64,000 bases of DNA from Pirellulales bacterium (GTDB lineage Bacteria; Planctomycetota; Planctomycetia; Pirellulales; Lacipirellulaceae). Positions 1 through 64,000 of this stretch are shown one piece after another. The stretch covers positions 248,001-312,000 of the forward strand of contig JAHBXQ010000001.1 in assembly GCA_019636345.1 (NCBI GenBank). The letters are read 5' to 3'. The notes under the pieces were generated by a model, which saw only the letters and a program-made list of their open reading frames with translations, did no database searches and was not told the DNA's origin. How positions within the stretch are numbered: position 1 is the stretch's first letter; every line of letters begins with the position of its first letter. The position numbers and the translations under genes were made by a program.

Positions 1-2172
1 CTCGCCGAGATCCGGCGACTCGGACTGGGGCCCGAGCAGTGCCTCGAACGGGCCCTCGCGGCAGTCGCGGTCGACGACACGCAGCGCGAAACGACGCTGC
101 GGGACGCGCTGCTGGCGCTTCCCGGGTGGGCGGGCATGCTGTGGCAGATGGAAACCAACGCCGAGTGGACCGTCCGTCCCGCGCCGCCGGGAACTCTGCT
201 CGAGTACGCGGCCATTCGCCTGCTGTTGACGAAGTTCGCCGAGAAATTTCTGGCTCGCGCCGATGCAGCCGATTCGCCTCCGGCGGAGCCCAAGCTCGCT
301 GGCCGCAGTCCGCTGCTGCAGGCGTTTCGGGTGTTTCAGATTGCACAGGTCCGGGGGTGGACGCCGGTTGATCTGCTGCGTCTGCGGCCGGCCGAGTGGC
401 GCCGATTGCTGCGCGAGGTCGAGGCGTTCTCCAGCCGAGAACGACGACGCATCTATCACCAAGCGTACGAACGCCGCCTGCGCGAGGAGGTCCTCGGGGC
501 GATTTGCGAGAACGCTCGCGCGATCGCGCGCCCGACGAGCCCTGCGGCTCTGCCGGCGTTCCAACTGGTCGCCTGCATCGACGATCGCGAGGAGTCGTTT
601 CGCCGTCACCTCGAGGAGGTCGCTCCGGAGTGCGAGACGTTCGGCTACGCCGGGTTCTTCGGCGTGGCGATGTACTATCGGGGCGTCAGCGAGGCGCACT
701 TTCGTCCGCTCTGCCCGGTCAACGTCAAGCCGCGGCATTACCTGCAGGAGAAACCCGCGCTGTCGGCTGAGGAGGCGAGCCGCCGGCAAGCGCGAGCCCG
801 GCGCACCATTGGCCGCGTGATCCATGCGGCGAACCTTGGGGCTCGGACGCTGCTGGGGGGCGCCGTGGCGAGCCTGATGGGCGCTGCGGCGACGCTGCCG
901 CTTGTGTTGCGCGTCGTGGCGCCGCGAACGGCCGGCCAGTTCCAGAAGTTGTTCGGACGGATCGTCGTCCCGGGGCGGACCCAATTGACGATCGAGCGGA
1001 CCCATCCCTTGCCGGGAAGCGGCGTCGATCAACTCGGCTATCACGTCGACGAGATGGCTGCGATTGTGGAAGGGACTTTGCGAGCAATCGGGCTCGTCGA
1101 GCGTTTCGCCCCGCTGGTGATCGTCGCGGGGCACGGCTCAAGCAGCCTCAACAATCCCCACGCCGCCGCTTATGACTGCGGCGCGTGCGGCGGCGGACGA
1201 GGGGGCCCCAACGCCCGCGCTTTCGCTCAGATGGCCAACGACCCGCGGCTCCGGGCCGCGCTTGCCGCTCGCGGGTTGAAGGTCCCCGAATCGACATGGT
1301 TTCTCGGAGCGTACCACAACACGGGGGACGACGGGATCGAGTACTACGACCTCGACGAACTGCCCGCGACTCGTCGCGCGGCGTTCCAGACGGCCCGCGA
1401 TGCAATCGAGGAGGCCCGCACCCGCAACGCTCACGAACGGTGCCGGCGATTCGAATCGGCGTCGTTGTCGCTCTCGCCGGCGGCGGCGCTGCGACACGTC
1501 GAGGGCCGGGCCGCCGATCTCTCGCAGGTGCGCATCGAATGCGGCCACGCGACCAACGCCTACTGCCTCGTCGGGCGTCGTGCGTGGAGCCGCGGACTGT
1601 TCCTCGATCGCCGCGCGTTCTTGGCCTCGTACGACCCCCGGATCGACGACGAGGACGGATCGATCCTGGCGCGGGTGCTTGCCGCTGTGATCCCGGTCTG
1701 CGGGGGGATCAATCTGGAATACTACTTCTCGCGGATCGACAACAACGGTTACGGCTGCGGAACCAAGCTGCCGCACAACATCACGTCGATGCTCGGGGTG
1801 ATGGACGGCGCGGGCAGCGATCTCCGCACCGGGTTGCCGTGGCAGATGGTCGAGATCCACGAGCCGGTTCGGATCCTGTTCGTCGTTGAGACGACTCCCG
1901 AGACGCTCGAGCGCATCATCGCCTCCAATGCGGAACTCGCGGCCCTCGTCGGGCGGGAGTGGGTGCAGTTGGCCGCGTTCGATCCGCAGTCGAGGGCGAT
2001 GCATCTGCACCGCCGCGGGCGATTCGAGCCCCACGCAGTTTCTGCCGCGACGTTGCCGGTCGTCGACTCGTCGGCGGCCTGGTATCGCGGGCAACGCGAC
2101 CACCTCGGCTTTGCTCGCGTCGCGCCGACCGGCGTTCCCGGCGACGGGGCAGGGGAGGGGGGGGCGGCATGA
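1..2172 (+). CDS. dabA: DabA-type inorganic carbon transporter subunit (DUF2309/UPF0753), 5' end outside window
   Basis: The frame is open from the first base, so the N-terminus lies upstream; 723 residues are visible, while the family usually runs about 800-1100. Known DabA proteins carry a beta-carbonic-anhydrase-like zinc site and pair with a NuoL-like membrane subunit to drive CO2/bicarbonate accumulation. The expected ligands are visible: Cys (574-576) and Asp (580-582) in VACIDDRE, His (1132-1134) in AGHGSSS, and Cys (1177-1179) in YDCGACGG, exactly 15 residues after the His as in characterised DabA. The stop codon overlaps the next start as ATGA, so the two are probably translationally coupled. 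The last residues (GAGEGGAA) are encoded by a G-rich motif that recurs elsewhere in the window. The family call is firm; the direction and substrate of transport here are inferred. Confidence 0.93.
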   Translation, partial: LAEIRRLGLGPEQCLERALAAVAVDDTQRETTLRDALLALPGWAGMLWQMETNAEWTVRPAPPGTLLEYAAIRLLLTKFAEKFLARADAADSPPAEPKLAGRSPLLQAFRVFQIAQVRGWTPVDLLRLRPAEWRRLLREVEAFSSRERRRIYHQAYERRLREEVLGAICENARAIARPTSPAALPAFQLVACIDDREESFRRHLEEVAPECETFGYAGFFGVAMYYRGVSEAHFRPLCPVNVKPRHYLQEKPALSAEEASRRQARARRTIGRVIHAANLGARTLLGGAVASLMGAAATLPLVLRVVAPRTAGQFQKLFGRIVVPGRTQLTIERTHPLPGSGVDQLGYHVDEMAAIVEGTLRAIGLVERFAPLVIVAGHGSSSLNNPHAAAYDCGACGGGRGGPNARAFAQMANDPRLRAALAARGLKVPESTWFLGAYHNTGDDGIEYYDLDELPATRRAAFQTARDAIEEARTRNAHERCRRFESASLSLSPAAALRHVEGRAADLSQVRIECGHATNAYCLVGRRAWSRGLFLDRRAFLASYDPRIDDEDGSILARVLAAVIPVCGGINLEYYFSRIDNNGYGCGTKLPHNITSMLGVMDGAGSDLRTGLPWQMVEIHEPVRILFVVETTPETLERIIASNAELAALVGREWVQLAAFDPQSRAMHLHRRGRFEPHAVSAATLPVVDSSAAWYRGQRDHLGFARVAPTGVPGDGAGEGGAA

Positions 2173-3572
2173 GCGATTCCTGGTGGATGCAGCAATTGGG
2201 GCGCGTCGTCATGCTCGCCCCGGCCGTGCAGTTGGGAGTCGTCGGCGCCGCGATGCTCGCGGGGCGCCCGCTCGGCGAGAAGCGGACCGCCCGCCTCGCC
2301 CAGGCGTCGGTGTCGGTCGGCCTGCTGGCGGCCATCGGGGTGCTAGGGTTGATGTTGCTGTCCGGCGCCCGCCATGTCGAGATCGAGTTCGGCCACTGGG
2401 TCGAGGTCTCCAAATCGCATTTCGGCGAGCCGTTTCATTTTCACCTCAAGTTCGTCTTCGACCGGCTCTCCGTTCCGCTGGTGATCCTCAGCTACGTGCT
2501 CGTGGGCGTGATCGGCGCGTTTGCAACGCGGTACCTTCACCGCGAGCGGGGCTTCGCTCGGTTCTTTCTGCTCTACAGCGTGTTCCTCGCGGGGATGGTC
2601 GTCGCGGTGATGGCCGGAACGGTCGAGACGCTGTTTCTGGGGTGGGAGTTGGTCGGCTTGTCGTCGGCGCTGTTGGTGGCGTTCTTTCACGAACGACCCG
2701 CCCCGGTCGAAAACGGCCAACGGGTCTGGGCCGTCTATCGCGTCGCCGACGCCGCCTTCCTCGTGGCGGCGGTGGCGCTTCACCATGCGACCGGCGCCGG
2801 CGACTTCGCTGCGATGACCGGATCGGAGCCGTGGCCGCACGGCCAGGCGCTGTTGAGTTCCCAAGCGGCGCTGGGAATCGGCGTCTTGTTGTTGGCCGCC
2901 GCGGCGGGGAAGAGCGCGCTGGTTCCCTTTTCCGGTTGGCTGCCCCGCGCGATGGAAGGGCCGACCCCGTCGAGCGCCGTCTTTTACGGCGCGTTGTCGG
3001 TCCACCTGGGGACGTTCCTGTTGTTGCGGTTCAGCCCCGTGTTGGAACTCTCGCTTGCGCTCCGCGTGCTGGTGATCGGCCTGGGACTGGCCACGGCGGT
3101 CTACGGGGCGGTCGTCTCGCGAGTGCAGCCCGACGTGAAGACGGCGCTCGCCTTCGCCTCGCTCACCCAAGTGGGGCTCATCACCGCTGAGATCGGTTGC
3201 GGGTTGCGTTACGTGCCGCTCGTGCACATGATCGGCCACGCCTGCTTTCGCACGCTGCAACTGCTCCGCACGCCAAGCTTGCTGCAGGACCACTCGACGC
3301 TGGAAAACGCCATCGGCAGGCGCCTGGGCGAGTTGGCCGCGCCGTCCCGCGTGCGGTTGCCCCTGGGGGCCCGGCGCCGGCTTTATCGGTGGGCGCTCGA
3401 GCGAGGCCGCCTCGACGCGATGCTCGATCGGTTCGTCGTGACGCCGTTCTTGGAGCTCTTTCGATGGTGCCACCGTCGCGAGCGGCAGTGGACGAACTGG
3501 CTCGCCGGCGGCCCGCCCCGTTGCGAGGCCGATCCGTGCGATGCCGAGGACCTGGAGTCCGACGCCGCATGA
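2169..3572 (+). CDS. dabB: NuoL-like proton-channel subunit, DabB-type
   Basis: A 467-residue, very hydrophobic protein of the proton-antiporter membrane-subunit family (NuoL/MrpA/DabB). The conserved core GKSALVPFSGWLPRAMEGPT, followed by SSAVFYGALSVHLG, matches the central helices of NuoL, including the buried Lys. I chose the ATG at 2169 because it overlaps the dabA stop (ATGA) and begins a hydrophobic N-terminus; the open frame extends further upstream only as a shadow of dabA. In characterised DAB systems this subunit supplies the membrane channel that couples ion flow to DabA. In many of those loci it lies upstream of dabA, whereas here it lies downstream. The C-terminal ~90 residues are rich in Arg and hydrophilic, and shorter than in complex I NuoL. 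Pairing with DabA is inferred from position. Confidence 0.88.
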   Translation: MSDSWWMQQLGRVVMLAPAVQLGVVGAAMLAGRPLGEKRTARLAQASVSVGLLAAIGVLGLMLLSGARHVEIEFGHWVEVSKSHFGEPFHFHLKFVFDRLSVPLVILSYVLVGVIGAFATRYLHRERGFARFFLLYSVFLAGMVVAVMAGTVETLFLGWELVGLSSALLVAFFHERPAPVENGQRVWAVYRVADAAFLVAAVALHHATGAGDFAAMTGSEPWPHGQALLSSQAALGIGVLLLAAAAGKSALVPFSGWLPRAMEGPTPSSAVFYGALSVHLGTFLLLRFSPVLELSLALRVLVIGLGLATAVYGAVVSRVQPDVKTALAFASLTQVGLITAEIGCGLRYVPLVHMIGHACFRTLQLLRTPSLLQDHSTLENAIGRRLGELAAPSRVRLPLGARRRLYRWALERGRLDAMLDRFVVTPFLELFRWCHRRERQWTNWLAGGPPRCEADPCDAEDLESDAA

Positions 3573-5026
3573 ACGAGCTCCATTTCTCCTGGATTGAAGC
3601 CGCGGTGCTGGCGCCGCTCGTCGGGGCCGCCCTGATCCCGCTGCGCAGCGATCCCGACCGGGCCCGGCGGTGCAGCCTCGTCGCGTCGGCGATTGCGCTG
3701 GCTTGCACGGTCGGGGCGTGGATCGATTTGGCCGTCCTCGACGCCTTCGAGGCTCACGATCGGTGGGATCTTGCCGAGCGGCTGTTTCATCGCGACCTGT
3801 TGGTGGTCGACGAATTGAGCGCCCCGTTGTTGCCGCTTGTCGCGCTGCAGTTCCTGGTGACGTTCCTCGCGACGCTGCGGACCAAGGCGTCGCGGTTTTC
3901 GTTCACCATGGCCCTGGCCACCGAGTCGATCACGCTCGCCACGTTGGCGTGCAAGGAACCGTGGCTGCTCGTCGCACTGCTGGCGGCGGCCCCCGTGTTT
4001 CCCGCCGTCGAACTCGTGCGCCGGGGCGAGTCGCCGCGAGTCTTCGTACTGCACATGGCCTTGTTCGCGATCTTGCTGGTCGGCGGACAGGCGATCGTCG
4101 CGGGGGCGGCGCCGGGGAGCGATGCGGCGATTTGCGGGCTGGCGATGCTCGGCGTCGCAGCCCTGGTTCGCAGCGGCGCCGCGCCGTTGCACTGTTGGCA
4201 CGCCGACCTGTTCGAACGGGCGAGCCTGGGCGCCGCGATCTTGTTCGTCACTCCGATGACCGGCGCCTACGCGGCGCTGCGGTTGGTGTTGCCGACCGCA
4301 CCGGCCTGGGTGCTGCACCTGATCGCCTTGGCCTCGCTGGCGACCGCCGTCTACGCTGCCGGGATGGCCCTCGTGCAACGCGACGCCCGGCGGTTCTTCA
4401 GTTTTCTGCTGCTGAGCAACTCTTCGCTGGTGCTCGTGGGGTTGGAACTGGTCACTCCGTTGGGGCTCGTCGGGGCGCTGTGCGTGTGGTTGTCGGTCAG
4501 TCTGGCTCTCACGGGGTTCGGTTTGGCGCTCCGGTCGATCGAGAGCCGTTGCGGGCGGATCGATCTGGCCCGCTACCATGGCATGTTCCGTGCGACGCCG
4601 ACCTTGGCGGGGTTCTTTCTGCTCACCGGGCTGGCGAGCATCGGGTTCCCCGGCACGCTTGGGTTCGTCGCCGCCGAGTTGTTGATCGAGGGAGCCATCG
4701 ATGCCGCGCCGTTGGTGGGGGTGATCGTGTTGTTCGCCTCGGCCCTCAACGGACTGGCGGTGATGCACGCGTACTTCCGCATCTTCACCGGGTGCGAGCA
4801 CGCCGGCACGATCGACCTGCGAATCCGCCCGGCGGAGCGCGTGGCCGTGTTGGCGCTGTCGCTGCTGATTCTGGGAGGCGGGCTCTACCCGCAGCCGGGC
4901 GTTTCCTCGCGCCGGCATGCGGCCGCAGCGTTGCTCGACCAGCGAAACGAACATCTCAAACAGAATGTCACAGACGCCGCGAGTCGTCCGGCGGCCAAAT
5001 CCGCCGCCGGCGAGTCGCAACGCTGA
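3569..5026 (+). CDS. Second NuoL/NuoM-like membrane subunit
   Basis: A 485-residue protein with many predicted membrane helices. It resembles the NuoM/NuoN/MrpD type of antiporter-like subunit: RSGAAPLHCWHADLFERAS sits where NuoL/M proteins carry the K-x-P-x-H-x-W-L core, and a late stretch FLLTGLASIGFPGTLGF resembles the conserved C-terminal helices. The ATG at 3569 again overlaps the previous stop as ATGA, so this is the third member of one coupled operon. A dabA locus with two antiporter-like subunits is less usual than the two-gene DabAB pair; a second channel could raise the number of protons moved per cycle, but that is inference. The hydrophilic tail (about residues 455-485) is Ala/Arg-rich. 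It is not part of a complex I operon, as no other nuo genes are nearby. Confidence 0.85.
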   Translation: MNELHFSWIEAAVLAPLVGAALIPLRSDPDRARRCSLVASAIALACTVGAWIDLAVLDAFEAHDRWDLAERLFHRDLLVVDELSAPLLPLVALQFLVTFLATLRTKASRFSFTMALATESITLATLACKEPWLLVALLAAAPVFPAVELVRRGESPRVFVLHMALFAILLVGGQAIVAGAAPGSDAAICGLAMLGVAALVRSGAAPLHCWHADLFERASLGAAILFVTPMTGAYAALRLVLPTAPAWVLHLIALASLATAVYAAGMALVQRDARRFFSFLLLSNSSLVLVGLELVTPLGLVGALCVWLSVSLALTGFGLALRSIESRCGRIDLARYHGMFRATPTLAGFFLLTGLASIGFPGTLGFVAAELLIEGAIDAAPLVGVIVLFASALNGLAVMHAYFRIFTGCEHAGTIDLRIRPAERVAVLALSLLILGGGLYPQPGVSSRRHAAAALLDQRNEHLKQNVTDAASRPAAKSAAGESQR

Positions 5027-5047
5027 CCACGCTGGGAAAGCAAATAC

Positions 5048-7060
5048 ATGAACGCCTCTGCAAAGCTCTCCGCGGTCCCCCTGGGGGACGTTCCCGTCGG
5101 CAATGCCGCGGGGTTCTCGAAGCATTTCCAGCATGACCTGCTCTCGGGATTCCTGGTTTTCCTGATCGCGCTGCCGTTGTGTCTGGGCATCTCGCTGGCG
5201 TCGGGGTATCCGCCGCTGGCGGGGGTGTTCACGGCGATCATCGGGGCGATCGTCACGACGTTCATCAGCAACTCGGAACTGACGATCAAGGGCCCCGCCG
5301 CCGGGTTGATCGTGATCGTCGCCGGGTGCGTGGCCGACTTCGGCGGCGACGGCATGGTCGGAGGCTTCTCCGCCGCCGATGGCGCCGCATATCGCGCCGC
5401 ACTCGCCGTCGGCGTCGCCGCAGCCGTGCTGCAAATCTGCTTCGGGTTGTTTCGCGCCGGGATCCTCGGCGAGTTCTTCCCGACCGCCGCGGTCCACGGC
5501 ATGCTCGCCGCAATTGGCGTGATCATCATGATCAAGCAACTGCCGGTTGCGCTTGGAGTGTCGGCCAAGGGAGAGCCGCTGGAGATGCTCCGCGAGATGC
5601 CGCAGTACGTCCACGAGGCGAACCCGGCGATCGCCGCGATCGGGCTCGTGAGCATCGCGATCATGTTCGCTTGGCCGGCGATCAAGCGGCGCTTCCGCAT
5701 CCTCGGCCTCGTCCCGGCGCCGGTGATCGTGCTTGCGGCGGCGGTGGCCATGGGGTCGGCGTTCGATCTGCTTCACCCCCACTCCTACACCCTGCAGAAC
5801 CACAAATACAAGCTGGGCGAGCAATACCTCGTGGCGATGCCCGACAAGCCGCTGGGGATGTTTCGCGAACTGACCCTGCCCGACATGGGGGCGCTCGCCC
5901 AGCCGAAGGCGTGGAAGTGGATCTTCATGTTTTTCGCCATCGGCAGCCTCGAATCGCTGTTGAGCGCCAAGGCGGTCGACGTGCTCGATCCGTGGAAACG
6001 CCGCACGAATCTCAATCGCGACATGCTGGCCGTGGGAGCGGCTAACCTGGCGGCCTCCTGCGTCGGGGGCTTGCCGATGATCTCGGAGATCGTCCGCAGC
6101 AAAGCCAACGTCGACAATGGCGCCCGGACTCGCTTCGCCAACATGTGGCACGGCTTGTTCCTGCTCTTGTGCGTCGCGTTGATCCCGACGCTGCTCCACA
6201 GGATTCCGTTGGCGGCCCTCGCGGGGATGCTTGTTTACACCGGCTTTCGCCTGGCCCACCCGCACGAGTTTCTCAACATCTACCGCATCGGCAAGGAGCA
6301 GCTCGCGATCTTCGTCACGACGTTGCTCATGGTCCTGGCGACCGACCTGTTGATCGGCGTGGCCGCGGGGATCGTCCTGAAAATGCTCATTCACCGCGTC
6401 AACGGCGTCCCGCTGCGGGCGTTGTTCAAGCCGTATCTCGAAATCGAGGAGGTCGACGAGCAGACGAGCCGGATCGTCGCCCGCGGCTCGGCGGTGTTCA
6501 GCAATTGGATTCCCTTTCGGCGGCAGATCGAAGACGTCGGTCTTGTCCAGCGGCGCAATCTCGTCATCGATCTGGCTGACGCCCGCCTCGTCGACCACAG
6601 CGTCATGGAGAAGCTCGAACAGGTGCAGACCGAGTTCGAGCAGGAAGGGCTCCGCCTGACGATCACCGGGCTCGACGCCCACCGCCAGATGTCGCGGCAT
6701 GCGCTGGCCGCACGGAAGCAGGGCCTGCCGACCATGCGCCGGATCACGTTGTACGTCGCGGCGTCGGCCGAGGGGCGGATCGCCGAGCATGTTCGCCGCG
6801 CGGGAGCGGTTGGGTTCGCCAGCGCCGATTGTCGCCGCCTCGAGGGCCTTGCTCAGGGCGCCGGCGAGGACGGCGCGAGCGTGCGGATCGAAATCGTGGT
6901 TCCGTTGGAATCGTCCGGCGAACTGCTCGCAGCGGTGCGACGCGAGTCCCTGCTGGTCGGCGGCGGAGTTCTGTGCGTCGAAACCGTCGAGGCTGCGGGG
7001 GACCTCCTCGGCCGCCTTGCCGACGCCGGCGCGCCGGTTGAACACGCGGTCGCTCATTGA
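5048..7060 (+). CDS. SulP-family anion (probably bicarbonate) transporter with STAS and PII/SbtB-like domains
   Basis: 670 residues starting 21 bases after the previous stop. Residues 1-440 form a SulP/SLC26 permease: the N-terminal [18 protein letters not shown] and [19 protein letters not shown] are signatures of the family that includes cyanobacterial BicA. A STAS domain follows (about 455-560; [20 protein letters not shown]). The last ~100 residues (about 563-660) are extra. They begin [19 protein letters not shown] and contain [18 protein letters not shown] and [12 protein letters not shown], the strand/helix order and hydrophobic pattern of SbtB-type PII-like proteins. SbtB regulates bicarbonate uptake in cyanobacteria, so a built-in regulator is plausible. 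The SulP and STAS parts are certain; the PII assignment is mine, by eye. Position beside dabA favours bicarbonate over sulfate. Confidence 0.88.
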
Positions 7061-7063
7061 GCG

Positions 7064-7087
7064 CCGGTCGCGCGCGGCCGCGACCGG
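7064..7087. terminator. GC-rich hairpin between convergent SulP and pdxA genes
   Basis: CCGGTCGCG (7064-7072) and CGCGACCGG (7079-7087) form a perfect 9-bp stem with a 6-base loop. It sits exactly in the 28-base gap between two convergent genes. There is no T-run, so if it ends transcription it may need Rho or act only as an RNA-stability hairpin. Confidence 0.5.
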
Positions 7088-7088
7088 G

Positions 7089-8183
7089 CTAGGCCTCCTG
7101 GCCAGCCGTCCTGCGGCGCTGCGCCAGCCTGGCTGCGGTCGTGATCGCGGCGACCATGCCGGACGACTCCGCGGTTCCCTGCCAGGCGCGGTCGAACGCC
7201 GTGCCGTGGGCGACGCTCGTGCGGACGATGGGGAGCCCCAGGGTCACGTTGACCGCCCGGTGCATCCCCAGGAGTTTGAGCGCGATATGCCCCTGGTCGT
7301 GGTACATCGCCACGACCGCGTCGAATTCGCCGGCCCGGGCCCGGACCATCAGCGTGTCGGCAGGCAACGGTCCCGTGGCGTCGATCCCGGCGAATCGCGC
7401 CGCCTCGACGGCCGGAGCGATGAGGGTTCGTTCTTCCTCGCCGAACAACCCTTCTTCGCCGGCGTGGGGGTTGAGGGCGCAAACCCCGATCCGCGGTTCT
7501 GTGAGCCCGAACCCGTCGCTCATCGCCCGGTGAGCGAGTCGGCACTTCGCCAGGATTTCGGCCGTCGACAGCCGATCGATCGCGTCGCGCAGTGCGCAGT
7601 GGAGCGTCGTGTGGACCACTCCCAGCCCGCACCGCGAACCGGGCAACTCCTCCGGCGGCAGGTAGAGCATCATTGCGAAGTCGTCCACGCCGCACAGCTC
7701 GGCCAGCAGCTCGGTGTGCCCCGGATAGTCGTGCCCCGCAGCATGGAGCGCCGCCTTGCTCAAGGGGCCGGTGACGATCCCTGCGAACTCGCCGGCCAGC
7801 GCGCCGCGGGTCGCCCGGCAAACCGCCTCGTACGCGGCGTGACCGGTGCGAGAATCGACTTGGGCCCGAGGGGCGGCCAGCGACTCGTCGTCGCCGACCG
7901 GCAGGCAGGCGATGTGGAGCCGGTCCCCCGTTTCTTCGCCGAGCATGCGGATCGCCGTCACCGAGTCGACCGTGCGAACATGGGCCGTAACGCCCAGAAG
8001 ATCGGCTGCCTGGGCGAGATGCTCGGGGCGTCCGACCGCCACGGGCCGGCAACAGGCGTGGACCCGCGGGTCCCCCCAGGCGCGTACGACGACCTCGGGG
8101 CCCACCCCCGCGGGATCGCCGAGCGTCAGGGCCAGAATCGGTTTCTCAGCCGGGTCGGTCGTCATCGGATCGCCGTCTCGCAT
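7089..8183 (-). CDS. pdxA: 4-hydroxythreonine-4-phosphate dehydrogenase (PdxA)
   Basis: PdxA oxidises and decarboxylates 4-phosphohydroxy-L-threonine in the DXP-dependent pathway to pyridoxal 5'-phosphate, in the cytoplasm. The N-terminal ALTLGDPAGVGPEVV is the family signature. The metal-binding histidines are present in YPGHTELLAEL, VVHTTLH and AMYHDQGHIALKLLG. The product is 364 residues from 8183; a second ATG at 8165 (MTTDPAEK) gives 358 and is equally likely, since neither has a strong ribosome-binding site. The C-terminus (about 345-364) is a short Arg/Gln tail. The gene converges with the SulP gene and stands alone, with no other pdx genes visible. Confidence 0.95.
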   Translation of the reverse strand: MRDGDPMTTDPAEKPILALTLGDPAGVGPEVVVRAWGDPRVHACCRPVAVGRPEHLAQAADLLGVTAHVRTVDSVTAIRMLGEETGDRLHIACLPVGDDESLAAPRAQVDSRTGHAAYEAVCRATRGALAGEFAGIVTGPLSKAALHAAGHDYPGHTELLAELCGVDDFAMMLYLPPEELPGSRCGLGVVHTTLHCALRDAIDRLSTAEILAKCRLAHRAMSDGFGLTEPRIGVCALNPHAGEEGLFGEEERTLIAPAVEAARFAGIDATGPLPADTLMVRARAGEFDAVVAMYHDQGHIALKLLGMHRAVNVTLGLPIVRTSVAHGTAFDRAWQGTAESSGMVAAITTAARLAQRRRTAGQEA

Positions 8184-8207
8184 GCGGGGCAGGGGAGGGG
8201 GGGCGGA
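8184..8207. repeat. G-rich dispersed motif, copy just upstream of pdxA
   Basis: GCGGGGCAGGGGAG followed by a run of G. Other copies of the core CGGGGCAGGGGAG (or its complement) lie at 2145-2157, inside the end of dabA, and at 18299-18312, inside truA. A longer variant sits inside two coding genes at 24532-24554 and 33667-33689. A 13-14-base match this often in 64 kb is unlikely to be chance, so this looks like a short dispersed repeat. Function unknown. Confidence 0.45.
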
Positions 8208-8373
8208 CGTGCGGAAACGCCCCGGGGGAGTCCTGTTCTGGGCGAATTCTCGAGGACGTCACGCGGCGAGCAACGCCCTGCGGACGGCTCCGGTTCCCGT
8301 TACAATGAACCGCTTTCCGCCGGTCGGTCAGCATACTCTCCCGCCGGCCCGTCGTCTCGCTGGACGCGATATC

Positions 8374-8952
8374 ATGTCTCGCATCTTCCCCACGCTCGCC
8401 TCGTTGTCGCTCATGCTCTACGCGGGGGCGATGCTGTTGGGGTTGTCGATCGGCGACCTCTACGACAAGCCGACGCAAGAGATGGTCAATCACAAGGGGA
8501 CCCACCTGCTGGCTGGCGCTGCGGCGGCGCTCGCGGTGGTGTTCGTCGAGAGCATCGTGGTGACCTACTTCGTCGGCACGAGCCGGTGGTGCAAGGAGGT
8601 GACCGAGACCTACGCGCTTCCCGTGGACGATCTCGTCGAGAGTACCCGTCTCAAACGCCGGACGTTTCCGCTGGCGGTCGTCGGCATGCTCTCGGTCGTC
8701 GGGGTCGTGGCCCTGGGCGCCGCGTCGGACCCGGGGACGGGGCGAGCAGGGACCCAGTCGATGGCCTCGATTCACTTGGCCGGCGCATTGGCTGGGATTG
8801 GTCTCGTAGGCTGGACCTACTATCGGGCTTGGCTGAATATCGTCGACAATCAAGCGGTTATCGCGCGAATGGTGAACCGGGTGCGTGAAATTCGGATCGC
8901 CAAAGGGCTGTCGGTCGACGAGGCCCCGACGGCCGAGCCGGCTCGCCAATGA
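8374..8952 (+). CDS. Predicted inner-membrane protein, four helices
   Basis: 192 residues; I do not recognise the family. Four hydrophobic segments are visible at about residues 8-27, 46-70, 100-121 and 137-160, separated by short hydrophilic loops. The second loop contains VTETYALPVDDLVESTRLKR, a charged stretch that probably faces one side of the membrane. The last ~30 residues are hydrophilic. The ATG at 8374 is chosen because the residues before it in the open frame have no hydrophobic or conserved character. It is divergent from pdxA across 190 bases. Function unknown; the sequence reads as a genuine gene with strong GC third-position bias. Confidence 0.75.
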   Translation: MSRIFPTLASLSLMLYAGAMLLGLSIGDLYDKPTQEMVNHKGTHLLAGAAAALAVVFVESIVVTYFVGTSRWCKEVTETYALPVDDLVESTRLKRRTFPLAVVGMLSVVGVVALGAASDPGTGRAGTQSMASIHLAGALAGIGLVGWTYYRAWLNIVDNQAVIARMVNRVREIRIAKGLSVDEAPTAEPARQ

Positions 8953-9173
8953 GGGCGGGAAAAGGGCTCGCAGCGACCGCTCTTGCCGGAGCGGCCGTCC
9001 CGCGGCGGTAGGTTTTCGCCGGCGTTTCCCCGGAAATCCGCCTAATTAGCCCAGTCCGCCCGCATGACAGCCGATGATGAGCAACTATACTGAGGGTTTC
9101 GGCCCCCCTGGGACCCCCGGGGCTTCGCCCCCCGTTCCCTATGCCAGCCGTTCGCTACGCCGCCAGGTCGCCC

Positions 9174-9356
9174 ATGTCCAAGGCCCTCACGATCGCAGGA
9201 TTGGTCGTCGCGGGCCTCGTGGCGCTGGTATTCACGCTGGATTTGCTGATCAGCATCCCGTTTCAGGGCGCCAGTACGCTGATGGACGTCGGCGCCATCA
9301 TCGGCGCCGCGATGCTCGGCTATGCCAGCTTCGAGGCCTTCCGCGAGGTCAAGTAA
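9174..9356 (+). CDS. Small two-helix membrane protein
   Basis: A 60-residue protein starting MSKALTIAGLVVAGLV, with two hydrophobic helices (about residues 4-26 and 33-50) and a charged end, FEAFREVK. An ATG at 9141 would add 11 residues, but these are Arg-rich and unlike a membrane N-terminus, so the 9174 start is preferred. No catalytic motif. Small proteins of this shape are common in planctomycete genomes but have no assigned role that I know. It stands alone, downstream of the four-helix membrane protein by about 220 bases. Confidence 0.55.
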   Translation: MSKALTIAGLVVAGLVALVFTLDLLISIPFQGASTLMDVGAIIGAAMLGYASFEAFREVK

Positions 9357-9480
9357 CCTCGCACCTGCGCCTCGCGCCTCACTCCGTCAGGCTGGTCGCC
9401 CGAAACCTATGGCGGCGGCCGCCTGCTGCTGGCATGCCGTCTTTCGCCGTCGGGTGGGATGAATAGGTTGTTTGCGTTGT

Positions 9481-10167
9481 TTAGGCGGCGCGGAGGATCG
9501 ATTGCTGCGGGGCGGAGCGGCGGGCGGTTGCGGCCCCGGTGTGCATTGCGCCAAGCTGCACGGCGCCAGCCTGGCGGGCTCGTTGCAGGGCGGCGATCGC
9601 TTGTCGCACCTGCCGTTGTCCCACAAAGCCCGCAGCGGCGAGCCGCATAGCGCTGATCACGACGGTCCACTCGGCGTGGCCGGCGGTTGGACCCGCGGCG
9701 AGACCCCCTCCGAGCAGTTGGCGCCACACGCTCGACGACGGCAGGGCTAGGTCGACGTTCACGCGGCGGACATGGATCGGGACGACTCGCCGGCCGGAGC
9801 CCTCGGCATCGATCACGGCGTGGATTCCCAGCCGTTTGAGATCGGCGATCGCTCCGTGCAACGTCCCTCCGGTGGGGAGATAGACGGCATGGACGTCCCC
9901 GGCGGCGGCGCGGCAGGCGGCGAGCCGCGACTCGAGCGACGCCGATTCCTTTGCTCCCGGCATCACGGGGACGAGCGACACGGTGCGTCGCACCGACTCG
10001 CCCAGCCCGCGATACAGGAGGATCGCCGCTTCGTCGGCCGCCAGCGTCAGGGGCAACCCGGAGGCGACGACCGAGCGGATTGCCGCGTGGAGTTTGTCGG
10101 CGGCGACGTCGGAGGGTTCGCAGGCGACGACCAAGGCAATCGATCGAGCCGCAGCGGGGCGAGTCAT
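9481..10167 (-). CDS. Conserved hypothetical protein
   Basis: 228 residues; family not recognised. The N-terminal half alternates hydrophobic strands and helices (SIALVVACEPSD, GLPLTLAADEAAILLYRGLG, VSLVPVMPG, DVHAVYLPTGG, LGIHAVIDAEGSG), suggesting an alpha/beta fold of the Rossmann-like kind, perhaps a nucleotide- or ligand-binding domain. The C-terminal third is Ala/Gln/Arg-rich and may be disordered. No signal peptide or membrane segment. The start at 10167 has no competing upstream ATG with better context. No close neighbours on the same strand. Confidence 0.55.
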   Translation of the reverse strand: MTRPAAARSIALVVACEPSDVAADKLHAAIRSVVASGLPLTLAADEAAILLYRGLGESVRRTVSLVPVMPGAKESASLESRLAACRAAAGDVHAVYLPTGGTLHGAIADLKRLGIHAVIDAEGSGRRVVPIHVRRVNVDLALPSSSVWRQLLGGGLAAGPTAGHAEWTVVISAMRLAAAGFVGQRQVRQAIAALQRARQAGAVQLGAMHTGAATARRSAPQQSILRAA

Positions 10168-10479
10168 GAGCGTGCCGTCCGTGGCTAGGGGGGAATCGAA
10201 GCGACTTCAACGGCAATGACCGCGACGGGCTCCTCAACAAAAATCGGGATCAGCCCCGGGGCGGCTCGATCGAATCGTGCCGCCGTCAGGGTCGCTGCAA
10301 TTGGGCAAACTGTTCTGATTGGCGAAACTCTCGCGAGACGCCCGAAATCGCCGGCCCGAAATCGCCGGGGAGCGCGAGGCTGACTCCCGCGGGAATTTCT
10401 GCTAACTTCGTCGCCAAGCGCCGAAGTCGCCCAGTTCCCGCCAGCATGCCCCGCCTCGAACCTCCCCGTTTTCCCGCCC
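10168..10479. other. Intergenic region between divergent genes
   Basis: 312 bases between the divergent hypothetical gene and the YheT hydrolase. It presumably carries promoters for both. I see no good sigma-70 boxes, repeat or RNA gene in it. Confidence 0.4.
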
Positions 10480-11574
10480 ATGCCCGCCCGAACCGATCGA
10501 TGGACCTTTCGGCCCCACCCGCTGTTGCGGAACGGGCATCTGCAGACCGTGGCCGGGATCTACCTGCCGCGGCGCGATCAACCCTACGCGGCGCGGCGCC
10601 ACTTTGTGCCATGCGACGCCGTGTCGCCGGAGCAGGGGGGGGACCAACTCGTCCTCCACGAAGATCGCCCGGCATGCTGGCGCGAGCATGAGCCCGTGGT
10701 GCTCTTGATCCATGGGTTTGCCGGAAGCGCCCTGAGCACTTACATGGTCCGCACCGCCGAGCGGCTCGTCGAACGCGGCTACTGCGTCGTGCGGATGGAC
10801 ATGCGCGGCTGCGGAGAAGGGCGACACGTGGCTCGCAAGCCGACCCACTGCGGCGCGTACGCCGACGTCGGCGCGGCGGTCAACTTTCTCGCCGAGCGGT
10901 ACCCCGACGCCCCGGTGCGGGCGGTCGGGTTTTCTCTGGGCGGGGCCCTCGTGCTGGGGCTGCTTGCCGACGCGGGACCTTGTCGGGCCGGCAACCTCGA
11001 GCGGGCGTTGGCGGTCTGCCCGCCGATTGATCTGTTCGACGTCGAGCGGCGTTTTCAGAAGCCTGGCGGGCGACCGTACGACAAGTTCTTCGTTAAATTA
11101 ATTTGGAAGCAAATCCTTGATCGTTGGCAGCGCCACCCGGACCTTGCCCCGAACCCGATCCCGCAGCGTCCCAAGCGGCTGCGCATCATCGACGAGACGG
11201 TTGTCGCTCCCGCCGCCGGGTTCGCCAGCGCCGAGGATTACTACGCTCACACGCAGGTCGGCCCGCGGCTAAGCGAGATCGAACAGCCGGCGACGATCAT
11301 CGCGTCCGTCGACGACCCGATCGTCCCCACGGCGCCGCTGTTGGCGTATCCCCGCGGCGACTCGGTCGAGGTGATCGTCGTCCCGGGGGGAGGGCACCTG
11401 GGTTTCATCGGCGCCACCCGCGGCAGCGGCGATCCCGACTCGCGGTGGCTCGACTGGCGGATTCTCGATTGGGTCGAGGACCGCGAGCCCGTCGATCAGC
11501 GAAGCACGAACGCGATGTCTGCGGAAGCTGACTCCGTCTCTGTCGGCGCCGAAGCGGCGGGCGACGCGGGATGA
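10480..11574 (+). CDS. YheT-family alpha/beta hydrolase (COG0429)
   Basis: A 364-residue serine hydrolase of the YheT/ABHD1 group; members act on esters or lipids, but the physiological substrate is unsettled. The opening FRPHPLLRNGHLQTVAGIY is the typical signature. The oxyanion region LLIHGFAGS, the nucleophile elbow AVGFSLGGALVLG, the acid in ASVDDPIVP and the His in GGGHLGFIG complete the triad. It is probably cytoplasmic, as no signal peptide is seen. The last ~26 residues are Ala/Ser/Glu-rich and overlap the 3' end of the convergent ZIP gene by 79 bases, suggesting that a lost stop codon extended one of the two proteins. Confidence 0.92.
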   Translation: MPARTDRWTFRPHPLLRNGHLQTVAGIYLPRRDQPYAARRHFVPCDAVSPEQGGDQLVLHEDRPACWREHEPVVLLIHGFAGSALSTYMVRTAERLVERGYCVVRMDMRGCGEGRHVARKPTHCGAYADVGAAVNFLAERYPDAPVRAVGFSLGGALVLGLLADAGPCRAGNLERALAVCPPIDLFDVERRFQKPGGRPYDKFFVKLIWKQILDRWQRHPDLAPNPIPQRPKRLRIIDETVVAPAAGFASAEDYYAHTQVGPRLSEIEQPATIIASVDDPIVPTAPLLAYPRGDSVEVIVVPGGGHLGFIGATRGSGDPDSRWLDWRILDWVEDREPVDQRSTNAMSAEADSVSVGAEAAGDAG

Positions 11575-12455
11575 CGGTGGACCAATCCCTCGAGCTTCGC
11601 CACCGCCACTGACACGACGAGTCCCGCCACCAGCGCCGCCGACAGGGCTACGCGGTCATGGTGGTGAAACTGCAGTTCCGGCAGCAGGTCGCTGAGCGAA
11701 ATGCACAGGAACGTACCGGCCGAGAAGGCGAGCGCCGACGCCAAGAGCGTGCTCCCCGTCGCCTCGTCCTGCGAGACCCCGGCCGCCGAGAGGGCGTAGA
11801 AGATCGCGGCCCCCACGGGGATCGACAACGAGAACAAGGCGTTGATCCCCTGCCGCCAGGCGAGCGACCGCTTGCCGCGCGTCATCAGCATGGCGATCGT
11901 CATCGAATCGAACGGCTTGTGGAGCGCGATCACCAGGAACGTCCCCAGCCCGGCCAGGGGGAGCGTGCCGTGCCGGTGGAATACGCTTGCCGCGAGCGCC
12001 ACCCCGCCGATGACGCTGTGGAGCGTGAGCCCGAGCGCGGCCCCGGCCCAGGTGACGTCGTGGTGATGGTGGCCGCGGTCGGTGCACTCGTGCTCGTGCA
12101 GCGAGCCGTCGGGCTCCGTCTCCAAGTCGTGGTGGTGGTAGCAGAGGAAACGCTCGATGAAGAACATGGTGAGCCAGCCGGCCAGGACCCACAGCATGAC
12201 GCCGAACTCGACGTTCTCGACGGTTCCCGCGTCGGCGCCGGGATTGGCCCCTGCGGCCGCGGCCCGGGCCTCGATCAAGGCGTGGGGCAGCATGTGCAGC
12301 ATGCCGACGCCGAACATCGCCGCCGCGACGAAGCTGACCGCGATCTGCATCCCCCGGTGCGTAAGCCGAAACCACACGGGGATCATCCCCCCGGCCAGCG
12401 ACGCCAGCAGGATCAGGACGCAGTACCAAGTCAGCGGAACAAGCGGCGACGTCAC
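11496..12455 (-). CDS. ZIP-family divalent metal transporter
   Basis: 319 residues with about eight membrane helices. ZIP proteins carry zinc, iron or other divalent metals towards the cytoplasm. Helix 4 shows LTLHSVIGGVALAASVF, and helix 5 shows FLVIALHKPFDSMTIAML, the H-x-x-x-D/E metal-site pattern of the family. The loop between helices 3 and 4 is His-rich (CYHHHDLETE, DRGHHHHDVTW), as usual for the cytosolic metal-sensing loop. The C-terminus (PASPAASAPTETESASAD) is a low-complexity tail lying in the 79-base overlap with the YheT gene. Metal preference cannot be read from the sequence. Confidence 0.92.
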   Translation of the reverse strand: MTSPLVPLTWYCVLILLASLAGGMIPVWFRLTHRGMQIAVSFVAAAMFGVGMLHMLPHALIEARAAAAGANPGADAGTVENVEFGVMLWVLAGWLTMFFIERFLCYHHHDLETEPDGSLHEHECTDRGHHHHDVTWAGAALGLTLHSVIGGVALAASVFHRHGTLPLAGLGTFLVIALHKPFDSMTIAMLMTRGKRSLAWRQGINALFSLSIPVGAAIFYALSAAGVSQDEATGSTLLASALAFSAGTFLCISLSDLLPELQFHHHDRVALSAALVAGLVVSVAVAKLEGLVHRHPASPAASAPTETESASADIAFVLR

Positions 12456-12631
12456 GGCACGTGCGCAAGGATCGGGCTGGAAGGGCGAGGAAAGGGCCGT
12501 GTAGTATGTCTGCCGCGACCCCAGGCAACAAGCGGCGAGCGGCGCGGGGGCGCCGTGGCCCGTCTCCGACGAGTCAGTGCACGTCCGCTTCCTTCGGTCG
12601 ACCGCCGGCGGTCAACGCCCCATAGCGCCCC

Positions 12632-13084
12632 ATGAAAGCCCTCCTGCAACGCGTTTCCCGAGCCAGCGTGACCGTCGACGGCTGCGTCGTCGGCGAGATC
12701 GGTCGCGGGTTGCTCGTGCTGTTGGGGGTCGCCGTCGAGGACGGCGAGGACGAGCTGCGGAGGCTTGTCGACAAGGTGGTCGACCTGCGAATCTTTGAGG
12801 ACGACGCCGGCAAGATGAACCGCTCGGTCTTCGACGTCGGCGGGGCGCTGTTGGTCGTCAGCCAGTTCACTCTGCTGGGGGACTGCCGCAAGGGCCGGCG
12901 TCCCAGCTTCATCGCCGCGGCGCCGCCGGAGATGGCCGAGCGACTGTACGAGCGGTTCTGCGAGCTCGCTCGCCGCCGCGGCGTCGCCGTCGCGACCGGG
13001 ACGTTCCGCGCCCACATGGAGGTCGCCCTCGTGAACGACGGCCCTGTGACGTTGATGGTGGAGGCGCGAGGGGACGGAGAGTGA
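12632..13084 (+). CDS. dtd: D-aminoacyl-tRNA deacylase (Dtd)
   Basis: Dtd hydrolyses D-amino acids (and glycine mischarged on tRNA-Ala) from tRNA, a cytoplasmic proofreading step. The 150-residue length is standard. The N-terminus [17 protein letters not shown] and the two catalytic motifs are intact: [18 protein letters not shown] (SQxTL) and the C-terminal [10 protein letters not shown] (NxGPxT), which forms the chiral filter. It lies between divergent and convergent unrelated genes, so it is probably transcribed alone. Confidence 0.97.
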
Positions 13085-13127
13085 CAGGCGACCGGCGAGG
13101 CCCGTTCGCGCCCCGTCGCCGATCCTC

Positions 13128-14027
13128 TCACTCATGAATCCGGCGCCAAATCCGGCGGGCCGTGTCGTAAATCGTGCGGTCGCGCCGCGGCGGTTGCGGG
13201 ACGACTTCCGGATGGTCGGGACCCGTCACCGGGCCGACGTCGAACCCTTGTTGCGTGATCTCCGGCGTCGTCGGTTGCACGCCGGCCACCATCGGCGCGG
13301 GAGTTCGCTGCCCTAGTCCGTCGTTCAGCCCGGTCCGCAGGCGGTCGCGCAACGCGTCCTTGTCGAGCACGATCGGCGAGAGCTGGCCGTAGCGATCCAT
13401 CATCGCCGGCTCGCTCAGAACCAGGACCGCGACGATACCCAGTTTGGCGTACACCGACATGTTGCCGCGAAACGACGGGCCCCACAATTTCAGCGCCGTG
13501 CCGAACGACTTCTTGAACCGCCATCGGCCGCCGGCCCACTCGACCGAGTAGATCTCGTCGGTGATCAAGTGGCTGAGCACTCCGAAGAACACGCCCCCCG
13601 CTTTGAAGTAGCGAAGCTGCAAATCGGCGTAGTCGGTGATCAAGAACGCCACGCCGGTGAACACCAACAGTCCCGGGATGCTGTGAAACATGCCGCGGTG
13701 GACCGTGTACCGCGCCAACAGCCGCGCGACCCCGAACCGAACGAACAAGTAGATCGCCAGTCCCGCGAGCACGAGCTGCTCGTGGTTGAGCCCCAACTGC
13801 GAAAACCGTCCGACCAGAAACACGGGCGCCACGGCGGCGAAGAAGCCCATCACCTCGCGCAGCGGCACGCCCGAGTCGCTGTCGATGTCGGGCAGCATCC
13901 CGCCGACGCTGCACATGATGCCGGCGATCGCCGCGCTCTCGATCGGCACGCCGCGATAGACGCCCAACCCCGCGTAGCCGATTCCGACCACCGTGCTGGT
14001 CGTGATGTGAGTGCGAAAACCTGCCAT
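13128..14027 (-). CDS. YdjM-like membrane-bound metal-dependent hydrolase family protein
   Basis: 299 residues. The start MAGFRTHITTSTVVGIGYAG, with an early His, is typical of the YdjM/LexA-binding inner-membrane family (DUF457). So are GGMLPDIDSDSGVPLRE (Asp-rich metal motif), VHRGMFHSIPG (H-R-G-x-x-H-S) and GVLSHLITDEIYSVEW. Several membrane helices separate these motifs. Homologues are annotated as metal-dependent hydrolases but the substrate is not established. The ATG at 14027 is chosen over the longer open frame because the conserved sequence begins exactly there. The C-terminal ~90 residues are hydrophilic and Pro/Arg-rich. Confidence 0.85.
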   Translation of the reverse strand: MAGFRTHITTSTVVGIGYAGLGVYRGVPIESAAIAGIMCSVGGMLPDIDSDSGVPLREVMGFFAAVAPVFLVGRFSQLGLNHEQLVLAGLAIYLFVRFGVARLLARYTVHRGMFHSIPGLLVFTGVAFLITDYADLQLRYFKAGGVFFGVLSHLITDEIYSVEWAGGRWRFKKSFGTALKLWGPSFRGNMSVYAKLGIVAVLVLSEPAMMDRYGQLSPIVLDKDALRDRLRTGLNDGLGQRTPAPMVAGVQPTTPEITQQGFDVGPVTGPDHPEVVPQPPRRDRTIYDTARRIWRRIHE

Positions 14028-14284
14028 GGCGTCGCCATCCAAGTCCAAGAACGTCCGCCGAAGAGCCGCTCGATCCGCAGGCGGCGCGACGGCGGACTGT
14101 CGCAAAAGCCCCCTGCCTTGCCAAGACAAATCTCGCCGGGTGCTGGCGTTGCTGGCGCCGGCCTCGGCTGCGGCGCAGCATGCGTGCTAGCACAATTGCC
14201 CTTCGCCGCACCCTGCTCCACGGATATACTCCCCGCCGCGAATTTCCTGCCCCCGACCTCTCGCCTCTTTCCCCCGCCTCCGCC

Positions 14285-14986
14285 ATGCAGCCTTACGACA
14301 TGATCATGGTCGCGGTGCTCGCCGTCGCCACCATCTTTGGATTCTGGAAAGGGCTCGCTTGGCAGGTCGCGTCGTTGGCCTCGCTGGTGGTCAGCTACGT
14401 CGTTGCGCTGAAGTTCGCCGACCAAGTGGCGCCCATGGTCAGCGATCACGCCCCCTGGAACAAATTCCTCGCGATGCTGCTGATCTACGCCGGCACGTCG
14501 CTGATCGTCTGGATGTTGTTTCGGATCGTCGCCGGGACGATCGACCGCGTGAAGCTCAAGGAGTTCGACCGTCAGATGGGGGCCCTGGTCGGGTTCGCCA
14601 AGGGGGTCCTGTTGTGCATCGCGATCACGTTCTTCGCCGTCAGCCTGCTGGGGGACGGTCAGCGGGAGTCGATCATCGGCTCCAAGAGCGGGCAGGCGAT
14701 CGTCGCGCTGTTGGACAAGGCCGACGCCGTGGCGCCGCCGGAAATCCACAAGGTGATCGATCCGTACATCAAGAAGGTCGAGGAGCGGCTCGACCCGAAT
14801 TTCCGTCCTAATCCGTCCGGCGACCTGCAGCAGCTCAACGACCTGTGGCGGCAACAATCGGCCGCCGCAAGCCAGCAGGGGGGAGGCGCCGCCTGGCCGA
14901 CCTCGCAGCCGTCCGCCCAACAGCCGAGCCAACAAGCGACGTGGCCGAGCACCCCGGCCTGGCCGGCGTCGACGCAATCGCGGTAG
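14285..14986 (+). CDS. CvpA-family membrane protein
   Basis: 233 residues. The N-terminal 160 hold about four membrane helices in the CvpA pattern: YDMIMVAVLAVATIFGFWKG, then ASLASLVVSYVVALKFAD, a third helix with LLIYAGTSLIVWMLFRIV, and KGVLLCIAITFFAVSLL. CvpA of E. coli is linked to colicin V production and envelope stress; in most bacteria the role is unknown. The C-terminal ~45 residues are Gln/Ala/Ser/Pro-rich and probably disordered. The ATG at 14285 is preferred because the residues before it read through a Pro/Arg-rich leader with no helix. Confidence 0.8.
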   Translation: MQPYDMIMVAVLAVATIFGFWKGLAWQVASLASLVVSYVVALKFADQVAPMVSDHAPWNKFLAMLLIYAGTSLIVWMLFRIVAGTIDRVKLKEFDRQMGALVGFAKGVLLCIAITFFAVSLLGDGQRESIIGSKSGQAIVALLDKADAVAPPEIHKVIDPYIKKVEERLDPNFRPNPSGDLQQLNDLWRQQSAAASQQGGGAAWPTSQPSAQQPSQQATWPSTPAWPASTQSR

Positions 14987-15009
14987 CGAAGTTCATCGCC
15001 CCGATGTAA

Positions 15010-15096
15010 TGAGCCGCACGACGTCAGCCGCGGATCGCACGGCGCGCGAAGTTTCGTCCAGCGTGCTTCGACCCGCGGCCAGCGCCGTGCGGCTCA
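15010..15096. repeat. Imperfect inverted repeat, REP-like
   Basis: Two 24-base arms (15010-15033 and 15073-15096) are inverted copies with about three mismatches. Both begin TGAGCCGCACG when read towards the loop. They lie between the cvpA-like gene and a convergent secreted-protein gene. The arm consensus (TGAGC.G.ACGGCGCTAGCCGC) resembles the repeat at 53294, 54336 and 56245, so all may belong to one family. It could also serve as a bidirectional terminator. Confidence 0.55.
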
Positions 15097-15183
15097 CTTT
15101 GCGATCTTTGCGATGACGCCGGCCGTTGCGGGCAGGGGGGCCAATCGGGGCGGAAAACGGCCCGGAAACGAACATAAGAACGA

Positions 15184-15870
15184 TTATCGGACGTTGCCGG
15201 CGGGGCTCACGGCCCCGGGATCAGCGTCAGTCTTGCCCTTGTCCTTGTCCTCGCCCTTCTCTTGTTCTGGGGCATTCCACCGGCATGGATACAGGACTTT
15301 GTCGATGGTGACTTCCAAGTCGCGCGAAGCGGCGACGCCGATCGGCTGTCCGGGGATCCGGCTATGTTGAAGCGAGAACAGGACTTGCGCATTCGTTCTT
15401 GCGTTGTCAGGAAATAAAGTGGGCGGACAAGCAATCAGGAGCGCGTCGACGTAAACGATCGCGCCTTTGCGTATCTTAGAGGCCGACTTTTCGGACATGA
15501 GCAGTTCGAGCGGCTTGCTGCGAATGAAACTCAGCCGCGGGGTCGGTTGGCCAGGTCGATTTGCCAAGGGATTCTCAGCATAGACTGTCGCGACGCCGTC
15601 CTTCCAGGTCAGGTGGCTCATTGGAACTTTGTACCGAACGCGAGCGCCGGAAATCGCCTCGCGGACCGTCTGTTCTTGGACTCGACGGTATTTGTCTCGT
15701 TGCGGACCGGTGTCTTTAGGAAGAACGTCCTTTCTCGCAACAAGGGTTCGAACCTTTGCCGCCCAATTCTGGATCTGGATGGGACGGACGTCCCCACGTT
15801 GCTCGCCAGGGGCGGGCGAAGGGCAAATACCGACGATTAGCAGTGAGCATAAGAGGATTCGATGGGTCAT
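15184..15870 (-). CDS. Secreted hypothetical protein
   Basis: 228 residues with a clear Sec signal peptide: MTHRILLCSLLIVGICPSPAPG, cleavage probably near residue 22. The ATG at 15870 is chosen because it places this signal at the N-terminus; the open frame extends 14 residues further. The mature part is mixed alpha/beta with no motif I recognise, and ends in a Lys/Asp/Glu-rich tail (EQEKGEDKDKGKTDADPG). It is visibly less GC-rich than its neighbours, which may mean more recent acquisition. Planctomycetes encode many such lineage-specific secreted proteins. It precedes no operon partner; accA lies 38 bases upstream on the same strand. Confidence 0.6.
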   Translation of the reverse strand: MTHRILLCSLLIVGICPSPAPGEQRGDVRPIQIQNWAAKVRTLVARKDVLPKDTGPQRDKYRRVQEQTVREAISGARVRYKVPMSHLTWKDGVATVYAENPLANRPGQPTPRLSFIRSKPLELLMSEKSASKIRKGAIVYVDALLIACPPTLFPDNARTNAQVLFSLQHSRIPGQPIGVAASRDLEVTIDKVLYPCRWNAPEQEKGEDKDKGKTDADPGAVSPAGNVR

Positions 15871-15908
15871 GGTAACCCTGCCGCACGTCAGTGAATGCAA
15901 ACTAGGCC

Positions 15909-16883
15909 TCACGCCGTCGTCGCTGCTTCCAAGTACGGCCCCATCTTGCGGAACTTCTCGTACCGCTGGGCGAGCAACTCGTCCGGCGACAGCCGCGCCA
16001 GTTCGCGCAGGGTCTTCACCAGATACATCTTCAGCCGGGTCGCCATCTGGTGATGGTCGCGGTGGGCGCCGCCGAGGGGTTCTTCGACGACGTCGTCGAC
16101 GACCCCCAGTTCGCTGAGGTGCTTTGACGTGATCTTCAGCGCCTTGGCCGCCTGGGGGGCGAAGTCATGGCTCTTCCAGAGGATGCCGGCGCAGCCTTCG
16201 GGGCTGATGACCGAGTAGTAGGAGTACTCGAGTACGGCCACGCGGTCGCCGACGCCGATCCCCAAGGCGCCTCCCGAGCCTCCTTCGCCGATGACGACGC
16301 AGACGATCGGGGTCGCCAGCCGCGACATCTCGAGCATGCTCTGGGCGATGACCTGGGCCTGGCCGCGCTCCTCGGCGCCGATCCCCGGGTAGGCCCCGGG
16401 GGTGTCGATGAGCGTGACGATCGGCAGCCCGTACTTGGCGGCCAAGTGCATCTTCTCCATCGCTTTGCGGTAGCCCTCGGGATGGGCGCAGCCGAAGAAG
16501 CACTCGTTCCGTTCTTTGAGCGTCTTGCCTTTGTGGTGGCCGACGAGCATCACCTTGAACTCGTCGAGCTTGGCGAACCCGGTGCGGAGCGCCCGATCGT
16601 CGCCGAAGAACTTGTCGCCGTGCAGTTCGACGAACTCGTCGAACACCAGATCGACGTAGTCAGTGAACATCGGCCGATCGGGGTGCCGCGCGACGCGCAC
16701 GGTTTCCCATTCGTCGAGGTTCTTGTAGATGGAGCGCATCGTCTCGGTGAGCTGCTTGCGGAGGGCGCGAATCTGTTCGCGGAGTTCCGGCGTGCGCGGC
16801 TCGATCCCTTCCAGATCGCGAATCTGCTCTTCAAGCTCGTAAATCGGCTGCTCGAACGGCAGTTGAAAACTTGCGGAAGCCAT
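15909..16883 (-). CDS. accA: Acetyl-CoA carboxylase carboxyltransferase subunit alpha
   Basis: AccA, with AccD, transfers the carboxyl group from biotin to acetyl-CoA, making malonyl-CoA for fatty-acid synthesis. The 324-residue length is standard. The N-terminus FEQPIYELEEQIRDLEG is the AccA coiled-coil start. VTLIDTPGAYPGIGAEERGQ, CVVIGEGGSGGALGIGVGDR and SVISPEGCAGILWK are the crotonase-fold active-site motifs. accD is not in the window, as is common. The bicarbonate used by the biotin carboxylase half links loosely with the inorganic-carbon operon at the window start, but no direct coupling is implied. Confidence 0.97.
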   Translation of the reverse strand: MASASFQLPFEQPIYELEEQIRDLEGIEPRTPELREQIRALRKQLTETMRSIYKNLDEWETVRVARHPDRPMFTDYVDLVFDEFVELHGDKFFGDDRALRTGFAKLDEFKVMLVGHHKGKTLKERNECFFGCAHPEGYRKAMEKMHLAAKYGLPIVTLIDTPGAYPGIGAEERGQAQVIAQSMLEMSRLATPIVCVVIGEGGSGGALGIGVGDRVAVLEYSYYSVISPEGCAGILWKSHDFAPQAAKALKITSKHLSELGVVDDVVEEPLGGAHRDHHQMATRLKMYLVKTLRELARLSPDELLAQRYEKFRKMGPYLEAATTA

Positions 16884-16944
16884 AACGAAGCGCTGGGGCT
16901 GGGGACTGGGGGCGTGAGGAACGAGCGACGGTTTCGAGGGCCGT

Positions 16945-17838
16945 TCAGCGTTTCTCCGGATCCGTCGGCGCCGGCTGGTCGGGTTCGACCGGGCGTTTGG
17001 GTTTGATGTGAAAACAGCGGCCCGCTTTGAGCGCCTGGCGGAATTCGCGCAAGGTCTCGGGCCGATCCTTCGGGTCTTTGGCCAGCATCCGATGGACCAA
17101 CTCGGCGAATTCGGGTTGCACGTTCTTTTGCAGCATCCCCAGCGGCGTCGGCTTGCTCTTGAGATGCTTGTTCAGCAGGTCGGCCATGTTAGTCCCGGTG
17201 AACGGCACCTTGCCGCTCATGAGCTCGTAGACCATGCAGCCGAAGCTGTAGACGTCGGACCGCTCGTCGACGGCCAAGCCGCGGATTTGCTCGGGGGCCA
17301 TGTAGCTGTAGGTCCCCTGCACCGGCGACTTGCCGCCCAGCAGCTTGCCGAGCCCTTTCTTGATCTTGCGGCTTAAGTTGAAGTCAATCAGCCGCACATG
17401 ATTATCGTCGTTCACCAGAAAGTTGTCCGGCTTGATGTCGCGATGGACCCACCCCTTCTGGTGCAAATGATCGAGCGCCTGGGCCGCTTCGTCGAGGATC
17501 GTATCGAGCCGCCAATGGAGCCGCTCGATGCCGAACTGTATTTGCTGTTTCAGGTTCGGCGTCTTGAACAGTTCCATCACCAGGTAGGTGCCGTCCTTGC
17601 CCGTGCCGTAGTCGTAGGTCTTGATGATCGACGGATGATCGAGCGTCTTGCCGACGGCGAATTCGTGCTTGAGCTCTGCGGCTGAGGCGCGGTTGTGGCG
17701 GCTTCCCGGGGGGAGCCACTTCATTGCGTACGCGGTCTGCTCGGCCACGGGTCGCACCGCCCAAATCTCAAACAGCGCCCCGGCGCGAATGAGATGGAAC
17801 ATGCGGTAAGGACCGACGAATTCGCGACCGGCGGACAT
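16945..17838 (-). CDS. Serine/threonine protein kinase (Hanks type)
   Basis: 297 residues, almost only the kinase domain, with no membrane anchor. Visible elements: the ATP-site Lys in YAMKWLPPG, catalytic loop VHRDIKPDNFLVN, the metal motif written LIDFNLSRK (DFN, not DFG), and the P+1 region GTYSYMAPEQIRG. The C-terminal tail (HIKPKRPVEPDQPAPTDPEKR) is Pro-rich. It is 61 bases upstream of accA on the same strand, so co-transcription is possible, though kinase control of AccA is speculation. The catalytic residues are intact and the protein is probably active; its target is unknown. Confidence 0.92.
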   Translation of the reverse strand: MSAGREFVGPYRMFHLIRAGALFEIWAVRPVAEQTAYAMKWLPPGSRHNRASAAELKHEFAVGKTLDHPSIIKTYDYGTGKDGTYLVMELFKTPNLKQQIQFGIERLHWRLDTILDEAAQALDHLHQKGWVHRDIKPDNFLVNDDNHVRLIDFNLSRKIKKGLGKLLGGKSPVQGTYSYMAPEQIRGLAVDERSDVYSFGCMVYELMSGKVPFTGTNMADLLNKHLKSKPTPLGMLQKNVQPEFAELVHRMLAKDPKDRPETLREFRQALKAGRCFHIKPKRPVEPDQPAPTDPEKR

Positions 17839-18037
17839 GGGCGAAGACGGGGCGAAAGCAATGGCGGGGCAATCGGAAAAATCGTGCCAGTAAGTGTAGT
17901 CGCCCGCGCCTCCGCGGGAAACCGCGGCTGAGGCGTCAGAGCGGAGAACGAGCCGCTCGACTGCACGGATCTCGCCTTGTCCGGGCGGCGTGCGCCGCTC
18001 CCTCCGCGTGCCTTTGCGACCCGCTGAGTCGGGCTCG

Positions 18038-18838
18038 TCAGTACTCGACGCGCATCAACATCAGACCGTGGGCCGGGGCGGTTTGACCGGCGGCGCGGCG
18101 GTCGCGGGCGGCGATCGCTTCGGCCACCCACTGCGGCTCGCGACGGCCGCGGCCCACGTCGACCAGCGTGCCGGCGATCGTGCGGACCATGTGGTAGAGA
18201 AAGCCGTCGCCGGTGACGTCGACGGCGACCAGCCCCGGGGCCTCGTGCAGGGCGGCGTTCCAGACGGGGGGCGTCGCGTCCCCGGCGTCGGCGCCCTGCT
18301 CCCCTGCCCCGCTCACGCTCACGTTCAGAATCGTCCGTACGGTCGATTCGCGCGGGCTGCCGACCGATTGGAAGCTCGCGAAGTCCTGCTCGCCCAGCAG
18401 GTGCGCCGCGGCGGCGCGCATAGCGGACAGATCGAGCGCGCCCGGGATATGCCACGCAAACCCGCGGGCGAACAGCGGCCTCGTGCGCCCCTGGTACAGC
18501 GTGTAGCGATAGGTCTTCTGCCGCGCGTCGTGCGTGGCGTGAAAACCCTCGGGGGCGTGTTCGACCGTCAGCACCGCCATATCGGCGGGGAGCCGCGAGT
18601 TGAGAGCGTCGGCCAGCCGTTCGGCGGGAATCGTCGTCGGCGAGTCGATGCTGGCAACTTGCCCCGCAGCGTGAACTCCGGCGTCGGTGCGGCCCGCAGC
18701 GGCGAAGGTCGCATCCTCGCCGGTCGTTTCGCGCCACGCCCGCTCGAGCTCCCCCTGCACCGTCCGCCGTCCTGGTTGCCGCTGCCAGCCGCAGAACTCG
18801 GCGCCGTCGTAGGCCAGGGTCAGCTTGAACGAGGACAT
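18038..18838 (-). CDS. truA: tRNA pseudouridine synthase A
   Basis: TruA converts uridines 38-40 in the anticodon arm of many tRNAs to pseudouridine. 266 residues from the ATG at 18838, where the conserved start KLTLAYDGAEFCGWQRQPG begins; the open frame upstream is not conserved. The catalytic Asp lies in AAGRTDAGVHAAGQVAS, and the later FLYHMVRTIAGTLVDVGRG is also diagnostic. A short insertion around residues 175-190 (SGAGEQGADAGD) is encoded by one of the dispersed C-rich motifs (18299-18312). Single gene, with asd about 110 bases upstream on the same strand. Confidence 0.96.
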   Translation of the reverse strand: MSSFKLTLAYDGAEFCGWQRQPGRRTVQGELERAWRETTGEDATFAAAGRTDAGVHAAGQVASIDSPTTIPAERLADALNSRLPADMAVLTVEHAPEGFHATHDARQKTYRYTLYQGRTRPLFARGFAWHIPGALDLSAMRAAAAHLLGEQDFASFQSVGSPRESTVRTILNVSVSGAGEQGADAGDATPPVWNAALHEAPGLVAVDVTGDGFLYHMVRTIAGTLVDVGRGRREPQWVAEAIAARDRRAAGQTAPAHGLMLMRVEY

Positions 18839-18948
18839 CGACAAAAAACGAAAGCGAGATGTGCGATCGTTGATGGGAAGGACTGTCGCTTCCGCTCGCA
18901 TTCCAGCGTAGTCACGTCAACAATCCTGCATCAAACGTCCCGCTTCGC

Positions 18949-19962
18949 TCACACCCCCGCGGCCGTTCGCACCAGCAACTCGGCGATCTGGACCGCGTTG
19001 GTCGCGGCGCCTTTGCGTAGGTTGTCGCTCACGCACCAGAACGCCAAGCCGTTGTCGCAGGAAAGATCCTCGCGAATCCGGCCGACGAACACCGCGTCGT
19101 CGCCGTCGCACAGGCTGGGCATGGGGTAGGCCCCGGCCGCTAGATCGTCGATCAGCTTGATCCCCTCGGCCGCGGCGAACAGCTCGCGCGCCTCGGCGGC
19201 CGTGATCTTCTTTTCGGTCTCGACCAAAATGCTCTCGCTGTGGCAATTGACCACGGGGACGCGCACGCAAGTGGGGCAGACGCGAATCGTGTCGTCGCCG
19301 AAGATCTTGTGGGTCTCGTAGACCATCTTCATCTCTTCGCTTGTGTACCCCTGGTGCTTAGGCGAGCCGATCTGCGGGATGAGGTTGAACGCGATCGGGT
19401 GCTTGAAGGCTTGATAGTCGTACGAAGCCCCGTCGAGCGCCGCCCGGCTGCCGGCCGTGAGGTCCTCTTGTCCCTTGACCCCGGCGCCGCTGGTGGCCTG
19501 GTACGAGCTGACGATCACGCGGCGGATTCGTCCCGCGTCGTGCAGCGGTTTCATCGCCACGACCATCTGGGTCGTCGAGCAGTTGGGGCTGCTGATCACC
19601 CCTTGGTGCTTTTGCACGTCGTCGGGGTTGACCTCGGGGATCACCAGCGGCACGGTCGGATCCATGCGGAAGTGTCCGCTCTCGTCCACGACGACGCAGC
19701 CGGCCGCCTTGGCCCAGGGGACGAACTCGGCGGCCGTCTCGTCGGGAGTGCTGCCGATTGCCAAGTCGATTCCTTGAAACGCCTCGGGGGTCGCCTCGAC
19801 GACCTGATGCTCTTCCCCTTTGAACGTGATCGTCGTGCCGGCGGACCGTTTCGAGGCGAGGAACGTGATCTTCTTGTACGGGAAGTCGCGCTCCTCGAGC
19901 AGTTGACGAATGATGCGGCCCACGGCGCCAGTGGCGCCCACGATGGCGATCGAATCGAACAC
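18949..19962 (-). CDS. asd: Aspartate-semialdehyde dehydrogenase
   Basis: Asd reduces aspartyl-4-phosphate to aspartate semialdehyde with NADPH, a branch point to lysine/diaminopimelate, threonine and methionine. The 337-residue length is standard. The N-terminal Rossmann motif IAVVGATGAVG is present as SIAIVGATGAVGRII. The catalytic Cys is in SSPNCSTTQMVVAM, and the substrate/phosphate region shows SSYQATSGAG. The His region near residues 265-275 is also recognisable. Other lysine or threonine genes are not adjacent. Enough diaminopimelate pathway to consider peptidoglycan synthesis is implied but not shown. Confidence 0.97.
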   Translation of the reverse strand: MFDSIAIVGATGAVGRIIRQLLEERDFPYKKITFLASKRSAGTTITFKGEEHQVVEATPEAFQGIDLAIGSTPDETAAEFVPWAKAAGCVVVDESGHFRMDPTVPLVIPEVNPDDVQKHQGVISSPNCSTTQMVVAMKPLHDAGRIRRVIVSSYQATSGAGVKGQEDLTAGSRAALDGASYDYQAFKHPIAFNLIPQIGSPKHQGYTSEEMKMVYETHKIFGDDTIRVCPTCVRVPVVNCHSESILVETEKKITAAEARELFAAAEGIKLIDDLAAGAYPMPSLCDGDDAVFVGRIREDLSCDNGLAFWCVSDNLRKGAATNAVQIAELLVRTAAGV

Positions 19963-20188
19963 GGCCAGGGGTCTCCGAAATGGCGCCCCGCAAGGGGGCG
20001 CCGACGGCAGGACGCGGGCTTCGGCAGACAGTTGCGGCGGCCCGGCTTGGGTAAACCTCGCAGTATAGGCGACTCGCCGCGAAGGGACAATGTTCGCGCC
20101 GTCGCGGTCGACGCCCGAAAGGAGCTGCAGTGCCGCGGGGAGTTCCCGGTGCGAGCCCAGCCTGCTGCCTGCGACGGCGGCGGCCCTG

Positions 20189-23100
20189 CTACTTCGCCGG
20201 CTGGGAGTCGACCGGCGGCAGGGGGCGGACCGACACTGGCAAGACCAGCGTCTCGCCCCTCGGAGTCTTCTCGACGGGCCAATCGATCAGCGCCGCGGCG
20301 GCCCGAATTGTGTCTTCCTGCAGTTGCTGCGATTCGCGGCGCGAGATCCGCTCGACGGCCGGCGGCGGCAACGGCTCGCCAGGCGCGGCCTCGCTTCCCG
20401 GGAACGTCGGCGCCTCGGGCAACCGCGGCGCTGCGTCGTCGCCTCCGGCCGGCGCATCCCCGTCGGGAATCCCCAGAGCCTCGCCCGCCGAAATCTCCTC
20501 GGGCAGTTCCAGCCCCTCGACCGTCGCCACGTAGTCGCTCGGCCGACACTTAAGCCCCATCGCCACCTCGGGGCACAACAAATAGTTGCGCAGCGGCATG
20601 TTGTTTTCCACGCGCACGCCCGTCGGGTCGAGTTGCATGACCCCCAGATCGAATTCCAGGTTGAGCCGCTGCACTTCGTAATTGACCCATACGCTCAAGA
20701 AATCGTTCTGCACGTTCAGCAGATCGGAGAGCGACTGCACGAGGTCGCGGGCCGTCGTGTTGCTCAAGAGCTGCTCTTCGCCCGGCTTGGGGGGTTCCGA
20801 GAGCCGCAGTTGCGTCAGGTCGACCTGCGAGATCGCCACCAGCACGGCCGCCCGACGAAGCTCGAAGTTGATTTCGTTGAGTCGCGCTTGCCGCAACTCG
20901 TTGCGGAGTCCTTGCGCGATGCGATCGCGAAACTGGTAGTAGTTGCGCCGCGCCTGTTGGTACTCGATGAGCGACTGCCGGTAGACGTTCCGCTCGGCAA
21001 GCCGCGTGAGCGGGGCGTCGAACTGCACCCCGACCCGCAGCCGGCCATTGGTGTTGCGCAGGTTGAACGGGTTGTCTCCCACGTTGCCGATGTCGCCGTT
21101 GAACACGAGGTTCAATCCGCTCCGCAGGTCGTTGGCGTTGAAGTAGATCAACCGCCACGTGTCGACCAGTTGCATGCGGGCGTTCATCCAGTCGGGTCGG
21201 AACGCGGCGGCGATCTGCAAGGCCTCTTCCGAGTTGAGGTCGACCGGGTCGATCGTGATCGCGTCAAGCCGGGCGCCTGCTTGCACCAGCGACGCCTCGA
21301 GCAATTGCCCCGAGACGTTCGTCAGCGTCTCGACCAGCGGCGACAGCACTTCGGCCGCAGTCAAGTTGGGTCGCTCCCCGAGATCGTCGAGTCGCTGCCA
21401 TTCCGTTTCGAGCCGGCGGCGCAGTTCGGCGAACTCGCGGCGTCGCGACTCGGCCCGAGTTTCCAGAGCGGAGAAATCGAACAGCGCCGGGTCGAGCCGG
21501 GCGGCCTGCAGCTCGGGTCGGGCGGAGAGAGCCGCCAGTTCCTCTTTGCGTGCGGGGGCCGCGGCGTCGAACTTGGCGAAGTCGGCGTCGATCGCCGCCA
21601 AGCGTTCGCTGATCGCCGTCTCGGCGGCGAGCGCCGAGGCCAGCAAGGTTTCAAGCCGCGACTCGAAGTTGTCGGGCAACATCGCGAGCTCGTCGCCCTG
21701 CCGACCTGCGGCGGCGGCCTCGTCGCGGCGGCGATTCAGTTCGTCGCGCAACTCGCGCAGCTGCCCCAGCACCACGGTGACGTGCGCCTGAACAGTCTCC
21801 AGCTTGGGATCGAGCAGATTGAATTCGTTGAGAATGTCGTCGCTGATCTTGACCGGGATCTCCGGCGGGAGCCCTAGCGTCGAGACCTTGAACTCGTCGA
21901 GCGCCCCTTCGTACTGGTTTTCAGCGGTGAGCAACTGGCTCTGGGCGTTGTAGAGGGCTTGCCGCGCAAGATCGACCTGGAACCGATCGATGCGTCCCGC
22001 CTCGTAGGTGGCTTGCAGTTGGTCGACGCTGTCGTTGAGAGCGGCGACGTTGGCCCGTTGGTTGCGAATCTGCTGTGCCGATTGCAGCAGACCGAGATAG
22101 CCGCCGGCCGCGGCCGCGCCGGCGCCGCCGGTAAAGCCCTGGCCCGCCTGCCCTCCCCCGAACCCGCCGCCGAAGAAGCCGACGTTGCCGAAGCCGCCGC
22201 CGCCGACGCCGGCGAAGCCTTCCAACCCGCTGCCGCCGAAGAATCCGCCGCGGCGCGAGGGTCCCTGCCCCGGATCGCGTCCGACGGCGACGTTCATGTA
22301 GAACCCTTGCCGGAAGCGCTCCATGCTGCGGACGTTGCCCAGGAGCGCGCGCTCGGCGATCGTGAGCCGCTCCATGACGCGGGTTCGCCCTGCGCCGCGC
22401 AACAGCGGCTGCACGAGCGAGAAGTCCAACAGCGTCGTGCTGGCGTAGTCGTCGGGGCCGGCGAACTGCCACACGAGCGAGTTCGCCATGCCGGCCGCCA
22501 GCGTGCCGCCGGTCGTGTTGAGTTTCGACAGCCGCAGCCGATTCGCCGGCGAGAAGGGACTCACCTCGAACTGGCTCGATGAATTGCCCGTGCCGCTCCG
22601 AACCCGTCCGTCGGCTGTGTAAAAGATCTGCGACCCGCCGAAGAACTGCGTATCGAACCGGAATCGCTCGAAACTGACGTCGAGCGCCGACAGGTACAAG
22701 TCCTCCAATTCGTTTTGGTAGCGGGGCGATTCAAGCAGTCCCAATCGCACCGCCGTTTCCAAATCGAGTTCGACCTCGCCTCGGGAATTGCGCGGCAAAT
22801 GGGCCTGCCAGTCGGGATTGTCGACGAACGGCGTCTTGGGGAGCCGCTTCCACAGCTTCGAGCCCTTCTTGCAGTCGACGTACTCCATCAGCTTGTGAGC
22901 CGCGGGATCGTCGGGGGGTTGAGGCTCAAGGTCGGGATCGTAGGGATCCGCCATCCGCGAGCGCGGGTCGACGTCGATCCGCAGCGGTTCGGGATCGACG
23001 CACACGGCCGCGGCCTTGTGATCGATGATGCAGTTCGCTTCCGCGTCAGCCCGTCGGCGATAGTCCGAGGTCTTGCACCCCGGCGTCGCGAGCGCCACGG

Positions 23101-23218
23101 CCACGAGTCCCGCGACCGCGGTCCAACCGGCGCAGCGTCGCGCACGGGCGATCCGACCCGCCGCTAGCGTCGGCTGCAGAGACCGCCGCGACTGCGGCGG
23201 CGCAGGATGGTCGGACAT
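20189..23218 (-). CDS. Very large TolC-like outer-membrane efflux protein
   Basis: 1009 residues, more than twice the usual TolC length. The N-terminus has an Arg-rich leader, a hydrophobic helix and a Cys at about residue 48 (LATPGCKTSD), probably a lipoprotein signal though not a perfect lipobox. The C-terminal part carries the outer-membrane efflux signature: long helices with NLRNTNGRLRVGVQFDAPLT and RNVYRQSLIEYQQARRNYYQ. Two large insertions explain the size: a Gly/Phe-rich stretch (about 330-380, GGSGLEGFAGVGGGGFGN) and a long Glu/Arg/Ala coiled coil (about 485-680). It probably forms the outer-membrane channel of an efflux or secretion system, but no inner-membrane partner is nearby. 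The ATG at 23218 is chosen because the signal starts there. Confidence 0.85.
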   Translation of the reverse strand: MSDHPAPPQSRRSLQPTLAAGRIARARRCAGWTAVAGLVAVALATPGCKTSDYRRRADAEANCIIDHKAAAVCVDPEPLRIDVDPRSRMADPYDPDLEPQPPDDPAAHKLMEYVDCKKGSKLWKRLPKTPFVDNPDWQAHLPRNSRGEVELDLETAVRLGLLESPRYQNELEDLYLSALDVSFERFRFDTQFFGGSQIFYTADGRVRSGTGNSSSQFEVSPFSPANRLRLSKLNTTGGTLAAGMANSLVWQFAGPDDYASTTLLDFSLVQPLLRGAGRTRVMERLTIAERALLGNVRSMERFRQGFYMNVAVGRDPGQGPSRRGGFFGGSGLEGFAGVGGGGFGNVGFFGGGFGGGQAGQGFTGGAGAAAAGGYLGLLQSAQQIRNQRANVAALNDSVDQLQATYEAGRIDRFQVDLARQALYNAQSQLLTAENQYEGALDEFKVSTLGLPPEIPVKISDDILNEFNLLDPKLETVQAHVTVVLGQLRELRDELNRRRDEAAAAGRQGDELAMLPDNFESRLETLLASALAAETAISERLAAIDADFAKFDAAAPARKEELAALSARPELQAARLDPALFDFSALETRAESRRREFAELRRRLETEWQRLDDLGERPNLTAAEVLSPLVETLTNVSGQLLEASLVQAGARLDAITIDPVDLNSEEALQIAAAFRPDWMNARMQLVDTWRLIYFNANDLRSGLNLVFNGDIGNVGDNPFNLRNTNGRLRVGVQFDAPLTRLAERNVYRQSLIEYQQARRNYYQFRDRIAQGLRNELRQARLNEINFELRRAAVLVAISQVDLTQLRLSEPPKPGEEQLLSNTTARDLVQSLSDLLNVQNDFLSVWVNYEVQRLNLEFDLGVMQLDPTGVRVENNMPLRNYLLCPEVAMGLKCRPSDYVATVEGLELPEEISAGEALGIPDGDAPAGGDDAAPRLPEAPTFPGSEAAPGEPLPPPAVERISRRESQQLQEDTIRAAAALIDWPVEKTPRGETLVLPVSVRPLPPVDSQPAK

Positions 23219-23586
23219 GTCGGGCCGGGGGAAAAGACGTAAGGACAAGGGCGCCGCGCAGGCGGCTATGTCCAAATTCGGCACGTCGGCGGGCCCCCTT
23301 GAAGCGATCCGGGGGATTCACTCTCCTGCGCCGTTGGTCAGCCCACCGAAGCCCCTGCCAGCACTTTCCCGAAGCCCGCAGCCTCGCCAGTCTCACCCGC
23401 CTCCCGGGGCGAGTCCGATCGGATCGTCCGAGGCGGACATGGCGGGTTCCCGCGAGCGGCGATTCCCTGGCGGGCACGATGTATGCGCAACCGCTACAGG
23501 CTGCACCGCTCGACCGCACGACGGACAGGACGCGCGAAACCCTCCCCGAGGAGTCCGCCGAGACGGCCCCCCTCTCACGACGGGGT

Positions 23587-23614
23587 TTGACATACGCTAC
23601 GACCGACCTAGCTT
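23587..23614 (+). promoter_or_regulatory. Candidate sigma-70 promoter for the CheY-like gene
   Basis: TTGACA (23587-23592), 16 bases, then TAGCTT (23609-23614), about 85 bases before the receiver gene start. The -35 box is perfect and the -10 box is weak (three of six). The surrounding 480-base divergent region (23219-23698) otherwise shows nothing distinctive. Confidence 0.35.
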
Positions 23615-23698
23615 TCGGCAGACCAGGAATGTCAGCCGGAGCACTTGCCGCCGGCGCCAATAGGATTGAACCGCGATCTACGTGAGGAGCCCGCCGCC

Positions 23699-24061
23699 AT
23701 GAGCGCACGCGTGTTGGTTGCCGACGATTCGAGCACGATGCGGAAGATTATTCTGCGGTCGCTCAGCGCCGTGGGAGTTCCCACCGCCGTTGAGGCCGCT
23801 GACGGGGAAGAAGCGATCAAGCTGTTCAATCCCGGCGATTTCGACCTCGTGCTGACCGACTGGAACATGCCGGGCAAGAACGGCCTGGAAGTGATCCAAG
23901 AGATCCGCAAGCAGGATCCCAAGGTGCCGATCATCATGGTCACCACCGAAGCGGAGAAGTCGCGAGTGCTGGAGGCGATCCAGGCCGGAGTCTCCGATTA
24001 CCTGGTGAAGCCGTTCACCGCCGACACGCTCCGCGAGAAGCTCGAAAAGCACGGCTGCTGA
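23699..24061 (+). CDS. Single-domain response regulator (CheY-like)
   Basis: A 120-residue stand-alone receiver domain. The acidic pocket is VADDSS, the phospho-acceptor Asp is in LVLTDWNMPGKNG, the switch Thr in MVTTEAE and the Lys in DYLVKPF. There is no output domain, so it should act by binding a partner, as CheY does at the flagellar motor. No kinase is adjacent, so the partner is unknown. The ATG at 23699 is preceded by GTGAGGAG, a good ribosome-binding site that decides this start over the longer open frame. A hairpin follows the stop. Confidence 0.93.
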   Translation: MSARVLVADDSSTMRKIILRSLSAVGVPTAVEAADGEEAIKLFNPGDFDLVLTDWNMPGKNGLEVIQEIRKQDPKVPIIMVTTEAEKSRVLEAIQAGVSDYLVKPFTADTLREKLEKHGC

Positions 24062-24103
24062 AGCGCCGCGCTGCCGGCCTCTGCAGCCAACCTGCCGCAC
24101 ATC

Positions 24104-24141
24104 AGCAGGCGTCCCGCGCTCGCAAGCGCAGGGCGCCTGCT
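24104..24141. terminator. Long hairpin between convergent receiver and STN-domain genes
   Basis: Arms AGCAGGCGTCCCGCGCT (24104-24120) and AGCGCAGGGCGCCTGCT (24125-24141) pair over 17 bases with one wobble and one mismatch, loop CGCA. TGTCGTTTTC follows. It is placed 43 bases after the receiver stop and 20 bases before the convergent gene's stop, so it is probably a bidirectional terminator. Confidence 0.7.
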
Positions 24142-24161
24142 GTCGTTTTCGGGATTGGTGC

Positions 24162-25403
24162 TCAACGATCGCTTCGTTCCGCGGGACGGATCGTCAATCG
24201 ACCGGCGTGGATTTCGCCTTGCAGGCGGGCGTCGGCCAGCACGGCGTCGATGAGCTCTTGCTGCGTCGCTTGTTCGACCGTGCAAGAGACGCGCACCGCG
24301 CGGAGCGCCGTCGCCTGCTCTGGTTCCGTCCACTTGATGTGCAGGTTCATCTGCCGGACGAGTTGATCGAGCACGCTCCCCAGCGGCTGGTTCTCCAGCC
24401 GGAGCGAATAGCGTCGCTCGGCTGGGGCCGCAGCGGGGCGCGATGTTGAGGCTGCGGCTGATCCGGGAGCGCCCCGCAGCGCGGTCTTGAGCCGAGCGTG
24501 TCCGGCGGCCGTCGCGGCGACGCGAACGACGCTCCCCTGCCCTGCCCCGCCGCGCGGCACGACGGCCGCGAGCTCCGTCGCGACAAGTTCGGCGAGCGAC
24601 TCGTCGAATGCCGCGCGGTTGCGGGCTTGCACCGCGTACTCGCGCGTGACGCGGACCGGACGCTCCACGGGTCCGATCACGGGCCGACCCGCGCGATCCG
24701 CGGAGAGCGCCAACTCGAACCCGGCCAGCAGCAAGACCGCGCGATCGGCTGCGGCCAGGGGGGGCAGCTTTCCCGCGGCGAGCAAGTCGTGCGGCGCCAA
24801 TTCCGCCGTCGCCGGCGTCAGGCCCACAGGCGCGAGCCACTCGGTCGCCAGCGCCCGCGATTCCGAAAGTCGCGGCCAACTGACGGCGCGAGGCGTCAGC
24901 CACTGCTTGCGCACCGCGGCAGGCGCCCGTTGCAGATCGTCGCGCAGCCGGAGCGCAAGCGTGGCAATCTCGTCCGCGGCGCCAGGCGGACCAAAGCACA
25001 CGACGCCGTTCCACGCCGCCGCTTCGGACCCGGTTTCGCGAGCGATCAATTCCAGCGCTTCCGCAACGGACGTATCCGGCACGACGAGCGAGACGAGTCG
25101 CTGCCGATCGACGCGGCGGTCGATCCACAAGGGCGTGTGCGCCGTTTCGAGGGTCCGCTGGAGCACGATCTCCAACTGCTGATCGCGCCATGTTGCGGCG
25201 AACGGGCGCGCAAGGTTCGGCACTCCGCGGAGCGAGTCCTCGCTGCGCGCAACGGGGCGCCCGGCCGTCGCCAGTCCGGCCGCAACGACCGCCGCGCAGA
25301 CGGCAAGGCGGCGCGCGCGTAATTGCCGCCACGGGGGCGTCAAGCGAATGCTGGGCGGAATTCGGCGGAATTTCAAAATCGTTTGTATGATCCCGGCCCC
25401 CAA
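24162..25403 (-). CDS. Exported protein with secretin/TonB short N-terminal (STN)-like domain
   Basis: 413 residues. An Arg-rich N-terminus followed by RLAVCAAVVAAGLATAGRP looks like a signal peptide or anchor. The C-terminal ~85 residues (YSLRLENQPLGSVLDQLVRQ, then INLHIKW-like NLHIKWTEPEQ) match the STN fold found at the start of secretins and TonB receptors; here it stands alone at the C-terminus. The N-terminal part also contains a similar pattern (QLEIVLQRTLETAHTPLWID). It may therefore have two STN-like repeats, but no secretin pore. Part of the protein is encoded by a dispersed C-rich repeat (24532-24554). Role unknown; a periplasmic scaffold or sensor is possible. Confidence 0.65.
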   Translation of the reverse strand: MGAGIIQTILKFRRIPPSIRLTPPWRQLRARRLAVCAAVVAAGLATAGRPVARSEDSLRGVPNLARPFAATWRDQQLEIVLQRTLETAHTPLWIDRRVDRQRLVSLVVPDTSVAEALELIARETGSEAAAWNGVVCFGPPGAADEIATLALRLRDDLQRAPAAVRKQWLTPRAVSWPRLSESRALATEWLAPVGLTPATAELAPHDLLAAGKLPPLAAADRAVLLLAGFELALSADRAGRPVIGPVERPVRVTREYAVQARNRAAFDESLAELVATELAAVVPRGGAGQGSVVRVAATAAGHARLKTALRGAPGSAAASTSRPAAAPAERRYSLRLENQPLGSVLDQLVRQMNLHIKWTEPEQATALRAVRVSCTVEQATQQELIDAVLADARLQGEIHAGRLTIRPAERSDR

Positions 25404-25568
25404 TTACACTCAGGATTAGCCGTCAACCGCAACCGATCTCTTGCCGAACTGCAGACGCGTCGGCATCGCTCGATCGGCAACGCGAGGCCCGGCTTGCCGT
25501 GCGGCGAGACGTCTCGTCGCTTCCGCCACCCTTGCCGTCGTCCGGTCGACTACCACGAGCGCCTTCCC

Positions 25569-26234
25569 ATGCACGATCAACCGGCCTGGACGTCCCTGCT
25601 CGTCGATTATTACGAGCAGTATCTCATCGACCAAGACATGGCGGCGTTTCTCCGGCAGACGTCGGAGCGTTATTTCGTCGGCACGCTGGAACGATTGGCC
25701 CAAACCGGCGAGCGAGCCGCCCGTCGGGCCGCGGTGATTGCTCTCGGGCGGTTGGCCGATTACCGGTCCAACACCGTCGTCGGCCGTGCGTTGTGCGACT
25801 CGGACCGCGGCGTGCGGACCCTGGCCGAGAACGCGCTGGCGAAGTTGTGGCTGCGCGTCGGCACGGCCGCCCAGCAACGCCGGCTGACCGCCATTGCCGA
25901 GCAGCTCGACGACCAAGATTACGAACGGGCCGCGATGCTCGCAGGCAAGCTGATTCAGGACGCCCCGTGGATCGCTCACGCGTGGTTCCAGCGGGGGCAG
26001 GCGTACTTCAATCTTGCCCAGTACGACGCCGCGACGCGAGACTGTCACCAGGCGCTCGAGATCAACGCCTACCATTTCCGCGCGGCGGCCGCCATGGGAC
26101 AGGCCCGGCAACTGGCCGGCGATCTTGTCGCGGCGTTGGAATGCTACCGCCGGGCCTTGCGGATCAACCCGCAACTCGAGGATATCCGAGCCCGGATGAT
26201 CCAACTCCAACGGATGCTGAAAGAGCAGCAGTAA
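25569..26234 (+). CDS. HEAT-like/TPR repeat protein
   Basis: 221 residues. Residues 40-110 form paired helices of HEAT type (RAARRAAVIALGRLADYRS, then GVRTLAENALAKLWLR). Residues 120-215 form TPR units: PWIAHAWFQRGQAYFNLAQ, YDAATRDCHQALEINAYHF and AALECYRRALRINPQLED. Such proteins act as protein-binding scaffolds. No signal peptide or enzyme motif is seen. The ATG at 25569 starts the repeat-bearing region (MHDQPAWTSLLVDYYEQYL); the open frame upstream is Arg-rich and not protein-like. Its partner is not evident. Confidence 0.8.
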   Translation: MHDQPAWTSLLVDYYEQYLIDQDMAAFLRQTSERYFVGTLERLAQTGERAARRAAVIALGRLADYRSNTVVGRALCDSDRGVRTLAENALAKLWLRVGTAAQQRRLTAIAEQLDDQDYERAAMLAGKLIQDAPWIAHAWFQRGQAYFNLAQYDAATRDCHQALEINAYHFRAAAAMGQARQLAGDLVAALECYRRALRINPQLEDIRARMIQLQRMLKEQQ

Positions 26235-26586
26235 CCGGCCGCGGCGCACGCCTACGCTTTGCTGCCCGCGACGAAGGCCATGCTCGGGCTGCGGAGCCGG
26301 TCCTGAACTCGGACCTCTCCCTGTGCGCCTCTCAAGAAAGAGGCCCTTTCGACCGTGCCGCGCTTTGCACGCTCCAGGCGCTCGAGTCGCCGGAACCAGC
26401 ACTGAGTCTTCGGTTCAGTTGGCCAGCGGCAATGCCCGGTCGAAAGGGCACTGTCTGAAGCTTAGCCGAGACAGGCGTCCCGGGGCGAGCAAGCCGCGAA
26501 TTCGCCGAGGAATCGCTCGATCGAAACAAGGACGCACCGTTGCGGCAGCACTCGTCGCCGAATCGTCGGTCGCCCGTCCTCACTCG
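26235..26586. repeat. Intergenic region with a long-range inverted repeat
   Basis: This 352-base gap between convergent genes holds a small hairpin (GCCTCT 26327-26332 with AGAGGC 26339-26344, followed by CCTTTC), a possible terminator for the TPR gene. Overlapping it is a wider inverted repeat: CCCTTTCGACCGTGCCGC (26344-26361) against its gapped complement at 26426-26448. The two could form a large stem-loop. No gene is seen. Confidence 0.45.
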
Positions 26587-28017
26587 TTACCGCCGAATCG
26601 TCTCTCCGCCGGCGGCGTCCATGCGGCTCATCGCCTGCCGCACGGCGGCAGCGTACTTGGCCGGGTTGTCGGCGAACTTCTGCATCGACGCGGGGCTGCT
26701 GAACAGATACATCTGCCCGGCGTAGTGGCATCCCAGTCGCCGCGTCCCGACGACTTCCTGGCCGTTGTCAAGCAACTCGACGGGGTCCTGACCTGCGAAT
26801 ACGGGGCTGTATGCGTCGGGGTTGGCCGCGAACTGCTGCCGCTCGACGTCGCTGACGAACAGGTAAGTGCGGCCGCGGTGTTCCATGCCGACGACGGCGT
26901 TGCCGGCGACCCATTTGCCGGCGGTGCGTAACGTGACGGGGCAGTAGCCGTCCAGCCCGACCGGCGCTGCGCCGGCCGGCAATTGCGATTGTCCGGGAGC
27001 TTGCGGCGCGACGGCCGCGACTTGCGGGGGCGGGGCGAAGTGCGAACCCGGCGCCGGCGTGCTTGGCTGCGCCGAGGCGGCTGCGTAACCCGGGGCAGCC
27101 CCGTTCCCGGTGATTCCCCCTGCAGGGGATCCGGGCGGAAAGGTTGCAGCCGCAAACTGGGCGTCGGCGCTCGCGGCGATTTGTGCCGGAGGAGTTGCGT
27201 ACCGCCCTGCAGAGGCATTCGCCGCCGCAGCCATGTCCGAGCCCGTCGGCGCCACGGGCGTCGAGGCAGAACCGCCCGGCGCGGCAGCGTTCACGAAGTT
27301 GTTTTGCACCACTTGCGGACTGTCTGCAGCCGGTCCTGTCGGCGCCGGAGCGTACCGGTTCGCAACGGATTGGCCGGGAGCGCCGCCCTGCGATGGCCCC
27401 GCAGCGTACTGAGCGGCGTAGCCTGTCTCCGGCGTCGTCCCGGCCATGTAATTGGGTCGAGTCTGCCCGTACGGGCTTACGGCTCCAGCGGCCGGCGCGG
27501 CTGGCAGTTGCGGCGGGGCGATGTTGAGCCCCGCATAGGCTCGGTTCGTCGAAGCTTGGCCGCCGGAACCCGCCTGTTGCTGCATCGTCTGCCGATAATG
27601 TGCCGCCAGCGTGCTGAGTTGTTCCAAATACTTGTCCGCCTGTTGCGGACAGTTCAGCGACGCCAGCGGCGAACCCTGAGGATCGAGCACGACGTCGGTC
27701 GGAACCGACTTGAGCCGGTACATCCCCGCAAGCGCCATGGAGGAGTCGGCGTCGATCTTGACGGGGACGTAGTTCTGTTCCAGTGCGGGCCCCACGTGCG
27801 GCTGGCTGAACACCGCGTTGTCGAGCACTTTGCACGGCCCGCAGGTCGTCGTGTAGAAGTGAATCAGCAGCAGCTTGCCCGTCGAGGCCGACTCGACCTT
27901 GGCGGCGTCGAGATTCGTGCGCCAAGCGACCCCCTCGGCAATCGCCGAGGGCGACCATGCGGCGGCGAACAAACAAGCGATCGCGGCGACAAAGATTCCG
28001 GGGCGTGCAATGGTCAT
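26587..28017 (-). CDS. Exported thioredoxin-like protein with C-terminal YHS-like domains
   Basis: 476 residues. A signal peptide (MTIARPGIFVAAIACLFAAA, ending ..SAIA) leads into a thioredoxin fold (about 30-140) with the redox motif TTTCGPCKVLDN and cis-Pro in KSVPTDVV. A long Ala/Gly/Pro/Gln-rich linker (about 150-360) follows. The last ~110 residues hold two copies of a YHS-like unit: GYCPVTLRTAGKWVAG...YLFVSDVERQQFAANPDAY and LGCHYAGQMYLFSSPASMQKF. YHS domains are linked to metal binding, so this may be a periplasmic thiol reductase delivering or sensing metal; that is inference. The thioredoxin part is certain. Confidence 0.85.
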   Translation of the reverse strand: MTIARPGIFVAAIACLFAAAWSPSAIAEGVAWRTNLDAAKVESASTGKLLLIHFYTTTCGPCKVLDNAVFSQPHVGPALEQNYVPVKIDADSSMALAGMYRLKSVPTDVVLDPQGSPLASLNCPQQADKYLEQLSTLAAHYRQTMQQQAGSGGQASTNRAYAGLNIAPPQLPAAPAAGAVSPYGQTRPNYMAGTTPETGYAAQYAAGPSQGGAPGQSVANRYAPAPTGPAADSPQVVQNNFVNAAAPGGSASTPVAPTGSDMAAAANASAGRYATPPAQIAASADAQFAAATFPPGSPAGGITGNGAAPGYAAASAQPSTPAPGSHFAPPPQVAAVAPQAPGQSQLPAGAAPVGLDGYCPVTLRTAGKWVAGNAVVGMEHRGRTYLFVSDVERQQFAANPDAYSPVFAGQDPVELLDNGQEVVGTRRLGCHYAGQMYLFSSPASMQKFADNPAKYAAAVRQAMSRMDAAGGETIRR

Positions 28018-29151
28018 GGCGATGTCCGCTGAGTCACGAAGTCGTCCCCGTCCGAAACGTGCGGACTGGGCCCCGAGCCTGCTAGGCGCAGAGGTGCGTC
28101 GGTGTTCGACTTATCGACCGGGAGGGTCGGCTAAATTGAGGCGAGTTTGCCGATTCTTTCGATTGTTCGGGGGGGGAGAGAAGGCCTGGGCTGTCGTGCT
28201 GACGTCGTGCCGACTCTCGCCCCGCGACTGGCTGCCAAACGGATGCGGGAAGAGTATGGCTGAATTTCCGTAACACTTTGTCATACAGCAAGTTGCGGAC
28301 TTCGGCGGGCTCCTCCTGGAGCGCCAAGCGGAAACGCTCTCGGCCGCAACGAGGAGGCCCGGCCCCCTGGCGGCGCCAGCACGGCCGAACGAAGGATCTT
28401 GCCGCCGTGAAAAACTTAGGGCGGCTCGGGCGGATCCGAGAAGCTAGCTTGACAGAACGTCGCCAGCGGCGAATACTACCGCAGAGTGAGGTCATCGCCC
28501 CGTCGATCGACGGGATCTTGGGCCTATTACGGCGCCCCTTGGCGGTGCAGTTCTTCGGATCGTCGCTTGGCGAACTTGCAAGGCTGAGGCTTGGCAGTTC
28601 GACCCGTACCAAGCGATTTGCTGGCAGCCCAGCCGTCAGCAGCAGACTTGCCGCGGCGCCACGTTGTTTTGAGGGGCAGTTTCCAGTCGATGGCGGTCTC
28701 GCCGTTGATTGCAGTCTGTCGTCAGCCTTTGCTCCGGCGGCGTCATTCGCCACAGACCAGCCGTAGCGGTCGACACGGGTTGAGCGACAGGGCGTTTTGC
28801 GTTGCGGGGTTTCCGCGGCCGAGTCGCAGCGATTGGCGGAGTTTGCCCGCGCTGACGACCGGCGACGGCGCACGGGCGCATGGTGCGCGCCGCTGCGACG
28901 CGGATGCTCGCGCCTCCTAACTTGGGAGTGACTCAGTTTTTTTGTGCTGCCGGGCGTCGCGCCCGCTGCCAGCCGCAGCAGGATGCAACTCAACGCGTCG
29001 TCCCCCTTCGGGACCGCGCCAGCTCGATTCTCGGAGCGTTCGTCGGCGACACCTCCCGCAGCGCGCGTTCGTGCGCGCCTTTGGACGTCGCCTGTCGGTC
29101 TCGACCTTTGCCGGTCGCGACCAGAAATGGATCAGGATTTTGAAGAACAAC
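28018..29151. other. Long region upstream of rho with no supported gene
   Basis: 1.1 kb. Several open frames exist on both strands, but all have Arg/Ser-rich compositions typical of random GC-rich sequence. There is a possible promoter at 28449-28477, and a G-run and an eight-T run flank the region. It may be a long 5' leader for rho, since rho is autoregulated in several bacteria by early termination in its leader, but nothing in the sequence proves it. Confidence 0.4.
28449..28477 (+). promoter_or_regulatory. Candidate sigma-70 promoter upstream of rho
   Basis: TTGACA (28449-28454), 17 bases, then AATACT (28472-28477; four of six to TATAAT). It reads toward rho, about 675 bases before its start. 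If used it would give rho an unusually long leader. Confidence 0.35.
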
Positions 29152-30486
29152 ATGGGCAAGAAGAAACAGCGGAACCAAGGCCGGTATCGCGGTCGAGGCG
29201 GCAACCAAGGCGGCCAAGGCGGCCAGCAGGGGGGCCAAGGGGGCCGCGGCGGTTACAATCGCCAAGGCGGCGGCGGAGGAGGCGGCAATCGCTATCAGAA
29301 CCGTCGCCGCAACTACGCGAACGAGCCCCGCCAGGACGATTTCGCCGCCGACAACGGCGACGGTTCCGCTCTCTTTGCCGGCTCGGGCGTGCTTGAAATG
29401 CATCCCAACGGCTACGGTTTTCTCCGTGACCCCGCGTCCAACTTCACGCGCGAACGGACCGACCCCTTTGTCCCCGGCACGATGATCGAGAAGTTCGGTC
29501 TCCGCGAAGGGGTCCTCTTAAGCGGGTTGGTGCAGCCGCAACGCAAACAACAGGGCCCCCGGCTGCGCGAACTGTTGGACGTCGACGGCATGGCGCCGGA
29601 GGATTACGTCAACGTCAAGACGTTCGACGAACTCACCCCGATCTCGCCGGAAGAGTGGTTCCGCCTGGAAACGGGCCAGCAGCCGCTCAGCACGCGCGTG
29701 ATGGATCTGTTGACCCCGCTCGGCAAGGGGCAGCGGGCGCTGATCGTCGCCCCGCCGCGCACCGGCAAGACCGTGCTCATGCAACAGGTCAGCCAGGCAA
29801 TCTCGCAGAACTACCCCGAGGTCACCATGGTCGTGATGCTCATCGACGAGCGTCCCGAAGAAGTGACTGACATGAAGCGAAACGTCAACGGCGAAGTGTT
29901 CGCCAGCAGCCTCGACCGCGACGTCGAGAGTCACGTCCGGTTGGCTCAGCTTGTGGTCGCTCGCTGCCAGCGGCTGGCCGAGATGGGCAAGGATGTGTTC
30001 ATGCTCATGGACTCGATCACCCGCTTGGCCCGCGCGTTCAACAAGTGGGTCGGCAACACAGGTCGCACCATGAGCGGCGGCGTCGACATCAAGGCGATGG
30101 ACATCCCCAAAAAGCTGTTCGCCACGGCGCGGGCGTTCGAAGAAGGCGGCTCGCTGACGATCTGCGGCACGGCGCTCATCGACACCGGCAGCCGAATGGA
30201 CGAGCTCATCTTTCAGGAGTTCAAGGGGACCGGCAACATGGAGTTGGTGCTCGACCGCAAGCTGGCCGACCGCCGCGTCTTTCCGGCGATCGACATCGAG
30301 CAGTCCGGCACCCGCCGCGAGGAAAAGTTGCTCCCCCCCGAGACGCTGCACGCCACCACGATGCTGCGTCGCACGCTGTCGTCGATGCACCACGTCGACG
30401 CGATGGAGCAGCTCACCACGAAGCTCGGCAAGTTCAAGTCGAACGCCGAGTTCGTCTCGCTGATTAAGGGCGCGGGGGTGGATTGA
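29152..30486 (+). CDS. rho: Transcription termination factor Rho
   Basis: 444 residues. Rho is the hexameric RNA helicase that ends transcription. The cold-shock-like RNA-binding domain (GVLEMHPNGYGFLRDP, about 85-150) and the ATPase (Walker A APPRTGKTVLMQQ; Walker B VFMLMDSITRLARAFN; Q/R-loop region GTGNMELVLDR) are complete. The first ~75 residues are unusual: a Lys-rich start, then Gly/Gln/Arg/Asn repeats (RYRGRGGNQGGQGG, GGGGGGNRYQNRRR) resembling RGG RNA-binding regions, in place of the usual N-terminal helix bundle. The ATG at 29152 is preceded by AGGATTTTGAAG; longer open frames upstream have no Rho similarity. Confidence 0.96.
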   Translation: MGKKKQRNQGRYRGRGGNQGGQGGQQGGQGGRGGYNRQGGGGGGGNRYQNRRRNYANEPRQDDFAADNGDGSALFAGSGVLEMHPNGYGFLRDPASNFTRERTDPFVPGTMIEKFGLREGVLLSGLVQPQRKQQGPRLRELLDVDGMAPEDYVNVKTFDELTPISPEEWFRLETGQQPLSTRVMDLLTPLGKGQRALIVAPPRTGKTVLMQQVSQAISQNYPEVTMVVMLIDERPEEVTDMKRNVNGEVFASSLDRDVESHVRLAQLVVARCQRLAEMGKDVFMLMDSITRLARAFNKWVGNTGRTMSGGVDIKAMDIPKKLFATARAFEEGGSLTICGTALIDTGSRMDELIFQEFKGTGNMELVLDRKLADRRVFPAIDIEQSGTRREEKLLPPETLHATTMLRRTLSSMHHVDAMEQLTTKLGKFKSNAEFVSLIKGAGVD

Positions 30487-30668
30487 GGCCGGGGCGTTCC
30501 TAGCCGGCGGCCCGGCGGCCCGTTGTTCGGAGCGAGCGGGAAAACGCCTTGGGCGGACCCTGCCGATGCTCGCCCCGGAAGCGCTCGCTTCCTATTTCGC
30601 GCCGCTTTTGGCGAATTGCGCCGGCTGCGATAAACTGAAGGGGTCCCCCTGTCCTGGAGCGCTGCGCC

Positions 30669-31328
30669 ATGTCCATGCCTTATCTGGGCGATCCCTCGCT
30701 TGTCTGGACGGCCGATCAACTGGTCGCTGCATTGGGACCGATGCCGTTGTCGCGCATCGTGTTCGACCCGCCGCCGGGAACGGCGACCGTGGAAGACGCG
30801 TTGCAGCTTAACGAGCGCCACGACTCGCTATGCGAATTGATTGACGGAACGTTGGTGAGGAAAGCGATGGGAGCCTATGAATCCTTTCTTGCCGTCGAAC
30901 TGATCGCGTTGCTCTCCACGTTCGTGAGAGAGAACAAATTGGGAATCGTGCTTGCACCCGACGGAATGCTCCGCCTGCAACCCGATCAGGTTCGCCTCCC
31001 CGATGTTTCGTTTCTGTCAAACCTGCGCTTGAAATCGTCGGGCTTTCCGCAAGCTGCCGTGCTTCGGGCCGCTCCCGATTTGGCGGTCGAAATCATCAGC
31101 CCGGGCAACACCCGCGAGGAAATGGATCGCAAGCTTCGCGATTACTTCACGGCGGGAACGCGGCTCGTGTGGTACGTGTACCCCGAGACAAAAAACGTTC
31201 ACGTCTTCACTGCCGTAGACAATCAAACGGTGCTCGGAGAGCAAGATCAACTGACCGGCGGCGAGGTTCTGCCGGGGCTCGTGATCGACTTGGCGAAATA
31301 CTTCGAAACGCCGGAGATCCCGCAGTAG
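30669..31328 (+). CDS. Uma2-family (DUF820) putative restriction endonuclease-fold protein
   Basis: 219 residues. The Uma2 family has a PD-(D/E)xK nuclease fold, but most members have no known biological role; they are often present in many copies in cyanobacteria and planctomycetes. The fold's key positions are visible: CELIDGTLVRKAMG, VRLPDVSFLS (Asp), DLAVEIISPGNTREEMDRKL (Glu and Lys region) and GTRLVWYVYPETKNVHVF. The start is MSMPYLGDPSL; a second Met two residues on is also possible. It is a single gene, 180 bases after rho. Confidence 0.85.
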   Translation: MSMPYLGDPSLVWTADQLVAALGPMPLSRIVFDPPPGTATVEDALQLNERHDSLCELIDGTLVRKAMGAYESFLAVELIALLSTFVRENKLGIVLAPDGMLRLQPDQVRLPDVSFLSNLRLKSSGFPQAAVLRAAPDLAVEIISPGNTREEMDRKLRDYFTAGTRLVWYVYPETKNVHVFTAVDNQTVLGEQDQLTGGEVLPGLVIDLAKYFETPEIPQ

Positions 31329-31413
31329 ACGCATGCCCGGCAGGGCGATTGCATCACATTGCATCCGATCAGGCAGGACGGGTCGGCAGCGAGCCTGCCT
31401 AGCTAGGTGAGAC

Positions 31414-31587
31414 TCAAAACGTGCATTCTGTCGTTAGCGGAAAAATCGCAATTCGTTGACTCCATCCTTCGATATCGATCAAGCGGGACCCGGCAACCTG
31501 AACCTCAAAGTAGTTTGCCGAACCGTAGCCATTGTGGTGCAATCGCCCTGATCTCCAAGTCTCTTGGACATTCAAGCGATCTCCCAT
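31414..31587 (-). CDS. Possible small or remnant coding sequence
   Basis: 57 residues, MGDRLNVQETWRSGRLHHNG ending PLTTECTF. Unlike most random frames here it has a balanced, protein-like composition with aromatic residues, and the DNA is less GC-rich than the surroundings. It is not preceded by a convincing ribosome-binding site. The same frame remains open into galE, so it might instead be the surviving C-terminal end of a decayed gene. Family not recognised. Confidence 0.25.
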   Translation of the reverse strand: MGDRLNVQETWRSGRLHHNGYGSANYFEVQVAGSRLIDIEGWSQRIAIFPLTTECTF

Positions 31588-31625
31588 GAGAAGGGTCCGT
31601 TGACCGATGAGCAGGGCAATTGGAT

Positions 31626-32609
31626 TCACTCCCCATACCCGTTCGGGTGCGCCTTGTGCCACGCCCAGGCGCTTTCGACGATCGGTTTGATGCCGACGAA
31701 TTTTGGTTTCCAGCCGAGCGTCTTTTGAGCGAGGCTGGCGTCGGCCACCAGCATCGGCGGGTCGCCGGCGCGGCGTTCGACGATGCGGGCCGGGATCGGA
31801 TGGCCGGTGACTTCGCGGCAGGCGTCGATCACCTCCTGCACGCTCGCACCGTGCCCTGTGCCGAGGTTCAGCTTGAGCCCCTCGCCCGGGACGATCTTCT
31901 CGAGCGCCAGAATGTGGGCCTCGGCCAGATCCTCGACGTGGATGTAGTCGCGGATGCAGGTGCCGTCGGGGGTGGGGTAATCGTCGCCGAAGACAAGCGC
32001 CTCCGGGCGTTTCCCCAGCGCAACGTCGAGCACCAGCGGGATGAGGTGGGTCTCGGGGTCGTGGTCCTCGCCGATCGAACCGTCGCTCGCCGCGCCAGAG
32101 GCGTTGAAGTACCGCAAGGCCGCGTACCCCAAGCCGTACGCTTGGGCATAGTCGGCCATCGCCCGTTCCATGACCAGCTTCGTGTAGCCGTAGGGATTGA
32201 TCGGCGATTGCTTCTCGGTCTCGGTGATCGGCACGACGTCGGGGACGCCGTAGGTCGCACAGGTGCTTGAAAAGACGAGCTTGCGGACCCCGGCGGTGCG
32301 CATGGCGTCCAACAGCGAAAGCGTCCCCACGACGTTGTTCTGGTAGTACTTTGCGGGGTCGGTGACGCTCTCGCCGACATAGGCGAAGGCGGCGAAGTGC
32401 ATGACCGCCTCGATCCCGCGGGACTTCATCGCCTCGACCAGCTTGGGGCCGTCCATGAGATCCCCCTCGACGAGTTTCCCCGCCGGGGCCGCGGCGCGGT
32501 GGCCGTAGGAGAGGTTGTCGTACGCCCAGACGTCGTGCCCCCCGCGAGCGAGGACCCAAGCCGCGTGCGAGCCGACGTACCCGGCGCCGCCGGTGAGGAG
32601 GATGTTCAT
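31626..32609 (-). CDS. galE: UDP-glucose 4-epimerase
   Basis: GalE interconverts UDP-glucose and UDP-galactose, supplying galactose units for polysaccharides. 327 residues from the ATG at 32609, where the NAD-binding start MNILLTGGAGYVGSHAAWVL begins; residues upstream in the open frame are unrelated. The catalytic Ser is in FSSTCATYG, and the Tyr/Lys pair in NPYGYTKLVME. GLGYAALRYFNASGA and FGDDYPTPDGTCIRDYIHVED are also diagnostic. It is divergent from the SDR gene at 32811. No other sugar-nucleotide genes are adjacent. Confidence 0.96.
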   Translation of the reverse strand: MNILLTGGAGYVGSHAAWVLARGGHDVWAYDNLSYGHRAAAPAGKLVEGDLMDGPKLVEAMKSRGIEAVMHFAAFAYVGESVTDPAKYYQNNVVGTLSLLDAMRTAGVRKLVFSSTCATYGVPDVVPITETEKQSPINPYGYTKLVMERAMADYAQAYGLGYAALRYFNASGAASDGSIGEDHDPETHLIPLVLDVALGKRPEALVFGDDYPTPDGTCIRDYIHVEDLAEAHILALEKIVPGEGLKLNLGTGHGASVQEVIDACREVTGHPIPARIVERRAGDPPMLVADASLAQKTLGWKPKFVGIKPIVESAWAWHKAHPNGYGE

Positions 32610-32810
32610 CAGACAGGATCCCGAAGTGCTGGAAAGCGACCGCGCCGACGCCACGACGCCCGGCAGGTGCGATGTTCCCTTGTGCTCGGGGGAGGTGTCA
32701 AGCGGCGTCAGTTTGCGGCGGCCGGGAGAAAGCGGCATAATCGGGCGAAGTTTCACGACGCCGGGCATCCCGGTCTCGCCGCTCAAACCCCCTCAAGTTC
32801 GGAGTCGTCC

Positions 32811-33554
32811 ATGTCCCCACGCGTCGCCCTGGTGACCGGCAGTACGCGCGGACTGGGCAAGGCGATCGCCCTGGAATTGGGGCGCCGCGGCAAACGAGTG
32901 GCGATGAACTACGTCCACGATCGCGAGACCGCCGAGCGGGCGTTCGTCGAACTGCAAGGGGCGTGCCGCGAGTCGTGGCTCGTGGCCGGCGACGTCACCA
33001 GCGAGTCCGAGGCCCCCGACGTCTGCCGACACGTCGCCGATTCGCTGGGGCCGATCGACGTGCTGGTTATCAACGCGACCTGCGACCAGCCGCAACTGCC
33101 GATCGAAGAGTCCGACTGGGCATACTATCAGCGGATGCTCGATTATTTCGTGAAGAGTCCCGTCCTGTTGGCCAAGGCGTGCCTGCCCCATATGAAGCGG
33201 CAGCGGTGGGGGCGGATCATCCAAATCACCAGCGAGGTGTTCTCCCAAGGGACGGCCCCGTTCAGCGCCTACGTCGCTGCCAAGGGAGGCCAAACGGGAC
33301 TGTCGCGCAGCTTGGCGCGGGAACTGGCTCCCTACGGGATTACCGTGAACATGGTCGCCCCGGGGTGGATTCCCGTCGAGCGCCACGCGGGCGAGTCGCA
33401 AGCGACCCGCGACGCCTACGCCGCGCAAGTCCCTGCGCGACGGTTCGGCACGCCGGAGGAAGTCGCCGCCGCGGTTGCGTTTCTGGCGAGCGAGGAGGCG
33501 AGCTACGTCACCGGCCAAACGATCGCCGTCAACGGCGGCAACACGGTGTCGTAA
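32811..33554 (+). CDS. Short-chain dehydrogenase/reductase, FabG-like
   Basis: 247 residues of the classical SDR family. The cofactor motif is ALVTGSTRGLGKAIALELG, the NAG-type motif is changed to VINATCD, the catalytic Ser lies in QITSEVFS, and the Tyr-x-x-x-Lys is YVAAKGG. The end VTGQTIAVNGGNTVS is typical of FabG-like enzymes. The substrate cannot be read from the sequence; annotation as 3-oxoacyl-ACP reductase would be a guess. The ATG at 32811 starts the conserved region. The next gene follows by about 107 bases on the same strand and may be co-transcribed. Confidence 0.9.
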   Translation: MSPRVALVTGSTRGLGKAIALELGRRGKRVAMNYVHDRETAERAFVELQGACRESWLVAGDVTSESEAPDVCRHVADSLGPIDVLVINATCDQPQLPIEESDWAYYQRMLDYFVKSPVLLAKACLPHMKRQRWGRIIQITSEVFSQGTAPFSAYVAAKGGQTGLSRSLARELAPYGITVNMVAPGWIPVERHAGESQATRDAYAAQVPARRFGTPEEVAAAVAFLASEEASYVTGQTIAVNGGNTVS

Positions 33555-33661
33555 GCATGCGAACGAGCCGGCGCGCGATTCCGCCGGCCAGCGGGGGGCT
33601 GAGGCAGCTCGTCGGCGATCTTGTGGTTGGTCTCTCCGAATTCCTAAGCCGGTCGTTGTCC

Positions 33662-34717
33662 ATGTCCTCCCCTGCCCTGCCCCGCCGCGATGACGAGGAC
33701 CAGCGGAGCTCGGCCGACGCTCAACGCCCCGCGGCCGGACCGGTGCGCGTTCGCGTGCACGGCGACTTCGTCGAGTGGCTTGCTGCGACGGGCGGTTCGC
33801 TGGCGGTCACGACCTACACCTCGGGCAAACTCCTGCTGGCCAGCGCACCGCGGGGCGAGTTGACGATCCGCGAGACGAAGTTTGCCCGGCCGATGGGGAT
33901 GGCGGTCGACGGCGCTCAATTGGCGCTCGCGATCCGCGAGCGGCTCCTCGTGTTTCGACGCGAAGCGAATCACGCCGATTCCGCGCCGGCGATCTACGCG
34001 CTGGTTGAGAGTCGCGCAACAGGCAAGCTCAACGTACATGACGTCGCGTTCGGACGGCGCGGGATCCACTTCGCCAACACGCGCTACAACTGCGTGGCTC
34101 GACCGAGCGAGCGGGTCAGCTTTCGCCGCGTCTGGACGCCGCCGTTTATCGCCGAGACGGTCCCCCAGGATCGCTGCCACCTGAACGGGCTGGGGATGCG
34201 CGACGGCGAGCCGGCGATGATCACCGCGTTTTGCGCCACGGGCCGCAAAGGAGGGTGGCGCGAGGCGGATCGCTTCACCAGCGGCGTCATGGTCGCGGTT
34301 CCCGGGGGCGAGACGGTGGCGCGCGGACTTTGCATGCCCCACTCCCCGCGGCGGCACGAGGGGGCGTGGTGGGTCTGCAATTCGGGCGAAGGGACCCTCT
34401 GCCGGCTCGCCGAGCCCGGCGTGTGCGATCCCGTCGCCTCGTTGCCAGGGTTCACGCGCGGCTTGTGCTTTGCTGCGGGGCGAGCGATCGTCGGGCTTTC
34501 GAAGATTCGCCCCGAGCACATCCTCGACGCCCCCCCCGTGCGCGATCGGCATGGGGAGCTGCGCGCCGGGGTAACGCTGGTCGACCTCGCCACGGGGCGC
34601 GAGACCGGTTCGCTGGAGTTCGTCCGCGGCGGAAACGAGGTGTTCGAAACCGCGTTCCTGCCGGGGATTGAACACGCGACGATCGTAGCGCCGACCGACC
34701 CGCCGCCGGCCGAATAG
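33662..34717 (+). CDS. TIGR03032-family protein
   Basis: 351 residues. The family, of unknown function and frequent in planctomycetes and cyanobacteria, is recognised by the early FVEWLAATGGSLAVTTYTSG followed by KLLLAS, by CHLNGLGMRDGEPAMITAFC, and by SPRRHEGAWWVCNSGEGTL near the middle; the repeating strands suggest a beta-propeller. An ATG at 33557 would add 35 residues, but these are Arg/Leu-rich and unconserved. The first residues after the chosen start (MSSPALPRRDD) are encoded by a dispersed C-rich repeat (33667-33689), so that repeat may have inserted at the gene's 5' end. Its role with the upstream SDR is unknown. Confidence 0.85.
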   Translation: MSSPALPRRDDEDQRSSADAQRPAAGPVRVRVHGDFVEWLAATGGSLAVTTYTSGKLLLASAPRGELTIRETKFARPMGMAVDGAQLALAIRERLLVFRREANHADSAPAIYALVESRATGKLNVHDVAFGRRGIHFANTRYNCVARPSERVSFRRVWTPPFIAETVPQDRCHLNGLGMRDGEPAMITAFCATGRKGGWREADRFTSGVMVAVPGGETVARGLCMPHSPRRHEGAWWVCNSGEGTLCRLAEPGVCDPVASLPGFTRGLCFAAGRAIVGLSKIRPEHILDAPPVRDRHGELRAGVTLVDLATGRETGSLEFVRGGNEVFETAFLPGIEHATIVAPTDPPPAE

Positions 34718-34735
34718 CCGCCGCAAGTCGGTCGC

Positions 34736-35158
34736 TCACGCCAAACACCACAACGCAATAAGCCCGCGGACGCTCCACGCGAGGGTCCGAAACCAGTTGC
34801 TTGTCGTGAGTTTTTGCGCCGTCCGATCGTCGTAGCCTTGCGACAACCTGCCGTGCAGCGGCGCCTGCACCAGGGCGGTCGAGAGCCAGAGGGCGACGAC
34901 CAACGCCAGGCCGAGCCAAGCGACGGCGACCGGCGCGGGCGAACTCGGCGCCAAGGCCAGCCACGCGGCCGAGGCCAACTCGGCGAGCATCAGCGGCGCG
35001 ACGACCCAGGTCGTCCGTCGGCAATGAAGCCGCTCGTACTCGACGAACCCCGCGGCCCCGACGCGGGCGAACAGCGGGTAATGGACCAACTGGACGAACC
35101 AGATCAGCCCCGCCATGGCCCAGGTGCTGGCGGCGTGAATGAGGAGGACGGCGTTCAT
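34736..35158 (-). CDS. Small four-helix membrane protein
   Basis: 140 residues with four hydrophobic helices: AVLLIHAASTWAMAGLIWFV (about 3-24), WVVAPLMLAELASAAWLAL (about 50-70), VAVAWLGLALVVALWLSTAL (about 75-97) and LAWSVRGLIALWCLA (about 126-140). The first loop keeps WFVQLVHYPLFARVG and RTTW, which look conserved and may be functional. The start overlaps the upstream gene's stop region by four bases, so it is the last gene of an operon with another small membrane protein and an SDR, divergent from photolyase. Function unknown. Confidence 0.75.
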   Translation of the reverse strand: MNAVLLIHAASTWAMAGLIWFVQLVHYPLFARVGAAGFVEYERLHCRRTTWVVAPLMLAELASAAWLALAPSSPAPVAVAWLGLALVVALWLSTALVQAPLHGRLSQGYDDRTAQKLTTSNWFRTLAWSVRGLIALWCLA

Positions 35159-35565
35159 CGCGCGGCTCGGGCGGCATGCCGTAGAACGACGGCGAAAGGA
35201 ATCCACCAGATCAGGTCGTTGGCGACGATCGTCCACCCCAAGGCCAGGGGAAATTCGCCCCGCGCGACCGACGCCGCGAACCCGATCGGGCCGAGGATCT
35301 TGCCTAAGAGTCCGACCAGCACGATCGGCCAATGACGGACCGGGTCGAACGCCGCGATCGCATAGCCGACGCCGTAGACGCCGACGATCATCCCGATGCA
35401 TTGCCAGAGCTGCGGGTAGTTGGGAAGCGGATCGACTCCCGCCCAGCGGAAGATCGCCTGCGGGGCGGCGATCGCCCAGGCGCCCCACGCCAGGTTGTAC
35501 GCGGCCGCCGCCAACAAGACGGACTTCATCCACCGGGGAGTCGCGGCGCCGGCCGAAGCGGACAT
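35155..35565 (-). CDS. Small membrane protein of the photolyase-linked operon
   Basis: 136 residues with about four hydrophobic helices (SVLLAAAAYNLAWGAWAIAA; CIGMIVGVYGVGYAIAA; WPIVLVGLLGKILGPIGFAA; IVANDLIWWIPFAVVL). Asn/Asp/Trp residues within the helices (AAYNLAWG, VANDLIWW) look conserved. The ATG at 35565 follows the SDR stop by 37 bases. MKSVLL 14 codons later is an alternative start. The stop overlaps the next start as ATGA. Function unknown; co-directional coupling with the SDR and divergence from photolyase suggest a role in light or oxidative stress, which is inference only. Confidence 0.75.
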   Translation of the reverse strand: MSASAGAATPRWMKSVLLAAAAYNLAWGAWAIAAPQAIFRWAGVDPLPNYPQLWQCIGMIVGVYGVGYAIAAFDPVRHWPIVLVGLLGKILGPIGFAASVARGEFPLALGWTIVANDLIWWIPFAVVLRHAARAAR

Positions 35566-35602
35566 ACAAACTGCCTGTGCGAGGAAAGCGGCGAAGACCC
35601 AA

Positions 35603-36370
35603 TCACGCGGGCCGAGTCGTGGGACGCGGCAGGACGGTGGCCAAGCCGCCGTCGACTCCCAGCACCTGCCCGGTGACCCAGGAGCTTTCTGACGACAGCA
35701 GCCAAGCAAGAGCGGCGGCGACGTCGGCCGGCTCGCCCAGTCGCGCAAGCGCGTGCATCTGTCGCGATCCGGCGGCGGCCGCTTCATTTTGCCACAAGGA
35801 TGCGCTCAGGTGCGACTTCACCAGTCCTGGAGCGACGGCGTTCACGCGGACGCCGCGCGAAGCATAGCTCGCCGCGGCGGCGCGAACCAGACCCTCGACG
35901 CCCGCCTTGGCCGCGGCGATCGCCTCGTGATTCGCCAGACCGATCGAGGCGGCGGCCGAAGAGACCAGCGCGATCGATCCTCCCCCGCTTCGCATGGCTT
36001 GTACGGCGGCCCGAACGGCGGCGAATGCAGAGAATAGGTTAATCTCGATCGTCTCGCGCCATTGATCGTCGGAGGTCGCATGGGCGGGGCGCAGCAGGAG
36101 CGAGCCGACGCAATGGGCCACGCCGCTCACGGAGCCAAATGCCTCAACGGCCGCGGCGATCGCCCCGTCGACCGAGGCCGAATCCGTCGCCGCGAGCGGG
36201 ACCGCGGGCGCGTCCAATTCGTGGGCCAGTGCGGCCAGCCGCTCGGCGTCGCGGCCGGCCAGCAGCACGGGGCGTCCCTCGGCACGCAACCAGCGGGCCA
36301 GTTCGCTTCCGACGCTCCCGGTGGCGCCAAGGACGACGACCCCGCCGGGGGCCGAAGAATTTGCCTCCAT
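35603..36370 (-). CDS. SDR-family oxidoreductase lacking the usual catalytic Tyr
   Basis: 255 residues from the ATG at 36370, preceded by GGGA; an ATG at 36400 would add ten residues. The Rossmann motif VVVLGATGSVGSELARWL, the catalytic-Ser region IALVSSAAASIGLANHEAIA and the Lys in AAAKAGVEGLVRAAA are present. Where classical SDRs have Tyr four residues before the Lys, this protein has Ile. It may bind cofactor but use altered chemistry. It ends GQVLGVDGGLATVLP, typical of the family. It heads a three-gene operon divergent from photolyase, with 112 bases between the starts; SDRs next to photolyases recur in many light-responsive bacterial clusters. Confidence 0.85.
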   Translation of the reverse strand: MEANSSAPGGVVVLGATGSVGSELARWLRAEGRPVLLAGRDAERLAALAHELDAPAVPLAATDSASVDGAIAAAVEAFGSVSGVAHCVGSLLLRPAHATSDDQWRETIEINLFSAFAAVRAAVQAMRSGGGSIALVSSAAASIGLANHEAIAAAKAGVEGLVRAAAASYASRGVRVNAVAPGLVKSHLSASLWQNEAAAAGSRQMHALARLGEPADVAAALAWLLSSESSWVTGQVLGVDGGLATVLPRPTTRPA

Positions 36371-36482
36371 GGTCAGAATCCCGGTTGGTCTTGCGGACAT
36401 TTTGCGGTCACATTCAGCCGGATGCAGAGCATCCCCCCTCCGCCCAACCGCAAGCTGCCCCTTGGGATCACTCGCAAGCACG

Positions 36483-37919
36483 ATGTCTGCTCGTCCGACG
36501 ATCGTTTGGTTCCGACTCGACTTGCGGCTTGCCGATCAGCCGGCCCTCGCGGCGGCGGTCGAACGCGGGCCGGTGATCCCCGTTTTCATCTGGGCTCCCG
36601 ACGAGGAAGCCCCCTGGGCCCCCGGGGGCGCGAGCCGCTGGTGGCTGCACCACTCGCTGGCCAGTCTTGATCGGCAGCTCCGTGAACTTGGCTCGCGGCT
36701 GGTGCTCCGAGCCGGCGACTCGCTCGCCGAACTCGAACGGCTCGTCGAGGAAACGTCCGCCGAGCGCGTCGTTTGGTGCCGGCGCTACGAGCCGGCAGTC
36801 ATACAACGCGACAAGCGGATCAAAGCCGCGCTCGCGGAACGCGGCATCGACGTCGGCAGTGACAACGGCAGTCTGCTCCACGAGCCGTGGACGATCAGCA
36901 CGCAGAAGGAAGAGCCGTACACGGTCTTCACGCCGTTCTGGAAACGATGTTTGGCGAGCGGGGCCGACCTGACCCCCGCCCCGGCGCCCCGCGAGATCCC
37001 GGCGCCGGCGAGATGGCCGGCGAGCTTGGAACTCGACGAGCTGGAACTTCTGCCGCGGATTCCCTGGGATCGGCAGTTCTATGAGACTTGGGAGATCGGA
37101 GCCCCTGCTGCCGAGCGGCGGCTCGATATTTTTCTCCGCAACCGACTCGCCGAATACAAAGACGACCGCAATCGTATCGACGTCGAGGGCTACTCGAAGC
37201 TCTCTCCCCACATCCACTTCGGCGAAATCAGCCCCCGGCAGATCGCCGCCGCAACGCGAGCCGCGATGGACGGCGACAAGTCGCTTGAACGGGGGGGATC
37301 GCATTTCCTCAGCGAACTCGGTTGGCGCGAATTCGCCTACCACCTTCTCTATCACTTTCCGCACACGACCGAGCGCCCGCTGCGCGAGCGGTTCCAGGAG
37401 TTCCCCTGGGAAGCAAGTCGAGAGAAGCTGCAGCGGTGGCAGCGCGGGCGGACCGGGTACCCGATCGTCGACGCGGCGATGCGTGATCTGTGGGCGACCG
37501 GGTTCATGCCAAACCGGGCGCGGATGCTCGTCGCGTCGTTCCTTGCCAAGGACCTGCTTGTGCCGTGGCAGGACGGCGCCCGCTGGTTCTGGGACACGCT
37601 GGTCGACGCCGATCTGGCGAGCAACAGCCTGGGTTGGCAATGGACCGCGGGATGCGGGGCTGACGCGGCGCCCTACTTCCGGATCTTCAACCCCACCAGC
37701 CAAGCCGAGAAGTTCGACCCGCAAGGGGACTACATCCGCCGCTGGGTTCCGGAGCTTGCCCGGCTTGAGACTCCGGCGATTTTCGAACCCTGGAACGCCG
37801 ACGAGGCGGACCTTGCAACCGCCGGCGTGAGGCTGGGCGACGACTACCCGGAGCCGATCGTCGACCACGGCGAAGCCCGCGACGCAGCCCTCGCGGCGTA
37901 CGAAGAGATCAAGGGATAG
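36483..37919 (+). CDS. phrB: Deoxyribodipyrimidine photolyase
   Basis: 478 residues. Class I photolyases use FADH and blue light to split cyclobutane pyrimidine dimers. The N-terminal antenna domain starts TIVWFRLDLRLADQPAL. The FAD domain has GYPIVDAAMRDLWATGFM, NRARMLVASFLAKDLL, NSLGWQWTAGCGADAAPYFR and IFNPTSQAEKFDP; the Trp residues of the electron-transfer chain are in these motifs. The ATG at 36483 is just before the conserved start. It is divergent from an SDR/membrane-protein operon, and the Lhr and Nei repair genes follow on the same strand 126 bases later. Repair specificity (CPD rather than 6-4) is likely by similarity to E. coli PhrB. Confidence 0.96.
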   Translation: MSARPTIVWFRLDLRLADQPALAAAVERGPVIPVFIWAPDEEAPWAPGGASRWWLHHSLASLDRQLRELGSRLVLRAGDSLAELERLVEETSAERVVWCRRYEPAVIQRDKRIKAALAERGIDVGSDNGSLLHEPWTISTQKEEPYTVFTPFWKRCLASGADLTPAPAPREIPAPARWPASLELDELELLPRIPWDRQFYETWEIGAPAAERRLDIFLRNRLAEYKDDRNRIDVEGYSKLSPHIHFGEISPRQIAAATRAAMDGDKSLERGGSHFLSELGWREFAYHLLYHFPHTTERPLRERFQEFPWEASREKLQRWQRGRTGYPIVDAAMRDLWATGFMPNRARMLVASFLAKDLLVPWQDGARWFWDTLVDADLASNSLGWQWTAGCGADAAPYFRIFNPTSQAEKFDPQGDYIRRWVPELARLETPAIFEPWNADEADLATAGVRLGDDYPEPIVDHGEARDAALAAYEEIKG

Positions 37920-38045
37920 CTGCCAATTGCCCACGAGCGGGTCGCTGAGCTGGCGCGGGCCGTTCGCCGCCTCGGCACGAAGCGCGGTACAATCTCGGTT
38001 GTCGCGCCCCGTCAGCCTCTCCCGAGTCTTCCCCTGCCAATTCCC

Positions 38046-41000
38046 GTGCCCGCTCCCGAGGCCCCCGCCGTCGACTCGCTCTCCGGCATGGATGCGTTCC
38101 ATCCCTGCACGCGACGGTGGTTTGCCGATTCGTTCGACGGGCCGACCCTGATCCAACGATCCGCCTGGCCGACGCTCGCGACAGGGCGAAGTGCGCTGCT
38201 GCTCGCGCCCACGGGATCCGGCAAAACGCTCGCGGCGTTCCTGGCGGCGATCGACCGGCTGATCTTTCACGAAGGTTCGCCCTCCCCCGCCGGCGACCCG
38301 GCGGCCGGAGGAACCTCTCGTCGGCAGCGAGGAGAGCCTGTGCGCGCGCCTGCGCCCGGCGTGCGCGTCGTCTACGTCTCGCCGCTGAAGGCGCTGGCCG
38401 TCGACGTCGATCGCAACCTCCGGGCGCCGCTGGCGGGGATTCACGCTACTGCCGATCGGTTGGGCGCGGCCCACTGCCTGCCGCGGGTCGCGGTGCGCTC
38501 GGGAGACACCTCGCCGGCCGATCGCCGCGACATCGCCCGACGTCCCCCCGACATTCTCATCACGACGCCCGAGTCGCTCTACCTGATGCTCACGTCGAAG
38601 TCCCGCGATGTGCTCGCGGGGGTCGAGACGGTGATCGTCGACGAGATCCACGCCGTTGCCGCGACGAAGCGGGGCGCGCATCTGTTCATTTCGCTGGAGC
38701 GTCTCGAACGGTTGCGGCGGCAAGCGAATCCCGCCGCCTGTCCGCTGCAGCGGATCGGCTTGTCGGCCACGCAGCGACCGCTTGAAGAGATCGCTCGGCT
38801 GCTGGGCGGCGGCGAGGCGACGGCCAACCCCGACGAGCCGCCGCGCCGGCGCCCGGTCGAGATCATCGACGCCAGCGAGCCGAAGCGACTTGAGCTCTCG
38901 GTCGAAGTGCCGGTCGACGACATGACGGACCTGTCGCGCCCGCAGGAGTTCACCCCGGGGCCGACGGCGGGCCCTTCGCAGCCGCCGTCGATCTGGCCGG
39001 CGATTCACCCGCGGCTGGTGGAACTCATCCGGCGGCACCGCGCGACGATGATCTTCGTCAACAGCCGTCGGCTTGCCGAGCGTCTCGCCACGGCGATCAA
39101 CGAGTCGGCAGGCGAAGAGATCGCCCAGGCTCATCACGGCTCGATCGCCCGGCCGCAACGCGCGGCGATCGAGGACCGACTCAAGCGCGGGCAACTGCCG
39201 GCGATCGTCGCCACGTCGTCGTTGGAACTGGGCATCGACATGGGCGCGGTCGACCTCGTGGTGCAGATCGAGGCGCCCCCCTCGGTCGCCTCGGGAATGC
39301 AGCGGATCGGCCGCGCCGGACATCACATCGGGGCGCCCTCGAAGGGCGTCGTCTTCCCCAAGTACCGCGGCGACCTGTTGGCCTGCGCCGCCGCGACGGG
39401 ACGGATGCGCGTCGGATACGTGGAATCGACGCGCTATCCCCGCAATCCGCTTGACGTCCTCGCCCAACAGATCGTCGCGATCGCGGCGATGGAGACGCTG
39501 TCGGTCGACGAGTTGTATGCCACGGTGCGCGGGGCCGCCCCGCTGGCCGAGTTGCCGTGGTCGCTGTTCGAAGGCGTGCTCGATCTCCTGGCCGGGCGAT
39601 ATCCCAGCGACGAGTTTTCGGAACTGCGGCCGCGGCTGAATTGGGATCGGCTGGCCGGCACGGTCGGCCCGCGAAAGACCTCGCAGCGGATCGCCGTGCT
39701 GAACGCGGGGACGATTCCTGATCGGGGGTTGTACGGCGTCTTCCTCGCCGCCGAGCCGGGGGCGACGGGGCTGCGCGTCGGCGAACTCGACGAGGAGATG
39801 GTCTTCGAGACGCGCCCCGGCGAGATTTTTCTGCTCGGCGCCTCGTCGTGGCGGGTGCAGGAAATCACCCGCGACCGCGTGATCGTCGTTCCGGCGCCGG
39901 GGGAGCCGGGGAAGATGCCGTTCTGGCGCGGCGACGGACCGGGGAGACCGCTCGACTTCGGACGCGCCGTCGGCGAGTTGACGCGACGACTCGCCAGGGA
40001 GGATCGCGCGGCCATCGCAGAGTCGCTCCGCGGGGAAGCGGGCCTTGATGAGCGGGCCGCTGCAAACTTGCTGGCCTACGTCGACGACCAACTCGCCGCG
40101 ACCGGCGAGGCGCCGACCGATCGGACAATCGTCGTCGAGTCGTTTCTCGACGAGATCGGAGACTGGCGGATCGTGATCCTCTCGCCGCTGGGAGCTCGGA
40201 TTCACGCCCCCTGGGCCCTGGCCATCGCCCAACGGTTGCGCGACGAGCAGGGACTTGAGATCGACATGATGTGGGCCGACGACGGCATCGTGCTGCGACT
40301 TCCCGAGAGCGAGCGGCCCCCAGGGGTCGACCAATTGCTCCCTGCGGCCGACGAGGTCGAGGACCTGGTCGTTCGGCATTTGGGGTCGACGGCGCTGTTC
40401 GCCTCGCACTTTCGCGAGAACGCCGCGCGGGCCCTGCTCTTGCCGCGTCGGCAACCGAATCGCCGCACCCCGCTGTGGCTCCAGCGCCGCAAGGCGGCCG
40501 ACCTGCTCGCCGTGGCGGCGCGGTACGAGCGGTTTCCGATCCTGCTCGAAACCTACCGCGAGTGCCTGCGCGACGTGTTCGACGTGCCCGGGCTGCGCAC
40601 CGTGTTGGCCGACGTCGCCCGGCAGGCGATCCGCGTTCATCAGGTCGAGACCGACGCTCCGTCGCCGTTCGCGGCCTCGCTCTTGTTCAATTACACGGGG
40701 AACTTTCTATACGAAGGAGATGCCCCGCTGGCCGAACGGCGGGCCCAAGCGCTTGCGCTCGATCATGGTCAGTTGCGCGAACTGTTGGGCGCCGCGGATT
40801 ATCGCGAGTTGCTCGACCCGGCGGCAATCGACCAAGTCGAGCGGGAACTGCAGCGGCTTGACGAGCGGCGCGTCCGCGATCCCGACGCGATCCACGACCT
40901 GCTGCTCCACCTGGGAGACCTCGCCGAGGACGAACTGCAGGCCCGCGTCGACCCGACCGCGGTCGCCGCTGGGACGGCAGCCGCGTGGGTCGAGCAGCTC

Positions 41001-42788
41001 CTCGCCGTGCGACGGATCATGTGCGTCCGGCTAGGGGGCGAGTTACGACTTGCGGCGGCGGAGGACGCGGCCCGACTCCGCGACGCGCTGGGGGTGCAGC
41101 CCCCGCCGGGACTGCCGGAAGCCTTCCTCGAATCAGGCGCCGATCCGCTGGGAGACCTGTTGTCGAGATTCGCAAGGACGCGCGGGCCGTTCACCGTCGC
41201 CGACGCCGCGGCGCGATTCGGACTCGGCGAGGCGACTGTTCGCGCGGCGCTCGAACGGCTCGCCGAGAAGGGCCGGATCCTCGTCGGCGAGTTCCTGCCC
41301 GGCGCTGCGGGACAGGAGTGGGTCGACGCCGGCGTGCTCAAGCGGATCAAGCGGTTGTCGCTCGCCCGGTTGCGCAAACAAGTCGAGCCCGTGTCGCCGG
41401 AGACGCTCGCTCGGTTTCTCCCGGTGTGGCAGGGGGTGACGCAACCGCGGCGGGGGCTCGACGGATTGCTCGACGTCGTCGAGCAGTTGCAGGGGATCCC
41501 GCTGGCGGCGTCGGCCCTCGACGCGGCGATTCTGCCGGGGCGGATCATCGACTACTTCGCCGCCGATCTGGACGAACTGTGCGCCGTGGGAGAGGTCGTG
41601 TGGCGCGGGATCGAGGCGAGCGGCCCCCACGATGGCCGCGTCGCGCTCTACCTGGCCGACAGCTTTCCGCTCCTCGCACCGCCGCCGGCAATTGTCGACG
41701 AGCCGCTGGCTCAGCGGATCGTCGCCGCCCTCGGGGAGCGCGGGGCCATGTTCTTCGACGAGTTGGCCCGCAAGGCGGGCGGGTTTCAGCACGACGTGCT
41801 CGACATGCTGTGGCAGTTGGCGTGGGCCGGCGTCGTGACAAACGACACGCTGGCCCCGCTCCGCTCCCGGCTTCGTCGGCCGCGCAGCGGAGAACGACGC
41901 CCTCGACGCGGCCGTGACGCCGGGCGTCGGTTTCGCTCGCGCCGCATGGCCACGATCCCTGGCGCCGAGGGTCGCTGGTCGTTGCTGGACTACGGCGGCG
42001 ACTCGGTTCCCTCGCCGACCCAGCGGCAGACCGCGCTGGCCGAACAATTGCTCAAACGCTACGGCGTCGTCACGCGGACCATCGCGGGGCGGGAGGCCCT
42101 CGCTGGCGGGTTCGGGGCTCTCTACCCGGTGCTGCGAGCGATGGAAGAGGCGGGGCGGGTCCGCCGAGGGTATTTCATCGAGGGACTCGGCGGGGCGCAG
42201 TTCGCCCTTCCCGGCGCCGACGACGGCTTACGTCGAGCCCCAATGTTGCGCGACGACGCTCCGGTGCAGGAACTCGCCCTGGTGCTCAGCGCGGTCGACC
42301 CGGCCAATCCGTACGGGGCGCAGGTCAAGTGGCCCGCGTCGAACGATCCCGGCGCCGCGCTGCAGCGGACCGGCTCGGCCGCGGTGATCGTCGACGCGGC
42401 GACGGGCCGATTGCTGGGATACCTCAGCCGCGGTGCGCGAAAGCTGTCGACCTTCTCCGCGCCGACTCTCGAGGACGAACCGCTCTGGCGACGACGATTG
42501 GCCGAGCGGCTCGCTCAACTCGCCTGCGACGCGGGGCCGCTCTTGGTGGAGCAGGTTGACGGCGCTCCGGTCGGCGACGCTCCGTTGGCCGACGAACTGC
42601 GTCGCGCTGGCTTCGTGCCGACGTCGCGCGGCTCGCTCCATCGCGGCGTCGGACGGACGACGCGGTTCGATCGGATGGCGACCGACCGGCGGCGATTTCC
42701 GCTCGACGCCGCCTCGCCGGCCAGCGACGACGCCTTGGCGGCCGAGTTGAGCGACGAGCCCCTCGACCAGGACGCCGACGATGCCTGA
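38046..42788 (+). CDS. lhr: Lhr-type DEAD/DEAH-box DNA helicase, full length
   Basis: 1580 residues, the length of full E. coli-type Lhr (core plus long C-terminal region). Lhr is a 3'-5' DNA-translocating helicase that prefers RNA:DNA hybrids and is linked to DNA repair. Helicase motifs: Walker A LLLAPTGSGKTLAAF, motif II VIVDEIHAVAATKRG, motif III RIGLSATQRPLEE, motif VI SGMQRIGRAGHHIG. The remaining ~700 residues hold the winged-helix and C-terminal domains. The GTG at 38046 is taken as start; an ATG at 38088 (MDAFHPCTRRWF) lies at the conserved beginning and is equally plausible. It overlaps the Nei gene by eight bases; lhr-nei pairs are known in actinobacteria. Confidence 0.94.
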   Translation: MPAPEAPAVDSLSGMDAFHPCTRRWFADSFDGPTLIQRSAWPTLATGRSALLLAPTGSGKTLAAFLAAIDRLIFHEGSPSPAGDPAAGGTSRRQRGEPVRAPAPGVRVVYVSPLKALAVDVDRNLRAPLAGIHATADRLGAAHCLPRVAVRSGDTSPADRRDIARRPPDILITTPESLYLMLTSKSRDVLAGVETVIVDEIHAVAATKRGAHLFISLERLERLRRQANPAACPLQRIGLSATQRPLEEIARLLGGGEATANPDEPPRRRPVEIIDASEPKRLELSVEVPVDDMTDLSRPQEFTPGPTAGPSQPPSIWPAIHPRLVELIRRHRATMIFVNSRRLAERLATAINESAGEEIAQAHHGSIARPQRAAIEDRLKRGQLPAIVATSSLELGIDMGAVDLVVQIEAPPSVASGMQRIGRAGHHIGAPSKGVVFPKYRGDLLACAAATGRMRVGYVESTRYPRNPLDVLAQQIVAIAAMETLSVDELYATVRGAAPLAELPWSLFEGVLDLLAGRYPSDEFSELRPRLNWDRLAGTVGPRKTSQRIAVLNAGTIPDRGLYGVFLAAEPGATGLRVGELDEEMVFETRPGEIFLLGASSWRVQEITRDRVIVVPAPGEPGKMPFWRGDGPGRPLDFGRAVGELTRRLAREDRAAIAESLRGEAGLDERAAANLLAYVDDQLAATGEAPTDRTIVVESFLDEIGDWRIVILSPLGARIHAPWALAIAQRLRDEQGLEIDMMWADDGIVLRLPESERPPGVDQLLPAADEVEDLVVRHLGSTALFASHFRENAARALLLPRRQPNRRTPLWLQRRKAADLLAVAARYERFPILLETYRECLRDVFDVPGLRTVLADVARQAIRVHQVETDAPSPFAASLLFNYTGNFLYEGDAPLAERRAQALALDHGQLRELLGAADYRELLDPAAIDQVERELQRLDERRVRDPDAIHDLLLHLGDLAEDELQARVDPTAVAAGTAAAWVEQLLAVRRIMCVRLGGELRLAAAEDAARLRDALGVQPPPGLPEAFLESGADPLGDLLSRFARTRGPFTVADAAARFGLGEATVRAALERLAEKGRILVGEFLPGAAGQEWVDAGVLKRIKRLSLARLRKQVEPVSPETLARFLPVWQGVTQPRRGLDGLLDVVEQLQGIPLAASALDAAILPGRIIDYFAADLDELCAVGEVVWRGIEASGPHDGRVALYLADSFPLLAPPPAIVDEPLAQRIVAALGERGAMFFDELARKAGGFQHDVLDMLWQLAWAGVVTNDTLAPLRSRLRRPRSGERRPRRGRDAGRRFRSRRMATIPGAEGRWSLLDYGGDSVPSPTQRQTALAEQLLKRYGVVTRTIAGREALAGGFGALYPVLRAMEEAGRVRRGYFIEGLGGAQFALPGADDGLRRAPMLRDDAPVQELALVLSAVDPANPYGAQVKWPASNDPGAALQRTGSAAVIVDAATGRLLGYLSRGARKLSTFSAPTLEDEPLWRRRLAERLAQLACDAGPLLVEQVDGAPVGDAPLADELRRAGFVPTSRGSLHRGVGRTTRFDRMATDRRRFPLDAASPASDDALAAELSDEPLDQDADDA

Positions 42789-43572
42789 AGGGGACACGAT
42801 CTTCCGCTCGGCTACCCAGCTTCGCCGAGCCTTGGCCGGGGGCGTCGTCGAGCGGGCGGCGGCGTGGGACCGGCTGCGCGATTCGCCGCTCGCCGGGCTC
42901 GCAGGCGAAACGATCGTCGCGGTGGAGGCCCGCGGCAAGCACCTGCTGATGCATCTGGGCGCTGCGGGCGCCATTCACTCGCATATGGGGATGACCGGCT
43001 CGTGGCATCTCTACCCGCCGGGCGAGCCGTGGCGAAAGCCCCCCCGCCTGGCGGCGCTGGTGCTGACGGTCCGCGGAGTGGACGCAGTCTGCTTCACCCC
43101 CAAGACGCTCGAACTGCTATCCCCTGACGCGCTGCGACGGCATTCCCAACTGCAGCACTTGGGTCCGGACCTGCTGGCGGGGGAGTTCGCCGGCGAGGAG
43201 GCGCTCGCGAGGCTCCGCGCCGTGGACGCCGCGCCGCTGGGCGAAGCGATCATGAACCAGCGAGTCGTGAGCGGCATCGGCAACATCTACAAGTCCGAGG
43301 TTCTGTTTATCCGCGGGCTTGATCCGTTCGCCTCTGTCGCGGCGTACTCCGACCAGGAACTGGCAGCGCTGCTCGCGGAGGCTCGGCAGCTCATGCTGCG
43401 GAATTTACTGGGCCGCCCCCGGCAGACCCGCCTCAGCTCCGGGAGCCGACAATGGGTCTACCACCGCAGCGGACAGCCTTGTCTTAAATGCCGCGGCGCC
43501 ATCGAGATGCGCCGCCAAGGGGACGCGGGCCGGTCAACCTACTGGTGCCCGTCGTGCCAACCGCCGCGGTGA
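42781..43572 (+). CDS. nei: Fpg/Nei-family DNA glycosylase (endonuclease VIII-like)
   Basis: 263 residues. These glycosylases remove oxidised bases and cut the strand. The N-terminus MPEGDTIFRSATQLRRAL gives the catalytic Pro2 and Glu3 (after Met removal); MPEGDT is the Nei rather than Fpg form. The helix-two-turn-helix (NQRVVSGIGNIYKSEVLF) and the C-terminal zinc finger (CLKCRGAIEMRRQG, YWCPSCQ, four Cys) are intact. The start overlaps the lhr stop by eight bases, so the two are translationally coupled, suggesting joint action in repair of oxidised or RNA-containing DNA. Confidence 0.94.
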   Translation: MPEGDTIFRSATQLRRALAGGVVERAAAWDRLRDSPLAGLAGETIVAVEARGKHLLMHLGAAGAIHSHMGMTGSWHLYPPGEPWRKPPRLAALVLTVRGVDAVCFTPKTLELLSPDALRRHSQLQHLGPDLLAGEFAGEEALARLRAVDAAPLGEAIMNQRVVSGIGNIYKSEVLFIRGLDPFASVAAYSDQELAALLAEARQLMLRNLLGRPRQTRLSSGSRQWVYHRSGQPCLKCRGAIEMRRQGDAGRSTYWCPSCQPPR

Positions 43573-43725
43573 CGGCCGGGCTCGACGGGTTGAAGCTCGA
43601 AATCTCCGGAAACATACGCCGCCGCCCGATTTTTCGGGGATCTGCTTTAGGTGCAGATCAAGCCAGGGTAATATCGCATATTGCCCAAATCGCCGAGATC
43701 GCATTGCCCGAGATTCTTCTCCATC

Positions 43726-46700
43726 ATGGCTAAATTGTTCAAGTCCTCTCGTCGCCTGATGACGTCGTTGTCCTGCTCGCCGCTTGGCCGTCGTCGGCTG
43801 GCGTTCGAAACCCTTGAGGATCGGCGTCTGCTCGCGGGGGCTCGGATCCAGATCAATGCCGCGGGGCAGACCGGCTCGGAAACGATGCAGCTGTTGATCG
43901 ACGGAACTCCCGTCGCGATCTGGAACAGCGTGGGGGGGAATACGTCGACCGGCGCCTACGCCAGCTTCGCCTACGATCATGACACGTCGGTGACGATCGA
44001 CCGCGTGCGGGTCGCGTTCACCAACGACGCCTTCAACGGCGCAGGGGCGGATCGCAACCTCTTGGTCGACTCGGTCGTCCTCGACGGCAAGCGATACGAC
44101 ACCCGCGCCGACAACGTCTTTTCGACCGGCACCTGGATGGCGGGGATCGGAGTGACGCCGGGGTACAAGCAGAGCCCCTGGCTCCACGTGAACGGCCAGT
44201 TCCGCTACGGCCAAGCCCCTTCGACGATCGACGTGCTGGCCGCGGGGCGACTCGGCGAGGAACGGATTGCGCTGCAGATTGACGGCGCCACGGTCGCCAC
44301 GTACGACGTGACCGGCGGCGATTACCTCGGCGGGTCGAACTACCAGCGGTTCACCTATCACCATTCGGCGCCGTTGTCCGAGAACCAGGTCCGGGTCGCG
44401 TTCATCAACGACGCCGTCACCGAGACGGGCGATCGCAACGTGCGGATCGACGGCATCCTGCTCGACAACGTGAAGCACGAATCCGAGGCTCCGGGCGTCT
44501 TGACGACCGGCAGCCCCGGCTACGGCGGCGTGCCGCAGTTTCTGCAAGTCGACAAGATGTTCATCAACGGGTACTTCCAGTACGGCGACAACCGCACCGC
44601 CGTCGCCCCGCAGCTCAACCAGACTCAGATCGTGATCCGCGCCGCCGGCTCGATCGGCGATGAAACCATGGAACTGCGGATCGGAGGCGTCACGTTCGCC
44701 ACGTTCGTCAACGTCGGCGGCAGCGCGGGGACCGGCGTCTTCAACGAGTTTCGTTACACGTTGACCGGCACGGTGTCGCCGTCGCAGGTGAGCGTCGCCT
44801 TGACCAACGAGTTGGGAAGCTACACCTACGATCGTAACCTGCGGGTCGATTGGGTCTCGATCGGCGGAGTCGTTTACCAGTCCGAGGCGGCCGACGTCTA
44901 TTCGACCGGGACGTTCGTCAGCGGCGTCGGCATCCGGCCCGGCTACTGGCGCACCGAGTGGCTTCACGGCAACGGCGAGTTTCGCTATGCGACCCCCGGC
45001 AATCCCGGCACGATCGCCCTGGGGACGTCGCTGATCAGCGTCGACGAGAATGCCGGGACCGTGTCGATTCCTGTGGTGCGAACCGGCGGCAGCGCCGGGA
45101 CGGTGGCGGTCGACTATACGACCGTTCCGGGCACGGCGACCGCGAACGTCGACTACGTCACCGCCAGCGGCACGCTCGTCTTCGCTCCCGGCGAAACGAG
45201 CAAATCGATCGTCGTTTCGATTCTCGACGACGCGACGGACGAACTCAACGAAACGTTCAACCTAGCGACCGATCGCGTGCTGGGGGGAGCCGTCCTCGGC
45301 CAGCCGCGCACCGCGACGATCACCATCGTCGACGACGACGGTCCCCCGCCTCCCGGCAGCGGCAACGGGCTTCTGGGCGCCTACTACAACGGTCAGTACC
45401 ACCAGTCCCTTGTCTTCGAGCGGACCGACGCGACGATCGACTTCGACTGGGTCCTCGGCTCGCCCGGACCGGGGGTTGCGGCCGATCTGTTTTCCGTGCG
45501 CTGGGTCGGACAGGTCGAGGCCCGGTTCAGCGAGACCTATACGTTCCGCACGAGCACCGACGACGGCGTGAATCTGTGGGTGAACGGGGTCCAGTTGGTG
45601 GCCCAGTACCGCGATCAGGCGCTGACCAGCCATCAAGGGTCGATCGCGCTGGTCGAGGGGCAAAAGTACGACCTGATGATGGAGTACTACGAAAAAACCG
45701 GCTACGCCCTCGCCAAGCTCGAATGGTCGAGCCCCAGCACCCCTTGGGAGGTGATCCCCGCCAGCCAGCTTTACAGCCCGCCGCCGCAGATCACGATCCC
45801 GGGCACGTTCGCCGGGCAGACGATCGCCACAGGACTGTCGGGACCCACGGCGCTCGACTTCGACTCTACGGGGCGAATGTTCGTCGCCGAGCAACGGGGC
45901 GTGGTCCGTGTCGTGCAAGACGGACAATTGCTGGCCCAGCCGTTCCTCGACATTCAGCCGCAGGTCAACTTTATCCAAGACCGAGGCATGATTGGTCTGG
46001 CAGTTCACCCGGACTTTCCGGCCACGCCGTACGTGTACGTCTCCTACGTCTACGACCCGCCGGAGACCGCGAATTTCACCGGGCTCGCCGGGCGCGACGG
46101 GGGAGGAAACCGCGTCTCGCGGGTCAGCCGGTTCACCGCCGACGCCGCGGCCGGATACAACCGAGCCGTCCCGGGGAGCGAAGTCGTGCTGATCGGCGCA
46201 AACGGCACGTGGAACAACATCAGCCACCCCGAACTCGACAGCACCAACGACATCAACATTCCTGCCACAGGCGGCCCCGACGGCTCGATGCAGGACATCC
46301 TGATCATCGACACCTTGACCCACGCCGTCGGCAATCTCGTGTTCGGCCCCGAAGGGGCGCTGTACGTCGCCAACGGCGACGGGGCCTCGTACGGCCGCGT
46401 CGATCCCCGCGCGGTCCGCGTACAGAACATCGACAGCCTGTCGGGCAAGATTCTGCGAGTCGACCCGATCACCGGCCAGGGCCTGCCGTCGAACCCCTAC
46501 TACAACGGCGATCCCGACGCCAATCGCTCGAAGGTCGTCAATTACGGGCTGCGCAACCCGTTCCGCTTCGCCATCCAGCCTGATTCGGGCACGTTGTTCG
46601 TGGGCGACGTCGGGTGGAACACTCATGAGGAGATCAACTCGGGCTGGGCAAAGAACTTCGGCTGGCCCTACTACGAAGGGATCCAAGGACAAAACGCTCA

Positions 46701-47472
46701 GACGGGCGGTTACAACACGCTGGCGACGGCCGCGGCGTTTTACGCCAACAACAACGCCGTCCCGCCGCTGTGGTCGCGCTCGCACGCGGCCGGCGGGGTG
46801 GCGATCGTCGTCGGCGACTTCTACACGGGAACCGCCTACCCCGAGCAATACCGCGGGGCCCTGTTCTTCTCCGATTTCGGCGACAACCAGTTGCGATATC
46901 TGCGCGTCAACGAGGACGGTTCGCTCCGTTCGATCGCGCCGCTCAATCTCAACGTCGGCCCCGTCGTGGAAATGTCGATGGGTCCCGACGGGTTCATGTA
47001 CTACGTCGACATCAGCGGCAAGATCGGGCGGCTGACCTTCACGCCGACGACCGCCGTCGCAGCGGCGGCGTTGCCAGGATCGGCGGGCGATGCGAACGGC
47101 GACGGCGCGGTCGACGGCGGCGACTTCCTGGCGTGGCAACGAGAAGCCGCCGCCGTCGAACCGGCGCTGGCGGCCGACCAACTGCAAAGTTGGCGCAATG
47201 AATTCGGCGTCGGTCCGGCGAGCGATCCGGCCCTCGCTTGGCTGGCGTACTCGGCGCCGGTTGACGAGGACGAGTCGTTCGTTGCTCCGCCGATCGCACA
47301 GCTGCCGTCTTGGGAGCCGTCGGTCGAGACCTTGTTCGACGACGAGATTCCCGCGAGCGACGACGACTTAATCGACGACCAACGTTGGTCCGCAGAACCC
47401 GACGCGACCGACGAGGCGTTCGCGCTCTACGGCGACGACGAAGTCGGGGCCGCTGTGCTCACGGCGTTCTAG
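43726..47472 (+). CDS. Secreted multidomain protein: CBM-like repeats, Calx-beta, PA14, sugar-dehydrogenase propeller, dockerin-like
   Basis: 1248 residues. The N-terminus ends in RRRLAFETLEDRRLLAG, the planctomycete export signal. Three similar modules follow (about 40-155, 165-290, 305-425), each with RIQINAAGQTGSETMQLLID-like strands, resembling xylan-binding CBM60 modules. Next are Calx-beta (about 425-540, ending IVDDDG), PA14 (about 545-685, GLLGAYYNGQYHQ, TSTDDGVNLWVNG) and a GSDH-type beta-propeller (about 690-1105; SGPTALDFDSTGRMFVAEQRG, NYGLRNPFRFAIQPD). A dockerin-like motif with GDANGDGAVDGGDFLAWQR lies at about 1119-1150. It may bind polysaccharide at the cell surface and oxidise sugars, or use the propeller only for binding. 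The ATG at 43726 sits at the signal's start. Confidence 0.9.
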   Translation: MAKLFKSSRRLMTSLSCSPLGRRRLAFETLEDRRLLAGARIQINAAGQTGSETMQLLIDGTPVAIWNSVGGNTSTGAYASFAYDHDTSVTIDRVRVAFTNDAFNGAGADRNLLVDSVVLDGKRYDTRADNVFSTGTWMAGIGVTPGYKQSPWLHVNGQFRYGQAPSTIDVLAAGRLGEERIALQIDGATVATYDVTGGDYLGGSNYQRFTYHHSAPLSENQVRVAFINDAVTETGDRNVRIDGILLDNVKHESEAPGVLTTGSPGYGGVPQFLQVDKMFINGYFQYGDNRTAVAPQLNQTQIVIRAAGSIGDETMELRIGGVTFATFVNVGGSAGTGVFNEFRYTLTGTVSPSQVSVALTNELGSYTYDRNLRVDWVSIGGVVYQSEAADVYSTGTFVSGVGIRPGYWRTEWLHGNGEFRYATPGNPGTIALGTSLISVDENAGTVSIPVVRTGGSAGTVAVDYTTVPGTATANVDYVTASGTLVFAPGETSKSIVVSILDDATDELNETFNLATDRVLGGAVLGQPRTATITIVDDDGPPPPGSGNGLLGAYYNGQYHQSLVFERTDATIDFDWVLGSPGPGVAADLFSVRWVGQVEARFSETYTFRTSTDDGVNLWVNGVQLVAQYRDQALTSHQGSIALVEGQKYDLMMEYYEKTGYALAKLEWSSPSTPWEVIPASQLYSPPPQITIPGTFAGQTIATGLSGPTALDFDSTGRMFVAEQRGVVRVVQDGQLLAQPFLDIQPQVNFIQDRGMIGLAVHPDFPATPYVYVSYVYDPPETANFTGLAGRDGGGNRVSRVSRFTADAAAGYNRAVPGSEVVLIGANGTWNNISHPELDSTNDINIPATGGPDGSMQDILIIDTLTHAVGNLVFGPEGALYVANGDGASYGRVDPRAVRVQNIDSLSGKILRVDPITGQGLPSNPYYNGDPDANRSKVVNYGLRNPFRFAIQPDSGTLFVGDVGWNTHEEINSGWAKNFGWPYYEGIQGQNAQTGGYNTLATAAAFYANNNAVPPLWSRSHAAGGVAIVVGDFYTGTAYPEQYRGALFFSDFGDNQLRYLRVNEDGSLRSIAPLNLNVGPVVEMSMGPDGFMYYVDISGKIGRLTFTPTTAVAAAALPGSAGDANGDGAVDGGDFLAWQREAAAVEPALAADQLQSWRNEFGVGPASDPALAWLAYSAPVDEDESFVAPPIAQLPSWEPSVETLFDDEIPASDDDLIDDQRWSAEPDATDEAFALYGDDEVGAAVLTAF

Positions 47473-47533
47473 GCTTGGACTGGGGGAACGCGTTCGAGGC
47501 TGCGCCGCTCAATCTCGAACATCGCCCGGCTCG

Positions 47534-49987
47534 TCACGATGAGCGCGAGGACGGCGTTTGCCCCGACGCCAGCCGGACGTCGCTTTGCCGAAGGCCGGCG
47601 GCCGCGGCGCTCGACCGGGCAAGATCCTGCGAGTCTTCGACGCTTTGAATCCACGCGGCGTTGGCCCGGTCGTCGACGGCGACATGGGCGAGGGCTTGCA
47701 TGTCGAGATCGATCTCGCGCTCCAGGAAGAACATTGCCGCGAAGGCGACCAGTCCCCCGCCGCTGACCGCCTTCAGCAGCCAGTCGTATTGCTTGCCGTA
47801 GAGCACGATCAGCAGCACCCCCAACAGCGGCACCAAGGCCGACAACGCGAGGTGGAATCGGTTGAGCCGGCCGACCCGTGCAAGCGTCGACTTGCGCGGC
47901 CCGGCGATCACCCCTCGTCGCATCTGGTCGGGGACGAAGTATCGCACGACAAGCGCCGTGATCATCAGGTACGGGTATGCAATCGCCGCAAACCCGGCCA
48001 GCGCGAGCGACACGAAAAAATGAATCTGGAACTCCGCATCGCGAAGGTCGGCGTATTCCCAGGCCAAGGCGATCGGGAACACGGCTCCCGAAATCGCCCA
48101 AATGACCAGCAGCATTTTGGACACGAAGCCGCCGAACATCAGCAGTTGAGAACACCCGACGCTCGCCGAGCGCGGCGCATCAGGCCGCAACATTCGCAGC
48201 GTTTTCCAGGCAAACCAAGCGCCCACCCCGATGCCGATGGGGAACGCCAGCCCGTTGACCCACAACTGAACCGCATCGAACGTCTTCATCAGCGCCGAGT
48301 GGACGTCGTTTATCTCGGGATGCGAAATCTCCAAGTCCGGATCCGACAGCCGCAGCAGGTTGTAGTGGTAATTGAACGCCGCGACGAGGGCGTTGGGGAT
48401 CAGTCCCGCCAATACGACGGTGACGATCGGCCATGCCAAGGCGATCCGTCCGACGAGGCTCGTAGGCGGTTGCAGCAGCTTCCAGCAGCGCTTGTTGAGG
48501 CACAGCTGCAGGGCTTGACCCAACTCGCGGGCCGAGGCGTAGCGCTCCGCGACGTCGGGCGCGAGCGCCTTTTGCAACGTCTGACGCAGCGCCGCAGGGC
48601 AGTCCGCCGGCAGGGTCGCGGCAAGTTGATTCAGGTCGACTCCGCGCCGGCTGTCGATCATCCGCTGCAGTCGGGCAAGGGTCCCGCCGCCGCCGGGAAT
48701 CGCCTCGTCGGCGAACGGTCGCCGGCCGACGAGCATTTCCCACAACAGCACTCCCAACGAGTACACGTCGCTCGGCTCGCGGACTTGGTGCGGCGAGCCC
48801 CCGAGCAGCGGGTGGCACGCCTCAAGCTGCTCAGGCGACATGTACGCCAGCGAACCGCCGAACGTGTCGGTCGGGTCCTCGTCGGCCCGGCCGCCGTTGT
48901 AACTGACGTTGAAGTCGGCGAGCTTGGGCGTCCCGTCGGCCGTCAGCAGCACGTTGGCCGGCTTGATGTCGCGGTGGAGCACGCCCCGCGAGTGGGCGTA
49001 GGCGAGCCCCTCGGCCAACTCGGCCCCCAACTTGCAAACGACGTCGGCCCAGGGGGAATCGGCGAACCAGGTGCGGCGCTCCGAACTCGACGGCGGCAGG
49101 CTTCCCGCCGCAGCCAGCCGCGCGTCGATCGCGGTCAGCATCATGTCGCCCGCGGGGCGACCGTCGTAACTGTCGCGGACCCGCGACAACGCGTCCTGCA
49201 GCGTCCCGCCGGGGACGACCTCCATGTACAACAGCCGTGCCGGCGGGTCGACGCTGCTCCGCTGGTCGTACACCCGCACCACGTGGGGGTGATCGAGCTG
49301 GGCGAGCGTCTGCGGCTCGCTGCCGACGTGGCGCGAGATCTTCAGCGCCACCAGCCGCTCCATCGACTGCTGTCGAGCGAGGTAGACCTTGGCGAACGCC
49401 CCCGATCCCAGCGGCGTGATCAGGTGAAAGTCGTCGATCACGTCTCCCGGCTTGAGCTCGCCCAGCGGCGGACCGCTCGGTCGCTCGCGTCGCTCCTTGC
49501 CCGACGCGACCACCGTGTCGTTGTAATAGGTGTTCGTCGGACTCCCGGGGGCCGACATCCCGCCCAGCAGGTTGCAGACGGCGTCGGCCTGCCGCGGAAA
49601 GCGGCGACGAATCTCCAGGTCGTCGACCCCGTCGCCGGCCTGCACCCGGGCCTGGACCTCCTCGTAAATCAGCTCGACCGGCAACTGGTCCGCCGGCCCC
49701 AGTTCGGGCACGTCGGCGAGATACGGTTCAAGTTTTCGCGGTTCACGGCCGTGTTGCCAGCGGTGCTCCAGGTCGAGCTTCACCAGTTCCACCGCCAGCA
49801 CCGCGGCGTCGCCATCGGCCAGATTGCCGAGAAAATCGCGGATCGCGGGGGGCTCTCCCTGCACCTCGAGCGCCACGGCCCAGGTCGCCGAAAAGGCGTC
49901 GAGCCGCTCGGCAATCGCATCCCACGCCGGCTCGATGGTAGGAGAACTGCCGCCGAGTGAGCTAGAATGACCGTCGCTAGGTGACAT
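47534..49987 (-). CDS. Membrane-anchored serine/threonine protein kinase
   Basis: 817 residues. After about 150 residues of unrecognised N-terminal region, the kinase domain (about 175-500) has Gly-loop LGSGAFAKVYLARQ, Lys in VALKISRH, catalytic loop GVLHRDIKPANVLL, DFN instead of DFG (LADFNVSYNGG), and P+1 SLAYMSPEQLEA. The C-terminal ~300 residues hold about five membrane helices (AWPIVTVVLAGLIPNALVAA onwards), so the kinase is anchored with a long loop between. It is divergent from an ECF sigma factor 258 bases away. Such kinase-sigma pairing is a recognised planctomycete theme, suggesting that the kinase controls that sigma factor. Convergent with the secreted multidomain gene. Confidence 0.92.
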   Translation of the reverse strand: MSPSDGHSSSLGGSSPTIEPAWDAIAERLDAFSATWAVALEVQGEPPAIRDFLGNLADGDAAVLAVELVKLDLEHRWQHGREPRKLEPYLADVPELGPADQLPVELIYEEVQARVQAGDGVDDLEIRRRFPRQADAVCNLLGGMSAPGSPTNTYYNDTVVASGKERRERPSGPPLGELKPGDVIDDFHLITPLGSGAFAKVYLARQQSMERLVALKISRHVGSEPQTLAQLDHPHVVRVYDQRSSVDPPARLLYMEVVPGGTLQDALSRVRDSYDGRPAGDMMLTAIDARLAAAGSLPPSSSERRTWFADSPWADVVCKLGAELAEGLAYAHSRGVLHRDIKPANVLLTADGTPKLADFNVSYNGGRADEDPTDTFGGSLAYMSPEQLEACHPLLGGSPHQVREPSDVYSLGVLLWEMLVGRRPFADEAIPGGGGTLARLQRMIDSRRGVDLNQLAATLPADCPAALRQTLQKALAPDVAERYASARELGQALQLCLNKRCWKLLQPPTSLVGRIALAWPIVTVVLAGLIPNALVAAFNYHYNLLRLSDPDLEISHPEINDVHSALMKTFDAVQLWVNGLAFPIGIGVGAWFAWKTLRMLRPDAPRSASVGCSQLLMFGGFVSKMLLVIWAISGAVFPIALAWEYADLRDAEFQIHFFVSLALAGFAAIAYPYLMITALVVRYFVPDQMRRGVIAGPRKSTLARVGRLNRFHLALSALVPLLGVLLIVLYGKQYDWLLKAVSGGGLVAFAAMFFLEREIDLDMQALAHVAVDDRANAAWIQSVEDSQDLARSSAAAAGLRQSDVRLASGQTPSSRSS

Positions 49988-50054
49988 GGCGCAAACAGAA
50001 AGTAACCGCTGCCAAGCCGGGGAAACGCTCCCGACGGATTTTGCCGCTCTATCT

Positions 50055-50202
50055 TAACCACGGAGGCGCGGAGGGCCCAGGGAACTGACCGTGCCGAGTC
50101 GCGAGGCGCCGAGAACTCGGTGAATCCCAACCGGGCGGTCGCTCGGTGGGGGCCGCCCCTCACGCCGTGGTTCGACTCCGCCTGCTCCGTAACTCCGTGG
50201 TT
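50055..50202. repeat. Inverted dispersed repeat between kinase and sigma genes
   Basis: AACCACGGAGGCGCGGAG (from 50056) and, inverted, CTCCGTAACTCCGTGGTT (to 50202) bound a 148-base stretch. The AACCACGGAG unit is a very common dispersed repeat in planctomycetes and other bacteria. It lies in the shared promoter region of the divergent kinase/ECF pair. Confidence 0.6.
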
Positions 50203-50245
50203 CCTGCCGACTTGCCAACTGCCGCTGACTGCAAGGATCGTCGTC

Positions 50246-50845
50246 GTGAGTTCCCATGATACGACAATAGTCGCCCGGCTTCGATCCGGCGACGAAACGG
50301 CCCTGGCGGAGTTCGTTGAAACGAATCGCCCCGCTCTGCTGGCGTTCATCCGCAGCCGGACGGGCGCCCATCTGGCCAAGAAGATCGAGCCCGAGGACAT
50401 CCTCCAAGACGCCAGCATCGAAGCGATTCGCTCGCTCGAGAAAACGCCGCTGGAGAACTGGGATCCCCTCCACTGGCTGTTTCAGATCGCCGAACGCAAG
50501 ATCATCGACGCCCATCGGCGATTCTTCGAGAGCCAGAAGCGCGCCGCCTCGCGCGAGGCCGCGCTCCCCGAGAACTCGGCCGCCGGGGTCGGTCTGGCGA
50601 ACTTGCTCGCCGCCAGCATGACCACTCCCAGCGAGGCGTTCTCGCGCGATCAACGTCAGTTGCGCGTTCTGGCGGCCCTCGACCTGCTGCCCCCCGACCA
50701 GCGCGAAGCGCTGCGGCTGCGGTATTTGGTGGGGCTCCCCTCGAAGGAAATCGCCCACAAGCTCGGCAAGACCGATGGCGCCGTGCGAGTCATGCTCTCC
50801 CGATCGCTGGCGAAACTGCAGGAGATGCTGGCCGAAGAGCAGTAG
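50246..50845 (+). CDS. ECF-type RNA polymerase sigma factor
   Basis: 199 residues starting at a GTG (50246) preceded by AAGGATCG; no better ATG precedes the conserved start SSHDTTIVARLRSGDETAL. Region 2 contains KIEPEDILQDASIEAIRSL and HWLFQIAERKIIDAHRR. Region 4 contains LPPDQREALRLRYLVGLPSK and IAHKLGKTDGAVRVMLSRSL, the -35-binding helix-turn-helix. It is divergent from a membrane Ser/Thr kinase, the arrangement seen in planctomycete kinase-linked ECF groups. It probably directs a small regulon, perhaps including the neighbouring secreted protein, which is inference. No anti-sigma gene is adjacent. Confidence 0.92.
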   Translation: MSSHDTTIVARLRSGDETALAEFVETNRPALLAFIRSRTGAHLAKKIEPEDILQDASIEAIRSLEKTPLENWDPLHWLFQIAERKIIDAHRRFFESQKRAASREAALPENSAAGVGLANLLAASMTTPSEAFSRDQRQLRVLAALDLLPPDQREALRLRYLVGLPSKEIAHKLGKTDGAVRVMLSRSLAKLQEMLAEEQ

Positions 50846-51158
50846 CAGACGGTTGAAACAGGGGCCGGACGCGCGGACCCACGCCGCACGTCGTCCGAAA
50901 GCAGGAATCCGTAAGCCTGCCTCTCCCCTTCCTCAACCGACCCGACCACGGACGCCTAACAGGGTGATGGCTGCGAACGCCGCCAGCCCCCCAAGCCCCC
51001 GGCTCGGGAACCGCGCCGACCGTGACGCCGACCGCCACGCTCGTGAAGTCGCCGCGATTGCCGAGACCGGTGCTCCAATTGCTCCAAGCGGCAGGGAACG
51101 ACGAGCCTTCGAAATTGCCGCTGACGACGTGGCGCCGTCTCGCGCGATCGCCAGGCCG
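50846..51158. other. Intergenic region between sigma factor and recG
   Basis: 313 bases between convergent genes. No gene, clear hairpin or repeat is visible in it. Confidence 0.4.
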
Positions 51159-53240
51159 CTATCCCACGTCTCCCAACTCGAGTGCCTCGCCGTACCGCTT
51201 GAGCATCTGCTGCCGCAGCGCCGCATGGTCGGCGTGCTTGAGCCCCGGATCGCGCGCCACCAGCAGTTGCGCTTCGCGGCGGGCTTCCTCCAGTACGTCG
51301 CGGTCGCGCATCAGGTCGGCCGCCAACAGCGGCGGCAGGCCGTGCTGCTGCTGGCCGAACAGGTCCCCCGGGCCGCGGAGCGCGAAGTCGAGTTCCGCCA
51401 GTTCAAACCCGTCGGTCTTGTCGGCGAACGCCTGCAGTCGTGCGCGGGCTTGCTCGGTCGCCTCGCCCACCAGCACCCCGCAGAACCCCGCATGAGCGCC
51501 CCGCCCGACGCGACCCCGCAGTTGGTGCAATTGTGCCAGACCGAATCGCTCTCCCCCGGCTACGGTCATCACCGAGGCGTTGGGGACGTCGACCCCCACC
51601 TCGATCACCGTCGTGCTGACCAGCACCTGCGTTGCGCCGGCGCGGAACCGGTCCATCGCCTCGGCCTTGTCGGCGGGGCTCATCCGCCCGTGCAGCACCC
51701 CCAGCCGGAACGCTTCGAGTTCCCCGTTGGTCAGTTGCTCGAACGCCGCCGCGACGCTGGGGGCGGCCACGCTCTCCGATTCGTCGACCAGCGGCGCCAC
51801 GACGTACGCCTGCCGACCCTCGCGCAGCCGATCGCGGACGAACGCCCACCAACGGGCCTCCTTGTCGGGATCGACTAGGTAGGTGCTTACCGGCTGCCTC
51901 CCCAGCGGCAACTCGCGCAGCGTCGAGAAATCGAGGTCGCCGAACAGCGTCATCCCCAACGTGCGCGGGATCGGCGTCGCGGTCATCACCAGGTAATGGG
52001 GAGCGATCTCCCCCTGCCGCAGCGCGGCCCGCTGCCGCACGCCGAACTTGTGCTGCTCGTCGACGACCACCAGTCCCAACTTGGCGAACTTCACCGCGTC
52101 TTGCACCACGGCATGCGTCCCGATGACGACGTCGATCTCCCCCGCCCCGATCGCCGCGAGCGCTTTGTCGCGCTCGGCCTTGGAAACGCCCCCCGTGAGC
52201 AGCGTCCACCGCACGCGGCTCGCTTCGAGCAGCTTGGCGAGCGTCTGAGCGTGTTGCTGGGCGAGGATCTCGGTCGGCGCCATCAGCGCCCCCTGCCAGC
52301 CGTGCGCCACCGCCGCCAGCATCGCGTACAACGCCACGATCGTTTTGCCGCTCCCCACGTCTCCCTGCAGCAGCCGGTTCATCGGCCGAGCGAGCGCAAT
52401 ATCGGCCGCGATCTCGGCGATCGCTTGGTTTTGCCCCGGCGTCAGTTCGAACGGCAGCAGCCGGCGGATCCGCGCGTCGATCTTCGCCGTCGCCTCCAGC
52501 GGCGGTGCGGGGAGCGCCCGTTGCTCGCTTCGCCGGATCGACAGCGCCAGTTGCAGGATGAACAACTCCTGGAACACGAACCGCCGTCGGGCTCGCTCCA
52601 TCTCGGCGCGATCGGCCGGGTGGTGGATCTTGCGCACCGCCTCCACCAACGGCATCAAGTCGTACCGCGCCAGCAGCGACGCCGGGAACGCCTCGTCCAA
52701 CAACTCGGCGAATCCCTCGACCGCCCCCGCCACGCACTTCCGCATCGCATATTGGCTGATCCCCTCGGTCAGCGGGTAGACCGGCAGCAGCTTCGTGTCG
52801 AGCGGCGCCTCCTCGTCGGCCAACTGCGTGACCTGCGGGTGCGACATCTCCCACATCAGCCGCTTCTGCGTCGGCCGACCCGTCAGCAGCAGGTGCTGCC
52901 CCTTCTGGAATTTGTCGCGCATGAACGGTTGGTTGAACCACGTGGCCCGCAGCCCGTGACCGGCGCCGTCCAACAGCAGCACCGACACGCGGCTCTTGCC
53001 GAACCCGCTCGACGCCGCAGCGACCTCCTGCACCACGCCGCGAACGCTCAACAGCCGCCCTTCCTCAAGCTCCGCGACCGGCCGCTCGTCGGACAGGTCC
53101 TGATAATCGCGGGGAAAGTGGAACAGCAACTGGGCCGCGGTCCGAATGCCCAACCGGCCCAGCAACTCCCCCCGCGCAGCGCCGACCCCGCGGACGAATT
53201 CCACGGGCGTGGTCAGGCGTTCTCGGGCGGAGGGGTCCAT
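51159..53240 (-). CDS. recG: ATP-dependent DNA helicase RecG
   Basis: RecG remodels stalled forks and Holliday junctions. 693 residues, the usual length. The N-terminal wedge domain includes RTAAQLLFHFPRDYQDLSDE and ATWFNQPFMRDKFQKGQ. Helicase motifs: Walker A LLQGDVGSGKTIVALYAM, DEQH box VVVDEQHKFGVRQR, VMTATPIPRTLGMTLFGDLD, and VIEVGVDVPNASVMTV. The C-terminus contains QLHQLRGRVGRGAHAGFC. It stands alone between an intergenic repeat region and the ECF gene. With photolyase, Lhr and Nei it gives this chromosome segment a DNA-repair flavour, though they are not one operon. Confidence 0.97.
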   Translation of the reverse strand: MDPSARERLTTPVEFVRGVGAARGELLGRLGIRTAAQLLFHFPRDYQDLSDERPVAELEEGRLLSVRGVVQEVAAASSGFGKSRVSVLLLDGAGHGLRATWFNQPFMRDKFQKGQHLLLTGRPTQKRLMWEMSHPQVTQLADEEAPLDTKLLPVYPLTEGISQYAMRKCVAGAVEGFAELLDEAFPASLLARYDLMPLVEAVRKIHHPADRAEMERARRRFVFQELFILQLALSIRRSEQRALPAPPLEATAKIDARIRRLLPFELTPGQNQAIAEIAADIALARPMNRLLQGDVGSGKTIVALYAMLAAVAHGWQGALMAPTEILAQQHAQTLAKLLEASRVRWTLLTGGVSKAERDKALAAIGAGEIDVVIGTHAVVQDAVKFAKLGLVVVDEQHKFGVRQRAALRQGEIAPHYLVMTATPIPRTLGMTLFGDLDFSTLRELPLGRQPVSTYLVDPDKEARWWAFVRDRLREGRQAYVVAPLVDESESVAAPSVAAAFEQLTNGELEAFRLGVLHGRMSPADKAEAMDRFRAGATQVLVSTTVIEVGVDVPNASVMTVAGGERFGLAQLHQLRGRVGRGAHAGFCGVLVGEATEQARARLQAFADKTDGFELAELDFALRGPGDLFGQQQHGLPPLLAADLMRDRDVLEEARREAQLLVARDPGLKHADHAALRQQMLKRYGEALELGDVG

Positions 53241-53293
53241 GCCATGGATTGTAGCGAATCACGCCGCGACGCTCTCCGTGTCGAGTCGGCGTC

Positions 53294-53440
53294 CCCAACC
53301 ATGAGCGGACGGCGCTAGCCGCCGATGAACTGCCGCCAACGCCTCAATCGAGCTTCATCGGGCGCCTCAGGCCCGGAGGGCCGACACGACGGAACGGTCG
53401 AATGACCTGTCGCCCCGTTCAAGGGCCGACGGATCAAACG
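53294..53440. repeat. REP-like repeat copy A plus GGCCCGGAGGGCC repeat
   Basis: CCATGAGCGGACGGCGCTAG and its continuation (53294-53356) recur at 54336-54388 and 56245-56312. The adjoining stretch from GGCCCGGAGGGCCGACACGA (53371-53440) recurs at 54605-54674, with about 90 percent match by eye. These are non-coding dispersed repeats flanking the toxin-antitoxin pair. Confidence 0.7.
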
Positions 53441-53526
53441 ACGGGTCGCGTCCCCCCCCCGGCGGGAATGCGATTCGATCCCGCCTTCCCACCCGCTCGT
53501 CTTGGAGCGTGGGCGATCGCGGAGAG

Positions 53527-53955
53527 TCAGTCCGCGCTTTCCGCCCACGGGTTGATCAGCATCGCTCCGGTGGCTTCAAAGTCGGCCACGTTGCGCGTCA
53601 TCAGATGAAGCCCGTGGCGGAGCGCCGTCGCGGCGATCAAGCCGTCGATGGCGGGGATCGGCTTCCCCTTCTTTTCCGACTTCGCGGCGATCTCGCCCCA
53701 GATCGCGGCCGTTTCCAAATCAATGGACAAGATGCGGTCCCCAGCGGCGACAACGACTCGGTCGAACCACGAGGCGAGCGCTCGCTTTCGAGCGCTCGCC
53801 TTGAGCTTGTCGATGCCCTTTCGCAGCTCGCCAAGGGTCAGCACGCTGAGAAAGACGTCCTCGGCGGCGAGGGCTGCAAAACGCTCGCGAACCCGCGGGT
53901 GTCCCTGCTTGCGCTGAACTTCGGAAAGGACGCAGGTGTCGATCAGGGTTCTCAC
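53527..53955 (-). CDS. PIN-domain toxin (VapC-like)
   Basis: 142 residues. The PIN fold is an RNase, and VapC-type toxins cut tRNA or rRNA. The acidic active-site residues are in MRTLIDTCVLSEV (Asp6), LGELRKGIDKL (Glu) and PAIDGLIAATALRHG (Asp), with a C-terminal LMTRNVADFEATG. The upstream antitoxin gene overlaps it by four bases (stop/start ATGA), the normal type II toxin-antitoxin layout. Flanked by dispersed repeats and transposon remnants, so it may have been acquired horizontally or serve to stabilise this region. Confidence 0.92.
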   Translation of the reverse strand: MRTLIDTCVLSEVQRKQGHPRVRERFAALAAEDVFLSVLTLGELRKGIDKLKASARKRALASWFDRVVVAAGDRILSIDLETAAIWGEIAAKSEKKGKPIPAIDGLIAATALRHGLHLMTRNVADFEATGAMLINPWAESAD

Positions 53956-54197
53956 AACTCAAGCTCCCGACCGGGGCTGGGGTCGCGCAGCAGGTCGAGC
54001 CCCTCCAGGCTTGGGCCGCTCAAAATCAAATCCTTCAGACTGGGGGCGGCGCCGGTCAGGCGGCGATACTCGTCCCCGTCCAGGACGACGTACCGCCGGT
54101 CCCGGCGGGTAATGATCTGGGCTTCGCGCTCCGCCAGATTGAGCACTTCGCTGAGCTTGCTCTTGGCGTCGGCGATGGACCACTCGGCGTGCGGCAC
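53952..54197 (-). CDS. Phd/YefM-type antitoxin partner of the PIN toxin
   Basis: 81 residues. The N-terminal DNA-binding part EWSIADAKSKLSEVLNLAER followed by QIITRRDRRYVVLDGDEYRRL is the Phd/YefM pattern. The C-terminal ~30 residues (LKDLILSGPSLEGLDLLRDP) are the toxin-binding tail. The upstream sequence GGAGGTCGCC is a strong ribosome-binding site. Near-palindromic ACTAGTCTGACTAGT lies at 54224-54238, a likely operator for autoregulation. Confidence 0.9.
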   Translation of the reverse strand: MPHAEWSIADAKSKLSEVLNLAEREAQIITRRDRRYVVLDGDEYRRLTGAAPSLKDLILSGPSLEGLDLLRDPSPGRELEL

Positions 54198-54223
54198 GGC
54201 GACCTCCTGGCACGAGCAAAAAA

Positions 54224-54238
54224 ACTAGTCTGACTAGT
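54224..54238. promoter_or_regulatory. Candidate operator of the toxin-antitoxin operon
   Basis: ACTAGTCTGACTAGT, two ACTAGT half-sites three bases apart, 27 bases upstream of the antitoxin start. Phd/YefM antitoxins bind short palindromes at this position to repress their own operon. The site is visible; the binding is inferred. Confidence 0.5.
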
Positions 54239-54335
54239 CAAAGTGTCGCCCCAGGATCGCGGAAAGTCAAGAAAAAACGGCGCCCCCAGCAGGAAACAAG
54301 TCGCGCCCGTGATCAGCGAACGCCTCGCGCTTGGT

Positions 54336-54388
54336 CCCAAACCATGAGCGGACGGCGCTAACCGCCGATAAACTGCCGCCAACGCATC
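54336..54388. repeat. REP-like repeat copy B
   Basis: Second copy of the AACCATGAGCGGACGGCGCT repeat, here with AACC in place of AGCC, followed by diverged sequence. Confidence 0.65.
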
Positions 54389-54604
54389 CGACAGATTTCA
54401 GAAGAGACGTCGCTTCCTCGGTGACGAGCGCCGGCCTCCCATTCTTGAGTTGCGGGACAAGGCCCAACAACCGTGCAAGGGGTTCAGCCGTCTTGTTCAA
54501 AGACCCGACGGCAAGAGGGGGCCCCGGCCGCCTCAGGCCCGGAGGGCCGACAGGTTGTCGCCAGGGGCGAAAGCCCCTGGAAGGAGGACGCGCGCGATGC
54601 GCAG

Positions 54605-54674
54605 CCCCGGAGGGGCGACACGACGAAACGGTCGGAAGACCTGTCGCCCCGTTCGAGGGCCGACAGATAAAACA
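54605..54674. repeat. CCCCGGAGGGGCGACA repeat copy
   Basis: Second copy of the ~70-base repeat at 53371-53440. A third, shorter relative (GGCCCGGAGGGCCGACAG) lies at 54537-54555. They sit immediately beside an IS256 remnant. Confidence 0.6.
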
Positions 54675-54905
54675 AGTTCCCGACCTGCGGCACGGCGAGT
54701 TCGAACTTGCCGAACCGACTCAGCACCGTCTTGGGCTTGAAGTCGTCGGCGCGGCCGCGGCGCTCGGCGGTGCTCTGACAGGGACCGGCCCCCAGAGTTT
54801 CGCTGCAGCTTCATGGCCTCGTTCAAGAGCGTCTCGATGGCTTGGCCATGCCGTCGAAGCCGTGGTCGCTGAGCAGTTGGACAATCGCGTCGAGTTCGGT
54901 AGATT
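54663..54905 (-). pseudogene. IS256-family transposase N-terminal remnant, frameshifted
   Basis: Read on the minus strand in three successive frames, this region gives LDAIVQLLSDHGFDGMAK, then AIETLLNEAMKLQRN, then STAERRGRADDFKPKTVLSR and FGKFELAVPQVGNLF. Together these reproduce the N-terminal ~75 residues of Mutator/IS256 transposases. At least two frameshifts and the absence of the DDE catalytic domain mean it is dead. Confidence 0.75.
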
Positions 54906-55107
54906 GCGTCAGGCGGGTCGTGCGCGCTTCCTTTCATTGCTTAGTGAACAACGAATAGGAAACCGTCTTGGCCCGCCCCTTTCAAGCCATCCGCGACGCG
55001 TAGATTCCGCTTCCGCTACGGTCGCTGCGCTCCCCCCGCTCCAGCGAAGGCTACGCGTCCCTTTTACAGAACAGAGGGTACACTAACTACGGCGAGAATT
55101 GTTGTGG

Positions 55108-55758
55108 TCACGGCTTAGCTTTCATCGGGGTTAGCCAAAATTGGTCAAGCAACTCCATTGCGAAGTTGTATTCCATTGCCAAGTTTCGGATTCCATCTTG
55201 AGGAAACCAATCGGTCGCGGCCAGCAGCCGTCCAAGAGTATCGCCGTGCGGACGTTCCTTTTCGTTGCGATGAACGTGCAATAGGAAAGCCCGCCACTTC
55301 CTTTGGTCCGATGGATGCGAGCCGTAGCCGTTGGACGACTTGCAAAAGTATTCCAGCAGTTGCAGCGATTCCTTGGAGTAGTAATCCTCCAACGTCCGCT
55401 TGCTGGTATCAATCGAAGTCACCCCGCCAACTTCATCCGCTGCCGGTTCTGCAATCGTGCTGTTGAAGTCTTGTAGAATCGTGACGTACTGGTCAATTGA
55501 AATCTGGTCGCCCATCTTGTCGGGAACGATGTTAACCACAACCAAGTGACCTGGCTCGCTGCGATTAAGACAGACAATACAAGGCACAATTCCGCCGCTC
55601 GCATCCCGGTGAAAAAAATACTGGCCATCTTCGATTGGCCGATTCACCGGGCTGCCAGACTTCCGCCAGATTCCGGTTGCCCGAGAAACCATCTTCTCTG
55701 CAAGCGATGGTTCATAGCCTTCCGGGTAGCGAATATCCATATCGGGATAGACGTTCAT
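55108..55758 (-). CDS. Low-GC orphan hypothetical protein
   Basis: 216 residues; family not recognised. The gene is markedly less GC-rich than the chromosome and sits between transposase remnants, so it was probably brought in horizontally. No signal peptide or membrane segment. The composition is normal and soluble (aromatic and acidic residues throughout; CIVCLNRSEPGHLVVVNIVP, LLEYFCKSSNGYGSHPSDQR). A CIVC pair suggests a metal or redox role but is too short to call. The uninterrupted frame and balanced composition support a real gene. Function unknown; cargo of a former mobile element is possible. Confidence 0.65.
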   Translation of the reverse strand: MNVYPDMDIRYPEGYEPSLAEKMVSRATGIWRKSGSPVNRPIEDGQYFFHRDASGGIVPCIVCLNRSEPGHLVVVNIVPDKMGDQISIDQYVTILQDFNSTIAEPAADEVGGVTSIDTSKRTLEDYYSKESLQLLEYFCKSSNGYGSHPSDQRKWRAFLLHVHRNEKERPHGDTLGRLLAATDWFPQDGIRNLAMEYNFAMELLDQFWLTPMKAKP

Positions 55759-55904
55759 GGCTTTGGCCTATGGTGCGGAGTGAATCAATACCTGCCAAAT
55801 ATGGTACGGCCCTTAGCCTGAATGCGGTAGCCTAACGCACTCGATAGGACTGCGATGGCCCAGGGCTTTCGGACAGCGGCTGGGCTTGAGTTTACGCCGC
55901 TAAG

Positions 55905-56222
55905 ACCGGGGGCGTGTTCAGCTTCGAACTTGTCGGGGCTTTTGTAGCCCAGCGACTGATGTAGTCTGACGGGATTGTAAAAGGTCTCGACGTCCTTGAA
56001 CACGCTCAGCCGCGCCGCTTCGAGGTCGGCGGGCGTCTCGCGCTTGGTCCGTTCGTGCGTGCCCGACCAGAAGATTCGCTCGGCGACGGCGTTGTCGTCG
56101 CTCTCCCGCCAGCGAGGCGCCCAGCGTCCAGCCGACGACCTTGCGGCTGAACAGATCGATAACGACCGCGCCCAACCCGGCGAGCCCAGCAAGATTCTTG
56201 TAGAAAATGGGCCGCCGCATCG
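55905..56222 (-). pseudogene. IS3-family transposase C-terminal remnant, frameshifted
   Basis: On the minus strand one frame gives LAGLGAVVIDLFSRKVVGWT, the start of the rve integrase core, and another continues DDNAVAERIFWSGTHERTKR and FYNPVRLHQSLGYKSPDKFE. These are the C-terminal motifs of IS3-type OrfB proteins. A frameshift separates them and the rest of the element is missing. Confidence 0.8.
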
Positions 56223-56244
56223 TGTAGAACGAACGTCAGGCTGT

Positions 56245-56312
56245 GTCCCAAACCATGAGCGGACGGCGCTAGCCGCCGGTGACTAGCCGCCAAGGCCTCA
56301 ATCGAGCTTCGT
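56245..56312. repeat. REP-like repeat copy C
   Basis: Third copy of the AACCATGAGCGGACGGCGCT repeat. Like copy A it continues CTCAATCGAGCTTCRTCGGG, and it abuts the 5' end of the IS3 remnant. Confidence 0.7.
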
Positions 56313-56611
56313 CGGGCGAGTCAGGCCCTCCGGGCCTGGGGGACGCGATGGCGGCACCCCGCACAAGGCGAGAGAACCGGGAGGGGGCCGCGAGTTTTGC
56401 TCGCTCGAGGGGAGTTTTGCTGGCAAAACTCGCCCGCTCGCACTCCGGCGGAACGCGCGCAAGTCGATGGCAGGCAATCCATTACGGGGCGTCGCATCCC
56501 CGCCGCCGGCGGGAGTTTTGCACGAAACAACAAGATAGTTTTGCACTCGGGCGCCGAGCGACGGATGGCCTAGTGCTTTGACACAGGCTAGAGTTCGAGT
56601 TGACAAAGCAC

Positions 56612-56719
56612 TAGTGCTTTGACGCTGGCTAGAGTTCGGGTTGGCGATGACGCAACATCTCACTCTGTTAGCAGGTTGCATCGTCGCCAACCCGAAATAA
56701 TCGAGTTGACAAAGCACTA
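56612..56719. repeat. MITE-like palindromic element
   Basis: A 108-base element with termini TAGTGCTTTG (56612) and CAAAGCACTA (ending 56719). Inner arms TTCGGGTTGGCGATGACGCAAC and its near-complement (56673-56696) surround an 18-base loop. Directly to the left, TAGTGCTTTG...CAAAGCACTA (56571-56613) is a second, shorter palindrome sharing its end with the first. This looks like a non-autonomous transposable element or nested remnants of one. Confidence 0.65.
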
Positions 56720-56769
56720 CGTTCTTGAACCTGGGCGGCGGCTCGTGGTCGAGAAGCTCGGGCCGCTCG

Positions 56770-56974
56770 CTAGAATGCGCGCCGCGACGCGGTGATCTGG
56801 AGAATACGCTCCTTCGGCACGCAAAGCGCCGCGGGAAGCCGCTTCGTCGAGGCGATGCTCACCATCGTCGAAACCTGCCGCCGACAAAACCGCGCCGGCT
56901 TCGACTGCATCGTGCAGGGCCTCGAAGCGCGAATCACCGGCCAAACGACACCCTCACTCCTCCCCGGGGCGTGA
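56770..56974 (+). pseudogene. IS66-family transposase C-terminal remnant
   Basis: The + frame reads RRDAVIWRIRSFGTQSAAGS then RFVEAMLTIVETCRRQNRAG and ends TPSLLPGA, the standard C-terminal end of IS66 transposases. The remainder of the gene is absent; only the last ~65 codons survive. Confidence 0.75.
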
Positions 56975-57023
56975 GCGGTTACGACTTGACAAACCCTGTA
57001 AAAATAGGATGACTTTGCTGTAC

Positions 57024-57067
<44 letters not shown>

Positions 57068-57137
57068 GAATGCCCCCCGCGTCCCTTGCCGTAATCGCCG
57101 TAAGTCATTGCATGGCAAGCGCTTTCGAGAAACTTTT

Positions 57138-57212
57138 TTTGTAGTGAACGGACGCATAATCGCCCTTTGTAGTGCAGGATCGACCGATTTTGTAGTGAAC
57201 GATGTAGTGAAG
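57138..57212. repeat. Short direct repeats GTAGTG at the island edge
   Basis: TTTGTAGTGAACG occurs at 57138-57150 and again (57189-57201), with close variants at 57166-57175 and 57203-57212. GTAGTG begins at 57141, 57169 (as GTAGTGC), 57192 and 57204. Clusters of short direct repeats beside an integration site are typical of integrase arm-binding sites; this reading is inference. Confidence 0.5.
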
Positions 57213-57241
57213 CAGGTATCCGACGCAGGTCTCAGGTCGCA

Positions 57242-59815
57242 TCACTTCGGCCTCGTTGCGCTAGCCTTCTCCTTGTCGGCACTCGCTGCTTCGCTTATCT
57301 CGGTGGGCGCAGTCGTAGTCGCCTCCCTGTCAACTCCGGCAGTCGTTGATTTGCCATCTTCGTTATTCTGACTGGAACCACCCTCGCCGTTCGGATTCAA
57401 CGGGTTCTTACGAACACGTTCGAGCCGAGCCCGCCACTGTGCCCATTCATCCTCGACAATTCTCTGCTGATTCGACGAACGCAAGTTCCGCACATCGTCA
57501 AGGCAATGTCGAAGGTAGTTATTGAGCGGTTCGCCATCGTCTCCCAGAAGCTCAACCTCGCGTTCCAAACGTTTGAGCACGAGTTCCAGGTCGTAGACAC
57601 CCGTCGATTCCTTGTGCTTGACAAAGAAGTCGCGTACGACGCGTACGACTGCTTGTTTGCCCGTCGTGCGACGCTCGGCCTGCTCGCTAGCTTCAATTCT
57701 CTCCCGTAGTGCCCTGCAAAACGATATCATGCGGTTTCGCAGCAGCTTGAATGTCTCATCTGGCACTGTCTCGGCTTGCGCCACCGTCGCCAATCGCACA
57801 ACTTCGTGGAGCACGCCCATTTTGTCGTAACCGTTTCGACCTGGATGGATGAACTGGGTCATCACTTCCTTGGTGTCCGCGACCAGGCCATTTTGACCGT
57901 ATTCGTCGTTCTCAATGGCTTCGGTAAGTTCTGCCTTCTTTGCCTTGTATTCATCTGGGAACCAGCGCTCTACATAGGCACAGACCGCTTTGGCGTAGAG
58001 CCGAGTAGGCACCAGGTCTTCGGTCGTGACACATTGCTGGTTCTCATCCGCTTCATGCGTTTCGTTAATGGTCAGGACGAACTCATTCTTGATGAGTTCG
58101 TCTCGATGGCGTTCAACTCCAGTGATCCGCTTTCGGCACAGTTCCCCAGCATCGTCATTATCCACTACGACAACCGTGGCGGGATTCTTCTCATCGCCCC
58201 ATCGTGAAGCCGCCAAAAGTTTTTCTATGCCAGGGGCGCTGTCAGCAGAAACTAGAACTACCGCATTCAGGTCGAGAAAGTCGCTAACGTTCTCGGGCGT
58301 GACGAAGAGACGAATAAGCTCGCTTACCAAGAATTGGTCCGTCGGCCCTTCCAATACGACATTGGTCACGCCCATGAACAGAGTTTGAGCACAGTCAATC
58401 CCTAACGCAGACCGAACCGGCTCGTAACGCCGCAATCGAGACTCGTCCACGAACTGGGTACCCTCTTCGGCATCGCCTTTCCGCACCAATCGAATGCGGC
58501 GAGGGAAGTTCCGATTGATCAAGAATGGCGAGTGGGTCGTGTAGACCAACTGTGTATTCCGCCGGGAAGTATCGGCGCTTACCAGGGACTCGAAAACTGC
58601 CAAGAGGTTCCGTTGCCCAATGATTGAAAGGAACGAATCGGGCTCGTCCATCAGTATGATGCAGTTATTCTCTCTTGTGGCAATCTCCAACGCCTTTGCC
58701 TGGATGTAGTAGCTAAGAAAGAACCGAAGCCCCGAGCTTCGCTCGCGAAATGTGTAGACGGCGCCGGTCTTGTCCGAGATTTCGAAGAAGATGATGCCCC
58801 TCTTGAAATCCATGCGGAGCTTGAACAGGTCGTCTTGCTGCCAGTAGTGCGATAGGTTGAGCGTCTTCTCGACTTCGTCGTTCCAAGTCTCCACCAAGCC
58901 TTCCGCGTAGCTGCGGTCTTCTTCGCCCAGTTTGGCAAGAAACTCAACGGTATCGGAGGTGACTTCGAGCACATCCCGGAACAGCAGGGTCTCAAGCACT
59001 GCCGAGGACTTTTTCTTGGCCGAGTTGGTTAGCCCTTGCTGTAGGGTGGAAAGCTTACCTACGATGTCCGCGGGTACTTGCTGGTTCGCAGTAAGCGTCA
59101 GCGACTTTAGAAACCGCACGGCTGCTTGCGCCGCCTCGAAGCCAAAGAACTCTTCGCCTTCGGCGGATTTACCGCCCATTTCGGCCAGCAGATCACAGAT
59201 AGGCACGTGGTCCGAGATAGCGACATTGGACTGTATGAACTTGACCGTCGGCAGTAGTTTTCGCAGGGCACCGAAGGTGCTCTTGTCAAGAGTAACGGGA
59301 GTAGTGCTGTTCCCGACGTAGACATATGCAAACTCTTCGTCGCTCTTCGGTCCCAAGATTACGGTGAAACGCGATGCATCCCCAAAATCCAACGACGCCC
59401 CCTTGGCTCCGAGGGCTTCGCCTATCGAGTTCTTCTCTTGCTCCGACAGTTCGGCGAACTCCATCCCAATGTTCGGCCAGACCGTCGCATTCTTGGAACG
59501 TACCGACGCATAGTGACACAAGTCAGTCAAGCCGAACTCGCGTCCTTTGTCCCATGCACCGGGAATGCCCGTGCCTTTGATAACCTTGCTGATGGCGCTA
59601 ATGAGATGCGACTTGCCACTCTCGTTCGCCCCGACAATTGTTGTGATGTCTTTCTCGATCGGAATCTCGATGAATTCGTAGTCAGTGTCCCCACCTCCGT
59701 CTACGTGCAACGAATTCCACGGCCTTGGGAGAATGCCTTGTCTCCTGTCGGCATAGTTCATGTAGTTGACGTTGAACGACTTGTACCATCGCAATAAGAC
59801 TTTTGATGCTTTCAT
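57242..59815 (-). CDS. OLD-family ATPase with TOPRIM nuclease domain
   Basis: 857 residues. The N-terminal ABC-type ATPase has Walker A IVGANESGKSHLISA (about 65-80), a signature-like SSGLRFFLSYYIQAKAL (about 360-380) and Walker B CIILMDEPDSFL (about 385-400), with the His-switch in YTTHSPFLI. A TOPRIM domain follows (about 480-570): NVVLEGPTDQFLVSELIRLF gives the Glu, and VVVVDNDDAG the DxD-like acidic pair. This is the OLD/GajA architecture; relatives act as DNA endonucleases in phage defence. A ~280-residue C-terminal extension ends in a Ser/Thr/Ala-rich tail. It lies last in the operon, 51 bases after the SMC-like gene. Classical Gabija pairs such a protein with a UvrD helicase; no helicase is seen here. 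Confidence 0.9.
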   Translation of the reverse strand: MKASKVLLRWYKSFNVNYMNYADRRQGILPRPWNSLHVDGGGDTDYEFIEIPIEKDITTIVGANESGKSHLISAISKVIKGTGIPGAWDKGREFGLTDLCHYASVRSKNATVWPNIGMEFAELSEQEKNSIGEALGAKGASLDFGDASRFTVILGPKSDEEFAYVYVGNSTTPVTLDKSTFGALRKLLPTVKFIQSNVAISDHVPICDLLAEMGGKSAEGEEFFGFEAAQAAVRFLKSLTLTANQQVPADIVGKLSTLQQGLTNSAKKKSSAVLETLLFRDVLEVTSDTVEFLAKLGEEDRSYAEGLVETWNDEVEKTLNLSHYWQQDDLFKLRMDFKRGIIFFEISDKTGAVYTFRERSSGLRFFLSYYIQAKALEIATRENNCIILMDEPDSFLSIIGQRNLLAVFESLVSADTSRRNTQLVYTTHSPFLINRNFPRRIRLVRKGDAEEGTQFVDESRLRRYEPVRSALGIDCAQTLFMGVTNVVLEGPTDQFLVSELIRLFVTPENVSDFLDLNAVVLVSADSAPGIEKLLAASRWGDEKNPATVVVVDNDDAGELCRKRITGVERHRDELIKNEFVLTINETHEADENQQCVTTEDLVPTRLYAKAVCAYVERWFPDEYKAKKAELTEAIENDEYGQNGLVADTKEVMTQFIHPGRNGYDKMGVLHEVVRLATVAQAETVPDETFKLLRNRMISFCRALRERIEASEQAERRTTGKQAVVRVVRDFFVKHKESTGVYDLELVLKRLEREVELLGDDGEPLNNYLRHCLDDVRNLRSSNQQRIVEDEWAQWRARLERVRKNPLNPNGEGGSSQNNEDGKSTTAGVDREATTTAPTEISEAASADKEKASATRPK

Positions 59816-59866
59816 CAGTTTCTGCCGATCTCAAGAGGGAGTATTTAACAACGTCCTTGCCAATTG

Positions 59867-61825
59867 TCAGAATCGCCTACGCAGTAGCAATCCCTCATCG
59901 CTCCTGGCATCAAGCACCAGCCGCAAATACGGCGGCTTCTCCATGTCTGGCGGCGGAGGAGTCGTCGTTGTCACAATGTACTGGAACGAAGGCTCACTCC
60001 CGCCAAACGCATCTTCGAGCGACTTGAGATACACGAAGAGCCGAGCGTAGATATGCGGTTCAAGGTCGGCCTCACGCGGGCTGTCGTGAATTGCGAACCT
60101 TGGCGAGTACCCCAGACCGCAGATTGCTGCACTCAGGCAGGCAATGTCGAGACTCAGCACTGTTTCTGAGGTCGCCATGGCTTCGCCGAGAGCGGGCTCC
60201 TTGTCGCCGAACGACAAGTGCAGCCCTCGCATGTCCATCCGCACAGAACCAGCAATGTCCACCGCGACGAGCGACCGCAACGCGAGGTTGAAGTGATGGT
60301 TCAGTATGGCATTCCGCTGTACCAACTGGCTCCGAGCCGAGTGATGCGACTCGCGTGATTGCGAAAGGTCGCGTTCGAGTCGTGCCAGTACCCCGGTTGC
60401 AGTCCGCAACGTCCGTTGCGAATCCACAAAGTCCTTTGCTTCTTGGACAACGGCGTCCAGCACCGACAGTTCGCCGCGAATTCGCCGCTCTTGCTGCCTT
60501 CGCGTCGCCTGCTGCTGATCGACCTCGGTCTGTAGTCGCTCGCGTTGGCGAATCAGGCTCTTATTCTCTTCCTCCAAGCCCGCCAGCAATTGGTCGAGCG
60601 ACTGTAGCTCTTGAGTGGCTTCTTGAATGCGTACTTGCCTGAAGGGCTCAATCGTTCCCGGTTGACGTGCCGGGTTCTTCATGGGGCAGGAATCAGCCGG
60701 TAGCGGACAAGGAACGCCCAGGTTGGCAAGGGATGCAGCAAGGTCGTCACTTGAAGCGGCTTCGTGCTGCTTCAATTCCCCTTCCTTCGTTTGGCGGTCC
60801 GCCGTGCGGGTTGCGATTTCTTGCTCTTTGCGAGCGACGGCTTGTTTGGCGACCTCCAACTCTTCCAGCAGAGAACTCCATTCGCTGTCCTTGTCTAGAT
60901 CGGCCAGTTGCTTCTGCAAGGCGGTTCTGGTTCCCTCCGCTTGTCCCCTCGCTGCTTCTCCGAAGAGGTCGTCGGTCAGCATCTCGGACCCGATATGCAG
61001 ACGCTCTTCGAGGAAGCGTCGCGTTTGCGAAAGTCGTTGTTCCAGTTTGGCAACCTCTGCGTCCTTGGCGTTCTTGTCGGTGAGCAATTGCTTGTGTCGG
61101 TGAATGAGCTTGGCCTCCTCGTCGTCGAGCAAGTCCATGACGAGGCGAATCAGAATGCTCGCGTCTTCATTGTGCAGATCTGCCGTGCCCGACTCCGTCC
61201 ACGCTACCCGCCATTCCAACGGATGACGGTATCGGCAGTATTGGTCGCGGCTGAGCCAGGCAAGCAGGTCAAGCCAACGGACGGGCCGATTCACGTGGGG
61301 CAACAACGTCGCGGAAAAGCGGGCGATGGTCGCTTTCTCAATCGTCTCCACGAGCTTGGCGAATCGCTCTGCGCCGTTCTGCTCTTCGAGGATGGAACGC
61401 CAGTCATTGACTTGGAGGCACTTCGATTCGGAGGATCGTGTGTCCCCGATTGGTCGAGCCACCACCCAGCAGCTCCCGTCAACCAAGACTTCGCAAATTA
61501 CGAAGCCTTCTGGATAGGCTGCCGAGATTGCAGGCCGTACGGCCTCTCTCGCAAAATGCTGCTCGCCCAAGCAGTACCGCAGCAGCCGGGTGAGAAGCGT
61601 CTTGCCGACATTGTGCCCCACGGGGCCATCCACAAGTTCATCGGGGCGTGCCGTTGCGACAATGTTCAAACCTCTTCGGAACTCGACCTCCCGAATGGGC
61701 TGAGCGTCTGGAGCGAGCCGTTCCACGATGACCAGCCGACGAATCCACAGGATTGGATTCAATCGGTCGGCAGCCGGGCGAATTCCTTCGTCCGCTTCGT
61801 CAAACGGTAATCTCGTATCGCTCAT
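59867..61825 (-). CDS. Rad50/SMC-like ATPase with zinc-hook-type motif
   Basis: 652 residues. The N-terminal half-ATPase contains EFRRGLNIVATAR and GHNVGKTLLTRLLRYCLGE (Walker A, about 67-85), as in DUF2326-type SMC-like proteins. A long coiled coil (about 240-500) is interrupted by PCPLPADSC (about 373-381), two Cys six residues apart at the coil's tip, resembling a zinc hook. The C-terminal half has SPRFAIHDSPREADLEPHIY (about 575-595), in which IHDSPRE takes the Walker B place. Such ATPases partner with effectors in several defence systems. The start overlaps hsdS by 26 bases, and the OLD nuclease gene follows. Which protein is its effector is not known. Confidence 0.85.
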   Translation of the reverse strand: MSDTRLPFDEADEGIRPAADRLNPILWIRRLVIVERLAPDAQPIREVEFRRGLNIVATARPDELVDGPVGHNVGKTLLTRLLRYCLGEQHFAREAVRPAISAAYPEGFVICEVLVDGSCWVVARPIGDTRSSESKCLQVNDWRSILEEQNGAERFAKLVETIEKATIARFSATLLPHVNRPVRWLDLLAWLSRDQYCRYRHPLEWRVAWTESGTADLHNEDASILIRLVMDLLDDEEAKLIHRHKQLLTDKNAKDAEVAKLEQRLSQTRRFLEERLHIGSEMLTDDLFGEAARGQAEGTRTALQKQLADLDKDSEWSSLLEELEVAKQAVARKEQEIATRTADRQTKEGELKQHEAASSDDLAASLANLGVPCPLPADSCPMKNPARQPGTIEPFRQVRIQEATQELQSLDQLLAGLEEENKSLIRQRERLQTEVDQQQATRRQQERRIRGELSVLDAVVQEAKDFVDSQRTLRTATGVLARLERDLSQSRESHHSARSQLVQRNAILNHHFNLALRSLVAVDIAGSVRMDMRGLHLSFGDKEPALGEAMATSETVLSLDIACLSAAICGLGYSPRFAIHDSPREADLEPHIYARLFVYLKSLEDAFGGSEPSFQYIVTTTTPPPPDMEKPPYLRLVLDARSDEGLLLRRRF

Positions 61826-63734
61826 TGGTAATTGCAGCGACCACCTTGGGTAGACTTCGTAGAGTGCTGAGGGCTCGGATTGCCTGAAGTGTTTCTGCGG
61901 CTCGGGCTCGGTCGGCCTTGCTTGCTTTGGCCAGTAGTTGGGAGTTCGCCAGCTTTAAGCCGCTCCTGCCTGCCTTCCGAACGGCTCCGTTTGCGATGAG
62001 ACCTTGGTAAATGGTGTCCAGTCCGTCGACAAATTCGGGCTCATTTGCCATCGACCGCCGTTGGCCTGGGGTAGCGACTCCCTTGAGCAGAGTTTGCCTT
62101 GCGGCTTCGTTTCTCATCAGGACGAGAGCGGGCTCAAGGGCCGAAATTGAAACGGGTTTGCCCCATGCCTCAAGGAGTAACAGGATGTCGAGGATGGCAC
62201 GTCCCTTCTCCACCTGGACCGCCGAAGCGGCTCTTGCTGGTTGCCCGAATATGCGTTCCAGCAGCACCGAAGCCGGTTCGTATTCACGGCCTTCGCGGCG
62301 GGCCAGATCGGCTTCGGTTTCCACAAGCTCTCCGGCGAATGCCTTGGCTAGGACTGAATGCGAGATATTCTCTGCTGAAGCGGTAGCCTCCCTCACACGG
62401 TCTTCGACCGAATCGATGACGCCGAGTAACCGCGTCATTCGTCGGACAATCTCTTCCTGCTCCTCTCTAGGGGGCAATGGCACTGGGATGGCCCTCGAAT
62501 CGCGTACGTTGATTCGTGGCATGTCGAGACCAACGTACCGTTGCTTCATCCACTCTTGTGCGTACGGGCCTGCGAGGTAGGCGGCTAAGTATGTAGCGGA
62601 AACCACATCGGAAGGACGGAGTCGCACAGTTCCCTGTGTCAGATTGACGCCATCGAGCCCAGGTGGCACAACCGCCACTCTGAGATTTCGGATTACGCAC
62701 AGAAGCACATCGCCCTCTGCGATTTGTGAGCGAGAATGTTTCGCTGCGATTTCCGGGGCAGTCCTCGCGAGTTGCTCAACAAGGATTCGCCCTCGGTCGT
62801 CGATGTCTTGCCCGCGAATGTAGGGAATTCCTTCGTCGACTTGTGGGCCTGGCAGAACGATGCCGTAGGTAATAACAGTGTCAGGCTCGACAAGTTCATC
62901 TGTCCGACCGTATGCCCAGCTTTCTGGCACCTCCGGTAGACCAGTCAGCTCAATGTCTGATTCTGCCTTGTATCGCTTCTTCCAACCGTCACTCCGTGGG
63001 GCTCCGCCCTTTGCAGCTAGCTTCGCCAACTCTGCGGATTCCCAGGCCGCCTTGTGCTTCTTCCGCATTAGGCAGAGCAACGACTCGCCTGACTCAACAT
63101 TGGGATTTTCCTCACGCCAGTCGGCGGTGAGACGACCCGAGCAGGCGGCGGCGAGGACGGATTGGCGGAACTTCTTGAGGATGTCGGGCACGCGGTCGAG
63201 CCGCTCGCGGGCATTGTTCACCCGCGCGAGCAGAGCCTCGACCTTCGCCACGATTCGCTTCTGTTCGGCGAATGGGGGTAGTGGCAAGGGATACTTCGCC
63301 AAGTCGCCGAATGCCACTCGTGGCAGACTGTTCCCCTTCTGATGGTCTGTGGCGTATTGCACAAACGATGACTCAGAAAGGAATCGCAGAAGGTACTCGG
63401 GAAGAACGCCAGTAGATGGGCGGAAGACGAGAATGTCGGTCGAGCACACTCCGTCGAAGTCTGGGATGGTGACTTTGTTCAGATAGGGACGGAGCTTTCC
63501 GTAAAGCACGTCGCCGCGATGGAACACGGCCTTTGTGCTCTTCACGTCTGACGCTACTCCTTTTGATTCGATTCGATTTGTGCCAGACTCGATGTGCTCA
63601 AGACTGAGATAGGGGGCGTCTGGACACCGGGATGGTTCAATCTTCTCCTTCGAGGGAGAAACTAACTGTCCGAGCGGAAATGTGCCCCAACCCTCTGGCA
63701 GTATCCCGTTGCTGCCTTCATGGCCATCACTCAT
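61800..63734 (-). CDS. hsdS: Type I restriction-modification specificity subunit HsdS with C-terminal extension
   Basis: 644 residues; most HsdS have about 400-470. Two target-recognition domains are visible (about 10-165 and 270-430), each ending in the conserved spacer: KYPLPLPPFAEQKRIVAKVE and AIPVPLPPREEQEEIVRRMT, followed by long helices ending LAAACSGRL and LAKAFAGELV. After the second spacer an extra ~135 residues (about 510-644) follow, predicted mainly helical (ILDILLLLEAWGKPVSISAL, then DGLDTIYQGLIANGAVRKAG), and resembling a winged-helix module. The start overlaps the phosphatase stop (ATGA) and the end overlaps the SMC-like gene by 26 bases, so all are translationally linked. hsdM and hsdR are not in the window. 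Confidence 0.93.
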   Translation of the reverse strand: MSDGHEGSNGILPEGWGTFPLGQLVSPSKEKIEPSRCPDAPYLSLEHIESGTNRIESKGVASDVKSTKAVFHRGDVLYGKLRPYLNKVTIPDFDGVCSTDILVFRPSTGVLPEYLLRFLSESSFVQYATDHQKGNSLPRVAFGDLAKYPLPLPPFAEQKRIVAKVEALLARVNNARERLDRVPDILKKFRQSVLAAACSGRLTADWREENPNVESGESLLCLMRKKHKAAWESAELAKLAAKGGAPRSDGWKKRYKAESDIELTGLPEVPESWAYGRTDELVEPDTVITYGIVLPGPQVDEGIPYIRGQDIDDRGRILVEQLARTAPEIAAKHSRSQIAEGDVLLCVIRNLRVAVVPPGLDGVNLTQGTVRLRPSDVVSATYLAAYLAGPYAQEWMKQRYVGLDMPRINVRDSRAIPVPLPPREEQEEIVRRMTRLLGVIDSVEDRVREATASAENISHSVLAKAFAGELVETEADLARREGREYEPASVLLERIFGQPARAASAVQVEKGRAILDILLLLEAWGKPVSISALEPALVLMRNEAARQTLLKGVATPGQRRSMANEPEFVDGLDTIYQGLIANGAVRKAGRSGLKLANSQLLAKASKADRARAAETLQAIRALSTLRSLPKVVAAITNERYEITV

Positions 63735-64000
63735 TGGATTTCCTCCCAATGCTGCGAGAGCCACGACTGGATGCCACGCCCAGGATTGTAGGGGTACTGT
63801 TCACGGAAAGCCTGTGCCGCTGCTTCGTAAGAGTCGCTCGGCAACTCATCCGTCCGTTTCGCTAGATAGAGCAATGCCAGTGAGGGAGCACGCGACTCGC
63901 CTTGGTTGCAGTGAATGACGACTCGTCGCTCGGCAATGTGCTTGTCGACGAACGCAAGAAAGGCCTCGAATGACGGCATCATGAAGAGCGGAGCCGGTGG
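63731..64000 (-). CDS. Dual-specificity/tyrosine phosphatase family protein, 5' end outside window
   Basis: The frame stays open to the window edge, so the true start is probably beyond 64000; the first in-window ATG is at 63982. The phosphatase signature is complete: VVIHCNQGESRAPSLALLYL gives HC-x5-R with the nucleophilic Cys and the Arg that binds phosphate. The remaining ~50 residues are short for a whole domain, so the N-terminal half with the general-acid Asp is outside. The stop is fused to the hsdS start (ATGA). A phosphatase directly upstream of hsdS suggests control of the restriction system by protein or nucleotide phosphorylation, which is inference. Confidence 0.8.
   Translation of the reverse strand, partial: PPAPLFMMPSFEAFLAFVDKHIAERRVVIHCNQGESRAPSLALLYLAKRTDELPSDSYEAAAQAFREQYPYNPGRGIQSWLSQHWEEIQ

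Follow-up and report, generated by a model that had tools for sequence, protein, structure and literature searches.

Control of the bicarbonate transporter SbtA by SbtB serves as the paradigm for carbon sensing by PII-like proteins. Members of the PII superfamily are homotrimers that carry their ligand sites between subunits. A GxG sequence at the base of the T-loop is a motif of nucleotide-binding PII-like sensors, and CPII, which is also PII-like, is a separate protein of a carboxysome locus. In SbtB, an Arg43xxArg46 motif has been described in the T-loop and, in some homologues only, a C-terminal R-loop with the sequence CGPxGC (PMC10117731, PMC8352866). SbtB is described as a trimer placed under trimeric SbtA, with its T-loop pushed into the transporter (PMC8352866). 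The complex is favoured by AMP and disfavoured by cAMP (PMC10117731), and the in vivo mechanism by which SbtB controls SbtA was called unsolved in 2021 (PMC8352866). Cyanobacterial SbtB has been reported to bind physically to BicA, a SulP transporter, with unclear mechanism and effect (Haffner et al. 2025, cited in PMC13249358), so that an SbtB-type domain acting on a SulP protein has a precedent. SLC26/SulP proteins form dimers (PMC6497670). Fusions of a SulP to a carbonic anhydrase (sulP-can) are on record (PMC6458275, citing Felce and Saier 2004), as an earlier note on the DNA analysed here had mentioned. The term "PII" is absent from the main texts of two articles on DAB/DAC systems (PMC13144422, PMC10880623).

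The locus studied here lies in a stretch of 64,000 nucleotides (the window; positions 248,001-312,000 of its contig) from a Pirellulales bacterium. Four genes follow one another on the same strand in the order dabA-dabB-nuoM-like-sulP, and the gene that closes this cluster encodes a SulP-STAS protein with a C-terminal PII-like tail. The features are as follows.

1..2172, + strand: dabA-like gene (PF10070 DabA, E=4e-189); its start lies left of the window, the whole 1019-aa ORF being L185 3614-6673
2169..3572, + strand: dabB-like gene (NuoL/MrpA family), 467 aa (PF00361, E=3.9e-37; PF00662)
3569..5026, + strand: second NuoM/MrpD-like membrane subunit, 485 aa (PF00361, E=1.6e-19; TIGR01972 NDH_I_M, E=3.5e-35, below its cut-off)
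5048..7060, + strand: SulP-STAS-PII fusion gene, an intact ORF of 670 aa plus stop
5105..6397, + strand: SulP membrane domain, about residues 20-450 (Pfam Sulfate_transp, residues 27-424; helices in the full-length model)
6398..6724, + strand: predicted STAS domain, about residues 451-559 (Pfam STAS, 21.7 bits; aligned to 5da0 through residue 547)
6728..7000, + strand: PII-superfamily (SbtB/CPII-like) domain, about residues 561-651 (profile built without the window's own sequence, AF2 model, Foldseek)
6833..6877, + strand: T-loop region without GxG (model residues 36-50; mean pLDDT of loop residues 41-50, 63)
6881..6892, + strand: VRIE patch, R613 and E615 of the protein (conserved in alignments A1 and A3, below)

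The membrane part of the fusion protein matches the Pfam Sulfate_transp family at E=1.4e-56. Its predicted STAS domain scored 17.6 bits in the whole protein and 21.7 bits when the region was taken alone, against a Pfam cut-off of 22.6, and the alignment to 5da0, a sulphate transporter chain, covers the same part. A full-length AlphaFold model, computed with alignment A4 (the window plus the fused loci presented below, 39 of 42 after omission of L098, L103 and L108), reached a mean pLDDT of 80.5 with the membrane helices present. About 105-110 residues follow the STAS domain. Antisense to the sulP and nuoM-like genes runs an open frame of 1224 codons (window 3383-7057, - strand), which is probably a by-product of high GC.

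The protein shares with BicA and other SulP/SLC26 bicarbonate transporters a SulP membrane domain followed by what is probably a STAS domain; it differs in its additional PII domain, in a score far below the cut-off of the BicA model and in the replacement of the ligand residues. Like the SulP-carbonic anhydrase fusions it joins a SulP to another carbon-related module, but there the added module is enzymatic, whereas here it is of sensor type. As in DAB/DAC systems, which are recognized by DabA (PF10070) adjoining a NuoL-like DabB, dabA- and dabB-like genes lie directly upstream of the fusion gene, whereas the second NuoM-like subunit and the SulP-PII gene are additions of the window cluster. 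CPII is the best Foldseek match of the tail and ties for the best in VIA-align, but is a free protein of a carboxysome locus, in contrast to the SulP-attached domain found here. Unlike SbtB, the window domain is fused to a SulP, is neither free nor beside sbtA, and belongs to a genome in which no match to the Sbt_1 family of SbtA was found. Neither Arg43xxArg46 nor CGPxGC is present at the corresponding positions of that domain (ungapped count from GY/GF), and the loop of the fused family is shorter than that of SbtB: by our own count it has 24 residues in most anchored rows and 22 in the window, as compared to 28 in SbtB.

An SbtB/PII-like domain on this SulP-STAS protein had been proposed in the earlier note from three patches of the tail, all of which are present and in frame: AGAVGF (6800-6817), SVRIEIVV (6878-6901) and a patch of twelve residues (6959-6994). 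Taken by itself, the window tail matched Pfam P-II at E=0.18, which is not significant, and TTHA0516 (2cz4) at E=0.057; a single-sequence search would miss its kinship to PII, for which relatives are needed. An alignment of eleven tails including the window (A1) gave a profile matching 2cz4 at 1.1e-17 and SbtB at 6e-7, and 10 of its 11 members match Pfam P-II at E<=1 (best 4.6e-13). A larger alignment, A3, joins the window tail to those of 41 fused loci (42 rows; only L103, truncated at the end of its contig, is missing). With A3, the best of the PII-like chains of the PDB was 2cz4 (1.3e-22), and SbtB 6mm2 was found at 3.6e-9. GxG is visible in the SbtB and 2cz4 rows of the tail-profile alignment and occurs in the loop of 35/42 A3 rows. 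Within the VRIE patch, R and E are invariant in the eleven rows of A1; in A3, E is invariant and R is kept in at least 90% of rows.

A profile free of self-matching was then built from 40 other tails, the window and its sister L067 being left out. In the six frames of the whole window it found the fusion ORF at 7.2e-16 (next best 0.84), and it scored the window tail at 55.1 bits, compared to 7.6 bits for the best of 2000 shuffles. The match to PII is therefore more than chance similarity, which we consider ruled out. A second profile, from six free-standing proteins adjacent to sbtA, was weaker than the 40-tail profile: in the six-frame search the window ORF came first at E=0.01, ahead of a next best of 8.2, and the tail received 14.9 bits, as against 8.7 for the best shuffle. 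The same six-protein profile matched 42/42 A3 tails at E<=0.001 (database of 42).

The AlphaFold2 monomer model of the window tail, made with A3, had a mean pLDDT of 83.4 and displayed the strand-helix-strand-strand-helix-strand order of PII. Foldseek returned 182 PDB chains at E<=0.001, with CPII of Thiomonas intermedia (5d4n_C) as best match (E=6.5e-7), and the first ten comprised this chain, cyanobacterial SbtB chains and one GlnK1 chain. In VIA-align, SbtB 6ntb_A (92 residues aligned, rmsd 2.3) and CPII 5d4n_C (94 aligned, rmsd 2.5) tied at Z 11.2. Canonical GlnZ (Z 10.1) and CutA1 (Z 9.8) came shortly after SbtB; the fold by itself therefore does not point to SbtB in particular, and structure distinguishes types of PII-like protein only weakly. 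That the tail should instead be another STAS domain or some unrelated extension is extremely improbable: at E<=10 the only Pfam match of the isolated tail is P-II, with no STAS match, and its profile and fold matches are all to PII-like proteins. A second STAS domain was thus rejected on Pfam, the A3 profile, Foldseek and VIA-align, and nothing was found in its favour. The observation behind the earlier proposal is confirmed: profiles and fold together identify the tail as a covalently attached domain with a PII fold of SbtB/CPII type, and for the family as a whole the PII/SbtB reading is correct.

Homologues in 59 related genomes either end near residue 560 or extend mostly to about 630-660, which marks the tail as a separate module. 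We scanned genome contigs with a profile of the full-length alignment A2 and retained the best 80 of at least 583 relatives. The tail profile matched inside the SulP frame in 42 of these 80 loci, and 37 of the 38 loci without a scored domain end 0-30 residues after the SulP match. The exception, a planctomycete SulP (L137:10001-11923), carries a 106-aa tail after STAS that gave no PII profile match (E<=0.01) and no Pfam P-II match, and is perhaps a far-diverged PII copy or another domain. In a Candidatus Scalindua assembly (L105 1894-5602) a second SulP match directly follows the fused SulP. A split version, with a free-standing PII gene beside an unfused SulP, was not found in the 80 loci: all tail matches at E<=0.01 lie within frames of 606-1207 aa, and among short frames a lax scan added nothing below E=0.087. 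In 13 loci we also viewed the stretch separating SulP from the DabA match; in L117 it is the first part of a DabA frame that extends beyond the match. Pairwise identity among fused copies (861 pairs, window included) averages 65% for the membrane part, 55% for STAS and 34% for the tail.

By organism in title, 40/42 fused loci come from planctomycetes. The two others belong to a Methylococcaceae assembly (L072) and an Alphaproteobacteria assembly (L108); the SulPs of both cluster with planctomycete sequences, which could reflect either mis-binning or transfer. A tail-profile match was present in 138/397 sampled genomes of the class, and in 72 of those 138 it lies in a frame of at least 600 aa (counted by hand and by frame length alone; the G389 frame has an internal stop). 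In the phylum, A3 matches occurred in 64/392 genomes, some of them weak and of canonical PII size. The genome of the window harbours one strong copy, with a profile that includes the window, and two further matches at E 0.43 and 0.49; elsewhere it encodes four P-II family proteins above the Pfam cut-off. The earlier note had regarded a PII fusion as non-standard, and we found no description of a SulP-PII fusion in the open-access literature searched. The family is real and seems to be undescribed.

We examined twenty regions around short-frame matches, mostly the best-scoring ones from the 397-genome sample. One of them, L146, turned out to hold a fusion gene whose frame is broken (L178 is broken likewise); with L177 added, the set comprises 20 free-standing SbtB-like genes. 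These nearest free-standing relatives of the fused domain mostly adjoin sbtA, a further likeness to SbtB: 16/20 have a co-directional sbtA gene no more than 2.5 kb away, and 5/20 have a carbonic anhydrase gene at such a distance, in a set that does not represent 20 independent cases because seven come from one genus. A Pfam check of the neighbours gave Sbt_1 in 6/6 and Pro_CA in 3/3 of those submitted. At one contig end, a free-standing SbtB-like gene (L155 7439-7768, - strand) faces the end of a dabA-dabB-nuoM-like cluster.

A tree of PII domains was computed from 77 rows and 112 columns and rooted on seven GlnB proteins, with a bootstrap that had not fully settled. The 44 fused domains (the 42 rows of A3 and the broken L146 and L178) form one clade with support 99/98, recovered in 98% of 200 bootstrap trees and nested among SbtB-like proteins, apart from GlnB. 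The window row has the second longest end branch of this tree (3.81, as compared to a median of 0.45), and the exact place of this and other long-branch rows is unsure because the alignment is short and the branches very long. In a quick tree of 81 SulP rows, 10 changes of the fused label are required, and starred branches force at least 6 of these. Because the fused domains form a single clade, these trees are most simply explained by one fusion event and several later losses; exchange of SulP genes between lineages is a possible alternative.

Dab-type genes were found near 27/42 fused loci, with the reservation that a dabB-type match, where it stands by itself, may belong to an ordinary complex I gene: 21 loci have all three genes, 3 have dabB and the second subunit, 2 the second subunit alone, and 1 has dabA alone on the other strand. 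Thirteen fused loci have no dab gene in the stretch available, and two stretches are too short to tell. Near unfused loci, dab-type genes occur in 29/38 (9 with all three, 14 with dabA and dabB, 6 with fewer), 8 having none and 1 being too short. In the non-planctomycete locus L117, sulP is followed by dabA and then by Mrp-antiporter-type genes (names read from ORFs), with no PII domain; in several other loci dabA lies downstream of sulP.

An OmpR-type response regulator gene is located just left of the window, divergently upstream of dabA (L185 2559-3239, - strand). Among matches of at least 50% identity, relatives 54-71% identical to it occur in 11/80 SulP loci (L067, L087, L092, L099, L103, L106, L111, L112, L114, L122 and L130) and in 5/21 regions around SbtB-like genes (L147, L156, L158, L163 and L177; the 21 include the fused L146). 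The next best copy in the window's own genome is 44% identical. This protein is a candidate for a shared regulator of both carbon-uptake systems. RuBisCO was considered as a sign of autotrophy and rejected: the two RuBisCO-large matches of the genome, both outside the window (L183 and L184; G000:C4 and C6), are closest to the RuBisCO-like OiaX model of NCBIfam, with 519 and 517 bits for a cut-off of 700. We therefore do not call the organism autotrophic.

The earlier note had described the transporter as BicA-like, a label that could not be kept. The NCBIfam BicA model gave 101.9 bits for a cut-off of 880, and the fusion protein falls below the cut-off of the NCBIfam sulP model too. The ligand residues reported for BicA are Thr69, Asp258, Thr262, Gly300, Ala301 and Thr302 (PMC13249358). 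Mapped through an alignment to 6ki1, with an inferred numbering offset of one, they correspond to A84, E302, S306, S346, E347 and I348 of the window protein, so that all six are replaced. The six window residues are identical in 42/42 fused copies and occur in 38, 38, 37, 38, 37 and 38 of the 38 unfused ones; with this near-invariant replacement, the clade has a substrate site of its own. Glutamate at a sodium-type position is linked to proton coupling in plant sulfate transporters, and as a guess from this analogy, the glutamate at the BicA sodium position would suit proton coupling.

We think it rather probable that a single event in Planctomycetota fused an SbtB-type PII-like gene onto the 3' end of a SulP gene commonly found with dabA and dabB, and that the product is a tethered, ligand-sensing gate of anion uptake that has become relaxed in the window's lineage. 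The attached domain would bind a small cytosolic ligand at its GxG loop (adenine nucleotides as SbtB does, or perhaps bicarbonate as CPII does), ligand binding would alter its contact with STAS or with the membrane domain, and the altered contact would open or close uptake of an anion, most likely bicarbonate, by the tethered transporter. Since the loop is shorter than that of SbtB, transmission of the change via STAS is more likely than deep plugging of the transporter. The more definite version, a one-piece anion importer gated by nucleotide or bicarbonate and formed by capture of an SbtB-type sensor onto a Dab-operon SulP, is a possibility that we advance tentatively. By analogy with the described oligomers, a trimeric PII domain on a dimeric SulP would be a symmetry mismatch, which counts against a gate: the fusion would need an unusual higher-order assembly or a PII domain that is not trimeric. 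Bicarbonate is the likely substrate, as judged from the position of the gene at the end of a dabA-dabB-nuoM-like-sulP cluster and from the SbtB kinship of the domain. These same two points speak against transport of another anion (sulfate or an organic acid), with the domain sensing the nucleotide state for that purpose; this reading is unlikely without being negligible, as the BicA ligand positions are replaced in 42/42 fused and 37-38/38 unfused copies and the BicA and sulP models are both below their cut-offs. It is still less probable that the domain reports the energy or carbon state to a neighbouring DabA/DabB complex rather than gating its own SulP. The gene order in the window and the presence of all three partners near 21/42 fused loci would agree with such a role, but unfused SulPs of the same clade are also found near dab genes (29/38), so a dab partnership does not need the PII domain, and five fused copies (L068, L072, L075, L101 and L127) with at least 9 kb of upstream DNA have no dab gene nearby.

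For the window copy itself, the gate has to be weighed against the reading that its domain is a remnant, with the fold loosely kept, ligand sensing lost and the tail on its way out, a serious contender that falls only slightly short of being probable. The GxG of nucleotide-binding PII-like sensors is missing from the window loop, as it is from L067, L078, L092, L105, L107 and L108. Between the window and its sister L067, which thus share this loss, identity is 76% in the membrane part, 62% in STAS and 19% in the tail (25% over 81 aligned codons). Uncorrected pN/pS in the PII part is 0.84 for the window against L002, 0.63 against L064, 0.98 against L067 and 0.79 against L068, as compared to 0.31-0.41 in three pairs of intact relatives, these ratios being rough because pS is high. 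The membrane and STAS parts of the window give 0.24-0.38. Within the same family, Adhaeretor mobilis and Botrimarina hoheduenensis (L082, L087) have no tail at all. On the other side, the membrane part of the window is also raised (0.24-0.30, with 0.27 to L067 and 0.30 to L002, as compared to 0.18-0.19 among intact relatives), so some of the rise in pN/pS is shared by the membrane part. R-x-E has been retained in the core of the domain, and the frame is open in the window, L002, L003 and L067, where free drift at an assumed 120 changes would be expected to produce about 3.3 stops (probability of none, about 0.03). With the loop signature gone and a domain that changes much faster than the transporter, sensing by the domain has probably become relaxed in the lineage of the window copy. 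The self-regulated transporter envisaged in the earlier note hence stands as plausible for the family and is doubtful for the window copy, which lacks GxG and has PII-part pN/pS of 0.63-0.98.

By analogy, the SulP-PII fusion would be the covalent counterpart of the SbtB-BicA contact of cyanobacteria. If the gate proposal is true, the fusion is a natural covalent form of a contact that is known in cyanobacteria only as an interaction of unclear mechanism. A natural covalent version on a SulP makes the question of how SbtB acts on SulP proteins testable in one polypeptide, and the natural SulP copies that have no PII domain offer ready comparison proteins.
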